DNA of 64,000 bases from Lachnospiraceae bacterium (GTDB lineage: Bacteria > Bacillota > Clostridia > Lachnospirales > Lachnospiraceae). A model generated the notes under the pieces. That model had not been told where the DNA came from. It did no database searches and was given only the letters and a program-made list of their open reading frames with translations. The stretch covers positions 26,326 to 90,325 of the forward strand of contig JALELK010000107.1 of the NCBI GenBank assembly GCA_022768745.1. Direction: 5' to 3'. Below, piece by piece: positions 1-64,000 of this stretch (position 1 is the stretch's first letter; each line of letters begins with the position of its first letter). The position numbers were made by a program, and so were the translations under genes.

Positions 1-197
1 TGGAAAAAGAAGGGGCTGGTTATATGAAAAAAATGTATGAGGAGATGGAACTCACTGCCCGAACTTATCACAAGATTTTGCGGGTGGCCAGAACCATTGC
101 AGATATGGATGGGGAAACCCAGATAGCAAAGCGCCATCTGCGGGAGGCGATTTGTTATCGGGGGATAGATAAAAGTTATTGGGAGAATTGCCTATGA
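1..197 (+). CDS. Mg chelatase-like / YifB (ComM) family protein, C-terminal fragment (5' truncated by window)
   Basis: Open frame from the window edge ...GAGYMKKMYEEMELTARTYHKILRVARTIADMDGETQIAKRHLREAICYRGIDKSYWENCL*, typical YifB C-terminus; stop TGA 195-197 overlaps the dprA ATG (ATGA). Confidence 0.75.
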   Translation, partial: EKEGAGYMKKMYEEMELTARTYHKILRVARTIADMDGETQIAKRHLREAICYRGIDKSYWENCL

Positions 198-1282
198 AAT
201 ATAAATATTGGTATATGAATCTAAGGAAACCCAAGGCGTCTGTGAGACGTCTTTTGATGGAGGTGTTTCACAGTGCGCAAGTGATCTATACCCTGAGCGA
301 ATCAGAACTTAAGAAATGTGCCTTTTTAGGACAAGAGGATATCAGAGGGTTTTTGGAAGAGAGGGGAAAATGGAATTTAGATGGAGAATATCAGAAATTT
401 TGTGCCACCGGACTGGGACTTGTAACGGTAGAAGACAGGGAATATCCCTGTAGATTAAAAAATATTTACAATCCTCCCTATGGATTGTATTTTGCAGGAG
501 ATTTGTCTGTGGCGGGAGAAAATTCTGTAGCCATTGTAGGGGCGAGAAACTGCAGTGAATACGGAAGAAAAATGTCGAGGGAAATCTCTTTTGCATTAGG
601 AAAAAGAGGATATTCTGTCATTAGTGGTATGGCCAGAGGAATTGACAGCCATGCCCATCAGGGATGTCTTGACGGGGGAGGAAAAACGGTTGCGGTACTG
701 GGCTGTGGGGCTGATGTATGTTATCCAAAGGAAAATAAAAGATTATATGAACAGATCAAGAGTCAGGGGTGCATTTTCTCCGAATATCTTCCGGGTACAG
801 CTCCGCAGCCTCAGTTTTTTCCTGCGAGAAACCGGATTATCAGCGGATTATCCAAAAGTGTGATTGTGGTGGAAGCCAGAGAAAAAAGCGGTTCTTTGAT
901 TACCATGGATTTTGCATTAGAGCAGGGAAAGGATGTGTACAGTGTACCGGGACGGATAACGGATCCCTTAAGTGTGGGATGCAACCGTTTGATTGCTCAG
1001 GGAGCAGGAATTTTAACATCCATTGAAGATTTGCTATCTAATATGGAAGAAATTCAATCTACATCTTTAGAAGAATGCATTTCCGGTGTGAAAAATGATA
1101 TAAATCTTAGTCCGGAACAACAAAGGGTATATGAATGTTTTGACTATTATCCCAAGGCGATAGAGACTGTGGCAGGGGAATGTCAAATGGATTTACTTCG
1201 GCTTTTGGATGCCATAATGGAACTGTGTGAAAAGGGCTTTTTGCGGGAGGTTTATAAAAATGAATATGTGCGATGCACCTAA
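194..1282 (+). CDS. dprA: DNA processing protein DprA/Smf
   Basis: ORF 179-1282; Rossmann motifs VAIVGARNCSEYGR, SGMARGIDSHAHQGCL, PARNRIISGLS; ATG at 194 preferred (ATGA overlap). Confidence 0.93.
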   Translation: MKYKYWYMNLRKPKASVRRLLMEVFHSAQVIYTLSESELKKCAFLGQEDIRGFLEERGKWNLDGEYQKFCATGLGLVTVEDREYPCRLKNIYNPPYGLYFAGDLSVAGENSVAIVGARNCSEYGRKMSREISFALGKRGYSVISGMARGIDSHAHQGCLDGGGKTVAVLGCGADVCYPKENKRLYEQIKSQGCIFSEYLPGTAPQPQFFPARNRIISGLSKSVIVVEAREKSGSLITMDFALEQGKDVYSVPGRITDPLSVGCNRLIAQGAGILTSIEDLLSNMEEIQSTSLEECISGVKNDINLSPEQQRVYECFDYYPKAIETVAGECQMDLLRLLDAIMELCEKGFLREVYKNEYVRCT

Positions 1283-1374
1283 TTTGGCTCTTGAAAAAGA
1301 AAAGGGGTTGGTGTATAGTTGTCTCGATTTCTATCTCAAAAGGATAGAGTAGATTTGATTAATAGGAGACAGAG

Positions 1375-3453
1375 ATGGCAAAGTATCTAGTGATTGTGGA
1401 GTCACCGGCAAAAGTAAAGACGATAAAGAAATTTTTGGGAAAAAATTATGAGGTTATGGCTTCAAATGGGCATGTGAGAGATTTGCCAAAGAGCCAGTTG
1501 GGATTTGACCCGGAAAATGATTATGAACCAAAGTATATTACGATTCGCGGTAAAGGGGAGCTGTTGGCAGGCCTTCGGAAAGAGGCAAAAAAAGCAGATA
1601 AAATTTATCTTGCAACTGACCCGGACCGAGAGGGGGAAGCAATTTCCTGGCATTTGACCAAGGCATTGAAGTTGGAAGATAAAAATGTTGCCAGAATTAC
1701 GTTCAATGAAATTACAAAGACGGCAGTGAAAAACTCTCTGAAAAATCCCAGAGATATTGATATGAATCTGGTGGACTCCCAGCAGGCAAGAAGAATGCTG
1801 GATCGTATGGTGGGATACAAAATTAGTCCATTGCTTTGGGTAAAGGTGAAGCGTGGGCTTAGTGCCGGACGTGTTCAGTCTGTGGCATTGCGTCTGATTT
1901 GTGACAGAGAAGAGGAGATTAATGCATTTATTCCTCAGGAATACTACACACTGGATGTTCTCTTAGACAATAAGGATACCAAAAAGCAGTTTGTTGCTAA
2001 ATTTTATGGAGATAAAAACGGAAAGTTAGAAATTTCCGACAAAAAATCCTTGGATAAGATTATGGATTCTTTGCAAAAGGCGGAGTATCATGTGGATTCT
2101 GTCAAGACAGGAAGCCGGGAAAAGAAGGCACCATTGCCATTTACCACCAGTACCCTGCAACAGGAGGCATCCAAGGCGCTTAACTTCTCCATTCAAAAAA
2201 CTATGCGGGTGGCACAGCAGCTCTATGAAGGTGTTGATGTAAAAGGAATTGGTACCGTTGGTTTGATTACCTACCTTCGTACGGATTCTGTCAGAATTTC
2301 TGACGAGGCAAAGGCGGCTGCAGCTTCTTTTATCTCAGAAAATTATGGCGATGACTATCTTCAGGATGGCGTAGGAAGAAGTAAAAAATCCGGAGCAAAA
2401 GTTCAGGATGCCCATGAGGCCATTCGTCCTTCCGATATTTCCAGAGTCCCTTCAGAGATTAAGGCTTCTCTTTCCAGAGACCAGTTCCGGCTTTATCAGT
2501 TGATTTGGAAGCGCTTTGTGGCCAGCCAGATGAGCAATTCTGTATATGAGACTGTAAATGTTAAAATCGGAGCAGGGGATTACGTGTTTACCGTATCCGA
2601 TTCCAAGAGGCTGTTTGACGGTTTTATGTTGGTTTATACAGAGGCGGATGAGGAAAAGGATGACAAGGTGTTAAGTGCCCATAGTCTCACCAAAGACTCC
2701 AAACTGGGATTTGATTCTTTCCAGGAAAAACAGCACTTTACCCAGCCTGCACCTCATTTTACTGAGGCATCATTGGTACGGACTTTGGAAGAACTGGGAA
2801 TTGGGCGACCAAGTACATATTCGCCAATTATCTCGACTTTGTTAAAGCGTCGTTACATTACCAAGGAGGCAAAAAATATTTTTGTTACCGAATTGGGAGA
2901 AGTGGTAAACGGCATTATGAAGGAGTCTTTCCCGTCTATTGTAGATGAACATTTTACAGCAAATCTTGAGGGTCTGTTAGATAAGATTGAAGAGGGCAGT
3001 GTTTCTTGGAAATCCGTTATCAGTAATTTCTATCCGGATTTGGAGGAAGCTGTCAAAGTTGCCGAGAGTGAATTGGAAAAGGTAAAAATTGAAGATGAGG
3101 TTACCGATGTAATCTGCGAGGAATGCGGACGCAATATGGTGGTGAAATATGGACCTCACGGAAAGTTTTTGGCCTGTCCGGGATTCCCGGAATGTCGTAA
3201 CACAAAGCCTTATCTGGAAAAGATAGGCGTTGCCTGTCCAAAGTGCGGCAAGGATGTGGTACTTAAAAAATCGAAAAAAGGTCGTAGATTCTACGGATGT
3301 GAAAATAATCCGGAATGTGATTTTATGTCCTGGTCCAAACCGGTGAGCAAACCTTGTCCGGAATGTGGCGGATATATGGTTGTCAAAGGGAATAAACTTG
3401 TCTGTCAAAATGAAGAATGCAGACATGTTGAAATTGCGGAAAAAAACGACTAA
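1375..3453 (+). CDS. topA: DNA topoisomerase I with C-terminal zinc fingers
   Basis: MAKYLVIVESPAKVKTIKKFLGKNYEV, TDPDREGEAISWHL, SAGRVQSVALRL, Cys4 motifs at the C-terminus. Confidence 0.98.
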   Translation: MAKYLVIVESPAKVKTIKKFLGKNYEVMASNGHVRDLPKSQLGFDPENDYEPKYITIRGKGELLAGLRKEAKKADKIYLATDPDREGEAISWHLTKALKLEDKNVARITFNEITKTAVKNSLKNPRDIDMNLVDSQQARRMLDRMVGYKISPLLWVKVKRGLSAGRVQSVALRLICDREEEINAFIPQEYYTLDVLLDNKDTKKQFVAKFYGDKNGKLEISDKKSLDKIMDSLQKAEYHVDSVKTGSREKKAPLPFTTSTLQQEASKALNFSIQKTMRVAQQLYEGVDVKGIGTVGLITYLRTDSVRISDEAKAAAASFISENYGDDYLQDGVGRSKKSGAKVQDAHEAIRPSDISRVPSEIKASLSRDQFRLYQLIWKRFVASQMSNSVYETVNVKIGAGDYVFTVSDSKRLFDGFMLVYTEADEEKDDKVLSAHSLTKDSKLGFDSFQEKQHFTQPAPHFTEASLVRTLEELGIGRPSTYSPIISTLLKRRYITKEAKNIFVTELGEVVNGIMKESFPSIVDEHFTANLEGLLDKIEEGSVSWKSVISNFYPDLEEAVKVAESELEKVKIEDEVTDVICEECGRNMVVKYGPHGKFLACPGFPECRNTKPYLEKIGVACPKCGKDVVLKKSKKGRRFYGCENNPECDFMSWSKPVSKPCPECGGYMVVKGNKLVCQNEECRHVEIAEKND

Positions 3454-3462
3454 TATTTATTC

Positions 3463-3477
3463 AATTTTCAGAATATA
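3463..3477. promoter_or_regulatory. Putative CodY box AATTTTCAGAATATA
   Basis: 13/15 match to the published CodY consensus AATTTTCWGAAAATT, directly upstream of codY. Confidence 0.55.
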
Positions 3478-3478
3478 G

Positions 3479-3507
3479 TTGAATTTGTGTGAAATAGATG
3501 TTAATAT
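3479..3507 (+). promoter_or_regulatory. Putative sigma-A promoter for codY (TTGAAT-17-TAATAT)
   Basis: -35 TTGAAT 3479-3484, 17-nt spacer, -10 TAATAT 3502-3507. Confidence 0.55.
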
Positions 3508-3549
3508 TCCCTTGTATCTATTTGTTTTACAGATATAAGGAGGAAGCAA

Positions 3550-4326
3550 ATGAGCGTCCAATTGCTTGATAAAACGAGAAAAATAGGAAAGTTGTTGCAT
3601 AACAACAATTCGTCAAAGGTGGTATTTAACGACATCTGCCAGGTTTTGACGGAGATTCTGGATTCCTGTATTTTGGTAATTAGTAAAAAAGGTAAGGTGT
3701 TGGGCATTAGCCATTGCAAGGGAACTGTGGACATCACCGAGCTGATTGTGGATCAGGTGGGAGGTTTCATTGACCCGGTTCTAAATGAGAGGTTGTTAGG
3801 AATTCTCTCTACAAAAGAAAATGTAAACCTTCAGACCCTTGGATTTGAAAAAGATGAGATAGAAAAGTACTCTGCTATTATTGCACCCCTTGATATTGCA
3901 GGGGAAAGGCTTGGTACCTTGTTTGTGTATCGCTACGATCGCCCTTACGATATTGATGATATTATTCTCTGTGAGTACGGTACCACAGTGGTAGGACTTG
4001 AGATGATGCGTTCTGTCAATGAGGAGAGTGCTGAGGAAAATCGTAAGATTCAAATTGTAAAATCAGCAATCAGTACATTATCTTTTTCCGAGTTGGAAGC
4101 AATTATTCATATCTTTGATGAGTTAGACGGTACGGAAGGAATTCTGGTAGCATCGAAGATTGCGGATCGTGTGGGCATTACCCGCTCCGTGATTGTAAAT
4201 GCACTTCGGAAGTTTGAGAGTGCAGGGGTAATTGAGTCCCGGTCATCCGGTATGAAGGGGACATACATCAAGGTATTAAACGATGTGGTGTTTGATGAGT
4301 TGGACAAGGTTCGGAGAACACAGTAG
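3550..4326 (+). CDS. codY: GTP-sensing transcriptional pleiotropic repressor CodY
   Basis: MSVQLLDKTRKIGKLLH..., C-terminal wHTH ASKIADRVGITRSVIVNALRKFESAGVIESRSSGMKGTYIKVLN. Confidence 0.97.
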   Translation: MSVQLLDKTRKIGKLLHNNNSSKVVFNDICQVLTEILDSCILVISKKGKVLGISHCKGTVDITELIVDQVGGFIDPVLNERLLGILSTKENVNLQTLGFEKDEIEKYSAIIAPLDIAGERLGTLFVYRYDRPYDIDDIILCEYGTTVVGLEMMRSVNEESAEENRKIQIVKSAISTLSFSELEAIIHIFDELDGTEGILVASKIADRVGITRSVIVNALRKFESAGVIESRSSGMKGTYIKVLNDVVFDELDKVRRTQ

Positions 4327-4356
4327 CAGAAATGAAATAGCATGGATGGAATATTT

Positions 4357-4390
4357 AAAAGGACTTATGGGTGACCATGGGTCCTTTTGT
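4357..4390 (+). terminator. Intrinsic terminator after codY
   Basis: AAAAGGAC...ATGG-GTGA-CCAT...GTCCTTTT followed by T-rich tail. Confidence 0.7.
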
Positions 4391-4426
4391 ATTTTTATAC
4401 ATTCTTGCGTTTGGCAACAACTACTT

Positions 4427-4479
4427 GTGTTTTTTATGGATAAAAAACACTATATGGTGTAAAAAACACTTGTGTTTTT
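4427..4479. repeat. Two perfect palindromes upstream of flgB
   Basis: GTGTTTTTTAT-GG-ATAAAAAACAC (4427-4450) and AAAAACAC-TT-GTGTTTTT (4462-4479). Confidence 0.85.
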
Positions 4480-4497
4480 GGAAATATATTCTATAAT
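4470..4497 (+). promoter_or_regulatory. Putative promoter of the flagellar operon (TTGTGT-16-TATAAT)
   Basis: -35 TTGTGT 4470-4475, -10 TATAAT 4492-4497, about 46 nt before the flgB ATG. Confidence 0.55.
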
Positions 4498-4542
4498 ATA
4501 ATATGATTAGGTAGACACTAGCCTGAAAAAGGGGGAAACAGA

Positions 4543-4938
4543 ATGATTCAATCAAATGCATTCAGTTACATCAATGTGCTGGACAAGGCGGCAGATGCCA
4601 GTTGGATTCGGGAAAATGCCATTGCAAATAATGTGGCAAATGTGGACACTCCCGGATATAAGAGACAGGATGTGGATTTTCAGGATATTCTGGAAAGAAA
4701 ATTAAAAAGTACGAAATATACCTCATTACAGGATGCGGTTAACAATGTTCCGTTGGATCAGTTGAATTCCCGAGTGTATACGGATTACGGTTCTTATTCC
4801 TATCGGTTGGATGGAAATAATGTAGATATTGATACAGAAAATGTGGAGTTGGCATCGGAGCAACTTAGATATCAGACGCTGACAACCACTATGTCTTTGG
4901 AATTCAGTCGATTGAAGTCCGCTATGACAACACCATAA
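4543..4938 (+). CDS. flgB: Flagellar basal-body rod protein FlgB
   Basis: ANNVANVDTPGYKRQDVDFQ rod-protein motif; first gene of the cluster. Confidence 0.96.
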   Translation: MIQSNAFSYINVLDKAADASWIRENAIANNVANVDTPGYKRQDVDFQDILERKLKSTKYTSLQDAVNNVPLDQLNSRVYTDYGSYSYRLDGNNVDIDTENVELASEQLRYQTLTTTMSLEFSRLKSAMTTP

Positions 4939-4953
4939 CGAAGGAGGTAAACC

Positions 4954-5400
4954 ATGGGATTATTTCAATCATTTGACATTTGCGCGTCAGGGATGACAGC
5001 ACAGAGATTTCGTATGGATACGATTGCGGAAAATATTGCAAATGTTAATACAACAAGAACAGAAGATGGGACACCCTATCGCCGAAAGATTGTTACCTTT
5101 GAAGAAAAGCAATTGACACCTTCTTTTTCTGATATTTTGTCAGACACCACCACATTTCAAGGCAATGGCGTAAAGGTGGCAAAGGTATCTGAGGATACGG
5201 AGACAGATTTTATAAAGACCTATGATCCCTCTCATCCCGATGCGGATGCGGATGGATATGTGTCTTATCCAAACGTAAATACCGTGACAGAGATGACAAA
5301 CTTGATTGACAGCAGTAGAGCATATGAAGCCAACACCACTGCATTTGATGCTATGAAAAACATGGTGCAGGCGGGACTTTCGATTGGACAGAATAGTTAG
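4954..5400 (+). CDS. flgC: Flagellar basal-body rod protein FlgC
   Basis: ENIANVNTTRTEDGTPYRRK and C-terminal VTEMTNLIDSSRAYEANTTAFDAMKNM. Confidence 0.97.
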   Translation: MGLFQSFDICASGMTAQRFRMDTIAENIANVNTTRTEDGTPYRRKIVTFEEKQLTPSFSDILSDTTTFQGNGVKVAKVSEDTETDFIKTYDPSHPDADADGYVSYPNVNTVTEMTNLIDSSRAYEANTTAFDAMKNMVQAGLSIGQNS

Positions 5401-5409
5401 GAGTAAGAA

Positions 5410-5712
5410 ATGGATATTTCAGCGATTTCAGGTTTATATAAAAATACACAGCAGTTGACCACACCGGTGAAATCCCAGTCTGCTAACGGATTTGACAGCA
5501 TTTTAAACAATGCTATGAAACTGGTGGATGACACAAATACATTGCAGAATCAGGCGTCAGCTCAAGAGGTGTCCTTTGCCCTTGGAGAGACAGACAATGT
5601 ACATGATTTAATTGTGGCAGAGCAAAAGGCGAATATGGCAATACAGTATACGGTGGCTGTGCGCAACCAGTTTATTCAGGGTTATAATACTATTATGAAC
5701 ATGCAGATTTAG
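5410..5712 (+). CDS. fliE: Flagellar hook-basal body complex protein FliE
   Basis: DNVHDLIVAEQKANMAIQYTVAVRNQFIQGYNTIMNMQI. Confidence 0.96.
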   Translation: MDISAISGLYKNTQQLTTPVKSQSANGFDSILNNAMKLVDDTNTLQNQASAQEVSFALGETDNVHDLIVAEQKANMAIQYTVAVRNQFIQGYNTIMNMQI

Positions 5713-5730
5713 GTGAGGAGTTAGTAAGAC

Positions 5731-7326
5731 ATGCCTGAGAGAATACAACAGATACTCAATAAAATATTAGAGTGGTGGAAAAATTTTAACACGAAACAAA
5801 AAGCACTGATTATCAGTATAGCAGCGGTGGTTGTTGTGGCTTTTTCCATATTGGGATATGTGGTGACCAGACCTACTATGGTACCCTTGATTACCTGTAC
5901 CTCTGCAGAGGAGGCATCTCAGGTTAAGGAACTTTTGGAGGGAGACAATATCGCATATCAGGTTTCTGACGATGGTTTGTCTTATACCATCAACAAGGAA
6001 GACCAGGCTCAGGCCAGTATTCTTTTGGGAACCAACTCTATTCCGTCCGATGGATACAGTATTTCAGATGCCATTGACGGAAGCTTCAGTACCACAGAGG
6101 CGGACAAGCAAAAGAAGTATAAGCTATATTTGGAGGAAAAGTTTGCCAGTGATTTGGCTACGGTTTCCAATATTTCTTCGGCCAAGGTTACTTTAAATAT
6201 TCCTACAGATGACGGCACTATGATTTCCAAAGAGCAGGAAGCTTATGCCAATGTTATCTTAAAACTAAATGGAGAGATGGGGGAAGACCAGGCTGCAGGA
6301 ATTGCCGAATATATTGCCACAGGCTTAGGAAATGACACTACTAACAATATTTTGATTTTAGATGGGGATGGAAATGTTCTGTTCTCAGGCGGAGACGAGG
6401 CTTCCACAGCCGGAAAGGCCAGCTCTAATCTCACTGCCAGACAAAAGGCGGAAAATTATGTTTCCGGCGCAGTGAAAAAGGTGGTTTTAGGCACAGATGT
6501 TTATGACAATGTAGAAGTTGGCATGAACTTGGTGATGAACTTTGATGAGGTAGAAGAGAATAAGTACGACTACTCTGTAGATGAGGGACGAGACGAGGGA
6601 TATCTGGACAGCGAGACCCAGTCGACTTCAGAATCCACATCCGGTACAGGGGGAGTACCCGGGACGGATACCAATAACGATGATACCACCTATATGCTTC
6701 AGGATGGTAACCAGACCTCCTCAACTAAATCAGATATTACCAGGGATTATCTTCCGGATGAGACCATTACCAATACCAAAAAAGAGGTGGGAGCAATCCA
6801 GTATGACCAGTCTTCTCTGACGGTGGTGGCCACCAACTATGTGACCTATGATGAGGACCAATTGAAAAAGAATGGAACTCTGGACAATATGACATTTGAT
6901 GAATTCGTTCAGCAAAATTCCCAGCGTGTAAAGACAGATGTAGATCAGGATTTTTACGATATGGTATCCAAAGCTACAGGAATCAGTACAGACAATATTA
7001 CCATTGTTGCCTATGATGTACCTATGTTTCAGTATTCTTCCGGCAGTGGCAGAAGCCTAACAGACTACTTACAGATTGCTTTAGCTGTTTTGATTTTTGC
7101 TATGTTGGCATTTGTGGTATTCAGAAGTCTTCGTGGAGAAAAAGAAGAAGAACTGGCAGAGGAAGTTACTGTGGAATCCTTACTGGAATCACAGGAAGAG
7201 GAATTGGAAGATATCGGCTTTAGTGAAAAATCTGAGGCTAGAATTTTGATAGAAAAATTTGTAGATGAAAATCCGGAGGCGGTGGCAGCATTGCTTCGCA
7301 ACTGGTTAAATGATGATTGGGGCTAA
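5731..7326 (+). CDS. fliF: Flagellar M-ring protein FliF
   Basis: N- and C-terminal TM segments, YscJ/FliF domain, C-terminal FliG-binding tail. Confidence 0.97.
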   Translation: MPERIQQILNKILEWWKNFNTKQKALIISIAAVVVVAFSILGYVVTRPTMVPLITCTSAEEASQVKELLEGDNIAYQVSDDGLSYTINKEDQAQASILLGTNSIPSDGYSISDAIDGSFSTTEADKQKKYKLYLEEKFASDLATVSNISSAKVTLNIPTDDGTMISKEQEAYANVILKLNGEMGEDQAAGIAEYIATGLGNDTTNNILILDGDGNVLFSGGDEASTAGKASSNLTARQKAENYVSGAVKKVVLGTDVYDNVEVGMNLVMNFDEVEENKYDYSVDEGRDEGYLDSETQSTSESTSGTGGVPGTDTNNDDTTYMLQDGNQTSSTKSDITRDYLPDETITNTKKEVGAIQYDQSSLTVVATNYVTYDEDQLKKNGTLDNMTFDEFVQQNSQRVKTDVDQDFYDMVSKATGISTDNITIVAYDVPMFQYSSGSGRSLTDYLQIALAVLIFAMLAFVVFRSLRGEKEEELAEEVTVESLLESQEEELEDIGFSEKSEARILIEKFVDENPEAVAALLRNWLNDDWG

Positions 7327-7331
7327 AAACT

Positions 7332-8342
7332 ATGATGGCAAATGATGAATTGACAGGGGTACAAAAAGCAGCGATTTTGCTGATTTCCCTGGGACCGGAA
7401 AAGTCGGCGGATATCTTTCGCCACTTGAAGGAAGAAGAAATTGAAGAGTTGACTTTGGAAATCGCCAATACACAAAGCGTTTCCCCAAAGATTAAAGACG
7501 AAGTGGTAAATGAGTTTTATCAGGTATGTCTGGCACAGCAATACATTGCCGAGGGTGGTATTGGCTATGCCAAAGATCTTTTGGAAAAGGCATTGGGAGA
7601 CGAGGAGGCAAAACGGGTAATCACAAAACTTACGGCTTCTTTGCAGGTTCGTCCTTTTGAGTTTATCCGAAAGACAGAGCCGTCACAGGTTTTGAACTTT
7701 ATTCAGGATGAACATCCCCAGACCATTGCTATGATTCTTTCCTACCTTTCTCCTGCCCAGGCGTCTATGATTTTAGGATCCCTGAATCCGGAAAAACAGG
7801 CAGATGTGGCAAAGAGAATTGCTATGATGGATCGAACTTCTCCAGAGGTAATCAAAGAGGTAGAGCGTGTTCTGGAGAGAAAGCTGTCTTCTCTTATCAA
7901 TCAGGATTACACCATTGCAGGCGGTGTGGATTCTATCGTTGCAATCTTGAATACGGTAGACCGTGGAACAGAAAAGAGAATTATGGAGTCTCTGGAAATC
8001 GAAGAGCCGGAATTGGCAGACGAAATCCGAAAGAAGATGTTCGTCTTCGAAGATATTCTGTTGCTTGATGATCGCGCAATCCAAAGAGTGCTCAGAGATG
8101 TGGACAACGGAGATTTGGGTATTGCATTAAAAGGTGCCAACGAAGAGGTACAGAACAAGATATTCAAGAACCTGTCTTCACGTTTGTCTACTATGATAAA
8201 AGAGGATATGGAATTTATGGGTCCTGTACGAATGAAGGATGTAGAGGAGGCACAGCAGAAGATTGTTGGTGTTATCCGTAAGCTTGAGGACTCATCAGAA
8301 ATCGTTATTTCCAGAGGTGGAGGTGACGAACTGATTGTCTAA
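7332..8342 (+). CDS. fliG: Flagellar motor switch protein FliG
   Basis: LTGVQKAAILLISLGPEKSADIFRHL...; ORF 7317-8342; ATG 7332 preferred. Confidence 0.97.
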   Translation: MMANDELTGVQKAAILLISLGPEKSADIFRHLKEEEIEELTLEIANTQSVSPKIKDEVVNEFYQVCLAQQYIAEGGIGYAKDLLEKALGDEEAKRVITKLTASLQVRPFEFIRKTEPSQVLNFIQDEHPQTIAMILSYLSPAQASMILGSLNPEKQADVAKRIAMMDRTSPEVIKEVERVLERKLSSLINQDYTIAGGVDSIVAILNTVDRGTEKRIMESLEIEEPELADEIRKKMFVFEDILLLDDRAIQRVLRDVDNGDLGIALKGANEEVQNKIFKNLSSRLSTMIKEDMEFMGPVRMKDVEEAQQKIVGVIRKLEDSSEIVISRGGGDELIV

Positions 8343-9198
8343 TATACTTTATCGTATGCAGGTGAAACCCCAGGAGAATCCGGAAAAATTGATGATTGAC
8401 TCCAATGAAATTTTGGAGGAGTGTATCGAGGAGCGTCAAAAGATAGCCTTGGAGAGAAAAAGGATGCAGGCTGTCTCAGAAGATGATGAACAAGGTGATT
8501 TAACCGCGGATGGTTCAGAAACGAATCTGGAAGGGGAAGATGGTTTTTCACCACTTTCTGAAATGCCACTTCCGGAAGCCGAACCGGAAGAGCCCCAGAT
8601 TGATTATGTTGCCCAGGCTCAGGCGGAGGCTGAAAATATTTTAGAAGATGCTAGAGGGCAGGCACAGGATATCATATCCCAGGCCCAGGAGCAGGCAGAG
8701 GCGATAAAATCTCATGCCGAGGCTGAGGGGCAAAAGTCAGGATATGATCAGGGATTGCAACAGGCATATCAAATGCAGTCCCAGTGGGAAGCAGAAGCAC
8801 AGGAACTGAAAAAATCCTTGCAGGAGGAATACCAGCAAAAACAACAGAGTATGGAAAAAGAAATTGCTTCTGTGGTTTGCGATGTGGTTGAAAAGGTGTT
8901 TTTGGTTCAATTTGGAGATCAACGGGAAATTATTTTTCATTTAGTGGATAATGCCCTTTCCAATATTGAAAGCAGCAAAGAGTTTTTGATCCGCGTAAAT
9001 GAGGCGAATTGTGAGTTTTTAAAAGGTCACAAGGCGGAATTACAGGAAAAAGTAGGACAGGATGTTTTGCTTGATATCGTATTGGATCCGCTGTTGGATG
9101 ATTCTCAGTGCATGATAGAAACAGATGGGGGACTTTTCGATTGTGGGATGGATACCCAGATGAAAAATCTCATAAAAGATATAAAATCCCTTAGTTGA
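8335..9198 (+). CDS. fliH: Flagellar assembly protein FliH
   Basis: Coiled-coil Q/E/A-rich FliH/YscL-like protein between fliG and fliI; TTG start overlapping the fliG stop. Confidence 0.88.
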   Translation: MSNILYRMQVKPQENPEKLMIDSNEILEECIEERQKIALERKRMQAVSEDDEQGDLTADGSETNLEGEDGFSPLSEMPLPEAEPEEPQIDYVAQAQAEAENILEDARGQAQDIISQAQEQAEAIKSHAEAEGQKSGYDQGLQQAYQMQSQWEAEAQELKKSLQEEYQQKQQSMEKEIASVVCDVVEKVFLVQFGDQREIIFHLVDNALSNIESSKEFLIRVNEANCEFLKGHKAELQEKVGQDVLLDIVLDPLLDDSQCMIETDGGLFDCGMDTQMKNLIKDIKSLS

Positions 9199-9211
9199 CG
9201 GAGTGGAATAG

Positions 9212-10522
9212 GTGGATATTGATACAAACAAATATATGTCTCTGGTAGATGGGACATACTTCGATAAAATGGGACGGGTGACCAAGGTGGTTGGTTTGAC
9301 CATTGAGTCTGTAGGCCCGGATGCAAAACTGAATGATTTGTGTGAGATTATTGTTGACGGAGCTGAAAACCGCAGAGTTATGGCTGAGGTGGTAGGGTTT
9401 CGAGACAAGCATTTGCTGTTGACTCCTTTTGAAAGTGTTGAGGGAATTGGCATCGGCTGTATGGTGGAAAATACAGGTAAGCCATTGTCGATTCCTGTAG
9501 GAGAACAGTTGTTAGGCCATACACTGGATGGTATTGGACGTCCCACAGATGTGGAAGAATTGGAACTGACAGACTTATACCCGGTGGATGCAACACCGCC
9601 GGAGCCTATGGAGCGAGAGATTATTTCTCAGGTTTTGCCTTTGGGGGTGAAGGCTGTGGATGGGCTGATTACCGTGGGAAAAGGACAGAGAATCGGAATT
9701 TTTGCCGGTTCCGGTGTAGGAAAGAGTACCTTGATGGGTATGTTTGCCAGAAATACTAAGGCGGATATTAATGTAATTGCTTTGATTGGCGAGCGAGGTC
9801 GTGAGGTTCGTGAATTTATTGAACGTGATTTAGGTGAAGAGGGTATGAAGCGCAGTGTGGTTGTTGTGGCAACCTCCGACAAACCGGCTTCCATCCGAAA
9901 ATGTGCGGCGAAAACCGCTACGGCAATTGCAGAATATTATCGGGATCAGGGAAAGGATGTTCTTTTGATGATGGATTCTCTGACCCGTTTTTCTATGGCA
10001 CAAAGGGAGATTGGATTGGCGGCAGGAGAACCACCGGTGACCAGAGGTTATCCCCCTAGCGTGTATTCTGAGATGCCAAAACTTTTGGAACGGGCGGGAA
10101 ATTCCGACCGGGGCTCTATTACAGGACTATATACGGTCTTGGTAGATGGAGATGATTTTAATGAACCTATTACGGATACAGCCAGAGGAATCTTAGATGG
10201 ACACATTGTTTTATCCCGAAAATTGGCACAGAAGAATCATTATCCGGCCATTGATGTTTTGGCCAGCATTTCCCGTGTTATGAGTGCTGTGGCTTCAAAG
10301 GATCACAAAGCGGTGGCAGGTCAGTTGAAAAATGTGTTGGCCACTTATCAGGAAGCTGAGGATTTGATTAATATCGGAGCGTACAAATCCGGCTCCAACA
10401 AAAATATAGATTTTGCTATTTCTAAGATTGATGATGTGAATACTTTCCTGTGCCAGAGCACAGAAGAAAAATTTGATTTTGACGAAATTACGACGCAGCT
10501 CTTTGATATTTTCAGTGAATAA
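9212..10522 (+). CDS. fliI: Flagellum-specific ATPase FliI
   Basis: Walker A GIFAGSGVGKSTLMGMFARN, ALIGERGREVREFIERDLG; GTG start. Confidence 0.98.
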   Translation: MDIDTNKYMSLVDGTYFDKMGRVTKVVGLTIESVGPDAKLNDLCEIIVDGAENRRVMAEVVGFRDKHLLLTPFESVEGIGIGCMVENTGKPLSIPVGEQLLGHTLDGIGRPTDVEELELTDLYPVDATPPEPMEREIISQVLPLGVKAVDGLITVGKGQRIGIFAGSGVGKSTLMGMFARNTKADINVIALIGERGREVREFIERDLGEEGMKRSVVVVATSDKPASIRKCAAKTATAIAEYYRDQGKDVLLMMDSLTRFSMAQREIGLAAGEPPVTRGYPPSVYSEMPKLLERAGNSDRGSITGLYTVLVDGDDFNEPITDTARGILDGHIVLSRKLAQKNHYPAIDVLASISRVMSAVASKDHKAVAGQLKNVLATYQEAEDLINIGAYKSGSNKNIDFAISKIDDVNTFLCQSTEEKFDFDEITTQLFDIFSE

Positions 10523-10538
10523 AATGAGGTGACATTTC

Positions 10539-10994
10539 TTGGCAAAGTTTGTCTATCGAATGCAAAATATTTTGGAAATAAAAGAAAAACTTGAGGCTCA
10601 GGAAAAAGCAGCCTACAGTGTAGCAAATGCCAGATTGATGGAAGAGCAGGAAAAACTGCAGGGACTTTTGAACCGGAGAGAAGGATATGAGAAGCGGTTG
10701 AAAGAATTGCAAGAAGGTATTCTGGACATTAAGGAAATACAGGCCTGTAAGAGGGCGATTAATTCTATGAAGTCGATGATTCGGGATCAGATGATTGCTG
10801 TACATACTGCACAGCGCAATCTGGAGATGGCCAGACGCAGATTGGATGAGGTAATGAAAGAGAGAAAAACCCATGAAAATCTGAAGGAAAAGGCATTTGA
10901 GGCGTTTAAGGAAGAATTGGCGGCAGAAGAGAAAAAAATGACAGATGAGTTGGTGAGTTATACATACCACAATAAACAGTCGGATATGGAGTAA
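10539..10994 (+). CDS. fliJ: Flagellar export chaperone FliJ
   Basis: FVYRMQNILEIKEKLEAQEKAAY..., coiled coil, position after fliI; TTG start. Confidence 0.88.
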   Translation: MAKFVYRMQNILEIKEKLEAQEKAAYSVANARLMEEQEKLQGLLNRREGYEKRLKELQEGILDIKEIQACKRAINSMKSMIRDQMIAVHTAQRNLEMARRRLDEVMKERKTHENLKEKAFEAFKEELAAEEKKMTDELVSYTYHNKQSDME

Positions 10995-10997
10995 AAG

Positions 10998-11831
10998 ATG
11001 GCAGAGGAAACAGTAAACAAAAAAGCGGCAAAGCGCGCAGAAAAGAAAGCTTCCAAGGAAGCAGCAAAAGAGGCGAAAAAAAAGGCAAAAGATGAAAATA
11101 ATGCAGAACCGGGGGCTGAGGAAGAAGAGACTACCGGAGGCAAGGTCTTGATTGCTATTGTAGCTGTTTTGATTATTGCAATCTGGTTGTTGATTCTCGG
11201 TCTCTTAATAAAGATGGATGTGGGAGGATTTGGTTCCACAGTTCTTTATCCGGTGTTAAAGGATGTTCCTGTGGTAAATAAAATTTTGCCGGATGTCAAG
11301 GAATATTCAAAGGAAGATCAGGCCTATGCCTATGATTCAGTAGAGGATGCAGTCAAGCAGATAAAAAAACTGGAAAAACAGTTGGCGGATGCCAAGTCTA
11401 AGAAAAATGACAATGATTCTAAGATTGCAGATTTAGAGGCTCAGGCAGCGGAATTACAGACATACAAGGATAATGAAGCAGCTTTTGAGGCAGAGAAAGA
11501 AAAATTTTATAATGAGGTTGTTTTTTCAGACAAAGCACCCGATATAAATGAATATAAGCAATATTATGAGAGTATTGACCCTACAAATGCAGAGGCTATT
11601 TATAAACAGGTTGTGGAACAACAGCAACAGACCTCTGAGGTACAGGATTATGCAGATACCTATGCAAAAATGAAGCCAGCCCAGGCGGCAGCAATTTTAA
11701 ATACTATGACAGACGATTTAAAATTGGTTGGAAAGATTTTGTGGGCGATGGATACCCAGTCAAGAGCTAGTATTCTTGGCGCCATGGATAAGGATACTGC
11801 GGCGGCAGTAACCAAGTTGATGGAACCTTAA
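10998..11831 (+). CDS. YlxF/MotE-like (MgtE N-domain-like) flagellar operon protein
   Basis: K/A-rich N-term, one TM, coiled coil, C-terminal YAKMKPAQAAAILNTMTDDLKLVGKILWAMDTQSRASILGAMDKDTAAAVTKLM; between fliJ and fliK as ylxF in B. subtilis. Confidence 0.8.
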   Translation: MAEETVNKKAAKRAEKKASKEAAKEAKKKAKDENNAEPGAEEEETTGGKVLIAIVAVLIIAIWLLILGLLIKMDVGGFGSTVLYPVLKDVPVVNKILPDVKEYSKEDQAYAYDSVEDAVKQIKKLEKQLADAKSKKNDNDSKIADLEAQAAELQTYKDNEAAFEAEKEKFYNEVVFSDKAPDINEYKQYYESIDPTNAEAIYKQVVEQQQQTSEVQDYADTYAKMKPAQAAAILNTMTDDLKLVGKILWAMDTQSRASILGAMDKDTAAAVTKLMEP

Positions 11832-11894
11832 GAATAGATTTTGCCAATGGCAAAAAGGTACATTGATAACTGAATACGGAAGGAGGAAGATGCT

Positions 11895-13385
11895 ATGACA
11901 AGTGCAAGTGTATCGAATATGACGATACAGACTGCAACTTCTAAGGCTTCTGCGGGCTATGCAAATAAGCAGGACGTTCAGAACGATTTCCTGCAAGTGA
12001 TGAATAGCTTGAATGGAAAAGATTCCAAAGTCTCTTCGATGCCGAAAAATTCAGGCAGGGATGTGGCAGATACTGCTATGAAGGTACAGACCAAGCCCGG
12101 GGAGATGAAAAGAGTGAATTCTCAGGATGCAGAAAAAGAAGTTGTGGAAAATGCCAGTGATGAAGTCAGTGCTTTTTCGGAAAAAGTAAAGGGCGTTATC
12201 TCGGAAGAATTGGATGTTACTGATGAAGAAATCGAAAATGCGATGGAAACATTGGGACTGACATTTTTAGATTTAACGGATGTTACAAATATGACGAAAC
12301 TGGTTTCATTGCTTACAAACTGCGAAGATAAAGTTTCTCTTTTGGTGGATGATAATTTTACCAATATTGTTTCGCAGATTGGAGAACTTTCAGAGTCTTT
12401 AGTAAATAACACACAGATGTCTGTGAAAGATTTGCAGGAGATGATGAGTCTAGCCACAAACCAGCTGACAGAACCAGCACCTATGGAGGAAACAGGGGGA
12501 GAGGTGGTTTCACAAGAGGTTGAGACACCTGCTTTAGAAGGTTCGGAAGGAATGGAAGAGATTGTAAATCCGGAAGAACAAAAGATTTCTTCTGAGGCAC
12601 AGGAGACAAATGCTGGGGATGTCCAGGTAGAGACTGTAAAAGATTTGGAGCCGGCTGTGGCGGACCAAGAGGACATGACAGAAGCGGATAGCGAACAGCT
12701 GATTTCAAAACCGGAGGAGGGGCTGACTTTAGATAATCAGAAGAATACCTCAGAAGGTACGGATGCGAAGAATGATTTCTTTGATAACAGACAACAAAAA
12801 AATCAGACGTTTTCAATGCAGGGTGCCGGGGAGAGCCAGATGAGTGGAATTGGATTGCAAGGTACAAGCCATTTTGAACCGGTTACAGGAGAGATTACAT
12901 TACAAACAGGTGAAACTGTCAATGTAAAAGAGATTATCAATCAGATTGTGGAAAATGCCAGGACAACAATAAAGTCAGACAATACCACATTAGAGATGTT
13001 ACTGAATCCGGAGGGACTTGGAAAACTCTTTATGGAAGTGACTCAGAGAGACGGAAAAGTTTCAGCCCATATTTATACACAGGATGAAAATGTGAAGCAG
13101 GCTTTGGAAAACCAAATGGTTCAACTGAAAGAACAGATGAATCGAAGCGGTACAAAGGTAAATTCCATTGAAGTTTCTGTGGGAACCCACGAATTCGAAA
13201 AGAATCTCGAGGAGGGACAGCAAGAAATGGGGCAGGAAAACATGCAGGAGAAACAGCAGCAACGCAGAACAAGAAACCTTAATATGAACAACTTGGATGA
13301 ACTTTCCGGATTAATGACGGAGGAGGAAGAGTTGGTAGCAAAAATGATGCGAGATAACGGAAATTCCGTAAATTATACCGCATAG
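11895..13385 (+). CDS. fliK: Flagellar hook-length control protein FliK
   Basis: Long acidic region plus Flg_hook domain LEMLLNPEGLGKLFMEVTQRDGKVSAHIYTQDENVKQALENQMVQLKEQM. Confidence 0.9.
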   Translation: MTSASVSNMTIQTATSKASAGYANKQDVQNDFLQVMNSLNGKDSKVSSMPKNSGRDVADTAMKVQTKPGEMKRVNSQDAEKEVVENASDEVSAFSEKVKGVISEELDVTDEEIENAMETLGLTFLDLTDVTNMTKLVSLLTNCEDKVSLLVDDNFTNIVSQIGELSESLVNNTQMSVKDLQEMMSLATNQLTEPAPMEETGGEVVSQEVETPALEGSEGMEEIVNPEEQKISSEAQETNAGDVQVETVKDLEPAVADQEDMTEADSEQLISKPEEGLTLDNQKNTSEGTDAKNDFFDNRQQKNQTFSMQGAGESQMSGIGLQGTSHFEPVTGEITLQTGETVNVKEIINQIVENARTTIKSDNTTLEMLLNPEGLGKLFMEVTQRDGKVSAHIYTQDENVKQALENQMVQLKEQMNRSGTKVNSIEVSVGTHEFEKNLEEGQQEMGQENMQEKQQQRRTRNLNMNNLDELSGLMTEEEELVAKMMRDNGNSVNYTA

Positions 13386-13396
13386 AAAGGAGTTAT

Positions 13397-14089
13397 ATGG
13401 CGATTATTGCACCGGTTGACAACGGTAAAATTGTTGAAGACAATACACAAAGTAGTAAGAAAACAGATAAAAATTCATCGGATAAAGAGATGTTTTTGAA
13501 ATTGCTTGTGGCAGAAATGCAGTATCAGGATCCATTGGAACCTACAAGTAACACAGATTATGTAAAAGAATTAGCATCCTTTTCACAAATCGAAGCAGTT
13601 CAGTCTGTACAGGATCAGATGACTACTTTAAAAGCAAATTCTCTGGTGGGTAAATATGTGATTTTAAATACCAGTGACTCTTCAGGAAACAGTGAATATG
13701 TTTCCGGCAAAGTAGACTATGTGATGACAGACGAAGAAGGAGAAATTTTCCTTTCTGTCAATGAAAAATTGTACAGTATGGATGATTTGGACAGTGTATG
13801 TGATGAGGCATATTATAACGCTGTGATTGGAGCTCAGGATTTACATAATGCCATTGCAAAACTTCCGAATGTTTATTCTTTGACTTTGAAGGACGAAGAA
13901 AAATTGAAATTGTGCAGGAAAGTATATGACGCAATGGATGATTATCAGAAGAGATATGTATCTACAGATGATGTGAAGACTCTCACAACCTTAGAAGAGA
14001 GAATGGAAGCCCTAAAGAAAGCACAGGAGTCTTTGGATTCTGATGAAAGTCAGGAGGACCAGGACAAGACAGAAGGAGTTGAGGAGTAA
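13397..14089 (+). CDS. flgD: Flagellar hook capping protein FlgD with atypical C-terminal helical domain
   Basis: SSDKEMFLKLLVAEMQYQDPLEPTSNTDYVKELASFSQIEAVQ FlgD N-domain; C-terminus diverges (see findings). Confidence 0.92.
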   Translation: MAIIAPVDNGKIVEDNTQSSKKTDKNSSDKEMFLKLLVAEMQYQDPLEPTSNTDYVKELASFSQIEAVQSVQDQMTTLKANSLVGKYVILNTSDSSGNSEYVSGKVDYVMTDEEGEIFLSVNEKLYSMDDLDSVCDEAYYNAVIGAQDLHNAIAKLPNVYSLTLKDEEKLKLCRKVYDAMDDYQKRYVSTDDVKTLTTLEERMEALKKAQESLDSDESQEDQDKTEGVEE

Positions 14090-14490
14090 TGAATCATATC
14101 GGTAATTCTTTTACCTCGATAGAACAGGTTACAAATCAATATCTGAATTCCGCAAAAGAACCGGAAAAGAAGAATTCCCAAGGGATTTCTTTTGAGGAGG
14201 TTTTAAAAAATCAACTTGGTGTCGGTGAACAGACCCAGGAGTTAAAGTTTTCAAAGCATGCAGCCATGAGATTGGATCAGAGAGATATTGCTTTGTCAGA
14301 AGACCAGAGCAGTCGATTGGAGGCGGGAGTTCAGAAAGCCAGTGAAAAGGGGATAAAGGAGTCGCTAGTGATTGTTGATTCTTTGGCGTTTATTGTAAAC
14401 GTGCCAAATCAGACAGTCGTAACAGCCATGGATCAGACAGAATCTATGGACAATGTATTTACAAATATTGATGGAGCTGTAATTATTTAG
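14089..14490 (+). CDS. Flagellar operon protein, TIGR02530-type
   Basis: FSKHAAMRLDQRDIALSEDQSSRLEAGVQKASEKGIKESLVIVDSLAFIVNVPNQTVVTAMD between flgD and flgE. Confidence 0.85.
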   Translation: MNHIGNSFTSIEQVTNQYLNSAKEPEKKNSQGISFEEVLKNQLGVGEQTQELKFSKHAAMRLDQRDIALSEDQSSRLEAGVQKASEKGIKESLVIVDSLAFIVNVPNQTVVTAMDQTESMDNVFTNIDGAVII

Positions 14491-14565
14491 CTGGACCTTA
14501 TGGAAGCTAATGTCACTGACTGACAGATGTGACAGAGTTACAGCCGATTAGGAGGTCAAAACACT

Positions 14566-16218
14566 ATGATGAGAGCATTGTACTCTGGAGTGTCAGGTTT
14601 AAAGACACACCAGACAAAGATGGATGTTATAGGTAATAACATCGCAAACGTTAATACGGTGGGCTTTAAAGCTTCTTCCGTAACTTTTTCAGATATTATG
14701 TATCAGACAACTTCCGGAGCATCCGGAGCTACCGCCACTACAGGAGGAAAGAATGCAAAGCAGATTGGTTTGGGTGTTTCCACCGCTGCTACAAAGGTTA
14801 GTATTACTTCCGGTGGTGCAGCCCAGTCTACCGGAGATGCATTTGATATCAAATTGACAGACAGCAACAGCACAAATTTCTTTGTGGTAAATAATGGAAC
14901 AGAGAATCTGTTTACCAGAGCTGGTTCTTTCTACATTGACGGAGCAGGTAACTTGGCAATGACATCCACCGGATACAACGTTATGGGTTGGCAGGTGGAC
15001 CCGGCTACAGGAGCTATCCGCAAGGATACAGTTTCTGCACTTCGTGTGATGCAGGCATCCAACATGACATCTGCACCAGAGGCAACAACCAACGCTTCCG
15101 TATCAGGAATTATCGATAAAAATGATAAGAATGTAACCAGTGATGACGGATATTTCCGCACATTGACATTTTTTGATAATCTGGGTTATTCCTACACTGC
15201 AAAGTTTTCTTTTAAGGTAAAGGATGTAGATGCAGGGCAATATTCTGTTGAACTGGTAAATTTATATGACAGCAATGACAAGGATATTTTAGCAGAGTAT
15301 CTGGATGCCAATCCTGGCGGACTTGATAATATTTTTGGTAATGATACCACAGCTCAGAAGAGTTTTGCGCCAAATACAAAGGCGGGATATTCTATCAAAA
15401 ACGCTTCTATTGTCACTACTATCGGTGGGGTGGAATATTCTTTGGCAAGTACAAATATTACAAAGGATGCCTCCGGAAACAACGTATTGACATTTACAGA
15501 CGGAGGAACTCCGGCAAATACAAGAGAAATTCCGTTGACAGATGTGTATGCTAACCTGGATGATGCCACAGGAAACGGAGATATTACAAAGTTACAGATT
15601 GACCAGGGCCAGTTGGTATATACATATGATACAACCAACTTTGGAATTGAATTTTATACCAACGATGGTACATTTAAGAGTATTGATGGTAATACAGATG
15701 GCAAGGTAACTATGAACCTCAAAGGAATCCTTGGAGATAGTTTCGAGGATATTGAGATTGATTTCTCTCATATTTTGAATCAGAACAATGGTGGAAGTTC
15801 CACTGCTGAGATTGAGAGAGGAGCTACAGATGGTATCACAGGAATGGGAAAAAAATTAGGTACTATGACTGGGGTTTCCATCGATGGAAGCGGTTGTATT
15901 TACGGTTCTTATGATAATGGTAATACTGTTTTACTGGGGCAGATTGCTGTGGCACAGTTTGCCAATGCATCTGGTTTGGAAAGTCTGGGTAATAACTGCT
16001 ACGGAACCACATTGAACTCCGGCGATTTCGACGGTATTGGTGTGGAAGTTACCGCAGACGGAGGAAGTATGACAACCGGACAACTTGAAATGTCCAACGT
16101 AGATTTGTCAGCACAGTTTACTGAGATGATTACTACTCAGAGAGGTTTCCAGGCGAACTCAAGAATTATCACTACATCAGATACATTACTGGAAGAATTG
16201 GTTAACCTGAAACGTTAA
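14566..16218 (+). CDS. flgE: Flagellar hook protein FlgE
   Basis: MRALYSGVSGLKTHQTKMDVIGNNIANVNTVGFK; C-terminal MITTQRGFQANSRIITTSDTLLEELVNLKR. Confidence 0.97.
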   Translation: MMRALYSGVSGLKTHQTKMDVIGNNIANVNTVGFKASSVTFSDIMYQTTSGASGATATTGGKNAKQIGLGVSTAATKVSITSGGAAQSTGDAFDIKLTDSNSTNFFVVNNGTENLFTRAGSFYIDGAGNLAMTSTGYNVMGWQVDPATGAIRKDTVSALRVMQASNMTSAPEATTNASVSGIIDKNDKNVTSDDGYFRTLTFFDNLGYSYTAKFSFKVKDVDAGQYSVELVNLYDSNDKDILAEYLDANPGGLDNIFGNDTTAQKSFAPNTKAGYSIKNASIVTTIGGVEYSLASTNITKDASGNNVLTFTDGGTPANTREIPLTDVYANLDDATGNGDITKLQIDQGQLVYTYDTTNFGIEFYTNDGTFKSIDGNTDGKVTMNLKGILGDSFEDIEIDFSHILNQNNGGSSTAEIERGATDGITGMGKKLGTMTGVSIDGSGCIYGSYDNGNTVLLGQIAVAQFANASGLESLGNNCYGTTLNSGDFDGIGVEVTADGGSMTTGQLEMSNVDLSAQFTEMITTQRGFQANSRIITTSDTLLEELVNLKR

Positions 16219-16237
16219 TTTTTGTACAATATGTTGT

Positions 16238-16266
16238 GGGCCTGCTTTTTAGCAGGCCCATTCTTT
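16238..16266 (+). terminator. Intrinsic terminator after flgE
   Basis: GGGCCTGCT-TTTT-AGCAGGCCC then ATTCTTTT. Confidence 0.8.
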
Positions 16267-16293
16267 TGTGAAAAAACTATGAGAAAACCATAT

Positions 16294-16321
16294 TTGGAAA
16301 AACCATATTATTATGTAGAAT
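16294..16321 (+). promoter_or_regulatory. Putative promoter upstream of motA (TTGGAA-16-TAGAAT)
   Basis: Direct reading of -35/-10-like hexamers downstream of the flgE terminator. Confidence 0.35.
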
Positions 16322-16451
16322 TTAGTATTTTCTTTGAAGAATAAGTAGACAAGAAAGATAAAATTTAGTAAGATTATATAGAAGTATAACTATGCACTTT
16401 TCTGTGTAAAATCAGTAGTTTTATAAAAATGTACGTTAGGTGGTGGAATTT

Positions 16452-17249
16452 TTGGATTTAGCATCGTTAATCGGATTAGTCCTTGGCGTGGTGATGATTG
16501 CCTTTGGTATCATTTCCAGTGGTGGCACAAGTGCTTTTGGAAATTTTGCGGATTTGCCTTCGGTTATTATTACCATCGGTGGGTCATTGGCCAGTACTTT
16601 GACATCTAATAAACTGCCCGATTTTATTAATGGATTAAAGAGTATCACCCTTGCAGTCAAGGAGCCGACGATTGGTAATCCGGCGGATGTTATTTCAAAT
16701 ATTATCAATTTGTCCAATATATCCAGAAAAGAAGGATTGCTTGCCTTGGAAGAGGCCACTCATGATATGGATGATGAGTTTTTGAAAAAAGGAATCAATC
16801 TGGTGGTTGATGGTACTGATCCGGATCTGGTGCGTGGCATTCTGGAGACGGATTTGATTAATCTGGAATCTCGTCACAAAAAGGTGATTTCTTTCTGGGA
16901 GAAATGGGCAGAAATGGGACCGGCCTGGGGTATGATTGGTACGTTGATTGGCTTGATTAATATGTTGGTAAAACTGGATGATGCATCTTCCATCGGACCG
17001 AATATGTCGGTTGCGCTGGTTACGACCTTGTACGGTTCTATTATTGCCAACTGGCTGGCATCTCCTACGGCTACCAAGCTTGGGGTCAACAACGAGTTGG
17101 AAATTATGATGAAGGAGATTACCGTGGAGGGACTTTTGTCCATACAGGCAGGAGAAAATCCACGTGTTATTGAAGAAAAGCTGAAATCCTTCCTGGCACC
17201 GGCAGATAGAAATACTATGGGCAGGGATGAAGCCGGAGGTGAAGAGTAG
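16452..17249 (+). CDS. motA: Flagellar motor stator protein MotA
   Basis: LDLASLIGLVLGVVMIAFGI..., GMIGTLIGLINMLVKLDDASSIGPNMSVALVTTLYGSIIANW; ORF 16440-17249; TTG 16452 preferred (AGGTGG SD 8 nt upstream). Confidence 0.95.
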   Translation: MDLASLIGLVLGVVMIAFGIISSGGTSAFGNFADLPSVIITIGGSLASTLTSNKLPDFINGLKSITLAVKEPTIGNPADVISNIINLSNISRKEGLLALEEATHDMDDEFLKKGINLVVDGTDPDLVRGILETDLINLESRHKKVISFWEKWAEMGPAWGMIGTLIGLINMLVKLDDASSIGPNMSVALVTTLYGSIIANWLASPTATKLGVNNELEIMMKEITVEGLLSIQAGENPRVIEEKLKSFLAPADRNTMGRDEAGGEE

Positions 17250-18091
17250 TGGCAAAAAAGAGACAGGAAGATGCACCGAAAGGGTCTCCGGCATGGATGT
17301 CTACCTTCAGTGATTTGATGAATCTGCTTTTGTGTTTTTTCGTTTTACTGTTCTCTATGTCTACGGTAAATGAAGAAAAGTTTGAGATTGTCATAGCGTC
17401 TTTGCAAAATAGTTTCAGCATCCTTCCCTCAGGAGGCACTACTGTGGGAGAGGGGCAGTTGATATCTTCCGGAATCAGCGCCTTGGAGAAGTTTGATATT
17501 TATTTCAACTCCTCATCGGCTTTGCCGGAGGGACAGTATGAGCCTGAGGACAAGGTGGAACAGAACCAGGGAATCACATCTGAGGAAGCCAAGGCTGAGT
17601 TGTCTGAAGAGGGGATGACTCAAAGCGAACAGATGGCTGAGCAGGTGGAGGATATGCTCAAAAAATATGGTTTGCAGGACAGTGTGGAAATAGAGTACAA
17701 CGAACAGTACGTACTTTTAAATTTAAATGGAGCACTTTTGTTTGAATCGGCAGAGGCCAGCGTTCGCAAGGAAGCAGAACCCATACTTCAAAAAATTGCG
17801 GTGATTCTGAACAACTACACAAACAATCTGATAGAAGTAGAGGGACATACAGACAATGTACCGGCCACCGGAGGGGCGTACGAAAGCAATGATGTTTTAT
17901 CCATGTATCGCGCCTTATATGTGGCGGATTATATTAGGGAACATTCCAATGTGGATGCCTCCCATATTAAATCCTCGGGACGTGGACAATATGCACCGAT
18001 TGCAGACAATTCCACTGCAGAAGGACGGGCCCGGAATCGAAGGGTTGAAATTAAGATTTATAATTCACTGAATACAAGAGGAATTGATTAG
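17249..18091 (+). CDS. motB: Flagellar motor stator protein MotB (OmpA-like domain)
   Basis: GSPAWMSTFSDLMNLLLCFFVLLFSMS, VEGHTDNVP, NRRVEIKI. Confidence 0.95.
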   Translation: MAKKRQEDAPKGSPAWMSTFSDLMNLLLCFFVLLFSMSTVNEEKFEIVIASLQNSFSILPSGGTTVGEGQLISSGISALEKFDIYFNSSSALPEGQYEPEDKVEQNQGITSEEAKAELSEEGMTQSEQMAEQVEDMLKKYGLQDSVEIEYNEQYVLLNLNGALLFESAEASVRKEAEPILQKIAVILNNYTNNLIEVEGHTDNVPATGGAYESNDVLSMYRALYVADYIREHSNVDASHIKSSGRGQYAPIADNSTAEGRARNRRVEIKIYNSLNTRGID

Positions 18092-18102
18092 AGGAAAATA
18101 AT

Positions 18103-18615
18103 ATGAAAAAGAATCTGGTTACAGTAATTACACTTGCACTGGTATTGGTTAATCTGGTATTGACGGTTGTGCTTACAATTTCCATTGTTCCGGAAACAAA
18201 AAAAGCTAATGAACTGATTACAAAGGTCTGTGGAGCCATTGACCTGGAATTGGAAGCGGGAAGTTCCTCCAGCGCAGAAAATATTCCGATTGATCAAATC
18301 GAGGTTTATTCCATTGAAGACAGCCTGACAATCAATCTGAAAAAAGGCGATGATGGGGAAGACCATTTTGCAATCGTCAAAGTGGCTTTGTCTATCAACA
18401 AAAAGAATAAAGACTATAAAAAATTGCAGCCTCAGTTGGCAGAAAAGGACAGCTTGATACGGGCTGAGGTTGTCAATGTGGTTTCAAAATATACTTTAGA
18501 GGAAATTAAGAACAATCAGACAGCGGTTCAGAATGAAATATTGAAGAATCTGCAAAAGAAATTTGCATCTGATTTTATTGTTGCAGTTGGTTTCCCGGAT
18601 GCACAGTATCAGTAA
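18103..18615 (+). CDS. fliL: Flagellar basal body-associated protein FliL
   Basis: N-terminal TM, FliL-like C-domain, between motB and fliM. Confidence 0.8.
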   Translation: MKKNLVTVITLALVLVNLVLTVVLTISIVPETKKANELITKVCGAIDLELEAGSSSSAENIPIDQIEVYSIEDSLTINLKKGDDGEDHFAIVKVALSINKKNKDYKKLQPQLAEKDSLIRAEVVNVVSKYTLEEIKNNQTAVQNEILKNLQKKFASDFIVAVGFPDAQYQ

Positions 18616-18649
18616 AATGACAGAGTGACGTGACAGGTGGTGAGAAGAC

Positions 18650-19630
18650 TTGAGTGATATTTTATCACAAAATGAGATTGACAATTTATTGCAGGCTTTG
18701 AGTAGTGGTGAAGTTGATGCTGAAGAGATGAAGGTCAGCAGTGAAAAGCAGGTAAAGAACTATGACTTTTCAAGGCCCTCCAAGTTTTCAAAGGAACACC
18801 TGCGAACCTTGGAAATTATATTTGAACATTATGGAAGGTTATTGTCCACCAATTTACCGGTATACCTGAGAAAAAATATTCAGGTAGAGGTGATGAATTC
18901 CGAGGCGGTAACCTATATGGAGTTTTCCAATTCCCTTTCCAACCCGGTTATTCTAGGAGTGGTGAATATGGAGCCCCTTGAAGGAAATATCATTGTTGAG
19001 ATGGCAGCAAAGCTTGGTTATGCAGTTGTGGACAGAATGCTTGGCGGGGAGGGAGAACCTCTGGATAAAGTCCGTGAGTTTTCTGAAATTGAATTGTTGA
19101 TTATCGAGCGTATTATGACTGCCTGCGTACAATTATTGAGGGAGCCGTGGGAAAATGTTGTGGATGTAAATCCCAGATTGGAGAGGATTGAGACAAATTC
19201 ACAGTTTGCTCAGATTATCTCTCCTTCGGAGATGATTGCAATTATAACCATTAATATCAAAATCGGTGAGGTGGAAGGACTGATGAATATATGTCTTCCT
19301 TATATTACCTTAGAGCCGGTTATGGATAAATTAAATACCAAGTTCTGGTATTCCAGCATGCAAGAAAAGAATGAGAGAGAGTATGCGGATGTGATAGAGA
19401 ACTTGATTTCCAAGGCTGTTATTCCTGTAAAAGCAATTTTAGGAAACAGCACCATATCCGTCAGTGATTTTTCCGGATTACAGGTGGGAGATATTGTTCG
19501 CCTGGACACAAAGGTGAATCAGGAGTTGGACGTTTATGTGGGAGACATTAAAAAATTTACTGCACTGCCCGGGGCAACGGGAGAGGATTATGCGGTTAGA
19601 ATCACATCAGTCATAAGGGAGGAGCAATAG
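18650..19630 (+). CDS. fliM: Flagellar motor switch protein FliM
   Basis: SDILSQNEIDNLLQAL CheY-binding motif, LGGEGEP, C-terminal SpoA domain; TTG start. Confidence 0.97.
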   Translation: MSDILSQNEIDNLLQALSSGEVDAEEMKVSSEKQVKNYDFSRPSKFSKEHLRTLEIIFEHYGRLLSTNLPVYLRKNIQVEVMNSEAVTYMEFSNSLSNPVILGVVNMEPLEGNIIVEMAAKLGYAVVDRMLGGEGEPLDKVREFSEIELLIIERIMTACVQLLREPWENVVDVNPRLERIETNSQFAQIISPSEMIAIITINIKIGEVEGLMNICLPYITLEPVMDKLNTKFWYSSMQEKNEREYADVIENLISKAVIPVKAILGNSTISVSDFSGLQVGDIVRLDTKVNQELDVYVGDIKKFTALPGATGEDYAVRITSVIREEQ

Positions 19631-19633
19631 TAG

Positions 19634-20830
19634 ATGAGCGACGGAGTATTATCCCAAGAAGAAATTAACGCACTGTTAAATGGTGGTGTTTCTGGGGCTT
19701 CTGACGCGGCAGGTGAAGTGGAAAGCAATCTTACACCTGATGAGGTGGATACCATAGGAGAAATCGCCAATATCAGTATGGGCACAGCAGCGACTACGCT
19801 GTTTTCTCTGGTTAACAAAAAGGTTGAAATTTCCACCCCGGTAGTATCCCTTGGCACATGGGAAGAAATTGTAGAAAAATATGAGAAGCCATGTGTTTTA
19901 GTTAGAATTGCTTATACAAAAGGGTTAGACGGAAGCAATATATTGGTTTTAAAAGAAAATGATGTTAAGGTAATTACCGATTTGATGATGGGAGGCGACG
20001 GCTCTAACACAGACGGTGATATCGGAGAAATTCATCTTAGTGCCATTAGCGAGGCTATGAATCAGATGATGGGTTCCTCGGCTACCTCATTATCTTCTAT
20101 GTTAAATAAGACGATTGACATCAGTCCGCCTTCTTCTGATTTGATTGATTTACAAGAATCCATCGATGGCGGCGAGATAGATGAATTCCTGAATAAAACC
20201 TTTGTGAAGATTACCTTTACAATGGTGATTGAAGGATTGGTTGACAGCGAGATAATGCAGTTGTATCCTTTATCTTTGGCGAAGGATATGTGTGCAAGTA
20301 TTACGGCAAATATGGAAAATGATTCGGCGTCCACTGTGGATGACAATGCATTTTCCGGAGGCAGCCAGCCGGAACCGGCTTCGGCACAGGAGCCGGTAGC
20401 ACCGCAGCCCCAACCGCAGCCTCAACCACAATCTCAACCACAACCGCAACCTATGCAACAGGATATGATGGGAGGACAGGGACCATATATGCAACCACCT
20501 CCAATGCAGTACGCACCTCCGTATCCGACGCAACAGGTAAATGTACAGCCGGCACAGTTCCAGCCGTTTTCAGGCAGCTATCCGGCACCATATCAACCGG
20601 AAAATATCGATTTGATTATGGATGTACCTTTGGAGGTTACCGTTGAATTGGGAAGAACCCATAAATCAATTCAGGACATTTTGGATTTTGCACCCGGTAC
20701 TATTATTGAGTTAAACAAGATAGCCGGTGAGCCTATAGATGTTTTGGTCAATGGCAAATATGTTGCAAAAGGCGAAGTAGTAGTTATTGAAGAATCATTT
20801 GGTATAAGAATTACCGATATAATGAAATAA
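19634..20830 (+). CDS. fliY: Flagellar motor switch phosphatase FliY/FliN
   Basis: CheC-like domain (EIANISMGTAATTLFSLVNKKV), P/Q-rich linker, C-terminal FliN domain DVPLEVTVELGRTHKSIQDILDFAPGTIIELNKIAGEPIDVLVNGK. Confidence 0.95.
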   Translation: MSDGVLSQEEINALLNGGVSGASDAAGEVESNLTPDEVDTIGEIANISMGTAATTLFSLVNKKVEISTPVVSLGTWEEIVEKYEKPCVLVRIAYTKGLDGSNILVLKENDVKVITDLMMGGDGSNTDGDIGEIHLSAISEAMNQMMGSSATSLSSMLNKTIDISPPSSDLIDLQESIDGGEIDEFLNKTFVKITFTMVIEGLVDSEIMQLYPLSLAKDMCASITANMENDSASTVDDNAFSGGSQPEPASAQEPVAPQPQPQPQPQSQPQPQPMQQDMMGGQGPYMQPPPMQYAPPYPTQQVNVQPAQFQPFSGSYPAPYQPENIDLIMDVPLEVTVELGRTHKSIQDILDFAPGTIIELNKIAGEPIDVLVNGKYVAKGEVVVIEESFGIRITDIMK

Positions 20831-20850
20831 ACCATAAGGAGACAAAGACA

Positions 20851-21213
20851 ATGGCAAAGAATATTTTAATTAGTGATGATGCAGCTTTTATGAGAATGAT
20901 GATTAGAGATATCCTTACCAAAAATGGATACAATGTGGTGGGAGAAGCTGAGAACGGAAAGGTAGCAGTCGATAAGTATGTGGAATTAAAGCCGGATCTG
21001 GTGCTGATGGATATCACAATGCCGGAGATGGATGGAATTGAAGCATTGAAGGCTATCAGAGAAAAAGATGGAAATGCGGCTGTTATCATGTGTTCGGCTA
21101 TGGGACAGCAGGCTATGGTTATCGAAGCAATTCAGTCCGGAGCAAAGGATTTTATTGTAAAACCATTCCAGGCAGAACGTGTTTTGGAAGCAGTAAAGAA
21201 GGTTATTGGTTAA
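20851..21213 (+). CDS. cheY: Chemotaxis response regulator CheY
   Basis: ILISDDAAFMRMMIRDIL, LVLMDITMPEMDG, FIVKPF; all canonical receiver residues present. Confidence 0.95.
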   Translation: MAKNILISDDAAFMRMMIRDILTKNGYNVVGEAENGKVAVDKYVELKPDLVLMDITMPEMDGIEALKAIREKDGNAAVIMCSAMGQQAMVIEAIQSGAKDFIVKPFQAERVLEAVKKVIG

Positions 21214-21592
21214 GATGATATTGTTATCTTCTACCGGTGAGAGCATATTTCAACTTTTGGTTGTACTTTTTTGCTTTGTAGTTGTTTTAGTTCTTACATA
21301 CTATACCACCAGATGGATTGCGGGCTATCAGAAAGCCCATAGCTTTAATAAAAATCTTTCGGTGATGGAGACTCTAAAACTTACGAACAATAAGTACATT
21401 CAGCTGATTCGGGTGGGGAAAGACACCTATTATGCAATCGCTATAGGAAAAGATGAAATTTCCGTTATAGGGCAGGTTTCCAAAGACGACCTGGTAGATA
21501 TTCCAGAGATGGAAAAAGAAGAAATTCCCACGGTCAAAGGGGATTTTGAAGATGTTTTAAATAAGATAAAAGAACGACTGCCTAAAAAGTAG
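21206..21592 (+). CDS. fliO: Flagellar biosynthetic protein FliO/FliZ
   Basis: Single TM then YIQLIRVGKDTYYAIAIGKDEISVIGQV; between cheY and fliP. Confidence 0.85.
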   Translation: MVKMILLSSTGESIFQLLVVLFCFVVVLVLTYYTTRWIAGYQKAHSFNKNLSVMETLKLTNNKYIQLIRVGKDTYYAIAIGKDEISVIGQVSKDDLVDIPEMEKEEIPTVKGDFEDVLNKIKERLPKK

Positions 21593-21600
21593 GTTGTAGT

Positions 21601-22428
21601 ATGATGAGTAAAAAGAAAAAAGTTTTTTGTATTTTTAGTATTATTTTGGCGACAGTTATGTTCTCCACAGCTGTTTTTTTACTGATTGGAGGCAGTGCAC
21701 ATGCGGCGCAGTCCCAGTATGGAGCTACAGATAATGCCCCTAATGCCAGTGATTTTGTCACAGGTCAGGGTGGCGTTTCACTCACCTTTGACTCTGATTC
21801 CGGAACACTTTCATCCACAGTTCGTATTTTACTGGTACTTACTGTTTTGGCGTTGGCACCTTCTATATTGATTATGCTCACGTCCTTTACCCGGATTATC
21901 ATAGTGTTGCATTTTGTCAGAGCAGCCATCGGAACCCAGACAGCTCCGCCGAATCAGGTTTTGATAGGATTGGCATTATTTTTGACATTATTTATTATGT
22001 GGCCCACATTTACAGCAATAAATGAACAGGCAATCCAGCCTTTGGATAAAGGTGAGATTACACAGCAGGAAGCAATGGACGCAGGAATGGAACCATTGCG
22101 TAATTTTATGTATGGGCAAACCCAGGAAAAAGACTTAAATATGTTTTGTGAAATAGCAGATGTGACATATAAGGATTATGATGATGTTCCGTTTGTTGTT
22201 TTAGTGCCAAGTTTTATCGTCAGTGAATTGAGAACAGCATTTATCATTGGTGTTGTGATATATATTCCGTTTATCGTAATTGATATGGTGGTTTCATCAA
22301 TCCTTATGTCTATGGGTATGATGATGCTTCCTCCTACCACGATTTCACTGCCTTTTAAGATTCTTTTATTTATATTGGCAGATGGCTGGAATCTGGTTAT
22401 TGGTGGATTGGTAAAGACCTTTTATTAG
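21601..22428 (+). CDS. fliP: Flagellar type III export protein FliP
   Basis: LALAPSILIMLTSFTRIIIVLHFVRAAIGTQTAPPNQVLIGLALFLTLFIM. Confidence 0.97.
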   Translation: MMSKKKKVFCIFSIILATVMFSTAVFLLIGGSAHAAQSQYGATDNAPNASDFVTGQGGVSLTFDSDSGTLSSTVRILLVLTVLALAPSILIMLTSFTRIIIVLHFVRAAIGTQTAPPNQVLIGLALFLTLFIMWPTFTAINEQAIQPLDKGEITQQEAMDAGMEPLRNFMYGQTQEKDLNMFCEIADVTYKDYDDVPFVVLVPSFIVSELRTAFIIGVVIYIPFIVIDMVVSSILMSMGMMMLPPTTISLPFKILLFILADGWNLVIGGLVKTFY

Positions 22429-22451
22429 AGTTATAGATAGGGGTGATTTTT

Positions 22452-22721
22452 GTGACAGAAGGCCAGGTTTTGGATATTGCAAGGGATGCAATTTACACCA
22501 TAATTATTTGTTCGGCTCCTGTTTTACTTATTTCTTTGGTAGTGGGATTGATTGTCAGTATTTTTCAGACAGTTACGTCCATTCAGGAACAGACATTAAC
22601 TTTTATTCCAAAGATTGTTGCTGTCTTTTTGGGAATTATGGTATTTGGATCCTTTATGCTGACTAACATTACAGAATATATGACGGAGTTATGGTCTAAT
22701 TTTAGTGCATACTTAGGCTAG
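22452..22721 (+). CDS. fliQ: Flagellar type III export protein FliQ
   Basis: VLDIARDAIYTIIICSAPVLLISLVVGLIVSIFQTVTSIQEQTLTFIPKI; GTG 22452 preferred. Confidence 0.95.
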   Translation: MTEGQVLDIARDAIYTIIICSAPVLLISLVVGLIVSIFQTVTSIQEQTLTFIPKIVAVFLGIMVFGSFMLTNITEYMTELWSNFSAYLG

Positions 22722-22728
22722 ACAGACT

Positions 22729-23508
22729 ATGGTTGAATACACGTTTGACATAAAAACATTTGAATATTTTTTGCTGATTTTGGTACGTATTTCCTGTTTT
22801 GCATTTGTTGCACCATTTTATGGAGCCAATGAGGTGCCCGGAAGGGTGAAAGTAGGTTTTTCTGCTTTCGTTGCCATCCTTATTTACAATATGGTTCCCT
22901 TGAAGAGTGCTACATATGTATCGGAAATCGGATATGCCATATTGGTGCTCAAGGAGGGAATTACAGGATTGCTGATAGGATTTGCGGCAAACATATGTAA
23001 TTCCATTATTTTATATGCAGGTACCATTATTGATACTGACATAGGATTATCTATGGCTATGATTTTTGATCCCTCAACAGGTTCACAGGTGAGTGTCACC
23101 GGAAATCTGTACAGCAAATTTTTGTTGTTGTTACTTATAACATCAAACATGTATCAGTATATCCTGCGGGCGTTGGTAGATTCTTTTTCCTTGTTTCCCC
23201 TTGGGGGACAGAATTTTCAGATGGATTCTTTGCTTAAGTCTATGACTCAGTTCTGCGGAGATTTATTTATCATTGCATTTCGTATTATACTCCCGGTATT
23301 TGCCTGTATTATGATATTAAATGCAATCCTGGGAATTATGGCAAAGGTAGCACCTCAGATGAATATGTTTGCAGTGGGAATTCAGCTAAAACTATTGGTT
23401 GGACTGGCTGTATTGTTTATCACAATTTTCCTGTTGCCGGACATTGCCAATTTCATTTTTAAAGAGATGAAGACCATGATGGTTTCGTTCATAGAGGGTA
23501 TGTATTGA
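22729..23508 (+). CDS. fliR: Flagellar type III export protein FliR
   Basis: Multi-TM FliR family; GPxx-like PLGGQNF region; between fliQ and flhB. Confidence 0.94.
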   Translation: MVEYTFDIKTFEYFLLILVRISCFAFVAPFYGANEVPGRVKVGFSAFVAILIYNMVPLKSATYVSEIGYAILVLKEGITGLLIGFAANICNSIILYAGTIIDTDIGLSMAMIFDPSTGSQVSVTGNLYSKFLLLLLITSNMYQYILRALVDSFSLFPLGGQNFQMDSLLKSMTQFCGDLFIIAFRIILPVFACIMILNAILGIMAKVAPQMNMFAVGIQLKLLVGLAVLFITIFLLPDIANFIFKEMKTMMVSFIEGMY

Positions 23509-23509
23509 C

Positions 23510-24634
23510 ATGCAAACAGAAAATCAGTTGATATTAGCATACAATTTACAATGGTTTGCCAAGGATGGACCCGGTGGGGAAAAGACGGAACCGGCAACTG
23601 CAAAAAAACTGAGCGATGCCAGAGATGAGGGAAAGGTTGCAAAAAGTCAGGAGTTAAATTCAGCAGCTATGCTGATTGCTCTTTTTATGCTTCTCAGAAT
23701 TTTTGTCTCCTTTCTGGGTGAAGGTTTCGTAGGGGTGTTTCAATGGAGTTACAAATTGATTCCAGAAGTGGTACAGTCTGAGAGAAGCGGGATGACAGTA
23801 CGGGGCGTCTCCACCATTATCAATCAGTCGCTGGTGGAGATGTTGAAATTAATGGCTCCTTTTTTGATTGGCGGATTCGTTGTAGCAATTGTAATCAGTA
23901 TCGTTCAGGTTGGGTGGAAAGTATCTACAAAACCTATGGAACCAAAGCTGGACAAGTTTAATCCGATAAATGGATTTAAACGTATTTTTTCAAAAGATTC
24001 GGTATTTAATCTGTTTAAGTCCATTTTAAAAATTGCCTTGATATTTTATGTGGCCTATACTTGTATTAAGGATCAACAGAAAAATCTGTTTATACTTTAT
24101 GAAATACCTCTGAAACAGGCCATTTCATTAATTGGAAATATTATTATTGACACAGGACTTCGAATTAGTCTGGTATATCTGGTGGTTGGAATTGCGGATT
24201 ATGCCTATCAGAAATTCCGATTCAAAGAAGATATGAAAATGACGAAACAGGAAGTCAAAGAAGAATATAAAAATACAGAAGGTGATCCTCAGATTAAGGG
24301 GCAACAGAGGCAGAGAATGCGAGAGGCATCCCAGAGGAGAATGATGCAGGATGTCCCCAAAGCGGATGTGGTTATCACAAACCCGACCCATATTTCAGTA
24401 GCTATCCGTTATGATTCGGAGCAGGAAAGTGCACCTACAGTATTGGCCAAAGGTGAGGATTATCTGGCTATGAAAATCAGGGAAGCCGCAAAAGAAAATA
24501 ATGTCCCTATTATGGAAAATAAACCATTGGCGAGAGCGATTTATGCTACAGTGGATATAGGGGAACAGATTCCACCCGAACTATATCAGGCTGTGGCAGA
24601 AATCCTGGCAGTAGTATATAACAACAGACAATAA
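23510..24634 (+). CDS. flhB: Flagellar export switch protein FlhB
   Basis: GEKTEPATAKKLSDARDEGKVAKSQE; autocleavage motif NPTH present. Confidence 0.97.
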   Translation: MQTENQLILAYNLQWFAKDGPGGEKTEPATAKKLSDARDEGKVAKSQELNSAAMLIALFMLLRIFVSFLGEGFVGVFQWSYKLIPEVVQSERSGMTVRGVSTIINQSLVEMLKLMAPFLIGGFVVAIVISIVQVGWKVSTKPMEPKLDKFNPINGFKRIFSKDSVFNLFKSILKIALIFYVAYTCIKDQQKNLFILYEIPLKQAISLIGNIIIDTGLRISLVYLVVGIADYAYQKFRFKEDMKMTKQEVKEEYKNTEGDPQIKGQQRQRMREASQRRMMQDVPKADVVITNPTHISVAIRYDSEQESAPTVLAKGEDYLAMKIREAAKENNVPIMENKPLARAIYATVDIGEQIPPELYQAVAEILAVVYNNRQ

Positions 24635-24657
24635 ATTGAGAAAGGAGGAAACGGAAG

Positions 24658-26706
24658 ATGGATTTTTCTAATGTAAAAAAGACAGATGTGGGTGTAGCTG
24701 CTTATTTGTTGGCTGCTGTAGCCTTTTTCATTATTCCGATTCCTTCTGTTTTATTGGATGTGATGTTGGCATTAAACATATCCATTGCTCTTATTATATT
24801 GTTAAATGTGTTGTTCGTTCAGGAAGTTTTGGATATGTCCTTTTTCCCTACGTTGCTATTATTTACGACCATTTTTCGTATTTCACTTAATGTTTCATCT
24901 ACCAGACTGATTTTAAGTTCCGGCTCTCCGGGAAACGTAGTGGAGACTTTCGGTCAGTTTGTGGGTGGAGGCGACTTGATTATCGGTGCCATTATCTTTA
25001 TCATCCTTGTGCTGATTCAGTTTATGGTTATCAATAAAGGTTCTGAGCGTGTGGCTGAGGTATCTGCACGTTTTACATTGGATGCTATGCCCGGTAAACA
25101 GATGGCCATTGATGCCGACTTAAATACCGGGGCTATCACAGAAAAAGAAGCCAGAGAGCGAAGAGAGAAGATTCAGAATGAGTCAAGTTTCTTTGGTTCT
25201 ATGGATGGTGCTACAAAGTACGTTAAGGGAGACGCGACAGCAGGTCTGATTATCACTTTTGTCAACCTTATTGGCGGTACCCTTATGGGAGTTTTGCGTG
25301 GTGGCATGAATTTCACAGATGCGATTCAGCAATATGGTGTGCTGACCATTGGTGATGGATTGTGCTCCCAGATACCATCCCTTTTAATTGCGTTGTCCAC
25401 AGGTATTCTGGTTACAAAGGGATCTAAGGAGGCGGATTTCAGCGGAACGCTGGTGAAGCAGTTGTTTGGTATACCAAAGGTTTTGTATATTGTAGGCGTT
25501 TCTATGATTTTCCTGGGACTTGTTACCACCTTAAACACCTTTTTGTTTGGTGCATTTGGACTGGTATTTATCATCTCTGGTCGTTCTATTTCAAAGAGTA
25601 TCGGTGAAGAAAATATCGAGGAAGAAGTGGCGGCGGAAGAATCGGAGGCCGAGGAAATCCGACGGCCGGAAAATGTTGTTTCCCTGTTACAGGTAGACCC
25701 GATTGAATTGGAATTTGGATATGGAATCATCCCTCTGGCAGATGTGAACCAAGGGGGAGATTTGTTGGACCGTGTGGTTATGATTCGACGTCAGATTGCA
25801 CTGGAACTGGGTACTGTTGTGCCGATTATACGTTTGAGGGATAATATTCAGTTAAACCCCAATCAGTACATTATAAAAATCAAAGGTGTTCAGGTGACAG
25901 AGGGAGAAATTTTATTTGATCACTACATGGCAATGAACCCGGGATATGTAGAGGAAGAGATTACAGGAATTCCTACCTTTGAGCCGTCGTTCCATTTACC
26001 GGCTATATGGATTACAGACAGTCAGAGAGAAAGGGCAGAGTCTTTGGGATATACGGTAGTTGATCCGCCATCTATTATCGCTACTCATTTGACGGAAGTG
26101 ATACGAAGTCATATTTCAGAGTTACTTACAAGACAGGATGTTCAAAATCTTATCAATAACCTGAAAGAGACAAATCCGGCATTGGTGGATGAGTTGACGC
26201 CAAAACTTTTAGGTCTTGGAGAGATACAAAAGGTATTGCAGAATCTGTTGAAGGAAGGCGTTTCCATACGAGATTTGCTTTCTATCTTTGAAAATCTTGC
26301 AGACCATGCAGCTACCACCAGGGATACCGATGTGCTTACCGAGTATGTGAGACAGGGGCTGAAAAGAGCTATCTCCGGACGATATTTTGTGCCCAATGAA
26401 GTGACAAGTGTGATTACCTTAGATCCGAAAGTAGAACAGGACATTATGGGCTCCATTAAACAGACCGAACAGGGGGCGTATTTGACTATGGATCCTGAGC
26501 GAATTCGAGGCATTATGAATTCCCTGGAGACGGAGATAGCAAAGTTAGAAGAATTGGGAAAGACACCTATTGTGGTTACCTCTCCAATTGTTCGTATGTA
26601 TTTTAAAAAGATGTCGGAAGACTATGTAAAGGATTTGGTTGTTGTATCATATAACGAGATTGAGTCTGATGTAGAATTGCAATCAATTGGGATGGTGACA
26701 GGATAA
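24658..26706 (+). CDS. flhA: Flagellar export protein FlhA
   Basis: ALNISIALIILLNVLFVQEVLDMSFFPTLLLFTTIFRISLNVSSTRLIL, RFTLDAMPGKQMAIDADLNTG. Confidence 0.98.
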   Translation: MDFSNVKKTDVGVAAYLLAAVAFFIIPIPSVLLDVMLALNISIALIILLNVLFVQEVLDMSFFPTLLLFTTIFRISLNVSSTRLILSSGSPGNVVETFGQFVGGGDLIIGAIIFIILVLIQFMVINKGSERVAEVSARFTLDAMPGKQMAIDADLNTGAITEKEARERREKIQNESSFFGSMDGATKYVKGDATAGLIITFVNLIGGTLMGVLRGGMNFTDAIQQYGVLTIGDGLCSQIPSLLIALSTGILVTKGSKEADFSGTLVKQLFGIPKVLYIVGVSMIFLGLVTTLNTFLFGAFGLVFIISGRSISKSIGEENIEEEVAAEESEAEEIRRPENVVSLLQVDPIELEFGYGIIPLADVNQGGDLLDRVVMIRRQIALELGTVVPIIRLRDNIQLNPNQYIIKIKGVQVTEGEILFDHYMAMNPGYVEEEITGIPTFEPSFHLPAIWITDSQRERAESLGYTVVDPPSIIATHLTEVIRSHISELLTRQDVQNLINNLKETNPALVDELTPKLLGLGEIQKVLQNLLKEGVSIRDLLSIFENLADHAATTRDTDVLTEYVRQGLKRAISGRYFVPNEVTSVITLDPKVEQDIMGSIKQTEQGAYLTMDPERIRGIMNSLETEIAKLEELGKTPIVVTSPIVRMYFKKMSEDYVKDLVVVSYNEIESDVELQSIGMVTG

Positions 26707-26707
26707 A

Positions 26708-27997
26708 ATGACGATAAAGAAGTATCAGGGTAAAACGAAAGAAGAAGCCATTGCGTTGGCAAAAGAGGAACTGGGCAACAGTGTTGTAATTATGAACGTA
26801 AAGGAAGTCCGTCAGAAGGGATTCCTTGGATTGTTTAAAGGCAACCTTTACGAGGTGACAGCTGCTGTGGAGGATGATGCTGTAGCACCACAGCCATTTT
26901 CTGTAAACAGACCGATAACTCCCGCGCCCACACGTGGAAATTTCGAGGCAGTGGCAGATGAAAAAATTACTTTTCCGGCAGCTGCCCAGGAGGATGCATT
27001 AAAAGATGCCTTTGCTGCGGTGAATCAGGTGATTCATACAAAAGAAAAAACGATAGCAGAGGATGTGATAAAAAAAGATCCGGTGAAAAAGGAAAATGTA
27101 ACAGAAAACCAGTCCCAGAACCAGCCGAAACAGGAAAAAACAGAGTTTCGTCCTTTGGAGAGTATGAGTTTTGTGGAGGAAATTTCTACAGAACGGGAAA
27201 ATGAAAACCATACTTTTTATCGGATGCTTTACAAGGTACTTTTGGACAATGAAGTGGATGAAATCTTCATAAATCAGATTATGGATGATGTGGAGAAAGT
27301 GTCACATAGTACAAATGGATTAGATTATCTGATTTCAAATGTATATCAAAAGATGATTTTAAAGTTGGGACAGCCAGATGTGATTTCCCTTTCAAAGTCG
27401 AAACCTAAGGTGGTATTTTTTATTGGACCGACCGGTGTTGGCAAGACCACGACCATTGCCAAGATTGCTTCCAAATTTAAGATTGAACAGGAAAAAAAGG
27501 TGGCATTGTTGACAGCAGATACCTATCGTATCGCCGCTGCCGAGCAGCTTCGTACCTATGCGGATATTCTGAATACACCACTTTCCATTGTTTACACACC
27601 GGAAGACATTGCAAAAGAAATTGAAAAGTTACATGAGTACGATTTGATTTTGGTGGATACAGCGGGATTTTCTCATAAAAATGACGCTCAGCGGGAAGAT
27701 ATGAAAACCCTTCTTTCCAGCCTGCCGGATACTTATGAACGTCAAATTTATCTGGTGCTCAGTTCCACCACAAAGTACAAAGACCTAATAGAAATCACAG
27801 AGACATACCAGAACTTCTGTGAGTACTCTTTGATTTTTACAAAATTGGACGAGACCAGAGCGTATGGAAATATTTTAAATATGAAATTAAAAACCGGAGC
27901 ACCAATTTCTTATGTTACCACAGGGCAAAACGTGCCGGATGACATAGAGGTTGTTGATACACAAAAACTTGTGAAACAATTGCTGGGAGGCAAGTAG
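26708..27997 (+). CDS. flhF: Flagellar SRP-like GTPase FlhF
   Basis: MTIKKYQGKTKEEAIALAKEELG, VVFFIGPTGVGKTTTIAKIAS, DTAGF. Confidence 0.95.
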   Translation: MTIKKYQGKTKEEAIALAKEELGNSVVIMNVKEVRQKGFLGLFKGNLYEVTAAVEDDAVAPQPFSVNRPITPAPTRGNFEAVADEKITFPAAAQEDALKDAFAAVNQVIHTKEKTIAEDVIKKDPVKKENVTENQSQNQPKQEKTEFRPLESMSFVEEISTERENENHTFYRMLYKVLLDNEVDEIFINQIMDDVEKVSHSTNGLDYLISNVYQKMILKLGQPDVISLSKSKPKVVFFIGPTGVGKTTTIAKIASKFKIEQEKKVALLTADTYRIAAAEQLRTYADILNTPLSIVYTPEDIAKEIEKLHEYDLILVDTAGFSHKNDAQREDMKTLLSSLPDTYERQIYLVLSSTTKYKDLIEITETYQNFCEYSLIFTKLDETRAYGNILNMKLKTGAPISYVTTGQNVPDDIEVVDTQKLVKQLLGGK

Positions 27998-28873
27998 ATG
28001 GATCAGGCCGAACAATTAAGAAACGTAATTAAACAGAAAAATCAAAATAACATAAATAATGCGAGAATCTTGACCATTACCAGTGGCAAAGGTGGGGTAG
28101 GCAAATCAAATATGGCTGTAAATCTGGCAATTTGGTTTCGGAAAATGGGCCAACGAGTTATCATTTTAGATGCGGATTTCGGTTTGGCCAATGTGGAGGT
28201 TATGTTTGGAACAGTCCCGGAATATAACTTGAGTGATCTGATTTTTGGTGGCAAGAGTATTCGAGATATCATTACCAGAGGACCAATGGACATTGGATTT
28301 ATTTCAGGAGGCTCCGGTATTTTGGACTTAAACAACTTGACCAAAGAACAGATTTCATATTTGGTTCACAGCCTGTCATTGCTGAATGATTTGTGTGATG
28401 TGCTTATTATTGATACCGGTGCAGGTGTCTCAGATGCTGTTTTGGAATTTGTCTTGGCAAGCCCTGAGGTAATTATGGTTACAACTCCGGAACCAAGTTC
28501 CCTGACGGATTCCTATTCGTTATTGAAAGCATTATACAAAAGTCCAAAATTTATTCGGAATGGAACCAATATTCATTTGGTGGCAAATAAGGTAAATTCC
28601 GAGGCGGAAGGACAGGCTGTGTACACGAAACTCAGTTCTGTGGTGGAAAAATTTTTGGATGGAAAGTTGCATTACCTTGGAATGATACCGGCAGATCCGG
28701 TACTGGAAAAGGCTGTCAGGAACCAAAAAATGGTTTCGATTTCTGCACCGAATGCCAGGTCCACAAAGGCCTTTGAAATTATATCCCAGAATCTTATGAC
28801 GGGAGATGACAAGAATCGTTATCGCTGGGGAATCACACAGTTGTTCAATAATTTCATAAATCGGTCGAATTAA
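27998..28873 (+). CDS. flhG: MinD/ParA-family flagellar number regulator FlhG (YlxH)
   Basis: TSGKGGVGKSNMAVNLAIWF deviant Walker A; follows flhF. Confidence 0.93.
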   Translation: MDQAEQLRNVIKQKNQNNINNARILTITSGKGGVGKSNMAVNLAIWFRKMGQRVIILDADFGLANVEVMFGTVPEYNLSDLIFGGKSIRDIITRGPMDIGFISGGSGILDLNNLTKEQISYLVHSLSLLNDLCDVLIIDTGAGVSDAVLEFVLASPEVIMVTTPEPSSLTDSYSLLKALYKSPKFIRNGTNIHLVANKVNSEAEGQAVYTKLSSVVEKFLDGKLHYLGMIPADPVLEKAVRNQKMVSISAPNARSTKAFEIISQNLMTGDDKNRYRWGITQLFNNFINRSN

Positions 28874-28908
28874 TAAAGGAACAAGAGGGATACATTGGAG
28901 TAATTAAT

Positions 28909-29649
28909 ATGGAGATAAATCAGCTTTTATTGGGATGTAAGGTAGATATCAGAATTGTCCAGCAGATTATGCAAAACAATCCGCAAAACGACAAAAAGGG
29001 TGTTTTTTATTCTACTCTTTATGATATTAATTCGGATAACACCCTGGAATTAAATATGCCTTCTGAGGCCGGAAGACTTCAAATTCTGCCCAAAAACATA
29101 CGTTATGAATTTATATTTACTATGGATCAGGGCATCTATAAGGCAGATGGCACCATCACGGAGCATTTGAAAAAAGGTTCGGTTTATCTACTGAAGGCAG
29201 AACTTACCTCGAAACTGGAAAAAATACAGCGCAGGGAATATTTTAGAATTGCCTGCCTTTTGCCTATGACATTTGTGGCTGTAGATGAGAAGGCCATTAG
29301 TTTTCACAGTATAAAAGAGGTAAAAGACAATTTAGAGTCGACGAATGATTTTAAGGTTCGGGGTATGGGGTCTATTTTGGATATCAGTGGCGGGGGCGTA
29401 CGGTTCGTCTCTTCTAATTCCTTATCCGAAATAAAATATATATTGATGCAGTTTGAGATGGAAATGGAAGAGGGGAGACAGAGGGTAGAAACCATTGTCA
29501 GACTTGTTTCATCTACAAAAATGCCGGATGACAACAAATATATCCATCGTGGACAGTTTTACTTTAAAGATGAAAAGACAAAGGAACATGTGATAAGGTT
29601 TATTTTTGAGGAAGAACGCAGAATTAGGAAGAAGGAACAGGGGATATAA
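28909..29649 (+). CDS. YcgR-like flagellar brake protein with PilZ domain (c-di-GMP receptor)
   Basis: RREYFRIACLLPMTF (RxxxR-type) and DISGGGVRF (D/NxSxxG) PilZ motifs. Confidence 0.88.
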   Translation: MEINQLLLGCKVDIRIVQQIMQNNPQNDKKGVFYSTLYDINSDNTLELNMPSEAGRLQILPKNIRYEFIFTMDQGIYKADGTITEHLKKGSVYLLKAELTSKLEKIQRREYFRIACLLPMTFVAVDEKAISFHSIKEVKDNLESTNDFKVRGMGSILDISGGGVRFVSSNSLSEIKYILMQFEMEMEEGRQRVETIVRLVSSTKMPDDNKYIHRGQFYFKDEKTKEHVIRFIFEEERRIRKKEQGI

Positions 29650-30704
29650 TGAAAAAGGTGCTCGTTGTTAATGACTCTGCACTCATGAGAAGGATTGAGT
29701 GTGATATAATCAACTCAGATCCTGATTTTCAAGTGATTGATGTGAGTTTAAACATTGATGATGCCTACGATAAAATCAAGCAAAACAAATACGATATCGT
29801 TGTTTTGGAAATGGTTTTGCGTGGGGCAGATGGTCTGGACTTACTCAGACGATTAAAGGATGAACAGATACACATCACGGTGATTGCAGTCAGTACGCCG
29901 ATTCGTGAAGATGCAGGGGAAACCTTGCGGGCACTGGAAATGGGCGCCTATGACTTTGTGGCAAGACCTGCCAGACCTATTAGTGTATCAGATGATTTCG
30001 GGAAGCATTTGTTACGGGTGATGCATAATAGCTTTTCGGAGAAACCAAGGACAGCGGTAAAGAGAGAAAGACCTGCCGAACAATCCGGAGAAAATGCGGT
30101 GACCAGACCGGAACGCAAAAATGAGAAGCCGGAGATTGTTGCACTGGCTTGTTCTACCGGGGGGCCTCAGGCTCTTTACACGATGATTCCTATGTTGCCG
30201 AAGGAAATTGATGTGCCCATAGTGATTGTTCAGCATATGCCTACCGGATTTACGGAAGCCTTGTCCAATCGCCTGAATGAGTTGAGCAGAATCAATGTGA
30301 AAGAAGCTGAGGATGGAGATATCTTGCAACCGGGGTGGATTTACATTGCACCAGGTGGCAAACATATGGAAATCATTGAAAATCAGAACAAACAAGCCTG
30401 TGTGAGTGTGAATAAAAAACCACCGGTAAACAGTTTGCGACCATGTGCAGATGTTATGTATGAGTCTTTGATACATACCCATTACAAAAATATTTTGTGC
30501 GTGGTTCTAACCGGAATGGGTGCCGATGGCACAAAGGGCATTATTGAACTGGGCAGGCAGAAAAATGTATATGTTATTACTGAAAGCCAGGAGTCCTGTG
30601 TGGTTTACGGTATGCCGAAATCACTGGAGCAAAAAGGACTTTCGGATGAAACCTTTCCGATAGAAAAAATTTCGGAAGCCATTGTTAAGAAGCTAGGGGG
30701 ATAA
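29649..30704 (+). CDS. cheB: CheB-type protein-glutamate methylesterase with degenerate receiver domain
   Basis: Methylesterase ALACSTGGPQAL, QHMPTGF, TGMGADG intact; receiver VVNDSA...VVLEMVLRGADG...DFVARPARP. Confidence 0.93.
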   Translation: MKKVLVVNDSALMRRIECDIINSDPDFQVIDVSLNIDDAYDKIKQNKYDIVVLEMVLRGADGLDLLRRLKDEQIHITVIAVSTPIREDAGETLRALEMGAYDFVARPARPISVSDDFGKHLLRVMHNSFSEKPRTAVKRERPAEQSGENAVTRPERKNEKPEIVALACSTGGPQALYTMIPMLPKEIDVPIVIVQHMPTGFTEALSNRLNELSRINVKEAEDGDILQPGWIYIAPGGKHMEIIENQNKQACVSVNKKPPVNSLRPCADVMYESLIHTHYKNILCVVLTGMGADGTKGIIELGRQKNVYVITESQESCVVYGMPKSLEQKGLSDETFPIEKISEAIVKKLGG

Positions 30705-30707
30705 GAA

Positions 30708-32825
30708 ATGGATGTAAGTCAATATCTCGATATTTTTATCGACGAAACCAATGGTCATATTCAAACATTGAATGACAACATTATGATTTTGGAGAAAGAG
30801 CCTGAAAACAAGGATGTTATCAATGAGATTTTCCGTGCAGCACACTCTTTAAAAGGAATGGCCGGCACAATGGGATTTAAGAAGATGCAGAGACTGACCC
30901 ATGATATGGAAAATCTGTTTCAGGAAATCCGCAATGACAATATCAAGGTGAACAGTTCGTTGATTGATATACTGTTTAGTTGCCTGGATGCCATTGAGGA
31001 ATACTTAGAGACTGTCAAAGCCACATCCGGTGAGGGCGACAATGGAAATGAAGCGTTGATTCAGCAGTTAAATGACTTTATTGCGGCTGAGGAAGGCAAA
31101 CCTCAGGAAGCACCGGCAGAGGCGGCTGGGGAAACAAAAGCGTCTGAGGGCGAAGCAAAAGCGGATAGTTCAGAGAAAAAGTATTTAAATATAGACGTAG
31201 ATGATGTTTCATGCTCAAAAATGAAAGAGGCAGAGCAATCCGGTTTAAATATTTATGGAATGACTGTACATGTTCAGAAGGATTGTCTGTTGAAAGCGGC
31301 AAGAGCTTTCTTGGTATTTAAGGCAGTGGAAGATTTCGGTGAGATATTGGTGTATAATCCGAGTTCACAGGACATTGAGGATGAAAAATTTGATTTGGAT
31401 TTCAGTTTGATTATTTCTTCTTCCAGTGAGCTGGCACCGATTCTTGAGGCAGTCAATTCTGTTTCCGAGATTGAGAGTGTTGAGGCTGAAAAGGTTTCTT
31501 ATAGTAGTTATGTGGAAACATCGGCAGAAGTTCCGGCAGAGAAGCCAAAGGAGGAGACAAAGCCATCGGCAGCGGAGGCTCCTAAGAAGGAGAAGGCTCC
31601 GGCACCTAAGAATTCCGGCAAGAGTGCTTCAAATAACAAGCATTCCGGCACCAATAAACCGGTGACTGCCAGAACAGTTCGTGTGGATATTGAAAAACTG
31701 GATGCTCTGATGAATCAGGTAAGTGAGTTGATTATTGCCAAGAACAGTCTGGTGTCTATCAGTGATTCTGAACAGGACAATGAATTCAATACACAGACCT
31801 TCCATGATCAGATTGAATATTTGGAGAGGATTACCACAAATCTCCATGAATCTGTTATGAAGGTTCGAATGGTACCAATTGAAAGCGTAGTCAACAAGTT
31901 CCCACGTATGATTCGTGACCTGAGCCGAAAATTGAATAAACCGATGGAACTGTATATGTCAGGTGAGGAAACTGAGTTGGATCGTACCGTTGTGGATCAG
32001 ATTGGCGATCCGCTTCAGCATTTACTTCGTAATTCTGCAGACCACGGTATTGAGTCTCCGGAAGACCGAAAAAAAGCAGGAAAGCTGGAGTCAGGAAGCA
32101 TTTATTTGAAAGCCTTCCAGGAAGGAAACAATGTCATCATTGAAGTACGGGATGATGGTGCAGGTATTGATACAGAAAAGGTGAAGGAAAAAGCTGTAGA
32201 GAGAGGGCTTGTATCAGAAGAGCAGGCAGCAAACCTCTCCAAGAAGGAAATTATAGATTTCCTGTTTATGCCAAGTTTTTCTATGGCAAAAACCATTACC
32301 GATATTTCCGGACGTGGTGTAGGACTGGATGTAGTAAAGTCAAATATTGAAGCGTTAGGCGGAGATGTAGAAGTTAAGAGTACTATGGGAGTTGGAACCA
32401 CATTTATTGTGAGACTTCCACTTACACTTGCTATCATTCAGGCTCTTATGGTTGAAGTGAGGGATGAAAAATATGCCATTGCCCTTGGCTCAATTCAGAA
32501 CATTGAAAATGTTTCTGTCAATGACATCAAATATGTTCAAGCAGAAGAGGTAATTCACTTAAGAGGTATGGTAATTCCTTTGATTCGTTTGGATGAATTG
32601 TTGGATTCCGCTCCAAAGGAAGAAGAGGATGAAAATCTTACAGTTGTTGTCGTTAAGAAAGGTGACAATTATGCAGGACTGGTAGTTGACAACCTGATTG
32701 GACAGCAGGAAATTGTTATTAAGTCTTTAGGAAAGTGCATTGATAACAATAAGATTATCAATGGTGCAACCATTCTTGGTGATGGTGAAGTAGCGTTGAT
32801 TATTGATGTGAATGCAATCTTTTAA
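30708..32825 (+). CDS. cheA: Chemotaxis histidine kinase CheA
   Basis: HPt AAHSLKGMAGTMGF, H-box/N-box HLLRNSADHGIESPEDR, CheW-like C-terminus. Confidence 0.98.
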   Translation: MDVSQYLDIFIDETNGHIQTLNDNIMILEKEPENKDVINEIFRAAHSLKGMAGTMGFKKMQRLTHDMENLFQEIRNDNIKVNSSLIDILFSCLDAIEEYLETVKATSGEGDNGNEALIQQLNDFIAAEEGKPQEAPAEAAGETKASEGEAKADSSEKKYLNIDVDDVSCSKMKEAEQSGLNIYGMTVHVQKDCLLKAARAFLVFKAVEDFGEILVYNPSSQDIEDEKFDLDFSLIISSSSELAPILEAVNSVSEIESVEAEKVSYSSYVETSAEVPAEKPKEETKPSAAEAPKKEKAPAPKNSGKSASNNKHSGTNKPVTARTVRVDIEKLDALMNQVSELIIAKNSLVSISDSEQDNEFNTQTFHDQIEYLERITTNLHESVMKVRMVPIESVVNKFPRMIRDLSRKLNKPMELYMSGEETELDRTVVDQIGDPLQHLLRNSADHGIESPEDRKKAGKLESGSIYLKAFQEGNNVIIEVRDDGAGIDTEKVKEKAVERGLVSEEQAANLSKKEIIDFLFMPSFSMAKTITDISGRGVGLDVVKSNIEALGGDVEVKSTMGVGTTFIVRLPLTLAIIQALMVEVRDEKYAIALGSIQNIENVSVNDIKYVQAEEVIHLRGMVIPLIRLDELLDSAPKEEEDENLTVVVVKKGDNYAGLVVDNLIGQQEIVIKSLGKCIDNNKIINGATILGDGEVALIIDVNAIF

Positions 32826-32842
32826 TGAAGGGGGATTAAACC

Positions 32843-33313
32843 ATGGCAGATAAATATGGAGTAGATGTGGCAGAAAAGGAAAAAGTGCAGTACATTGTTG
32901 TTTCCATTGGAAACGAGCATTATGGATTAGATATTTCTTATGTGGATAATATTGTCAGAATGTGCAAGATTACCCGTGTGCCGAAAGCACCATTTCACTA
33001 TATCGGAATTATCAACTTGAGAGGTGAAGTGGTTCCTTTGATGAGCCTCAGAAGAAAAATGAAATTGGATGATGATACCTTTACGGATTTGTCCAGAATC
33101 ATTATCTTAAAGACAGAAGAACAGGGCCTTGTAGGTGTGGTTGTAGATGAAGTCAAAGAAGTGATTGCACTCTCACCGGATGAGATTGATCGCAATGCTA
33201 AGAGCTCTCAGCCTGACAAGGAAAACTATATCAATGGTATCGGCAAAAATGGTGATGAATTGATTTCTATATTTGAAATTTCTTCTATTTTGGACGAGGT
33301 AGAGGTTTCATAA
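32843..33313 (+). CDS. cheW: Chemotaxis coupling protein CheW
   Basis: YIVVSIGNEHYGLDISYVDNIVRM...PFHYIGIINLRGEVVPLMSLRRKM. Confidence 0.95.
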   Translation: MADKYGVDVAEKEKVQYIVVSIGNEHYGLDISYVDNIVRMCKITRVPKAPFHYIGIINLRGEVVPLMSLRRKMKLDDDTFTDLSRIIILKTEEQGLVGVVVDEVKEVIALSPDEIDRNAKSSQPDKENYINGIGKNGDELISIFEISSILDEVEVS

Positions 33314-33328
33314 ATTCTGGAGGGGAAT

Positions 33329-33943
33329 ATGATTAGTTTACAGGAAGTAAATGAGAAATACATAGATGTTCTCAAGGAAATAGGTAACATTGGAGCGGGA
33401 AATGCAACCACAGCGATTGCAAATATGTTGGGACTTCGTATTGATATGAGTGTCCCACAGGTTCAATTTTTGCCGGTTGAGGATATTGGCTCATCCATAG
33501 GTGCAGAGGATGACGTGATTGTAGGGATTATGTTAGGGGTTGAATCAGATATTCAGGGAAGTATGATGTTCCTTATGGATATGAATTCTGCACACCATAT
33601 TATTAATCGTCTGATGATGCGTCCGGATGACTACATGGAAGACTTTGATGAGATGGATTTGTCTGCGGTAAAAGAAGTTGGAAATATTATTGCAGGTTCT
33701 TATTTGTCCGCTTTGTCCGGACTGACAAATCTTACTATCACACCTACCGTTCCTTTTGTGGCAGTAGATATGGCAGCGGCGATTTTAAGTGTGCCTGCTG
33801 TCCAGTTCGGAATGATGGGTGATAATGCGTTGTTGATTAAGACGGAATTCAGTGATGAGTTAAAGATTAATGGATATTTTATTCTGATGCCGGAAGAAGA
33901 GTCATATGAAAAGATATTAACCGCATTGGGATTGCCGTTGTAG
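33329..33943 (+). CDS. cheC: CheY-P phosphatase CheC
   Basis: KEIGNIGAGNATTAIANML and AVKEVGNIIAGSYLSALS, two CheC active-site motifs. Confidence 0.95.
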   Translation: MISLQEVNEKYIDVLKEIGNIGAGNATTAIANMLGLRIDMSVPQVQFLPVEDIGSSIGAEDDVIVGIMLGVESDIQGSMMFLMDMNSAHHIINRLMMRPDDYMEDFDEMDLSAVKEVGNIIAGSYLSALSGLTNLTITPTVPFVAVDMAAAILSVPAVQFGMMGDNALLIKTEFSDELKINGYFILMPEEESYEKILTALGLPL

Positions 33944-33952
33944 GGGAAGTGT

Positions 33953-34441
33953 ATGGGACAGTTGATTAAGGTTGGTATGGCAGATCTTAAGATATGCAAA
34001 TCCCCTGATGTTTTGACGACCATTGGGTTGGGTTCCTGCATTGGAATCGCAATTTATGATCCTACAACAAAAATTAGTGGATTGGCGCATATTATGTTGC
34101 CTGACAGCACACAAATACGAAACAATACAAATATTGCAAAATTTGCAGATACAGGAATACAAAAGCTTTATGACGATATGATTAAGGCCGGTGCAAACCG
34201 AAGTAAAATGGTTGCCAAGATAGCCGGCGGAGCAAAGATGTTTGAATTGAGCAATTCCAATTCCCAAAGCATCAACATAGGTGATAAGAATGCTATGGCT
34301 TCCAGACAGAAGTTAAAAGAACTGGGGATACCTCTTGTGGCTGAGGATACCGGGTTGAACTTTGGTCGTACAGTGGAACTATATAGTGAGACGGGAGCAT
34401 ATCTGATTAAAGCAGTAGGAAAACAGGAAAAGTACATTTAA
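33953..34441 (+). CDS. cheD: Chemoreceptor glutamine deamidase CheD
   Basis: TIGLGSCIGIAIYDPTTKISGLAHIMLPDS; IAGGAKMF. Confidence 0.95.
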   Translation: MGQLIKVGMADLKICKSPDVLTTIGLGSCIGIAIYDPTTKISGLAHIMLPDSTQIRNNTNIAKFADTGIQKLYDDMIKAGANRSKMVAKIAGGAKMFELSNSNSQSINIGDKNAMASRQKLKELGIPLVAEDTGLNFGRTVELYSETGAYLIKAVGKQEKYI

Positions 34442-34452
34442 GAGGGCGACAG

Positions 34453-34716
34453 ATGAATACAAAACCAATTCCTATCATAATTACTTTGATTGCAGCATTT
34501 ATTTCCTGTATTGCTTCTGTGATACAGAGGGTCTCTTTTGATATTTTTACAAAGAGATTGCTTTTGGCTGTCATTTGTTTTGCGATTATTGGAATCATAG
34601 TAAGAGTTGTGATTGAACGGTCATTCAAAACTATGGAAGAGGAGAATGATCAGGAAAAAGAAGAAACGGAGGAGGAAGTCGAAACTGCTGATGAGGAGAC
34701 TCAAAAGGGGGAGTAG
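34453..34716 (+). CDS. Small membrane protein with two hydrophobic segments and acidic tail, unknown function
   Basis: MNTKPIPIIITLIAAFISCIASV...RLLLAVICFAIIGIIVRVVIERSF...EEENDQEKEETEEE; good spacing between cheD and sigD. Confidence 0.7.
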   Translation: MNTKPIPIIITLIAAFISCIASVIQRVSFDIFTKRLLLAVICFAIIGIIVRVVIERSFKTMEEENDQEKEETEEEVETADEETQKGE

Positions 34717-34737
34717 ACTTGTGACTGGGGATAAAGA

Positions 34738-35505
34738 ATGAAGGCTGTTGACAGAGGAAAATTATGGGATTCCTATCGTGAGAAACCCACACCGGAATTA
34801 CGTGAGCAGATAATAATTGAATATGCGCCTCTGGTAAAGGTTGTAGCTGGAAGACTGAGTATGTATCTCGGGAAAAATGTGGAGTTTGATGACCTTGTCA
34901 GTTACGGTGTCTTTGGACTGATTGATGCCATTGACAAATTTGATTTGAGTAAAGATGTAAAATTTGAAACCTACGCCAGTCTCAGAATCCGTGGTTCTAT
35001 TTTGGATCAGATTCGTAAGATGGATTGGATTCCAAGGACCGTTCGGCAAAAGCAAAAAAAGATTGACGATGCCATTAAAATCATTGAAATGCGCACAGGA
35101 AAAAATGCTACAGACGAAGAAATTGCCATAGAATTAGGCCTTTCAGATGAGGAATTATTGGATTGGCAGTCTCAGTTAAAGGTTACCAATGTGGTATCTT
35201 TGAATGAATTTGTAGAACAGGGAACAGAGCCGGCGATGGATGCCCACAGCAATTCTCATTTTATTCAACCGGAGGATATGGTTTCTCAGCAGGAATTAAA
35301 ACAAATGCTGGAAGAAGCGTTGGGATTGCTTACGGAAAAAGAAAATAAAGTTGTTTTGATGTACTATTATGAAGATTTGACTTTAAAAGAAATTAGTCAG
35401 GTGTTAGAGGTTTCAGAGTCCAGAGTTTCGCAATTGCATACAAAGGCAATAGCGAAAATGAGAAAGAAAATGGGAAATTATTTGGGAATATTGACTCAGG
35501 AATGA
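34738..35505 (+). CDS. fliA: Flagellar sigma factor sigma-28 (FliA/SigD/WhiG)
   Basis: LWDSYREKPTPELREQIIIEYAPLVKVVAGRL, VEFDDLVSYGVFGLIDAIDKFD, region 4 LTLKEISQVLEVSESRVSQLHTKAIAKMR. Confidence 0.97.
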   Translation: MKAVDRGKLWDSYREKPTPELREQIIIEYAPLVKVVAGRLSMYLGKNVEFDDLVSYGVFGLIDAIDKFDLSKDVKFETYASLRIRGSILDQIRKMDWIPRTVRQKQKKIDDAIKIIEMRTGKNATDEEIAIELGLSDEELLDWQSQLKVTNVVSLNEFVEQGTEPAMDAHSNSHFIQPEDMVSQQELKQMLEEALGLLTEKENKVVLMYYYEDLTLKEISQVLEVSESRVSQLHTKAIAKMRKKMGNYLGILTQE

Positions 35506-35506
35506 T

Positions 35507-37120
35507 TTGATTGGGGGAATTATGGAGCAGGTAAATGGTTTTTACAGGATTGCTTGGAGAGAAAAAAACGCACTGTGTTATATTTTCGCACCGAAGGAGG
35601 GCGGAAAGCCGGTTCTTTATAAAGATGTGTCAAATTTGTTGTCCCGCCATGGAATAGAGGGCTACAAAGAGTATGATTTACATCAGGCAATTCAGTCAGG
35701 AAAAGACTGTGTTGTGGATTTGGGACAGGGAAGTGGTATTGAATTCAGTGAATCTATGGATGTTTTTGTTTCCTTGGACAAAATGAAAGTTACCTGCAAA
35801 TTTACACCGGGATCAGAGAAGGGTTCGTTTTTGACGAAGCAGGATATTGTGGCTGACTTAAACGGTCGAGGAATTAAATATGGTATTTCGGAAGAGGCAA
35901 TTGATGCGTTCCTCTCCCATCATATATACAATACGGATTATGTTTTCGCAGAGGGCATGGCACCCCGTCATGGAAAAGATGCCACTATTGAGTATTTTTT
36001 TAATACCAATCCTTCCCTGAAGCCAAAGCATAATGAGGATGGTTCGGTGGATTATCATACCTTGAATACCATTTGTCCCGTGCAGAAGGGACAGAAAATT
36101 GCAGTCCTTCACCCTATGGATCCGGGAGAAGTGGGGTGTGATGTTTTCGGCAAAAGGATTACGCCAAGAACTGTAAAAAATAAAAAACTGGAATATGGCT
36201 TAAATATCTCTATCTCTGAAGATAAGACAGAGCTATTTTCTGATGTTACGGGACATGTCTCTTTGACTAACGGAAAAGTATTTGTGTCTGACGTATATGA
36301 GGTTCCGGCAGATGTGGATGCCTCTACTGGGGATATCAATTATTCCGGAAGTGTACATATCCGAGGTAGTGTACGAGGTGGATTTACTGTTGTGGCGGAA
36401 CAGAATATTGTGGTTGAGGGAAGCGTGGAAGATGCTTTGCTTCAAGCCGGAGGGGATATCATCGTGATGCATGGCATTCAGGGGATGCAAAGAGGTGTCC
36501 TGGATGCCGGTGGCAATGTTGTGGCAAAGTATATCGAAAATGCGAAAGTTTTCGCCGGAGGATATGTTGAAACCGGATCTATTATCTATAGCGAGGTGGG
36601 AGCCGGTGAAGATGTGGTCGTGGCAGAACGAAAAGGCTTTATCAATGGCGGAATTATTCGTGCCGGCGGAAAAGTGAAGGCAAACAGTATAGGTTCTTCT
36701 ATGGGGTCAAAGACTACGGTTGAGGTGGGGATGTCCCCGGAAAAGAAGGAACGATATAATATTTTGCAAAAGGAATTGGAGCAGAATAAATCGGAATTAG
36801 AAAAAATTAAGCCGGTAATTTTAAAGTACAATCAGATTATGACCGCTGGACAAAAATTGGATGCCAAAAATCAGATGTACTTTAAGCAGTTGGTGGAGCG
36901 GGCTAAGGAATTAAATGCTCAGGATGACGAGGCAAGGAGTGAGTTTGCCACATTACAGCAGGAGATGCTAGCCGGCAAACATGCCAAGGTTATTGTCCAG
37001 AGGGATATTTACCCGGGAACGGTGGTTTCGATTTCAGACCTCAGCATTGTGGTGAAAGAAAAAAGGTCATTCTGCACTATAGAAAGAAAAAATGGAGAGA
37101 TTGTTTTTGCCAATCAATAG
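35507..37120 (+). CDS. FapA / DUF342 family protein
   Basis: ADVDASTGDINYSGSVHIRGSVRGGFTVVAEQNIVVEGSVEDALLQAGGDIIV repeat core; immediately after the sigma gene. Confidence 0.88.
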   Translation: MIGGIMEQVNGFYRIAWREKNALCYIFAPKEGGKPVLYKDVSNLLSRHGIEGYKEYDLHQAIQSGKDCVVDLGQGSGIEFSESMDVFVSLDKMKVTCKFTPGSEKGSFLTKQDIVADLNGRGIKYGISEEAIDAFLSHHIYNTDYVFAEGMAPRHGKDATIEYFFNTNPSLKPKHNEDGSVDYHTLNTICPVQKGQKIAVLHPMDPGEVGCDVFGKRITPRTVKNKKLEYGLNISISEDKTELFSDVTGHVSLTNGKVFVSDVYEVPADVDASTGDINYSGSVHIRGSVRGGFTVVAEQNIVVEGSVEDALLQAGGDIIVMHGIQGMQRGVLDAGGNVVAKYIENAKVFAGGYVETGSIIYSEVGAGEDVVVAERKGFINGGIIRAGGKVKANSIGSSMGSKTTVEVGMSPEKKERYNILQKELEQNKSELEKIKPVILKYNQIMTAGQKLDAKNQMYFKQLVERAKELNAQDDEARSEFATLQQEMLAGKHAKVIVQRDIYPGTVVSISDLSIVVKEKRSFCTIERKNGEIVFANQ

Positions 37121-37132
37121 AGGGGGTAGAAG

Positions 37133-37462
37133 ATGTCGATTCGTCCAGTAGATTTTAACGGTATGATACAGAACACCCAGGAGGTGTCAAATACAAAGGC
37201 CCAGGAAGATAATAAACCACTGGTTCACCAGCACAATATTCAGACTATGGTTGTGAAGGAAGAGCAACAGATGAGTTCTACTGTTCAGGATATGGAACAG
37301 GCACAACATCATGAATATGACTATTCGGATGGTGAAGGTGATGGTAAAGGATATCAGGGCAATCAGGGAAGAAAGAAGAAAAACGTGGGTAAGAATGCAA
37401 ATGAAGGAGACGGTTCTGTGGTAATCAAAAACAGTCGGCCTTCCTTTGATATCAAAATATAA
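37133..37462 (+). CDS. Hypothetical flagellar-locus protein (109 aa)
   Basis: MSIRPVDFNGMIQNTQEVSN...RPSFDIKI; RBS GAGGGGG and tight intergenic spacing. Confidence 0.65.
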   Translation: MSIRPVDFNGMIQNTQEVSNTKAQEDNKPLVHQHNIQTMVVKEEQQMSSTVQDMEQAQHHEYDYSDGEGDGKGYQGNQGRKKKNVGKNANEGDGSVVIKNSRPSFDIKI

Positions 37463-37467
37463 GGAGA

Positions 37468-38172
37468 TTGGTTATGACAGCGCTACAGGTTGCTTTATTA
37501 GTAGTTGGTCTTGTTTGTTTAGTGGGCAGTTTTTTCGTTTCCGAGAAACTGTCTTCTTCTGATTTAGAAGAGATGAAAAAAATGAGTCAGCAGGAAATAA
37601 AGATTATTTTAGAATCGGAATTAAATCAGGCGTCTTCGGATATTGAGGACAAGCTTCGGGACAAGTTAGAAGAAAAACTGGAGGAGATGGAACGAAAGAG
37701 CGATAAAGAGACCAATCAAAAGATTATGTCCATCAGTGAGTATTCAGATACGGTTTTAAATGCTATGAACAAATCTCACGATGAGATTGTTTTTATGTAT
37801 GACATGCTTAATGACAAACAGGAAAAAGCAACGGAGTTGACCAAAGAACTTCAACAGATGGAATCCGCTGTGAATCAGATGCGACAGTCTTTGGATGAAA
37901 AAATTGAGCAGGTACAGTTGCAGACAGAAAAATCCATTGAAATCGTTCAGGAGAATGAGGAAATAGAGAAGATGTCCGACATTTCTGTGCAGGAGGCATT
38001 GCAGCACCAGATGGAGGAGAAAGAGGAAAAAGAAGGGCACAGAGACAATGGAGATATTATTTCTTTATATAAGAAAGGATACAGTGAGGTGGAAATCGCC
38101 AAAAAATTAGGAAGGGGCCTTGGAGAAGTGAAACTGATTTTAGGCCTTTTTAGTGAGGAAAACAAATCATGA
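37468..38172 (+). CDS. Membrane-anchored coiled-coil protein with C-terminal HTH-like segment (SwrB-like position, DUF6115-like)
   Basis: N-terminal TM ALQVALLVVGLVCLVGSFFV, long coiled coil, C-terminal DIISLYKKGYSEVEIAKKLGRGLGEVKLILGLF. Confidence 0.7.
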   Translation: MVMTALQVALLVVGLVCLVGSFFVSEKLSSSDLEEMKKMSQQEIKIILESELNQASSDIEDKLRDKLEEKLEEMERKSDKETNQKIMSISEYSDTVLNAMNKSHDEIVFMYDMLNDKQEKATELTKELQQMESAVNQMRQSLDEKIEQVQLQTEKSIEIVQENEEIEKMSDISVQEALQHQMEEKEEKEGHRDNGDIISLYKKGYSEVEIAKKLGRGLGEVKLILGLFSEENKS

Positions 38173-38657
38173 AGCTGAAATATTATTTGCGTGGGGCGGG
38201 TATTGGTATCATCGTATCTACTTTTATTTTTTCTATTGCTTTTGCATTTTATAAACCCACCTTATCAGATGAAGAAATTATGAAGGAAGCAACAAAACTG
38301 GGAATGGTTTCTAAGTCCGAAGACAGTGATGCCTCATCAAAAGATATCAAGACGCAGGAAAATAACAAGAACCAGACAAAAGATGATGATGGGAGCCAGA
38401 GCAAGAATGGTGACAAATCATCAGAAGAAGAGGCAGAGGGCACGGAGGTTATTACATTTTCAGTAAACTCCGGTGACACTTCCTCTGTGGTTGCAGGACA
38501 TCTCAAAGAGATGGGGTTAGTGGATGACGCAGATGCTTTTGACAAATTCCTGTCGGAGCAGGATTTGGACAATCTGATTCTGCCGGGGGAATACACCATC
38601 CCGAAGGATAGTTCTTTTTTGGATATTGCAACCATTTTAACTTCAAAGAAAAAGTAG
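38169..38657 (+). CDS. MltG/YceG-like N-terminal domain protein without catalytic domain
   Basis: TM then VITFSVNSGDTSSVVAGHLKEMGLVDDADAFDKFLSEQDLDNLILPGEYTIPKDSSFLDIATILTSKKK, ends before any YceG catalytic core. Confidence 0.65.
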   Translation: MKLKYYLRGAGIGIIVSTFIFSIAFAFYKPTLSDEEIMKEATKLGMVSKSEDSDASSKDIKTQENNKNQTKDDDGSQSKNGDKSSEEEAEGTEVITFSVNSGDTSSVVAGHLKEMGLVDDADAFDKFLSEQDLDNLILPGEYTIPKDSSFLDIATILTSKKK

Positions 38658-38664
38658 AAAATTC

Positions 38665-38693
38665 TTGCATAGGTAGATGAGCTATGATATAAT
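38665..38693 (+). promoter_or_regulatory. Promoter of rpsB (TTGCAT-17-TATAAT)
   Basis: -35 38665-38670, -10 38688-38693. Confidence 0.7.
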
Positions 38694-38716
38694 TTTCAAC
38701 GGCTCAAAATTAATCA

Positions 38717-38777
38717 CACATAAGGATTGGCAGAATGGTGCCGGATGATGCGGTTTTTTGCCAAGAGGATTTATGTG
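38717..38777 (+). ncRNA. Structured 5' leader of rpsB-tsf, candidate S2 autoregulatory RNA
   Basis: Nested stems CACATAA/TTATGTG (38717-23 with 38771-77) and TTGGCA/TGCCAA (38727-32 with 38759-64). Confidence 0.55.
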
Positions 38778-38803
38778 GAAGAAAATAACCAGGAGGTAAG
38801 AAA

Positions 38804-39535
38804 ATGAGTGTTATTTCAATGAAACAATTATTAGAAGCAGGTGTTCATTTCGGACATCAGACAAGAAGATGGAACCCTAAAATGGCTCCATACATCTACG
38901 CAGAGAGAAATGGTATCTATATCATTGATCTTCAGAAGTCTGTTGGAAAAGTAGATGAGGCTTATGATGCAGTATTTGATATTGCTGAGCAGGGTGGAAT
39001 CATTCTTTTTGTTGGTACAAAGAAGCAGGCTCAGGATGCAATCAAGACTGAGGCAGAGCGTTGCGGTATGTACTATGTAAATGAGAGATGGCTTGGAGGT
39101 ATGCTTACAAACTTCAAGACAATCGAGAGCAGAATTGCTAGATTAAAAGAAATCGAAAAGATGGAAGAAGACGGTGTGTTCGATGTTCTTCCTAAGAAAG
39201 AAGTTATCAATCTTAAGAAGGAAATGGAAAAACTTGAGAAGAACCTTGGCGGTATCAAGGATATGGGTAGAATCCCGGATGCTATCTTTATCGTAGATCC
39301 TAAGAAGGAGAGAATCTGTGTTCAGGAAGCACACGCTCTTGGTATTCCACTTATCGGTATTGCTGATACAAACTGTGATCCGGAAGAATTGGATTATGTA
39401 ATCCCTGGAAATGATGATGCAATTCGTGCCGTTAAGCTTATTGTTGGCAAGATGGCTGACGCTGTAATCGAAGCTAAGCAGGGAACTGTTGAGGTTGATA
39501 CAGAAGAAGCTACTGAAGAAGTAGAAGAAGCATAA
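38804..39535 (+). CDS. rpsB: 30S ribosomal protein S2
   Basis: [46 protein letters not shown]. Confidence 0.99.
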
Positions 39536-39561
39536 TAATTCAATAATTGGAGGATAATATT

Positions 39562-40500
39562 ATGGCTATTACAGCAGCTATGGTAAAAGAACTGCGTGAA
39601 ATGACAGGCGCAGGTATGATGGATTGTAAGAAGGCATTAGGCGAAGTTGACGGAGATATGGATGCCGCAGTAGAATACCTTGCAAAGAAAGGTTTGGCTA
39701 AGGCTGAGAAGAAGGCTGGTCGTATTGCTGCAGAAGGTATTGTTGCTTTGCAGGTGTCTGACGATGCAAAGAAGGCAGTTGCAGTAGAAGTTAACTCTGA
39801 GACAGACTTTGTTGCAAAGAACGAAAAGTTCCAGAACTATGTTGCTCAGGTTGCTTCACAGGCAATGAACACAACTGCTACAGATATTGACGGATTTTTG
39901 GCAGAGGCATGGGCTTTGGATACAACAAAGACTGTAAATGAAGAACTTGCAAGCCAGATTGCTGTTATTGGTGAAAACTTAAAGATTCGTCGTTTTGCTC
40001 AGTTGGAAGAGAACAATGGTTTCATCGCTGACTATGTTCACATGGGTGGAAAGATTGGTGTTTTGGTTGACGTTGAGACTGATGTTATCAACGATGCTGT
40101 TAAAGAGATGGCAAAGAACCTCGCTATGCAGGTTGCAGCTTTGAATCCAAAGTACACAGACAGATCAGAAGTTAGTGCAGAGTATATCGCTCATGAAGAA
40201 GAAATTCTTCGTGCTCAGATTGCAAATGATCCTAAGGAGTCTCAGAAGCCTGAAAAGGTTATCGAAGGTATGATTAAGGGTCGTATCAACAAGGAATTGA
40301 AGGAAGTTGTTTTGTTGGATCAGGTTTATGTTAAGGCTGAAGACGGCAAGCAGATTGTTTCAAATTACATTGCTGATGTTGCAAAGGCAAACGGAGCAAA
40401 CATCAAGATTAAAGGATTTGTTCGTTTTGAGACCGGTGAAGGTATCGAAAAGAAGGAAGAAGATTTTGCTGCAGAAGTAGCTGCTCAGATGGGCAACTAG
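39562..40500 (+). CDS. tsf: Translation elongation factor Ts
   Basis: MAITAAMVKELREMTGAGMMDCKKALGEVDGDMDAAVEYL; ATG 39562 after GGAGG. Confidence 0.99.
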   Translation: MAITAAMVKELREMTGAGMMDCKKALGEVDGDMDAAVEYLAKKGLAKAEKKAGRIAAEGIVALQVSDDAKKAVAVEVNSETDFVAKNEKFQNYVAQVASQAMNTTATDIDGFLAEAWALDTTKTVNEELASQIAVIGENLKIRRFAQLEENNGFIADYVHMGGKIGVLVDVETDVINDAVKEMAKNLAMQVAALNPKYTDRSEVSAEYIAHEEEILRAQIANDPKESQKPEKVIEGMIKGRINKELKEVVLLDQVYVKAEDGKQIVSNYIADVAKANGANIKIKGFVRFETGEGIEKKEEDFAAEVAAQMGN

Positions 40501-40515
40501 TCAGTATAACATTTT

Positions 40516-40550
40516 ATGGGTGGATGGCTATGAGCTGTCCACCCATTTTT
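40516..40550 (+). terminator. Intrinsic terminator after tsf
   Basis: ATGGGTGGA...TCCACCCAT-TTTTA. Confidence 0.8.
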
Positions 40551-40591
40551 AGCTTGTAAAGAAAATTTAAGTGGACAAAACAAGTATATTA

Positions 40592-40619
40592 TTGCGTAAA
40601 TTCATAAATATGATACAAT
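40592..40619 (+). promoter_or_regulatory. Putative promoter of the deacetylase gene (TTGCGT-16-TACAAT)
   Basis: -35 40592-40597, -10 40614-40619. Confidence 0.5.
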
Positions 40620-40673
40620 AAAGACATTCAGAAGAAAAATCCGACTTGGATAAGTGTAGTGGGAGATTGGACA

Positions 40674-41594
40674 ATGGATGAAAAGGAGCAGGAAGCCCTT
40701 AAGAAACAGCGGGAGCGCAGGAAAAGAGTTCAGAGAATTCGGACCGGAATCATTACTTTTATATCAGTATGGATGATTCTTTCTATTGTTCTCACAGTGA
40801 TAATGTGTGTCAAGATTATTTCTCTGCAAAAGCAAATAGATGTTCTGGTGGGTAATTATGACCAGAATAAAAAAGTGGAAAATACGGAAGCCGGTGTGCA
40901 AAATGATGATTTCACCGTGGTGAATAGTGTGACGGATTCCAAGGACAATCTTGCAGAAGAGGGGGATATACATAAAGTTTATCTGACTTTTGATGATGGT
41001 CCCAGCGAAAATACGGATAAAATTTTGGATATTTTGGACGATTATGGTATCAAGGCTACATTTTTTGTGAATGGCCGGGAAGATGAAGAATCCCTTGCGG
41101 CATATAAAAGGATTGTGGATGAGGGACACACCATCGCGATGCATTCTTACTCACACAAATACAGTGAGATTTATTCATCGCTGGATGCCTTCAAAAAGGA
41201 CTATGAAAAAATACAAAATCTGATTTATGACACCACCGGAGTTGAGAGTATGTACTATCGTTTTCCGGGAGGTAGTAGTAATCGCGTGAGCAATGCGCAT
41301 ATGTCAGATTACATTAAATTTTTAAATGAGCAGGGGATTGTATACTTTGATTGGAACGTTTCAAGTGGAGATGCAACATCCCAGGCATTTACTGCAGATG
41401 AATTAGTTGAAAATGTTATGTCGGATGTGGTAAAATACAAGACGTCGGTTGTTCTTATGCATGACGCAAAGACAAAGTCAACAACGGTGCAGGCGTTGCC
41501 TGAGATTATTGAGGCCTTGCAAAAGAGCGGGGCATTGATTTTGCCGATTGATGAAAATACAGATGTGATTCAGCATACAAGCATTCAACAATAA
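40674..41594 (+). CDS. Membrane-anchored polysaccharide (peptidoglycan) deacetylase, NodB domain
   Basis: VYLTFDDGPSENTDKILDILDDYGIKATFFVNG, MHSYSHKY, RFPGGSSN, DWNVSSGDA, VVLMHD. Confidence 0.93.
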   Translation: MDEKEQEALKKQRERRKRVQRIRTGIITFISVWMILSIVLTVIMCVKIISLQKQIDVLVGNYDQNKKVENTEAGVQNDDFTVVNSVTDSKDNLAEEGDIHKVYLTFDDGPSENTDKILDILDDYGIKATFFVNGREDEESLAAYKRIVDEGHTIAMHSYSHKYSEIYSSLDAFKKDYEKIQNLIYDTTGVESMYYRFPGGSSNRVSNAHMSDYIKFLNEQGIVYFDWNVSSGDATSQAFTADELVENVMSDVVKYKTSVVLMHDAKTKSTTVQALPEIIEALQKSGALILPIDENTDVIQHTSIQQ

Positions 41595-41612
41595 AATACG
41601 GAGGATTATAAG

Positions 41613-42404
41613 ATGGGATTTTTTAAAGAATTTAAGGATGACTTTTCTGAGGCTGTAAATGAATTGGTTCCGGGAGCTGAGGAGACAGAAACCACCGAAG
41701 ATGAAATGGTGGATACTCTGGGAGAGAATATTGATGTGGCTTCTGAACTGTCAAAGTTAGATGGCCTTTTAGAGCAGGTGACAAAGCGAGTGGATCAGGA
41801 GGACGCATCTTCAGATGTTAAGGCAGAAAAGCCAGTTGCCCCTGAAGTAAATCATAATATGAAAGCAGAAGAGAAAGTTGAGGATAAAGTAAAGATGGAT
41901 ACATATAGCACAGATAACGGAGTTCAGCAAATGGCACCTTCACAGGCAGGCACACCAGTCGCAGATGAGACAGCGATTATCACTGCCGGAATGTCTATCA
42001 ATGGTAATTTAGAGTCAGTGGGCTCAATTAATGTAGAGGGAAAGGTTGTAGGAGATATCGCATGTAATGGTAAGCTGGTAGTTACCGGTACAGTACAGGG
42101 TAACAGTTCTTCCTCAGAGTTCTTTGCAGACGCTGCAAAGATTGAAGGTGAGGTTGCCACAACCGGTACAGCCAAGATTGGTGTTGGCTCTGTTGTAATT
42201 GGTAACATCTCAGCTACATCAGCAGTGATTGCCGGTGCGGTAAAGGGTGATATTGATGTGCAGGGACCTGTAGTTGTTGATACATCTGCTGTTGTTATGG
42301 GTAATATTAAATCTCGTTCTGTACAGATTAATAATGGTGCAGTTATCGAAGGTTTCTGTTCACAGAGTTATGCAGACGTTGATGTAGAAGGTTTGTTTGC
42401 ATAA
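41613..42404 (+). CDS. Bactofilin-family polymer-forming protein
   Basis: Beta-helical repeats ITAGMSINGNLESVGSINVEGKVVGDIACNGKLVVTGTVQGN...VKGDIDVQGPVVVDTSAVVMGNIKSRSVQINNGAVIEG. Confidence 0.88.
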   Translation: MGFFKEFKDDFSEAVNELVPGAEETETTEDEMVDTLGENIDVASELSKLDGLLEQVTKRVDQEDASSDVKAEKPVAPEVNHNMKAEEKVEDKVKMDTYSTDNGVQQMAPSQAGTPVADETAIITAGMSINGNLESVGSINVEGKVVGDIACNGKLVVTGTVQGNSSSSEFFADAAKIEGEVATTGTAKIGVGSVVIGNISATSAVIAGAVKGDIDVQGPVVVDTSAVVMGNIKSRSVQINNGAVIEGFCSQSYADVDVEGLFA

Positions 42405-42426
42405 AATATCATAGAAGGAAATAAAG

Positions 42427-43122
42427 ATGAAGAGAGTATTATTGAAGTTAAGTGGAGAAGCTTTAGCGGGCGAGAAAAAAACAGGATTTGACGAAGCAAC
42501 TTGTATCCAGGTGGCAAATCAGGTAAAAGCGCTGGTTGACCAGGACATTCAGGTAGGTATCGTCATTGGTGGCGGTAATTTCTGGAGAGGCCGTACATCA
42601 GAGACTATAGACAGAACCAAAGCAGATCAAATAGGTATGCTGGCAACTGTGATGAATTGTATTTATGTTTCAGAAATTTTCCGTTATGTAGGTATGGACA
42701 CAGAAGTTTTGACACCATTTGTATGTGGGGCTTTTTCTAAGTTATATTCCAAAGATGTTGCAAATGAGTGCTTTTCTCAAAATAAGGTTGTATTTTTTGC
42801 AGGTGGTACGGGACATCCGTATTTCTCTACAGATACAGCTACGGTTCTTCGCGCAATTGAAATCGAAGCAGATGTGATTTTGTTGGCAAAGGCCATTGAC
42901 GGTGTATATGATAGTGATCCGAAAACAAATCCGGATGCAAAGAGATATGATATCTTAGATATTCAGGAAGTTATCGATAAAAAGCTGGCAGTTGTGGATT
43001 TGACAGCATCTATTATGTGCATGGAAAACAAGATGCCGATGTATGTATTTGCTTTACAGGAAGAGGACAGCATTATCAAGGCAATTTCAGGAAATTTCAA
43101 TGGTACAAAGGTTACCGTTTAG
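42427..43122 (+). CDS. pyrH: UMP kinase
   Basis: KRVLLKLSGEALAGEKKTGFD, IVIGGGNFWRG, ALQEEDSI. Confidence 0.98.
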   Translation: MKRVLLKLSGEALAGEKKTGFDEATCIQVANQVKALVDQDIQVGIVIGGGNFWRGRTSETIDRTKADQIGMLATVMNCIYVSEIFRYVGMDTEVLTPFVCGAFSKLYSKDVANECFSQNKVVFFAGGTGHPYFSTDTATVLRAIEIEADVILLAKAIDGVYDSDPKTNPDAKRYDILDIQEVIDKKLAVVDLTASIMCMENKMPMYVFALQEEDSIIKAISGNFNGTKVTV

Positions 43123-43137
43123 TTTATGGAGGAAGAA

Positions 43138-43692
43138 ATGGACGAAAAGTTAAAGGTATTTGAGGACAAAATGATAAAGTCTTACAACAATCTGTTGGAA
43201 GAATACACAACCATCCGTGCAGGAAGAGCAAATCCTCATGTTTTGGATAAAGTGATGGTTGATTATTATGGAGTGCCTACCGCGTTACAGCAGGTCGCAA
43301 ACGTTAGCGTTCCGGAGCCGAGAATGATTCAGATTCAGCCATGGGAGCCTTCTTTGGTCAAAGAAATTGAGAAAGCGATTTTAGTCTCTGATTTGGGATT
43401 GAACCCTACCAACGATGGTAAGGTGATTCGTCTGGTATTTCCGGAGCTTACTGAGGAACGCCGTAAGGAATTGGCAAAAGATGTTAAGAAGCGTGGCGAG
43501 AATGCCAAGGTGGCAATCAGAAATATTCGTAGAGATGCCAACGAAACTTTTAAGAAGTATGGTAAGGAGGCGGATGTGTCTGAGGATGAAGTCAAGGAAT
43601 TAGAAAGTCAGGCTCAGAAGCTGACAGACAAATATATTGCTGAAGTTGATAAGGCAGTGGAGACAAAATCCAACGAGATAATGACGGTATAG
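43138..43692 (+). CDS. frr: Ribosome recycling factor
   Basis: TTIRAGRANPHVLDKVMVDYYGVPTALQQVANVSVPEPRMIQIQPW; ATG 43138 preferred after GGAGGA. Confidence 0.98.
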   Translation: MDEKLKVFEDKMIKSYNNLLEEYTTIRAGRANPHVLDKVMVDYYGVPTALQQVANVSVPEPRMIQIQPWEPSLVKEIEKAILVSDLGLNPTNDGKVIRLVFPELTEERRKELAKDVKKRGENAKVAIRNIRRDANETFKKYGKEADVSEDEVKELESQAQKLTDKYIAEVDKAVETKSNEIMTV

Positions 43693-43707
43693 AGTATATA
43701 GTGGAGT

Positions 43708-43737
43708 AAAGGGACACTGTCAAGGTGTCCCTTTTTT
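43708..43737 (+). terminator. Intrinsic terminator after frr
   Basis: AAAGGGACAC-TGTCAAG-GTGTCCCTTTTTT. Confidence 0.75.
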
Positions 43738-43755
43738 CAAATAAGGAGACAGTTT

Positions 43756-44454
43756 ATGAGTGTACCACAGCATGTAGCAATTATTTTAGATGGAAATGGA
43801 CGTTGGGCAAAGGCTAAAGGATTGCCTCGGACGGCAGGACACACTGCCGGAGCAAAAAATGTAGAAACCATAGCAGAGGCGGCCTATAACAATGGAATCA
43901 AATATCTGACACTGTATGCTTTTTCCACGGAAAATTGGAATCGACCTCAGGAAGAGGTAAAGGCTTTAATGGTTCTGTTGGATAATTATTTGAAGAACTG
44001 TTTTAAGACAGCGAAGAAAAATAACATGCGCATTCGTGTCATTGGAGATATTACTCGTTTGGAACCGGCGACACAGGAACGGATTCGCCAGTTGGAAAAG
44101 GAATCCAGCCAGTATACCGGACTTAATTTGACCATAGCCATTAATTACGGAAGCAGGGATGAGATTGTCCGTGGAATACGGCATCTGTGCTATGATGTAG
44201 AAGATGGAAAACTTTCTGCTGACGAGATTACAGAGGAGAGTTTTGGAAAATATCTGGACACTTGGGATTTGCCGGATCCGGATTTGATGATTCGTACCAG
44301 TGGAGAGCAACGGTTGTCAAATTATCTTTTGTGGCAGTTAGCGTATTCTGAATTTTATTTTACCCCGGTGCCATGGCCGGATTTTCACGAAAAGGAATTA
44401 AAGGAAGCCATAGAGGCTTATGAGAATAGAAATCGTAGATATGGAAAGGTGTAA
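43756..44454 (+). CDS. uppS: Undecaprenyl diphosphate synthase
   Basis: VPQHVAIILDGNGRWAKAKGLPRTAGH; TLYAFSTENWNRP. Confidence 0.97.
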   Translation: MSVPQHVAIILDGNGRWAKAKGLPRTAGHTAGAKNVETIAEAAYNNGIKYLTLYAFSTENWNRPQEEVKALMVLLDNYLKNCFKTAKKNNMRIRVIGDITRLEPATQERIRQLEKESSQYTGLNLTIAINYGSRDEIVRGIRHLCYDVEDGKLSADEITEESFGKYLDTWDLPDPDLMIRTSGEQRLSNYLLWQLAYSEFYFTPVPWPDFHEKELKEAIEAYENRNRRYGKV

Positions 44455-44466
44455 GAGGATAGGATC

Positions 44467-45270
44467 ATGTTTAAGACAAGATTAATTAGTGGAATTGTTT
44501 TAGTGGCGATTGCTCTGTTGGTTATTATTACCGGTGGCAATTTACTTTTAGGTGTTATGGCCGCAGTTTCTTTGATTGGTATGTTTGAATTATATCGTGT
44601 ATTCGGTGTTCATAAATCGGTTGCCGGTGTGGTGGGATATTTGGCGGCATTGCTTTATTATGCATCATTTTTAGTCGACTTCTTGCCGGATTCTATGGTG
44701 TTGTACTTAGGATTTTTGATTGTATTGTTGGCGGTATATGTCTTTTCTTATCCAAAGTATAAGGCTGACCAGATTATGGCTGTATTTTTTGGATTTTTTT
44801 ATGTGGCAACGATGCTGTCCTTTATCTATCAGACCAGAATGCTCTCAGCCGGTGAATACATTGTCTGGCTGATTTTCCTGTGCTCATGGGGAAGCGATAC
44901 CTGTGCATACTGTGTGGGAATGCTATTTGGCAAACATAAAATGTCCCCATTGTTAAGCCCGAAGAAATCGGTGGAGGGCGCCGTAGGCGGTGTGGTTGGA
45001 GCTGCTCTTCTGACTGCTTTATATTGTTATATTTTTAAGGCACAAATGGATATTCAGGTTTCGGAAGTCTGGTTGCTTGCCGGTGTCAGTGCAGTGGGAG
45101 CCTTGATTTCCATGGTGGGAGATTTGGCTGCTTCGGCAATTAAGAGAAATTATGATATTAAGGATTATGGAAAATTAATTCCCGGACATGGTGGTATACT
45201 AGACAGATTTGACAGTGTTATTATCACAGCGCCAATTATTTTCTTTTTGGCATCAAACGTTTTGAAATAA
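44467..45270 (+). CDS. cdsA: Phosphatidate cytidylyltransferase
   Basis: Multi-TM; SDTCAYCVGMLFGKHKMSPLLSPKKSVEGAVGG...DLAASAIKRNYDIKDYGKLIPGHGGILDRFDS signature. Confidence 0.97.
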   Translation: MFKTRLISGIVLVAIALLVIITGGNLLLGVMAAVSLIGMFELYRVFGVHKSVAGVVGYLAALLYYASFLVDFLPDSMVLYLGFLIVLLAVYVFSYPKYKADQIMAVFFGFFYVATMLSFIYQTRMLSAGEYIVWLIFLCSWGSDTCAYCVGMLFGKHKMSPLLSPKKSVEGAVGGVVGAALLTALYCYIFKAQMDIQVSEVWLLAGVSAVGALISMVGDLAASAIKRNYDIKDYGKLIPGHGGILDRFDSVIITAPIIFFLASNVLK

Positions 45271-45291
45271 TATGCATAAAAGGGGATAACA

Positions 45292-46437
45292 ATGAAAAAA
45301 ATTGCAATTCTTGGTTCCACAGGTTCCATAGGAACACAGACATTGGAGGTTGTAGAGCAAAATAAAACAGAACTTCAGGTTGTGGCATTGTCAGCCGGAA
45401 GTAATATTTCTCTTCTGGAAAAACAGGCCAGAAAATACCAGCCTCAGCTGGTTGCTGTCTGGGATGAGAAAAAAGCAGGAGAGCTTAAGGAGAATTTGGC
45501 GGATACTGATATCAAGGTTCTTGCCGGAATGGAGGGTCTTCTTTCGGTTGCTACCATAGAGTCATCTGATATTTTGGTGACCGCTATCGTTGGGATGATT
45601 GGCATTCGTCCCACAATCGCTGCAATCGAAAGCGGTAAGGACATTGCACTGGCAAATAAGGAGACTTTGGTAACTGCGGGACATATTATTATGCCGTTGG
45701 CAAAGAAATGTAATGTAAAAATCCTGCCGGTGGACAGTGAACACAGTGCAATTTTTCAGTCCTTAAACGGAGAAAAGGGGAATAAAATCGATAAGATTCT
45801 TTTGACTGCCTCCGGAGGACCATTCAGAGGTAAATCCTATGAGGAGTTGGAAAATGTCAAGGTGGAGGATGCCCTAAAACATCCAAATTGGAGTATGGGG
45901 AAAAAAATTACCATTGATTCTGCTACTATGGTAAATAAAGGTCTGGAAGTTATGGAGGCGAAGTGGCTGTTTGATGTCTCCCTTGGACAGATTCAGGTGG
46001 TGGTACATCCTCAAAGTGTACTTCACTCTGCTGTGCAGTTTATGGATGGGGCAGTGATTGGTCAGATGGGCACACCGGATATGAGACTCCCGATTTTATA
46101 TGCATTGTTTTATCCAAATCGACGTACACTTTATGCAGAGGAGTTGGATTTGTTTTCTATAGGTACATTAACTTTTGAACGTCCGGATATGGAAACCTTC
46201 TTTGGGCTGTCTCTGGCATATGATGCTGCAGATGCCGGAGGAAATATGCCTACTGTGTTCAATGCGGCAAATGAGAAGGCAGTAGCTATGTTTTTGGATA
46301 ACAAAATCAAGTTTTTGGAGATACCGGAGATTATTGCGGAATCTATGCAGGAAGTATACTACCAGGAAAATCCTTCTCTGGAAGAGATTTTAAACACGGA
46401 AAAAGCAACCTATGAATTTATAGAAAGTCGGTGGTAA
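45292..46437 (+). CDS. dxr: 1-deoxy-D-xylulose 5-phosphate reductoisomerase
   Basis: KKIAILGSTGSIGTQTLEVV; LPVDSEHSAIFQ; LTASGGPFRG. Confidence 0.98.
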   Translation: MKKIAILGSTGSIGTQTLEVVEQNKTELQVVALSAGSNISLLEKQARKYQPQLVAVWDEKKAGELKENLADTDIKVLAGMEGLLSVATIESSDILVTAIVGMIGIRPTIAAIESGKDIALANKETLVTAGHIIMPLAKKCNVKILPVDSEHSAIFQSLNGEKGNKIDKILLTASGGPFRGKSYEELENVKVEDALKHPNWSMGKKITIDSATMVNKGLEVMEAKWLFDVSLGQIQVVVHPQSVLHSAVQFMDGAVIGQMGTPDMRLPILYALFYPNRRTLYAEELDLFSIGTLTFERPDMETFFGLSLAYDAADAGGNMPTVFNAANEKAVAMFLDNKIKFLEIPEIIAESMQEVYYQENPSLEEILNTEKATYEFIESRW

Positions 46438-46438
46438 T

Positions 46439-47473
46439 TTGAGTATTGTTTTTGCAATTATCATATTCAGTTTGATTATAATTTTTCATGAGCTGGGTCA
46501 CTTTTTAGTGGCAAAGAAATGCGATGTGAAAGTGAATGAGTTCTGTCTGGGATTGGGACCTACACTTTTGCATTTCACAAAGGGAGAGACCACATATTCT
46601 CTGAAACTTTTGCCTTTTGGCGGAGCCTGTACGATGGAAGGCGAGGATGAGGAGAGTGAGGATGGCAGAGCGTTTAACAATAAATCTGTTTGGCAGAGGT
46701 TTGCCATCGTGGCGGCCGGTCCCATCTTTAATTTTATTATGGCATATGTGCTCTCTGTGATTCTGATAGGAGCCATTGGATATGACACTCCGGTCATTAC
46801 CGGGGTTATGGACGGATATTCAGCAGAAGAACAGGGAATGCAGGCAGGGGATACCATTGTATCCATCAACAATTACCGGGTACATTTTTATCAGGAAGTC
46901 AGCGTATATTCTTTTTTCCATCCGGGACAGGAGATGAAAGTGACTTACCTCCGAGACGGAGAGAAGCACTCTGCTACCATCACTCCTAAGTACAGTGAAG
47001 AAGATGGAAGATATCTGTTGGGAATTACCGGTAATTATCAACGGGAAAAGGGAAATGTTTTCAAGACCTTGCAATATGGATTTTATGAGATGAAATATCA
47101 GATATATTCCACCTTTCAGAGTCTGAAGATGCTCTTTACCGGGAAGCTTACAGTGAAGGATATGTCCGGTCCGGTGGGGATTGTAAAGACCATTGGAGAC
47201 ACCTATGATGAGTCCGTAAGTTCCGGAGTATTTTATGTAATTATGAATATGCTCAACATTGCGGTTTTGCTCTCTGCAAACTTAGGTGTAATGAATCTGC
47301 TTCCATTCCCGGCATTAGATGGTGGAAGATTGGTATTCTTTATCATTGAAGCCATCCGGGGTAAAAAGATTGATGAGAACATTGAAGGACGTGTTCACCT
47401 TATCGGATTTGCTCTTTTGATGGGATTGATGGTTGTGGTTATGTTTAATGATATTTATAAACTCTTTGTTTAG
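46439..47473 (+). CDS. rseP: RIP metalloprotease RseP (site-2 protease family)
   Basis: IIFHELGHFLVAK (HExxH), PDZ domain, LLPFPALDGG; TTG start. Confidence 0.95.
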   Translation: MSIVFAIIIFSLIIIFHELGHFLVAKKCDVKVNEFCLGLGPTLLHFTKGETTYSLKLLPFGGACTMEGEDEESEDGRAFNNKSVWQRFAIVAAGPIFNFIMAYVLSVILIGAIGYDTPVITGVMDGYSAEEQGMQAGDTIVSINNYRVHFYQEVSVYSFFHPGQEMKVTYLRDGEKHSATITPKYSEEDGRYLLGITGNYQREKGNVFKTLQYGFYEMKYQIYSTFQSLKMLFTGKLTVKDMSGPVGIVKTIGDTYDESVSSGVFYVIMNMLNIAVLLSANLGVMNLLPFPALDGGRLVFFIIEAIRGKKIDENIEGRVHLIGFALLMGLMVVVMFNDIYKLFV

Positions 47474-47483
47474 GAGGAATCAA

Positions 47484-48539
47484 ATGGAACGTAAGATGAC
47501 AAAAGAAATTCATATTGGGGACAAAGTGATTGGTGCCAATCATCCGATTTTGATTCAGTCAATGACAAATACCAAAACAGAGGATGTGGATGCCACAGTT
47601 GCCCAGATTAAGAAACTTGAAAAGGCAGGATGTGATATTATTCGCTGTGCAGTGCCTACAATGGAGGCGGCGAAAGCGCTGGGAGAGATAAAGAAACAGG
47701 TTAGTATTCCGGTGGTGGCGGACATACATTTTGATTACCGTCTTGCCTTGGCAGCAATTGAAAATGGTGCAGATAAGATTCGTATCAATCCCGGTAATAT
47801 TGGCTCTACTGACCGAATTAAAGCGGTGGTAGATGCGGCAAAAGAAAAGAATATTCCCATTCGTGTGGGAGTCAACAGTGGTTCTTTGGAAAAGGAACTG
47901 GTGGAAAAGTACCATGGTGTGACCGCAGAGGGCATTGTGGAGAGTGCTCTGGATAAAATTAAGATTATTGAGGATTTGGGATATGACAATTTGGTTGTCA
48001 GCATCAAGTCTTCCGACGTTATGATGTGTGTAAAGGCCCATGAGTTGATTTCAAAGAAAATGGATTATCCAATCCATGTGGGAATTACAGAATCAGGAAC
48101 GCTGATTAGCGGAAACATTAAATCGGCTATGGGCTTGGGAATGATTTTAAGCCAGGGAATCGGAGACACCATTCGTGTCTCTCTGACCGGCGATCCTGTG
48201 GAGGAAATAAAATCTGCAAAGATTATTTTACGTACCTTGAGACTTCGGGACAGCGGTGTGGAAGTGGTATCCTGCCCAACCTGCGGTCGTACAAAAATCG
48301 ATTTGATTTCCCTGGCCAATCAGGTGGAAAATATTGTCTCTGAATATCCACTGAACATTAAGGTGGCTGTTATGGGCTGTGTAGTTAACGGACCGGGAGA
48401 GGCCAAGGAGGCAGATTTGGGAATCGCCGGAGGAATCGGCGAAGGCCTGGTCATCAAACATGGTGAAGTTATAAAAAAGGTTCCGGAGAGTGAACTTTTA
48501 GATGCATTGAGATACGAGTTGGATCATTGGAGTGAGTAG
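47484..48539 (+). CDS. ispG: 4-hydroxy-3-methylbut-2-enyl diphosphate synthase (flavodoxin)
   Basis: IQSMTNTKTEDVDATVAQI; SCPTCGRTKIDL; GCVVNGPGEAKEADLGIAGG; ATG 47484 with AGGAGG. Confidence 0.98.
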   Translation: MERKMTKEIHIGDKVIGANHPILIQSMTNTKTEDVDATVAQIKKLEKAGCDIIRCAVPTMEAAKALGEIKKQVSIPVVADIHFDYRLALAAIENGADKIRINPGNIGSTDRIKAVVDAAKEKNIPIRVGVNSGSLEKELVEKYHGVTAEGIVESALDKIKIIEDLGYDNLVVSIKSSDVMMCVKAHELISKKMDYPIHVGITESGTLISGNIKSAMGLGMILSQGIGDTIRVSLTGDPVEEIKSAKIILRTLRLRDSGVEVVSCPTCGRTKIDLISLANQVENIVSEYPLNIKVAVMGCVVNGPGEAKEADLGIAGGIGEGLVIKHGEVIKKVPESELLDALRYELDHWSE

Positions 48540-48541
48540 TT

Positions 48542-51500
48542 TTGGAACGCAGTTTTGAGGAGTTGTTTTCAAATTTAAAACTGGATAGAGATTTAACCAA
48601 CGCATTGGAGGGGGCTACTGTTTCTAGAGTCAGTACAAATCATAGCCGAACCGGTATGAGAATTTATCTGGAAATCAAGACTTTGGTGCCGAAGCGTCGT
48701 ATTTGGAAATTGGAAGATGAGATAAAGCGTCAATGTTTTCCAAAAGAGGAATTAAGGATTCATATCATTGAATCCTTTTCTTTATCATCTTTGTATACTC
48801 CTGAAAAATTATACGAGGCATATCGGGACAGTATTTTGGAAGAGATTGATGCGTACAGTTCCCTGTTGCTTGGTGTATATAAAAAGGCGGATTTTGATTT
48901 TTCAAAAGAAGGTTATTTAAATGTGGTTTTGGAGGATACGGTAGTAGCCAGGGAATACGAACAGGTGTTGCACGATATTCTACATAAAATTTTTTGGGAC
49001 CGTTGTCATCAGAAGGTAATGATAGATTTTTCCTATAAGGAGCCAAAGGAGAGCAAGTATCGTGCAAACTCCCAGCTTCAAATCGAGGACAGGATTGCTG
49101 AAATTACCAGACAAAACATTATGATGCACAATCAAAAGGCTCTGTTAAATCAGGATACTGAGGAGAAGGAGACAAAAGAGTTTAAGGGACAAAAGTCAGC
49201 TTCCGGCAAGGTAGAAAATGCCACAAGTACAGGAGAGAAGCACCGCCAGTTCCAATTAAAGCGTTCCTCCAGACCGGATGTGATTTACGGACGGGATTTT
49301 GAGGATGAGACAATGGATATCAAGGATATCCAGGGAGAAATCGGTGAAGTTTGCATTCGTGGAAAAGTCCTTAATGTAGAACCTAGGGATATCCGCAATG
49401 ACAGAACGATTTTTATCTTTACCCTTACGGATTTTACAGATACCATTGTGACAAAACTTTTTATTGCAACGGAGCAGACGGCAGAACTGGAAAAAAGTAT
49501 TTATAAGGGAGCCTTTATCAAGTTAAAAGGTTCTCCGATGATAGATAAGTTTGACCATGACCTTACTATGGGGTCTGTTTACGGTATTATGCAGATTCCT
49601 GACTTCACGGTTACCAGACAGGATCATGCACCGGAGAAACGTGTGGAGTTGCACTGCCATACCAAGATGAGTGATATGGACGGGGTGTCTGATGTCAAGG
49701 ACATTATCAAAAGAGCGGCAGCCTGGGGACACCAGGCTATTGCCATTACAGATCATGGAGCAGTACAGGCTTTTCCGGATGCGGACCATGCGGTGAGTGA
49801 CTTGCCGAAGGACTCTGACTTTAAGGTGATATATGGTTGTGAAATTTATCTGGTGGATGATACAAAGGGAATTGTAACAGATTCAAAGAATCAGTCCATC
49901 GATGAGCCTTATGTGGTTTTTGACTTGGAGACCACAGGTTTTTATGCCGGAAAAAATAAAATTATTGAGATAGGCGCTGTAAGAATTGAAAACGGAGAAA
50001 TTGTGTCCCGGTTTTCTGAGTTTGTAAATCCGAGAGAGCCCATACCATTCCATATTACGGAGTTGACAAGTATCAGAGACGAAGATGTAATTGGAGCAGA
50101 GACCATTGAAACCATTCTTCCGAAATTTTTGGAATTTTGTCAGGGGGCAGTTTTGGTGGCACATAATGCGGATTTTGATATGAGTTTTATTCATGCCAAT
50201 TGCCTTGCTTTGGGATATCCCTGTGATTATACCTATGTGGATACAGTGGCATTGTCCAGATTTTTGTTACCTTCTTTAAGTAAATTTAAACTGGATAATG
50301 TGGCCAAAGCAGTAGGAGTATCTCTGGAACATCATCACCGGGCAGTGGACGATGCAGAGTGTACGGCAAACATCTATGTGAAATTTATTGAGATGCTGAG
50401 AGAACGAGGTTTACTGACCTTAGATCAGGTAAATGAAAATGGAATGGTTTCGGATGATGCTATTCGGAAAATGCCTTCCTATCACTGTATTGTACTGGCG
50501 AAGAATGACATCGGGCGAATCAATTTATACCGGTTGGTTTCCCAGTCCCATTTAAAATATTTCTATCGACGCCCGAAGGTGCCGAAGAGTCTTTTGACAA
50601 AATACAGAGAGGGATTGATTATCGGTTCCGCCTGTGAGGCCGGAGAATTATACCGAGCCATTTTAAACGATAGGCCGGAGGAGGAAATTGTCAGAATCGC
50701 CCAGTATTATGATTATTTGGAAATTCAACCGCTGGGGAACAATGGATTTATGCTTCGGAAAGAAGACAGCGGAGTCAAGTCCATTGAAGATTTACAAAAC
50801 ATAAATAAAAGAATTGTCTCTCTGGGAAAGGAATTGAAAAAGCCGGTGGTTGCCACCTGCGACGTTCATTTCTTAGATCCCCAGGATGAAATTTACAGAA
50901 GGATTATAATGGCGGGAAAAGGATTTTCTGACGCAGACGATCAGGCACCTTTGTATCTTCGTACCACAGAGGAGATGCTGGAGGAGTTTTCTTATCTGGG
51001 AAGTGATGTTGCGGAGGAAGTGGTGATTACCAATACCAATCGTATTGCGGATATGTGTGAGCCTATTTCTCCGGTTCGTCCGGACAAATGTCCGCCGGTG
51101 ATTGAAAATTCCGATGGCATGTTGAGAAAAATTTGTTATGACAAAGCTCATGCGGTATATGGGGAGAAATTGCCTTCTGTTGTAGAGGAAAGGTTGGAAA
51201 GAGAATTAAAATCCATTATTGGCAATGGATATGCGGTTATGTATATTATTGCCCAAAAACTTGTTTGGAAGTCCAATGAGGATGGCTATCTGGTTGGATC
51301 CAGAGGGTCTGTAGGTTCTTCTTTTGCGGCCACAATGGCGGGTATTACAGAGGTAAATCCCCTTAGTCCCCATTATATTTGTGAGTACTGTCATTTCGTG
51401 GATTTTGATTCAGAGGAGGTTTTGGCATACTCTGGTCGTGCAGGATGTGATATGCCGGATCGGAAATGTCCGGTGTGCGGGAAGGATTTAAAGAAGGATG

Positions 51501-53002
51501 GATTTGACATTCCTTTTGAAACCTTTTTGGGATTCAAAGGAAACAAAGAGCCGGATATTGACTTGAATTTCTCGGGAGATTATCAGAGTAAAGCTCATAA
51601 ATATACGGAGGTTATCTTCGGTGAAGGCCAGACGTTTAAAGCCGGAACCATTGGTACCCTGGCGGACAAAACCGCTTTTGGTTATATCAAAAATTATTAT
51701 GAGGAGAGAGGCGTTCATAAAAGGAACTGTGAAATTGACAGAATTGTGCAGGGCTGTGTAGGGGTTCGCAGAACCACAGGTCAGCACCCCGGTGGAATTA
51801 TCGTTTTGCCTATGGGGGAAGACATTGATTCCTTTACACCGGTTCAGCATCCGGCAAATGATATGACATCAGATATCATTACCACACATTTTGATTACCA
51901 TTCCATTGATGCCAACCTGTTGAAACTGGATATATTGGGACATGATGATCCTACCATGATTCGAATGCTGGAGGATTTGACCGGTTTGAATGCCCAGGAA
52001 ATACCACTGGACGATGCTACGGTAATGTCTCTGTTTAAGGGGACACAAGCCCTTGGTGTGACGCCGGAGGAGTTAAACGGCACCATTATGGGAACCTTGG
52101 GAATACCTGAATTCGGAACTGACTTTGCCATGGGAATGCTTCGGGATGCCAAGCCTCAGGAATTTACGGATTTGATTCGTATTTCCGGGTTGTCCCATGG
52201 AACTGACGTATGGCTGGGAAATGCCCAGACGTTAATCGAAGAGGGAATTGCTACAATTTCTACCTGTATCTGTACCCGAGATGACATTATGACTTATTTA
52301 ATACATATGGGGTTGGATAGTGCGGAAGCCTTTGATATTATGGAAAAAACCAGAAAAGGTGTAATCGCAAAGGGAAAATGCAAAGAGTGGCCACAGTGGA
52401 AGCAGGATATGTTAGACCACGGTGTGCCGGAGTGGTATACGGAGTCCTGTGAAAAGATTAAATATATGTTCCCGAAAGCTCATGCGGCAGCCTATGTTAT
52501 GATGGCATGGAGAATTGCCTATTGCAAAGTGTTTTACCCCCTTGCATACTATGCTGCGTTTTTCAGTATTCGTGCCACGGCCTTCAGTTATGAACTGATG
52601 TGTCAGGGCAAGGATAAATTGGAATTTTATATGTCCGAATACAAAAAACAGGAAAAGCTCTCCCAGAAGGAAGAAGCTACAATGAAGGATATGCGAATTG
52701 TTCAGGAAATGTATGCCAGAGGATTTGAGTTTTTACCAATGGATTTGTATCAATCAGATGCCAGATATTTTCAAATTGTTGATGGCAAATTGTTGCCTCC
52801 GTTTAATTCCATTGACGGAATGGGTGACAAGGCGGCAGAGTCTTTAGCCATTGCAGCTGCACAGGGTAAATTCTTATCGAAAGATGATTTGAGGGAAAGA
52901 GCAAAAATCAGTAAATCCACAGTGGAACTGATGTCTGATTTGGGAATTATTTCGGATTTGCCTGAGTCGAATCAGTTGTCATTTTTTGATTTTACAATGT
53001 AG
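48542..53002 (+). CDS. polC: DNA polymerase III alpha subunit, PolC type
   Basis: PHP domain VELHCHTKMSDMDGVSDV, epsilon-like exonuclease VVFDLETTGF, polymerase GSRGSVGSSFAATM, EPDIDLNFSGDYQ; 1486 aa; TTG start. Confidence 0.98.
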   Translation: MERSFEELFSNLKLDRDLTNALEGATVSRVSTNHSRTGMRIYLEIKTLVPKRRIWKLEDEIKRQCFPKEELRIHIIESFSLSSLYTPEKLYEAYRDSILEEIDAYSSLLLGVYKKADFDFSKEGYLNVVLEDTVVAREYEQVLHDILHKIFWDRCHQKVMIDFSYKEPKESKYRANSQLQIEDRIAEITRQNIMMHNQKALLNQDTEEKETKEFKGQKSASGKVENATSTGEKHRQFQLKRSSRPDVIYGRDFEDETMDIKDIQGEIGEVCIRGKVLNVEPRDIRNDRTIFIFTLTDFTDTIVTKLFIATEQTAELEKSIYKGAFIKLKGSPMIDKFDHDLTMGSVYGIMQIPDFTVTRQDHAPEKRVELHCHTKMSDMDGVSDVKDIIKRAAAWGHQAIAITDHGAVQAFPDADHAVSDLPKDSDFKVIYGCEIYLVDDTKGIVTDSKNQSIDEPYVVFDLETTGFYAGKNKIIEIGAVRIENGEIVSRFSEFVNPREPIPFHITELTSIRDEDVIGAETIETILPKFLEFCQGAVLVAHNADFDMSFIHANCLALGYPCDYTYVDTVALSRFLLPSLSKFKLDNVAKAVGVSLEHHHRAVDDAECTANIYVKFIEMLRERGLLTLDQVNENGMVSDDAIRKMPSYHCIVLAKNDIGRINLYRLVSQSHLKYFYRRPKVPKSLLTKYREGLIIGSACEAGELYRAILNDRPEEEIVRIAQYYDYLEIQPLGNNGFMLRKEDSGVKSIEDLQNINKRIVSLGKELKKPVVATCDVHFLDPQDEIYRRIIMAGKGFSDADDQAPLYLRTTEEMLEEFSYLGSDVAEEVVITNTNRIADMCEPISPVRPDKCPPVIENSDGMLRKICYDKAHAVYGEKLPSVVEERLERELKSIIGNGYAVMYIIAQKLVWKSNEDGYLVGSRGSVGSSFAATMAGITEVNPLSPHYICEYCHFVDFDSEEVLAYSGRAGCDMPDRKCPVCGKDLKKDGFDIPFETFLGFKGNKEPDIDLNFSGDYQSKAHKYTEVIFGEGQTFKAGTIGTLADKTAFGYIKNYYEERGVHKRNCEIDRIVQGCVGVRRTTGQHPGGIIVLPMGEDIDSFTPVQHPANDMTSDIITTHFDYHSIDANLLKLDILGHDDPTMIRMLEDLTGLNAQEIPLDDATVMSLFKGTQALGVTPEELNGTIMGTLGIPEFGTDFAMGMLRDAKPQEFTDLIRISGLSHGTDVWLGNAQTLIEEGIATISTCICTRDDIMTYLIHMGLDSAEAFDIMEKTRKGVIAKGKCKEWPQWKQDMLDHGVPEWYTESCEKIKYMFPKAHAAAYVMMAWRIAYCKVFYPLAYYAAFFSIRATAFSYELMCQGKDKLEFYMSEYKKQEKLSQKEEATMKDMRIVQEMYARGFEFLPMDLYQSDARYFQIVDGKLLPPFNSIDGMGDKAAESLAIAAAQGKFLSKDDLRERAKISKSTVELMSDLGIISDLPESNQLSFFDFTM

Positions 53003-53016
53003 AAAACGAGGTTGAG

Positions 53017-54165
53017 ATGAAAGATTTATTAGAAATTCGCCAGGAGATTGATGGAGTCGACAAACAGATTGTCTCTTTATACAAAGAGAGAATGCAGTTG
53101 GCAGAACAGGTGGCGGAATACAAAATTGCAAATCACAAAAATGTGTTTGACAAAGAGAGAGAGCGACAAAAATTGCAGGCTTTGTCTGCTATGATGGAGG
53201 ATGATTTTTCAAAACAGGGCATTGTGGAACTGTTTGAGCAGATTATGTCTACCAGCAGAAAAAAACAGTATCAGTTAATGGCGGAAAAGGGATTGCTGGA
53301 AGAACTTCATTATCAGGGATGCGACAGTTTTGATTTTTCCAATAAGAAGATTGTATTTCAAGGTGTGGAAGGCGCCTATTCTGAGAAGGCTATGCATGCT
53401 TTTTTTGGACAGCAGGTCAAAGGAAGAGCGGTGGAAACCTGGAGAGACGCCATGGAAGCCATTTTAAACGGAGAGGCAGACTATGGGGTTTTGCCTATTG
53501 AAAATTCTTCGGCAGGGATTGTAGGAGAAAATTACGACCTTTTGATTGAGTATGATGTGTCCATTGTGGGAGAGCAGGTGATTAAAATAGAACACGCTCT
53601 TTTAGGTTTGCCGGAGGCGTCTATTGAGGATATTAAAACCGTTTATTCCCATCCCCAGGCGCTTATGCAGTGTTCTCGTTTTTTGGAGCAGGAACATCCG
53701 GAGTTTGAAAGTAAGGCTTTGAAAAACACTGCGATGTCTGCCCAGAAAATTAAAAGGGATCAGGATGTCAGCCAGGGAGCAATTGCAGATATTTCCAATG
53801 CAGATATTTACGGACTAAAGGTTTTACAGGAAAAGATACAAAATAACGTAGAAAATGAAACCCGGTTTATCATTGTTTCCAAGGGACATGAGTACTTAAA
53901 GAATGCGGATAAGGTAAGTCTGAGTTTTGAACTGCCGGATGAATCCGGTTCTCTTTACCATATTCTTTCCCATTTTATTTTCAATGGAATCAATATGACC
54001 AAAATCCAGTCCAGACCAAAGAGAGGCGGAAACTGGGAGTACCAATTTTTCATTGACTTTGAGGGAAATTTGGCAAATGAAGATGTTCTCAGCGCTTTGA
54101 GAGGATTAAAAGAGGAGACGGTATCTTTTAAAATTTTAGGTAATTATAAAGAATGTGAATCATAG
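53017..54165 (+). CDS. pheA: Bifunctional chorismate mutase / prephenate dehydratase
   Basis: N-terminal chorismate mutase, FQGVEGAYSEKAMHAFF, LPIENSSAGIVGENYDLL, ACT domain SRPKRGGNWEYQFFIDFEG. Confidence 0.95.
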   Translation: MKDLLEIRQEIDGVDKQIVSLYKERMQLAEQVAEYKIANHKNVFDKERERQKLQALSAMMEDDFSKQGIVELFEQIMSTSRKKQYQLMAEKGLLEELHYQGCDSFDFSNKKIVFQGVEGAYSEKAMHAFFGQQVKGRAVETWRDAMEAILNGEADYGVLPIENSSAGIVGENYDLLIEYDVSIVGEQVIKIEHALLGLPEASIEDIKTVYSHPQALMQCSRFLEQEHPEFESKALKNTAMSAQKIKRDQDVSQGAIADISNADIYGLKVLQEKIQNNVENETRFIIVSKGHEYLKNADKVSLSFELPDESGSLYHILSHFIFNGINMTKIQSRPKRGGNWEYQFFIDFEGNLANEDVLSALRGLKEETVSFKILGNYKECES

Positions 54166-54193
54166 GGGATGAATCTGATGGAGGAATCAACAA

Positions 54194-55015
54194 ATGGGAA
54201 CAAAGATATTATTCACGGATTTTGACGATACTTTACTGGATTCGGACAAAACCGTTTCCAAAGAAAATATGGAAGAAATTCATACTATGTTGGCACAGGG
54301 GCATTATGTTGCCTATACTACAGGCAGACCCTTGCAGGGGGCAAAGACTTTAGTGGAAAGGTTGGGGTTGCCTAAGAGACATTGTTTCCTTTTGTGCTTT
54401 CAGGGGAGTGTTGTTTATGATTTGGAGCAGGACGAGATTCTGATTGAAAATCCTATGGAACAGGATAAAATGTTGGATTTAGTCCGCTTGCTTCGGGAAA
54501 AAAAGATATATACGGAAGCTTTTGGTAAAAAATGTTTCTACTGTTTTGAATTTACAGAGACCACCAGAAGGTACAATCGCCTTACCAGTGAAACATATCA
54601 GGTGATTGATGGCATTGAAGAGATTGAGAAAGAACCTATTTATAAGGTGATGGCCATTGATTTTCATAATAAGCAACCGCTTTTGGAACTGCAGAAATCT
54701 ATGGAAGAGCAAAATCCTTATGGATTTGAGAGCTTTTTTTCCAGCGAATGGTTTTATGAATTTTGTGGTAAGAATCAGAATAAGGGAACCGGACTGGAAA
54801 CCTTGGCCGCAAAGCTGGGGATTCCTATAGCGGACACCGTGGCAGTGGGAGATGAGGAGAATGATTTGTCCATGATTCAGGCTGCCGGTGTGGGGTGCGC
54901 AGTGCAAAATGCCAGAGAATCGGTCAAAAAGGTGGCGGATTATGTGACGAAAGCGGAGCATAATCACGGAGCGGTAGCGGAAGTGATTCGCCATTTTATT
55001 TTAGGGGATTCTTGA
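54194..55015 (+). CDS. HAD-superfamily (Cof-type) phosphatase
   Basis: LFTDFDDTLLDSDKTVS; VAVGDEENDLSMIQAAGVGCAVQNA. Confidence 0.92.
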   Translation: MGTKILFTDFDDTLLDSDKTVSKENMEEIHTMLAQGHYVAYTTGRPLQGAKTLVERLGLPKRHCFLLCFQGSVVYDLEQDEILIENPMEQDKMLDLVRLLREKKIYTEAFGKKCFYCFEFTETTRRYNRLTSETYQVIDGIEEIEKEPIYKVMAIDFHNKQPLLELQKSMEEQNPYGFESFFSSEWFYEFCGKNQNKGTGLETLAAKLGIPIADTVAVGDEENDLSMIQAAGVGCAVQNARESVKKVADYVTKAEHNHGAVAEVIRHFILGDS

Positions 55016-55065
55016 GAAAAATTGTGCTTGAATTTCATGACACACACAATATATAGTTGTTTTGA

Positions 55066-55094
55066 TTGACTTTGGGGTGTGGATATGGTATATT
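55066..55094 (+). promoter_or_regulatory. Strong sigma-A-type promoter (TTGACT-17-TATATT) of candidate ncRNA
   Basis: -35 55066-55071, spacer 17, -10 55089-55094. Confidence 0.75.
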
Positions 55095-55100
55095 ATACGA

Positions 55101-55458
55101 AAGTATTGGAGAGAATACTTGGAAACCACATAAAATATGCACCGAGGAGGGGATCAAAGCTATCGTATTTGATGAGTATTTTAAGGTATCGGCTGTGGCC
55201 GAGTATGCTGGTTCCGAAGATTCTGGCCAAGGAAACCTGTTCTGGTATTCCAGACGAAAGAATCGTTCTAGTGAATTCAGCAACATATTCAGAACCGCCT
55301 GTGATGAATTAAAACAAGAATCAGGCGATACACACCAAACCAAGGGTTATGTCCCTACAATGGGTGCTGGCTTTTCTGCGATGGCACTCATAAGATAGTC
55401 CTAAGACTAGAGTAAATGCCCGGCAGATGAAGGTATCATCTGCCGGGCATTTTTTGCA
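55101..55458 (+). ncRNA. Candidate structured non-coding RNA of unassigned family (~358 nt)
   Basis: Own promoter, several local hairpins (AAGTATT/AATACTT, TCGGC/GCCGA, TCTGG/CCAGA, CGCCTG/CAGGCG, GGGTGCT/GGCACTC, TAGTC/GACTA), intrinsic terminator; overlapping ORFs lack recognisable protein motifs. Confidence 0.75.
55414..55458 (+). terminator. Intrinsic terminator with 17-bp perfect stem
   Basis: AAATGCCCGGCAGATGA-AGGTA-TCATCTGCCGGGCATTT TTTT. Confidence 0.92.
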
Positions 55459-55518
55459 AAAAATTAGAAGTATGGTAAATATTCCAAATGTATATTTGGG
55501 GGAGTAGAGGAAAATCAA

Positions 55519-58206
55519 ATGAATATTTGTGATGTATTACAGTTTCGGGGAACCTGGCGCACATATCAGGCGAGAGTCTTAGAGAGAGCAGAACGCTACT
55601 TGGATGATGGGTGTATTCATATTGTAGCGGCACCAGGTTCCGGAAAGACTACATTGGGTATAGAGCTGGTTCGTAAACTTTCAGAACCAGCTTTGATTTT
55701 GGCACCTACGGTGACCATTCGTGAACAGTGGAAAACAAGAATTGAAGAGGGATTTTTGAAAGAAGGGATAGATGTAAATGCGATTGTTTCTCAGGATTTG
55801 AAGTCACCATCCCTGATTACGATTGCAACGTACCAGGCATTGCACAGCGCTATGACAAAATATGCAGGCATCTTGGAGGAAGAGACAGACGAAGGAACGG
55901 AGGATAGCAATGCTGTAAAGGTAGATGTGGATTTTTCCGAATTTGATCTTGTATCTGTATACAAAGAAGCCGGTATCAAGGTTCTGTGTTTAGACGAATG
56001 CCATCACTTGCGAAGCGAATGGTGGAAGGCGTTGGAGCAATTTAAACAGGAGATGGGCCAGGTCACTGTTGTTGCGCTAACAGCTACACCACCTTATGAT
56101 TCCACACCATCTATGTGGAACAGATACATTAATATGTGCGGAGAAATAGATGAGGAAATAACCATTCCGGAACTGGTGAAGGATGGTTCTTTATGCCCTC
56201 ATCAGGATTTTGTGTATTTTAATTATCCTACCAGGGAAGAGGAGAAATCTGTTAAGGAACATATGGACAAGGCCAAAGCCATGTTGGAAGAATTGCTGCA
56301 GGATGATCAACTTCTCTCCGGTGTTCGTGGGCATGCTTTTTTCAGTGGTCTTGTTTCTACGGATGAGATTTTGGATGACCCTGCTTATCTTTCCTCCCTG
56401 CTGATTTATTTACAAGCCAGAGGTGTGGATTTCCCACAGCAATACAAGAGAATGCTGGGGGCAAATCGTTTGCCGGACATAAATTCCAAATGGATGGAAA
56501 CGCTGTTACAACAACTCTTATTTGAACATACCGAGCATTTTTCGGTGGATGCTGTCTTTGTAGAGCAACTGACAGATAAATTGAAATTGGAAGGCTTGAT
56601 TGAAAAGCGAAAGGTTATTTTGCAAAAGAGTGGTGCGGTGGAGAAGATGTTGACCACCTCCAAAGGAAAGGTGAACAGCATTCTGGATATTGCCACTCAC
56701 GAATACCGTAATCTTGGCACTGACCTTCGTATGTTGATTCTTACAGACTATATACGAAAAGAGGTGGAAAAGGCGCTGGGAAAGGATGAGGTGAGTATTG
56801 ATACCTTAGGCGTGCTTCCTTTCTTTGAACAATTGCGAAGACACTTTGCCAAAGATATGAAACAGCCACAGCCAAAACTTGGTGTACTATGCGGAAGTGT
56901 TGTTATTATTCCGGCTTCGGCAAAGGATGCTTTGCTTCAGGCGGTTGGAGGAGATAAGATTTCCTTTGTCTCGGCAGGACAACTGTCACAAGAAGAATAT
57001 GTAAAAGCGACAGCTGTGGGAGATGCACATTTTCTTACCGGGGCTGTGACAGATATCTTTGCTGCCGGATATATTCATATCTTAGTGGGAACCAAATCCC
57101 TGCTGGGAGAAGGCTGGGATTCCCCTTGCATCAATTCCTTGATTTTGGCTTCTTTTGTAGGTTCTTATATGTTGAGTAATCAGATGCGTGGTCGCGCTAT
57201 TCGCGCAATGAAGGATAACCCGGATAAAACCAGCAATATATGGCATTTGGTATGTCTGTATCCGGAGAAGACTTCTACTACCCAAGGCGAAGAAATCAGT
57301 GAGGATTTCATGTTGCTGAAACGAAGAATGAAGCATTTTCTGGGTTTACACTATGAGATGGATTATATCGAGAGTGGAATAGAACGGCTTTCCTATATCA
57401 AGCCGCCATTCAATAGACATCATGTGGAACATATAAACAAGCAGATGCTTGCACTATCAGATCAGCGCCAATCTTTGAAAGAGGGGTGGGAAAAGGCGTT
57501 GGAAATACATGACCAGATGGAAGTGGTTCGCGAGACGGAAGTGGAAACTTCCCTGTTAGATTCGGTTGTGATTTATGATGCTATACGAGATGTGATTTTC
57601 TCTACCATCCTAATGGTGCTGTCGAATGTTGGCTTACGTGTATCCGATCAATATGAAGGGACTTTTTTAGGAACTTGTTGTTTTGTGATGATTGGATTTG
57701 CTCTAGTGGAGCTATTTATGCGAATACCGAAGTTGTTTATGTTGAGAAGTCCTTATAAGCGGCTACAGTATATCGGAGAGGGAATTCGCAAGGCTTTGGT
57801 TTCACAGGGGATGTTGGAGGATCCCAGATGTCGTGTAAAGGTGGAATCCAATGCAGTTAATCATTGCGTTTATCTCACAGGCGGCACGGGACGGGACAAA
57901 ACATTGTTTGCTGAGTGTGTGATGGATTTCTATTCTCCGGTGGAAAACCAGCGGTATTTGCTTGTGCAAAAGAAACATCACAAGTGCAAAAACGGATATT
58001 ACTGTGTTCCAAATGTATTTGCAGGGAAAAAGGAGTTGGCAACGGCTTTTTTGAACAGTATTCGTCCGTATCTTGGTAATTACGAACTGGTATATACCAG
58101 AAACGAAGAGGGCCGGAAGATTCTTTTAACTGCCAGAGTCAAGGCACTGGCAAATAAGCAGAAACGCTGTCTTAGCAAAGAAAAAGTGAAGTCGGCGTTG
58201 GAATAA
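55519..58206 (+). CDS. SF2 DEAD/DEAH-like helicase with predicted C-terminal-half transmembrane hairpin
   Basis: Walker A IVAAPGSGKTTLGIELV, DECHHLRSEWW, LTATPPYDS, NQMRGRAIRAMKDNPDKTSNIWHLV; hydrophobic VIFSTILMVLSNVGL and GTFLGTCCFVMIGFALVELFM. Confidence 0.88.
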   Translation: MNICDVLQFRGTWRTYQARVLERAERYLDDGCIHIVAAPGSGKTTLGIELVRKLSEPALILAPTVTIREQWKTRIEEGFLKEGIDVNAIVSQDLKSPSLITIATYQALHSAMTKYAGILEEETDEGTEDSNAVKVDVDFSEFDLVSVYKEAGIKVLCLDECHHLRSEWWKALEQFKQEMGQVTVVALTATPPYDSTPSMWNRYINMCGEIDEEITIPELVKDGSLCPHQDFVYFNYPTREEEKSVKEHMDKAKAMLEELLQDDQLLSGVRGHAFFSGLVSTDEILDDPAYLSSLLIYLQARGVDFPQQYKRMLGANRLPDINSKWMETLLQQLLFEHTEHFSVDAVFVEQLTDKLKLEGLIEKRKVILQKSGAVEKMLTTSKGKVNSILDIATHEYRNLGTDLRMLILTDYIRKEVEKALGKDEVSIDTLGVLPFFEQLRRHFAKDMKQPQPKLGVLCGSVVIIPASAKDALLQAVGGDKISFVSAGQLSQEEYVKATAVGDAHFLTGAVTDIFAAGYIHILVGTKSLLGEGWDSPCINSLILASFVGSYMLSNQMRGRAIRAMKDNPDKTSNIWHLVCLYPEKTSTTQGEEISEDFMLLKRRMKHFLGLHYEMDYIESGIERLSYIKPPFNRHHVEHINKQMLALSDQRQSLKEGWEKALEIHDQMEVVRETEVETSLLDSVVIYDAIRDVIFSTILMVLSNVGLRVSDQYEGTFLGTCCFVMIGFALVELFMRIPKLFMLRSPYKRLQYIGEGIRKALVSQGMLEDPRCRVKVESNAVNHCVYLTGGTGRDKTLFAECVMDFYSPVENQRYLLVQKKHHKCKNGYYCVPNVFAGKKELATAFLNSIRPYLGNYELVYTRNEEGRKILLTARVKALANKQKRCLSKEKVKSALE

Positions 58207-58236
58207 AGCTATTAGGGGAAGTCACTGATGGCTATG

Positions 58237-58457
58237 ATGGGGCAAATGATAAGAGGTATCATACCAAGTATTACATAATGTGCTCTTTAGTATGAAATCT
58301 TGACCTGCCCCATAGTTCAATTCCATACCATATAAGTGCGAGTGGCCTCTCTTGGTATGAAAAATCCTACAAAATTGCGAGATAATCACAAAATTCGCCG
58401 GGAATTTGCATACCAAACAAGGTGCCGGGAGACAGTTGGTACTATAAGCTATGGAAT
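58237..58457. other. Inverted-repeat-rich intergenic element (possible structured RNA or non-autonomous element)
   Basis: Perfect 8-bp arms ATGGGGCA/TGCCCCAT, ATTCCATA/TATGGAAT, TTGGTATG/CATACCAA, plus hairpins ATGATA/TATCAT and AAATTC/GAATTT in ~220 nt. Confidence 0.5.
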
Positions 58458-58488
58458 CAAGAATTTAAATGTAGTAAGTAAAAAAACA

Positions 58489-58517
58489 GTTGACTCCGCC
58501 AATATTCTGTGGTAGAG
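58489..58517 (+). promoter_or_regulatory. Putative promoter of infC-rpmI-rplT (TTGACT-17-TAGAGT)
   Basis: TTGACT, CCGCCAATATTCTGTGG, TAGAGT read directly. Confidence 0.65.
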
Positions 58518-58523
58518 TACTTG

Positions 58524-58650
58524 TGTTGTGAAAACCAAGTAGAGTATCCACTCTCACCTAAGCACGATTGTGACTTAGTGTTCATATTCCAGCATTTTAT
58601 TTTGATTTGTTGTGAACTTGATTGTGGATAGTCTGCCTATCCACTTTTTT
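58524..58650 (+). promoter_or_regulatory. infC leader with terminator/antiterminator (L20-leader-like)
   Basis: Terminator GTGGATAG/CTATCCAC-TTTTTT (58624-58650); upstream TATCCAC (58545-58551) can pair with GTGGATA (58624-58630) instead. Confidence 0.7.
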
Positions 58651-58668
58651 TATTGGAGGTATAAGACC

Positions 58669-59175
58669 ATTAGCGAATTAATGATTAACGAACAGATTAG
58701 AGACAAAGAAGTCAGATTAATCAGTTCCGACGGAGAACAGCTCGGCATTATGTCGGCAAAGGAAGCTATGAAATTGGCAGAGCAGGCAGAACTTGATTTG
58801 GTCAAGATTGCTCCGAATGCTAAACCACCGGTATGCAAGATTATCGATTATGGTAAATATCGTTATGAGCTTGCACGCAAGGAAAAAGAGGCAAAGAAGA
58901 AGCAGAAGACAGTTGAGGTAAAAGAAATCCGATTGTCTCCAAATATTGAAGCTAACGATTTGAATACCAAGGTAAATGCTGCAAAGAAATTTATTGCCAA
59001 GGGCAACAAGGTAAAAATCACACTTCGTTTCCGCGGTCGAGAGATGGCACATATTGCACACAGCAAGCACATCTTAGATGATTTTGCTGCAGAGATGGAA
59101 GAAGTTGCAGTAGTGGAGAAAGCACCAAAGCAAGAAGGCAGAAGCATTAGTATGGTGCTGGCAGAGAAAAGATAA
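58669..59175 (+). CDS. infC: Translation initiation factor IF-3 (non-canonical ATT start)
   Basis: (ATT)SELMINEQIRDKEVRLISSDGEQLGIM...; SD GGAGGT 58655-58660, 8 nt before ATT 58669; the track start 58612 lies upstream of the leader terminator. Confidence 0.95.
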   Translation: MSELMINEQIRDKEVRLISSDGEQLGIMSAKEAMKLAEQAELDLVKIAPNAKPPVCKIIDYGKYRYELARKEKEAKKKQKTVEVKEIRLSPNIEANDLNTKVNAAKKFIAKGNKVKITLRFRGREMAHIAHSKHILDDFAAEMEEVAVVEKAPKQEGRSISMVLAEKR

Positions 59176-59193
59176 TTTAAGGAGGAAAATGAA

Positions 59194-59391
59194 ATGCCAA
59201 AAATTAAGACAAAAAGAGCAGCTGCAAAGCGCTTTTCTACAACAGGAACAGGAAAGTTAAAAAGAAATAAAGCTTACAAGAGCCATATCTTAACCAAGAA
59301 GACTACTAAGAGAAAGAGAAATCTTAGAAAGTCTACAATGACAGATGCAACAAATGTTAAGAATATGAAAAAGGTTTTACCTTATAGCTAA
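59194..59391 (+). CDS. rpmI: 50S ribosomal protein L35
   Basis: [46 protein letters not shown]. Confidence 0.99.
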
Positions 59392-59417
59392 TTGAACGGT
59401 TAAGGAGGATATGTAAG

Positions 59418-59774
59418 ATGGCAAGAATTAAAGGCGGAATGAACGCTAAAAAGAAGCATAACAGAGTTTTAAAGATGGCAAAGGGTTACAGAGGTGCTCG
59501 TTCTAAGCAGTACCGTGTAGCTAAGCAGTCAGTTATGAGAGCTTTGACAAGTTCTTATGCGGGTAGAAAGCAGAGAAAGAGACAGATGCGTCAGTTATGG
59601 ATTGCACGTATCAACGCTGCTGCAAGATTGAATGGTTTATCATACAGCAAGTTTATGTATGGATTGAAGGTTGCTGGTGTTGAGATGAACCGCAAGATGT
59701 TGGCTGAGATGGCTGTAAATGATGCAGCTGGATTTGCTGAGTTGGTTGAACTTGCGAAGAAGAATGTAGCATAA
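59418..59774 (+). CDS. rplT: 50S ribosomal protein L20
   Basis: [43 protein letters not shown]. Confidence 0.99.
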
Positions 59775-59785
59775 CATTGCTTTTG

Positions 59786-59816
59786 GGTCCGGATGAAAAG
59801 TCCGGACCATTTTTTA
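59786..59816 (+). terminator. Intrinsic terminator after rplT
   Basis: GGTCCGGA-TGAAAAG-TCCGGACC-ATTTTTT. Confidence 0.9.
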
Positions 59817-59915
59817 TAATATAGAAACCGAAAATCAAAAAATGGTTTCCTCATTGAATTTGTTTGTGATATAATTATAATATAAATATAAAGTACTTTT
59901 TGAGGAGGAAAAAAT

Positions 59916-60932
59916 ATGGCAATATTAGTTACCGGTGGTGCAGGATATATTGGTAGTCATACCTGCGTAGAACTTTTACAGGCTGGATATGAAGTTGTTG
60001 TTTTGGATAACTTATGCAATTCCAGTGAAAAATCATTGGAACGTGTCAAGGCGATTACCGGAAAAGATTTGACATTTTATAAGGGAGATATTCTTGACAG
60101 AGATAGATTAAATGAGATTTTCGACAAGGAGCAGATTGACAGCTGTATTCACTTTGCGGGATTAAAGGCTGTTGGTGAGTCTGTGGAAAAGCCATGGGAG
60201 TATTATGAAAATAATATTGCCGGCACATTGACATTGGTGGATGTAATGAGACAGCATAATGTGAAAAATATTATTTTCTCTTCATCTGCAACGGTATATG
60301 GTAATCCGGCCCAGATTCCAATCACAGAGGAATGTCCTAAGGGACAGTGCACCAATCCTTACGGATGGACAAAGTCAATGCTTGAACAGATTTTATCTGA
60401 TATGCAAAAGGCAGATCCTACATGGAATGTGATTCTCCTTCGTTACTTCAATCCAATCGGAGCTCATCCAAGCGGAACTATGGGAGAGAATCCAAATGGT
60501 ATTCCGAATAATCTTATGCCTTATATCACCCAGGTTGCAGTTGGCAAGCTGAAAGAATTGGGCGTATTCGGAAATGATTATGATACTCCAGATGGCACAG
60601 GTGTCAGAGATTATATCCATGTGGTGGACTTGGCGATTGGCCATGTAAAAGCCTTAAAGAAAATTGAGGAGAACGCCGGACTTTGTGTTTACAATTTAGG
60701 TACAGGGGTAGGATACAGTGTACTGGATATTGTGAAAAACTTTGAGGAAGCAAACGGTGTTAAAATCCCATATGTGATTAAACCGAGACGTGCCGGAGAT
60801 ATTGCAACCTGTTATTCAGATGCCACAAAGGCAAAAGAAGAATTGGGCTGGACAGCCAAGTACGGAATCAAGGAAATGTGTGCAGATTCATGGCGCTGGC
60901 AGAAAAATAATCCAAATGGATATGAAGATTAA
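59916..60932 (+). CDS. galE: UDP-glucose 4-epimerase
   Basis: [53 protein letters not shown]. Confidence 0.97.
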
Positions 60933-60950
60933 AAAATATTAAAAATGTAC

Positions 60951-60980
60951 TTGACATATAATAGTGTTATAGTATATCAT
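60951..60980 (+). promoter_or_regulatory. Putative promoter of tRNA-Glu (TTGACA with TATATC or TATCAT)
   Basis: Consensus -35 TTGACA 60951-60956; -10 candidates at 16- or 18-nt spacing. Confidence 0.5.
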
Positions 60981-61015
60981 AGTCTTGTTGTCGCGGTGCG
61001 ATAACAAGACAAGAT

Positions 61016-61087
61016 GGTTCGTTGGTCAAGCGGTTAAGACGCCGCCCTCTCACGGCGGAATCAGGGGTTCGATTCCCCTACGAACTG
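61016..61087 (+). tRNA. tRNA-Glu (anticodon CTC)
   Basis: GGTTCGTTGGTCAAGCGGTTAAGACGCCGCCCTCTCACGGCGGAATCAGGGGTTCGATTCCCCTACGAACTG; anticodon loop CTCTCAC, T-loop GGTTCGATTCC; no encoded CCA. Confidence 0.95.
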
Positions 61088-61115
61088 TTTGCGTTTTGCA
61101 CAATAATGTTACTAG

Positions 61116-61148
61116 ATTAAGAGTGGACATCAGTCCACTCTTAATTGT
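61116..61148 (+). terminator. Perfect 13-bp hairpin after tRNA-Glu, probable terminator
   Basis: ATTAAGAGTGGAC-ATCA-GTCCACTCTTAAT then TGTTTG. Confidence 0.65.
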
Positions 61149-61191
61149 TTGTATAGGTAAAATGTTTCAAAAATAAAAAGGTGGTGAAGTT

Positions 61192-61659
61192 ATGTCGCAA
61201 AGAGAGATATACGAAAGCAAAACAGAAGAGTTGATACAGCCGATTCTTCAGCGTATGGGTTTTGAACTGGTGGATGTAGAGTATGTAAAAGAAGGTCAGG
61301 AATATTACCTTCGTGCATATATTGATAAGCCGGGAGGAATAACCATTGACGATTGTGTTGCTGTAAGCCGGGAAATGAACGAACTTTTAGATGAATTGGA
61401 TTATATTTCAGGAACTTACACTTTTGAGGTGAGTTCTCCGGGACTTGGCAGACCGTTAAAAAAAGAAAAAGACTATGTCCGCAGTATGGGCAAGGAATTG
61501 GAAATCAGAACCTATAAAGCCATAGATAAGCAAAAAGAATTTTATGGAACACTCACTGCTTTTGATGCAGATACGGTGACAATTGTTACCCAGGAAGAAA
61601 AAGAAATTGTATTTAATAAGTCAGATATTGCGTTAATTCGTCTGGCATTTGATTTTTAG
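61192..61659 (+). CDS. rimP: Ribosome maturation factor RimP
   Basis: LIQPILQRMGFELVDVEYVKEGQEYYLRAYIDKPGGITIDDCVAVSREMNELLDE; EVSSPGLGRPL. Confidence 0.97.
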   Translation: MSQREIYESKTEELIQPILQRMGFELVDVEYVKEGQEYYLRAYIDKPGGITIDDCVAVSREMNELLDELDYISGTYTFEVSSPGLGRPLKKEKDYVRSMGKELEIRTYKAIDKQKEFYGTLTAFDADTVTIVTQEEKEIVFNKSDIALIRLAFDF

Positions 61660-61693
61660 CGTACCATAACAAAAAAATTAGGAGGAAAAAAGA

Positions 61694-62878
61694 ATGAAAA
61701 ACAATGAATTGTTAGAAGCGTTAAATATGTTGGAGGCAGAAAAGAATATCAGTAAAAGTGTTTTACTTGAGGCAATTGAGAATTCTCTTTTGATTGCATG
61801 TAAAAATCATTTCGGTAAGGCTGATAACGTTTCTGTAAATATTAATCCGGATACCTGTGAGTACCATGTGACCTTGGCAAAGACCGTTGTTGAGGATGTG
61901 GAGGATTCCGTAGAGCAGATTAGCTTAGAAGATGCCCAGGATATTGACGGAAGCTTAAATATTGGTGATGTGGTCAATGTGGAAATTAAGTCTAAGGACT
62001 TTGGCCGTATTGCTGCAATGAGTGCAAAAAATACCATTCTCCAGAAAATCAGAGAAGAAGAAAGAAAGATGATTTACGATGAGTATTACACCTTGGAAAA
62101 GGATGTAGTTACCGGTATTGTTCAGAGATATGTTGGAAGAAATATCAGCATCAATTTAGGAAAGACAGATGCTTTTCTTGCGGAAAACGAGCAGGTTAAG
62201 GGAGAACATTTCCAGCCTACAGAAAGAATTAAGGTATACATTCTTGAGGTTCGTGATACAACAAGAGGACCTAAGATTCTTGTTTCAAGAACTCATCCTG
62301 AGTTGGTTAAGAGATTGTTCGAGGAAGAAGTGGCAGAAGTTCGGGATGGCGTGGTAGAAATCAAAGCTATTGCCCGTGAGGCAGGAAGCAGAACCAAGAT
62401 TGCTGTTTATTCTGCAGATGAGGATGTGGATCCGGTTGGAGCATGCGTGGGTATGAACGGAAGCCGTGTAAATGCCATTGTTGATGAGCTTCGCGGTGAA
62501 AAAATCGACATTATTGAATGGAACGAAAATCCGGCTATGTTAATTGAGCATGCGCTTAGCCCTGCAAAAGTCATTTCTGTTATTGCAGATGCAGATGAAA
62601 AGACAGCAAAGGTGGTTGTTCCTGATTATCAGTTATCACTGGCAATTGGTAAGGAAGGACAGAATGCAAGACTGGCTGCCAGATTAACAGGATACAAAAT
62701 TGACATCAAGAGTGAGACTCAGGCAAGAGAAGCTGGCGATTTCATGGATTATGAAAACGACTATGATGATGAGTACTACGACGACGATGAATATTACGAT
62801 GATGAGGAGTACGATGAGGAATATTCAGAGGATGAAGAAGTTGTAGCAGAAAAAGAAACAGAAGTTACAGAGGACTAA
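61694..62878 (+). CDS. nusA: Transcription termination/antitermination protein NusA
   Basis: S1 and KH domains; DPVGACVGMNGSRVNAIVDELRGEKIDIIEWNENPA; acidic C-terminal tail. Confidence 0.98.
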   Translation: MKNNELLEALNMLEAEKNISKSVLLEAIENSLLIACKNHFGKADNVSVNINPDTCEYHVTLAKTVVEDVEDSVEQISLEDAQDIDGSLNIGDVVNVEIKSKDFGRIAAMSAKNTILQKIREEERKMIYDEYYTLEKDVVTGIVQRYVGRNISINLGKTDAFLAENEQVKGEHFQPTERIKVYILEVRDTTRGPKILVSRTHPELVKRLFEEEVAEVRDGVVEIKAIAREAGSRTKIAVYSADEDVDPVGACVGMNGSRVNAIVDELRGEKIDIIEWNENPAMLIEHALSPAKVISVIADADEKTAKVVVPDYQLSLAIGKEGQNARLAARLTGYKIDIKSETQAREAGDFMDYENDYDDEYYDDDEYYDDEEYDEEYSEDEEVVAEKETEVTED

Positions 62879-62887
62879 GGTTTTGTT

Positions 62888-63157
62888 ATGAGTGGAAAAC
62901 AGAAAGTATTACGCAAGTGTGTGGGTTGCGGCGAAATGAAAGAAAAAGTATCATTGGTTCGTGTGGTGAAGACACCGGAAGATGACTTTATTCTGGATAA
63001 GACAAATCGTGCAAATGGTCGAGGTGCTTACATATGTAAAGATGCATTGTGTTTTCAGAAAGCATTAAAGAACAAAGGTTTAGAGCGTTCCTTGAAGTGT
63101 AAAATACCAGATGAAATCATAGAGCAGTTGGAAAAGGAGATATCGAATGCAGAATAG
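62888..63157 (+). CDS. rnpM: RNase P modulator RnpM (YlxR family)
   Basis: RKCVGCGEMKEKVSLVRVV...NGRGAYICKDALCFQKALK. Confidence 0.92.
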   Translation: MSGKQKVLRKCVGCGEMKEKVSLVRVVKTPEDDFILDKTNRANGRGAYICKDALCFQKALKNKGLERSLKCKIPDEIIEQLEKEISNAE

Positions 63158-63452
63158 AGCGTTATCTATGTTGGGATTGGCAGAGAAGGCCAGAAAAGTT
63201 GTCAGCGGAGAGTTTTCGGTGGAAAATGCCGTTAGAGCGTATAAGGCCTATTTGGTAATCGTAGCGACAGATGCCTCTGATAATACAAAGAAGAACTTTT
63301 CCGATATGTGCCGGTATTATGGATGTGAACTTAGATTTTATGGTACAAAGGATGAATTGGGATATGCTATCGGGAAACAGTTTCGTGCATCGGTGGCTGT
63401 GTTGGATGAAAATCTGGCAAAAGCAATAGCCCAAAAGATTGATTTGGTATAA
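63147..63452 (+). CDS. L7Ae-like ribosomal protein YlxQ
   Basis: LSMLGLAEKARKVVSGEFSVENAVRAYKAYLVIVATDASDNTKKNFSDMCRYYG. Confidence 0.92.
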   Translation: MQNRALSMLGLAEKARKVVSGEFSVENAVRAYKAYLVIVATDASDNTKKNFSDMCRYYGCELRFYGTKDELGYAIGKQFRASVAVLDENLAKAIAQKIDLV

Positions 63453-63475
63453 AACTGGATAATGGAGGATATAGT

Positions 63476-64000
63476 ATGGCAAAAGTTAGAGTATATGAGT
63501 TGGCAAAACAGTTAGATGTGCAGTCAAAAGATATTATTTCTTTTTTGGCTGAGCAGGGTGTTGAAGTAAAAAGTCAGAGTGGTATCGACGGAGATGCCCT
63601 GACTATGGTGGAAAAAAAGTTTTCAAAGCAGGAGAAAAAGCAGGAAACAGAAAAGGTTGCACCGAAAAAGGAAGAAAAACCGGAAGTAAAAGAAGCTTCT
63701 GCAGAAAAGAAGAACGATTCGGAAAAAGGTGGAAAAACTTCGGAGGGACAGCGCCCGAAAAAGAAATCCAGTATAACAGCTGTGTTTAACGCACAGTATA
63801 GTAAACAGCCGAGATCACGCAGGGAAGGAGATCGCCCTCGTCGCAGACCGGATGGAACCAGAGCATCTCGTCCGGGACAGGATAAGCCTGCTGAGAAAAA
63901 GCCTATGCAGGGCCGTATTTCCATCAGACCGGAGAGCGAGCGGTCTGTTCGTCCTTCTCACCGTATTCAGGAAGAACAGGAGAGAAAGAGACAGCAGGAG
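63476..64000 (+). CDS. infB: Translation initiation factor IF-2, N-terminal part (3' truncated by window)
   Basis: MAKVRVYELAKQLDVQSKDIISFLAEQGVEVKSQSGIDGDALTMVEKKF, then charged linker; follows ylxQ. Confidence 0.95.
   Translation, partial: MAKVRVYELAKQLDVQSKDIISFLAEQGVEVKSQSGIDGDALTMVEKKFSKQEKKQETEKVAPKKEEKPEVKEASAEKKNDSEKGGKTSEGQRPKKKSSITAVFNAQYSKQPRSRREGDRPRRRPDGTRASRPGQDKPAEKKPMQGRISIRPESERSVRPSHRIQEEQERKRQQE

Follow-up and report, generated by a model that had tools for sequence, protein, structure and literature searches.

A chemotaxis methylesterase CheB with an aspartate-less pseudo-receiver domain in a clade of Lachnospiraceae

The cheB locus and its receiver pocket

We analyzed a window of 64,000 nucleotides from a gut-type Lachnospiraceae bacterium (assembly GCA_022768745.1, contig JALELK010000107.1), in which a run of chemotaxis genes on the forward strand includes a cheB gene at positions 29649-30704. 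Its 351-aa product scored 58 bits against the Pfam receiver profile PF00072 and 197 bits against the methylesterase profile PF01339, and exceeded the cut-off of the NCBIfam CheB profile. The original prediction had placed the CheB with its unusual receiver at 29649-30005, which is the extent of the receiver domain (residues about 1-119), while the gene itself continues to 30704. Where CheB receivers carry D-D, D, S/T and K, the window CheB has N8-D9, E54, S82 and R106. The N8-D9 codons (29670-29675; AAT at 29670-29672, followed by GAC) occupy the place of the Mg-binding acidic pair of normal receivers, GAA at 29808-29810 encodes E54 at the phospho-acceptor position, S82 is read from AGT, and AGA at 29964-29966 gives R106 in place of the conserved Lys. 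The methylesterase domain (residues 164-345; 30138-30683), delimited by PF01339 and by alignment to solved structures, contains the complete triad S169/H196/D293 in both translation and codons. Upon alignment to PDB entries, the pocket and triad residues fell on D10, D11, D56, the conserved Lys and S164/H190/D286 of the Salmonella/Pectobacterium enzymes, with E54 opposite D56 of Salmonella CheB. Translation, codons and structural alignment thus bore out the receiver residues and numbering that had been predicted, as well as the intact triad regions of the methylesterase.

Judged by its residues, the window CheB would be a protein-glutamate methylesterase, having both the CheB_methylest domain and the Ser-His-Asp triad, and would not belong to the phosphorylation-gated CheBs, which require a phospho-acceptor Asp, the DD pair, T/S and K. 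It matches the description of an aspartate-less or pseudo-receiver, namely a receiver fold without the phosphotransfer residues, with a PF00072 score above the cut-off. An AF2 model (mean pLDDT 89) retained the complete (beta-alpha)5 receiver fold, and its best matches among solved structures were the CheBs 6ymz and 1a2o. In established receiver chemistry, switching by CheA needs the phospho-acceptor Asp, and with no Asp and an Arg for the Lys, the usual CheA switching of the window CheB would be impossible. As far as the residues can tell, the loss of phosphorylation is near certain.

The other components of the pathway appeared intact. Pfam searches identified a PilZ/YcgR-like gene (28909-29649) directly upstream of cheB, which it overlaps by one base, and downstream, on the same strand, cheA (30708-32825; Hpt, P2, dimer, kinase and CheW-like domains), cheW (32843-33313), cheC (33329-33943) and cheD (33953-34441), the last two retaining, in a motif check, both E-x-G-N phosphatase motifs and the GLGSC and AHIMLP motifs, respectively. 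The operon cheY (20851-21213, same strand) has, as had been claimed, all of its canonical DD, D, S and K residues in a pocket check. Among members of the clade described below, the Hpt His and P2 of CheA, the DD/D/S/K of CheY, both E-x-G-N motifs of CheC and the Cys and His motifs of CheD were retained wherever the genes were recovered. Within the fetched stretches, the order flhF-ylxH-pilZ-cheB-cheA-cheW-cheC-cheD-sigD was common to Asp-less and most canonical operons. In two loci with a canonical CheB, L124 and L136 of Eubacterium-like bacteria, no cheC was recognized between cheW and cheD. The window genome also encodes CheR and, beyond what the original prediction had taken into account, a CheV with an apparently intact receiver. 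Of the 17 genomes whose fla CheB is Asp-less or decayed, 16 have CheR.

Distribution and phylogeny of Asp-less CheBs

We sampled 120 genomes of the family and scanned named genomes as well. All 84 canonical family CheBs in the comparison carry DDDSK at the five pocket positions, so the change in the pocket exceeds chance. Aligning the CheB receivers of related species, a check that had been proposed with the original prediction, revealed that the loss of the Asp is common to the same genus (genome G066, pocket DNETR) and to related genera, where it is missing in 13 CheBs; pocket readings included DDNSR in G034 and DDNCR in G049 and G083. Ten of the Asp-less CheBs came from the named genomes, all from records labeled Lachnospiraceae (UBA7784, RUG335, RUG096, RUI004, RUI243, C10, RUI047, RGIG619 and two metagenome bins). 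Outside the family, none of 25 CheBs, in a sample picked by similarity, had lost the Asp. The S-H-D triad was present in 80/80 CheBs of the named-genome set, degenerate members included, and likewise in the other CheBs aligned.

In a tree of 104 CheBs built from the esterase only, leaving out the receiver so that the trait could not bias the topology, 15 of the 17 CheBs lacking the Asp or the pocket fell into a single clade (SH-aLRT 97). The label changes three times in total on this tree, the two losses outside the clade being independent. An earlier whole-protein CheB tree had yielded the same core clade (100/100), and eight other genes of the operon, analyzed as a tree over 2335 columns, again united the same 15 operons (SH-aLRT 100), indicating that the Asp-less trait is vertical rather than brought in with an acquired gene; a horizontally acquired CheB was rejected on these grounds. 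In L056 (G037), an independent change of the phospho-Asp to Asn left the remaining pocket intact (DDNSK) and could be a recent loss. L069 (G023, 3164-4381) has a receiver beyond Pfam recognition (pocket SHDFK) next to an intact esterase (190 bits), an independent and more advanced receiver loss.

A methylesterase that may work independently of CheA

We consider it probable, at roughly 60%, that the CheB of this fla/che operon is a phosphorylation-blind methylesterase working at a fixed level. The receiver would no longer accept phosphate from CheA and would persist as a folded, fast-evolving pseudo-receiver, the esterase would still be made, intact and under selection, demethylating the receptors at a fixed, CheA-independent level, and the dependence on activity would be supplied by the receptor state, the CheC/CheD/CheY-P loop and CheV. 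A CheB working at a fixed level is the most likely outcome because the esterase is conserved, is usually the only one in the genome, and is accompanied by CheR in nearly all of the genomes concerned. Of the 17 genomes whose fla CheB has decayed or lacks the Asp, 13 contained no other CheB (these absences are provisional, as several of the genomes are incomplete drafts), and in a 14th the additional CheB is of the same Asp-less type, so it is this enzyme that has to do the work.

We infer that the window CheB is constitutively open. By analogy, its fixed activity is possibly low rather than high, because E. coli CheB mostly adopts the closed form when unphosphorylated; removing the regulatory domain activates the E. 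coli enzyme, less well than phosphate does (PMC8609364). What takes the place of the lost CheB phosphorylation we can likewise only infer, and with CheC and CheD intact, a feedback through these two proteins, as had been predicted, appears plausible. For B. subtilis, CheB phosphorylation has been judged an implausible regulator and CheY-P with CheC/CheD proposed instead, by authors who also state that it is unnecessary for adaptation in E. coli (PMC340952). The CheC/CheD/CheY machinery proposed for B. subtilis is also present in these Lachnospiraceae genomes.

Compared with canonical two-domain CheBs (E. coli/Salmonella 1A2O, Pectobacterium 6YMZ and other Lachnospiraceae fla-operon CheBs), the window CheB has the same domain order, triad, place in the operon and predicted fold, but other residues stand in for its phospho-acceptor Asp, its Lys and one acidic residue of the pocket. 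It resembles the CheB of Campylobacter jejuni in being a methylesterase without gating by CheA phosphate on its own receiver; in that F3-class enzyme of the Campylobacterota, however, the receiver is absent and CheA bears a receiver of its own (PMC3879368, PMC9321776), whereas the window CheB retains a folded pseudo-domain and stands beside CheC/CheD. With the pseudo-receivers RitR, ChxR and FrzS, where Asp is typically replaced by Glu or Asn and Lys by Arg (PMC4395418, PMC12632262), it shares a receiver fold without the phospho-Asp, while its output is a chemotaxis methylesterase. CheBs without phosphate gating and pseudo-receivers are thus both known, and we found no earlier pseudo-receiver CheB: the main texts of two pseudo-receiver reviews do not mention CheB (PMC4395418, PMC12632262). 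Nor did a literature search covering only a minority of subscription papers return any report of one.

The feedback that textbooks give for bacterial adaptation is phosphorylation of CheB. Theory and some data nevertheless hold that bacteria can do without it, particularly where CheC/CheD are present. Evolution has done away with it no fewer than three times within this family, in one case at the root of an entire clade, and has left the rest of the pathway intact. Whether adaptation requires the CheB switch can therefore be tested by comparing sister species, as in an experiment set up by nature. As this pseudo-receiver has an enzyme for its output, its on or off state could be read by a simple assay.

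Evolution of the receiver in the clade

With the five pocket columns excluded, the rate of the clade receivers relative to the esterase was 1.69x that of canonical relatives (24 site bootstraps, range 1.32-2.18), and at matched esterase identity their identity was typically about 0.08-0.18 lower, as read from the better-populated bins and from pairs that are non-independent. The Pfam receiver score was graded, from 62.6 bits in L102 and the 58 bits of the window to 29.8 in L146 and 24.8 in L068, both under the cut-off of 30.2, and to none in the independently degenerate L069. Helix 1 is nearly invariant in the clade (SALMR-x3-CDII; S10-A-L-M-R14, C18-D-I-I21), and E87-D88 and R/H at 109 are newly conserved, the latter within a motif R106-P107-x-R/H109 whose position 108 is aromatic (Y/F) in 13/15. 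In the aligned sequences, these new positions and the near-invariant helix suggest that the receiver has retained a role rather than undergone pure decay.

Such conservation, and the receiver fold kept in the model, would fit a pseudo-receiver in which a new input, be it a partner protein or a small molecule, gates the esterase in place of phosphate, and non-phosphorylation inputs have indeed been proposed for some pseudo-receivers (PMC12632262). We nevertheless regard this as unlikely, given the faster evolution of the receiver overall, the disappearance of any receiver signature from L069, and the Asp-less operons themselves, in which synteny was unchanged and neither a candidate ligand nor a new gene was found. 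A broader version for the Lachnospiraceae clade, in which the pseudo-receiver has a new input or a new structural role (E87-D88, RP-x-R/H) in place of CheA-gated feedback and adaptation proceeds without CheB phosphorylation in a CheC/CheD/CheV system, is likewise doubtful and could be put forward only tentatively.

The identity of the residue at the phospho-site bears on the proposal that E54 is a built-in phosphate mimic locking CheB open and fully active. Within the clade, the window CheB and that of G066 branch first, L102 (DDETK) next, and then twelve members with Asn; L102 grouped with the window in the CheA tree, whereas the operon tree joined it to the Asn clade (support 82). Glu is found at the site in the CheBs of the window and of G066 and in L102, which retains the Thr and Lys able to hold a Glu mimic and is the only clade member so configured. 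Amino-acid parsimony on the operon tree required 3 changes with Glu ancestral in the clade, but when codon steps were counted, histories with an ancestral Glu and with an ancestral Asp came out equal. Glu is the commonest substitution in Asp-less receivers and can partly activate some of them, but exchanging Asp for Glu often does not suffice, or has been refuted as the origin of the activity (PMC4395418, PMC12632262). Since the site is Asn, not Glu, in 12/15 clade members and the conserved Lys has become Arg in 13/15, in the window together with the loss of one acidic residue, the mimic is improbable. On these alignments, the feature common to the clade is the loss of the phosphorylation site and not the gain of a mimic. 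Of the original interpretation, conservation across the clade lends good support to a CheB that CheA no longer gates and whose esterase is active, while the role assigned to Glu as a phosphomimic comes out weak.

The second CheB of the window genome

A search for a second canonical CheB elsewhere in the genome, which lay beyond the view of the original prediction although proposed with it, was positive: contig C111 encodes a CheB with the canonical residues E,D,D,S,K. Its gene belongs to a separate che cluster, which also encodes CheR, CheA, CheW, an MCP and a receiver protein. The congener G066 likewise carries a second canonical CheB. This second type is a distant subfamily, with the phospho-site kept in 16/16 sampled members. 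Its presence in both genomes, with a CheR and a CheA of its own, could mean that the window CheB is vestigial or locked off and that demethylation falls to the second enzyme. We hold this to be very improbable, as the triad and esterase domain of the Asp-less CheB are conserved, a second CheB with an intact receiver is missing from most other clade genomes, and the one present here belongs to another subfamily and cluster. An error of sequencing or assembly at the three codons can practically be dismissed, even in a 116-contig draft that is 87.7% complete, because the frame is intact and related changes recur in independent genomes, both within the genus and in related genera.

Two further open frames were observed in these genomes. 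Near the second che cluster of the window genome, at 395-1024 of contig C111, L073 encodes a stand-alone 209-aa protein that resembles the CheC-type N-terminal part of FliY and has no FliN part. In a genome that also has an Asp-less fla CheB, a 1263-aa open frame, L174 (G126:C52:6147-7499), combines CheB and CheR domains.
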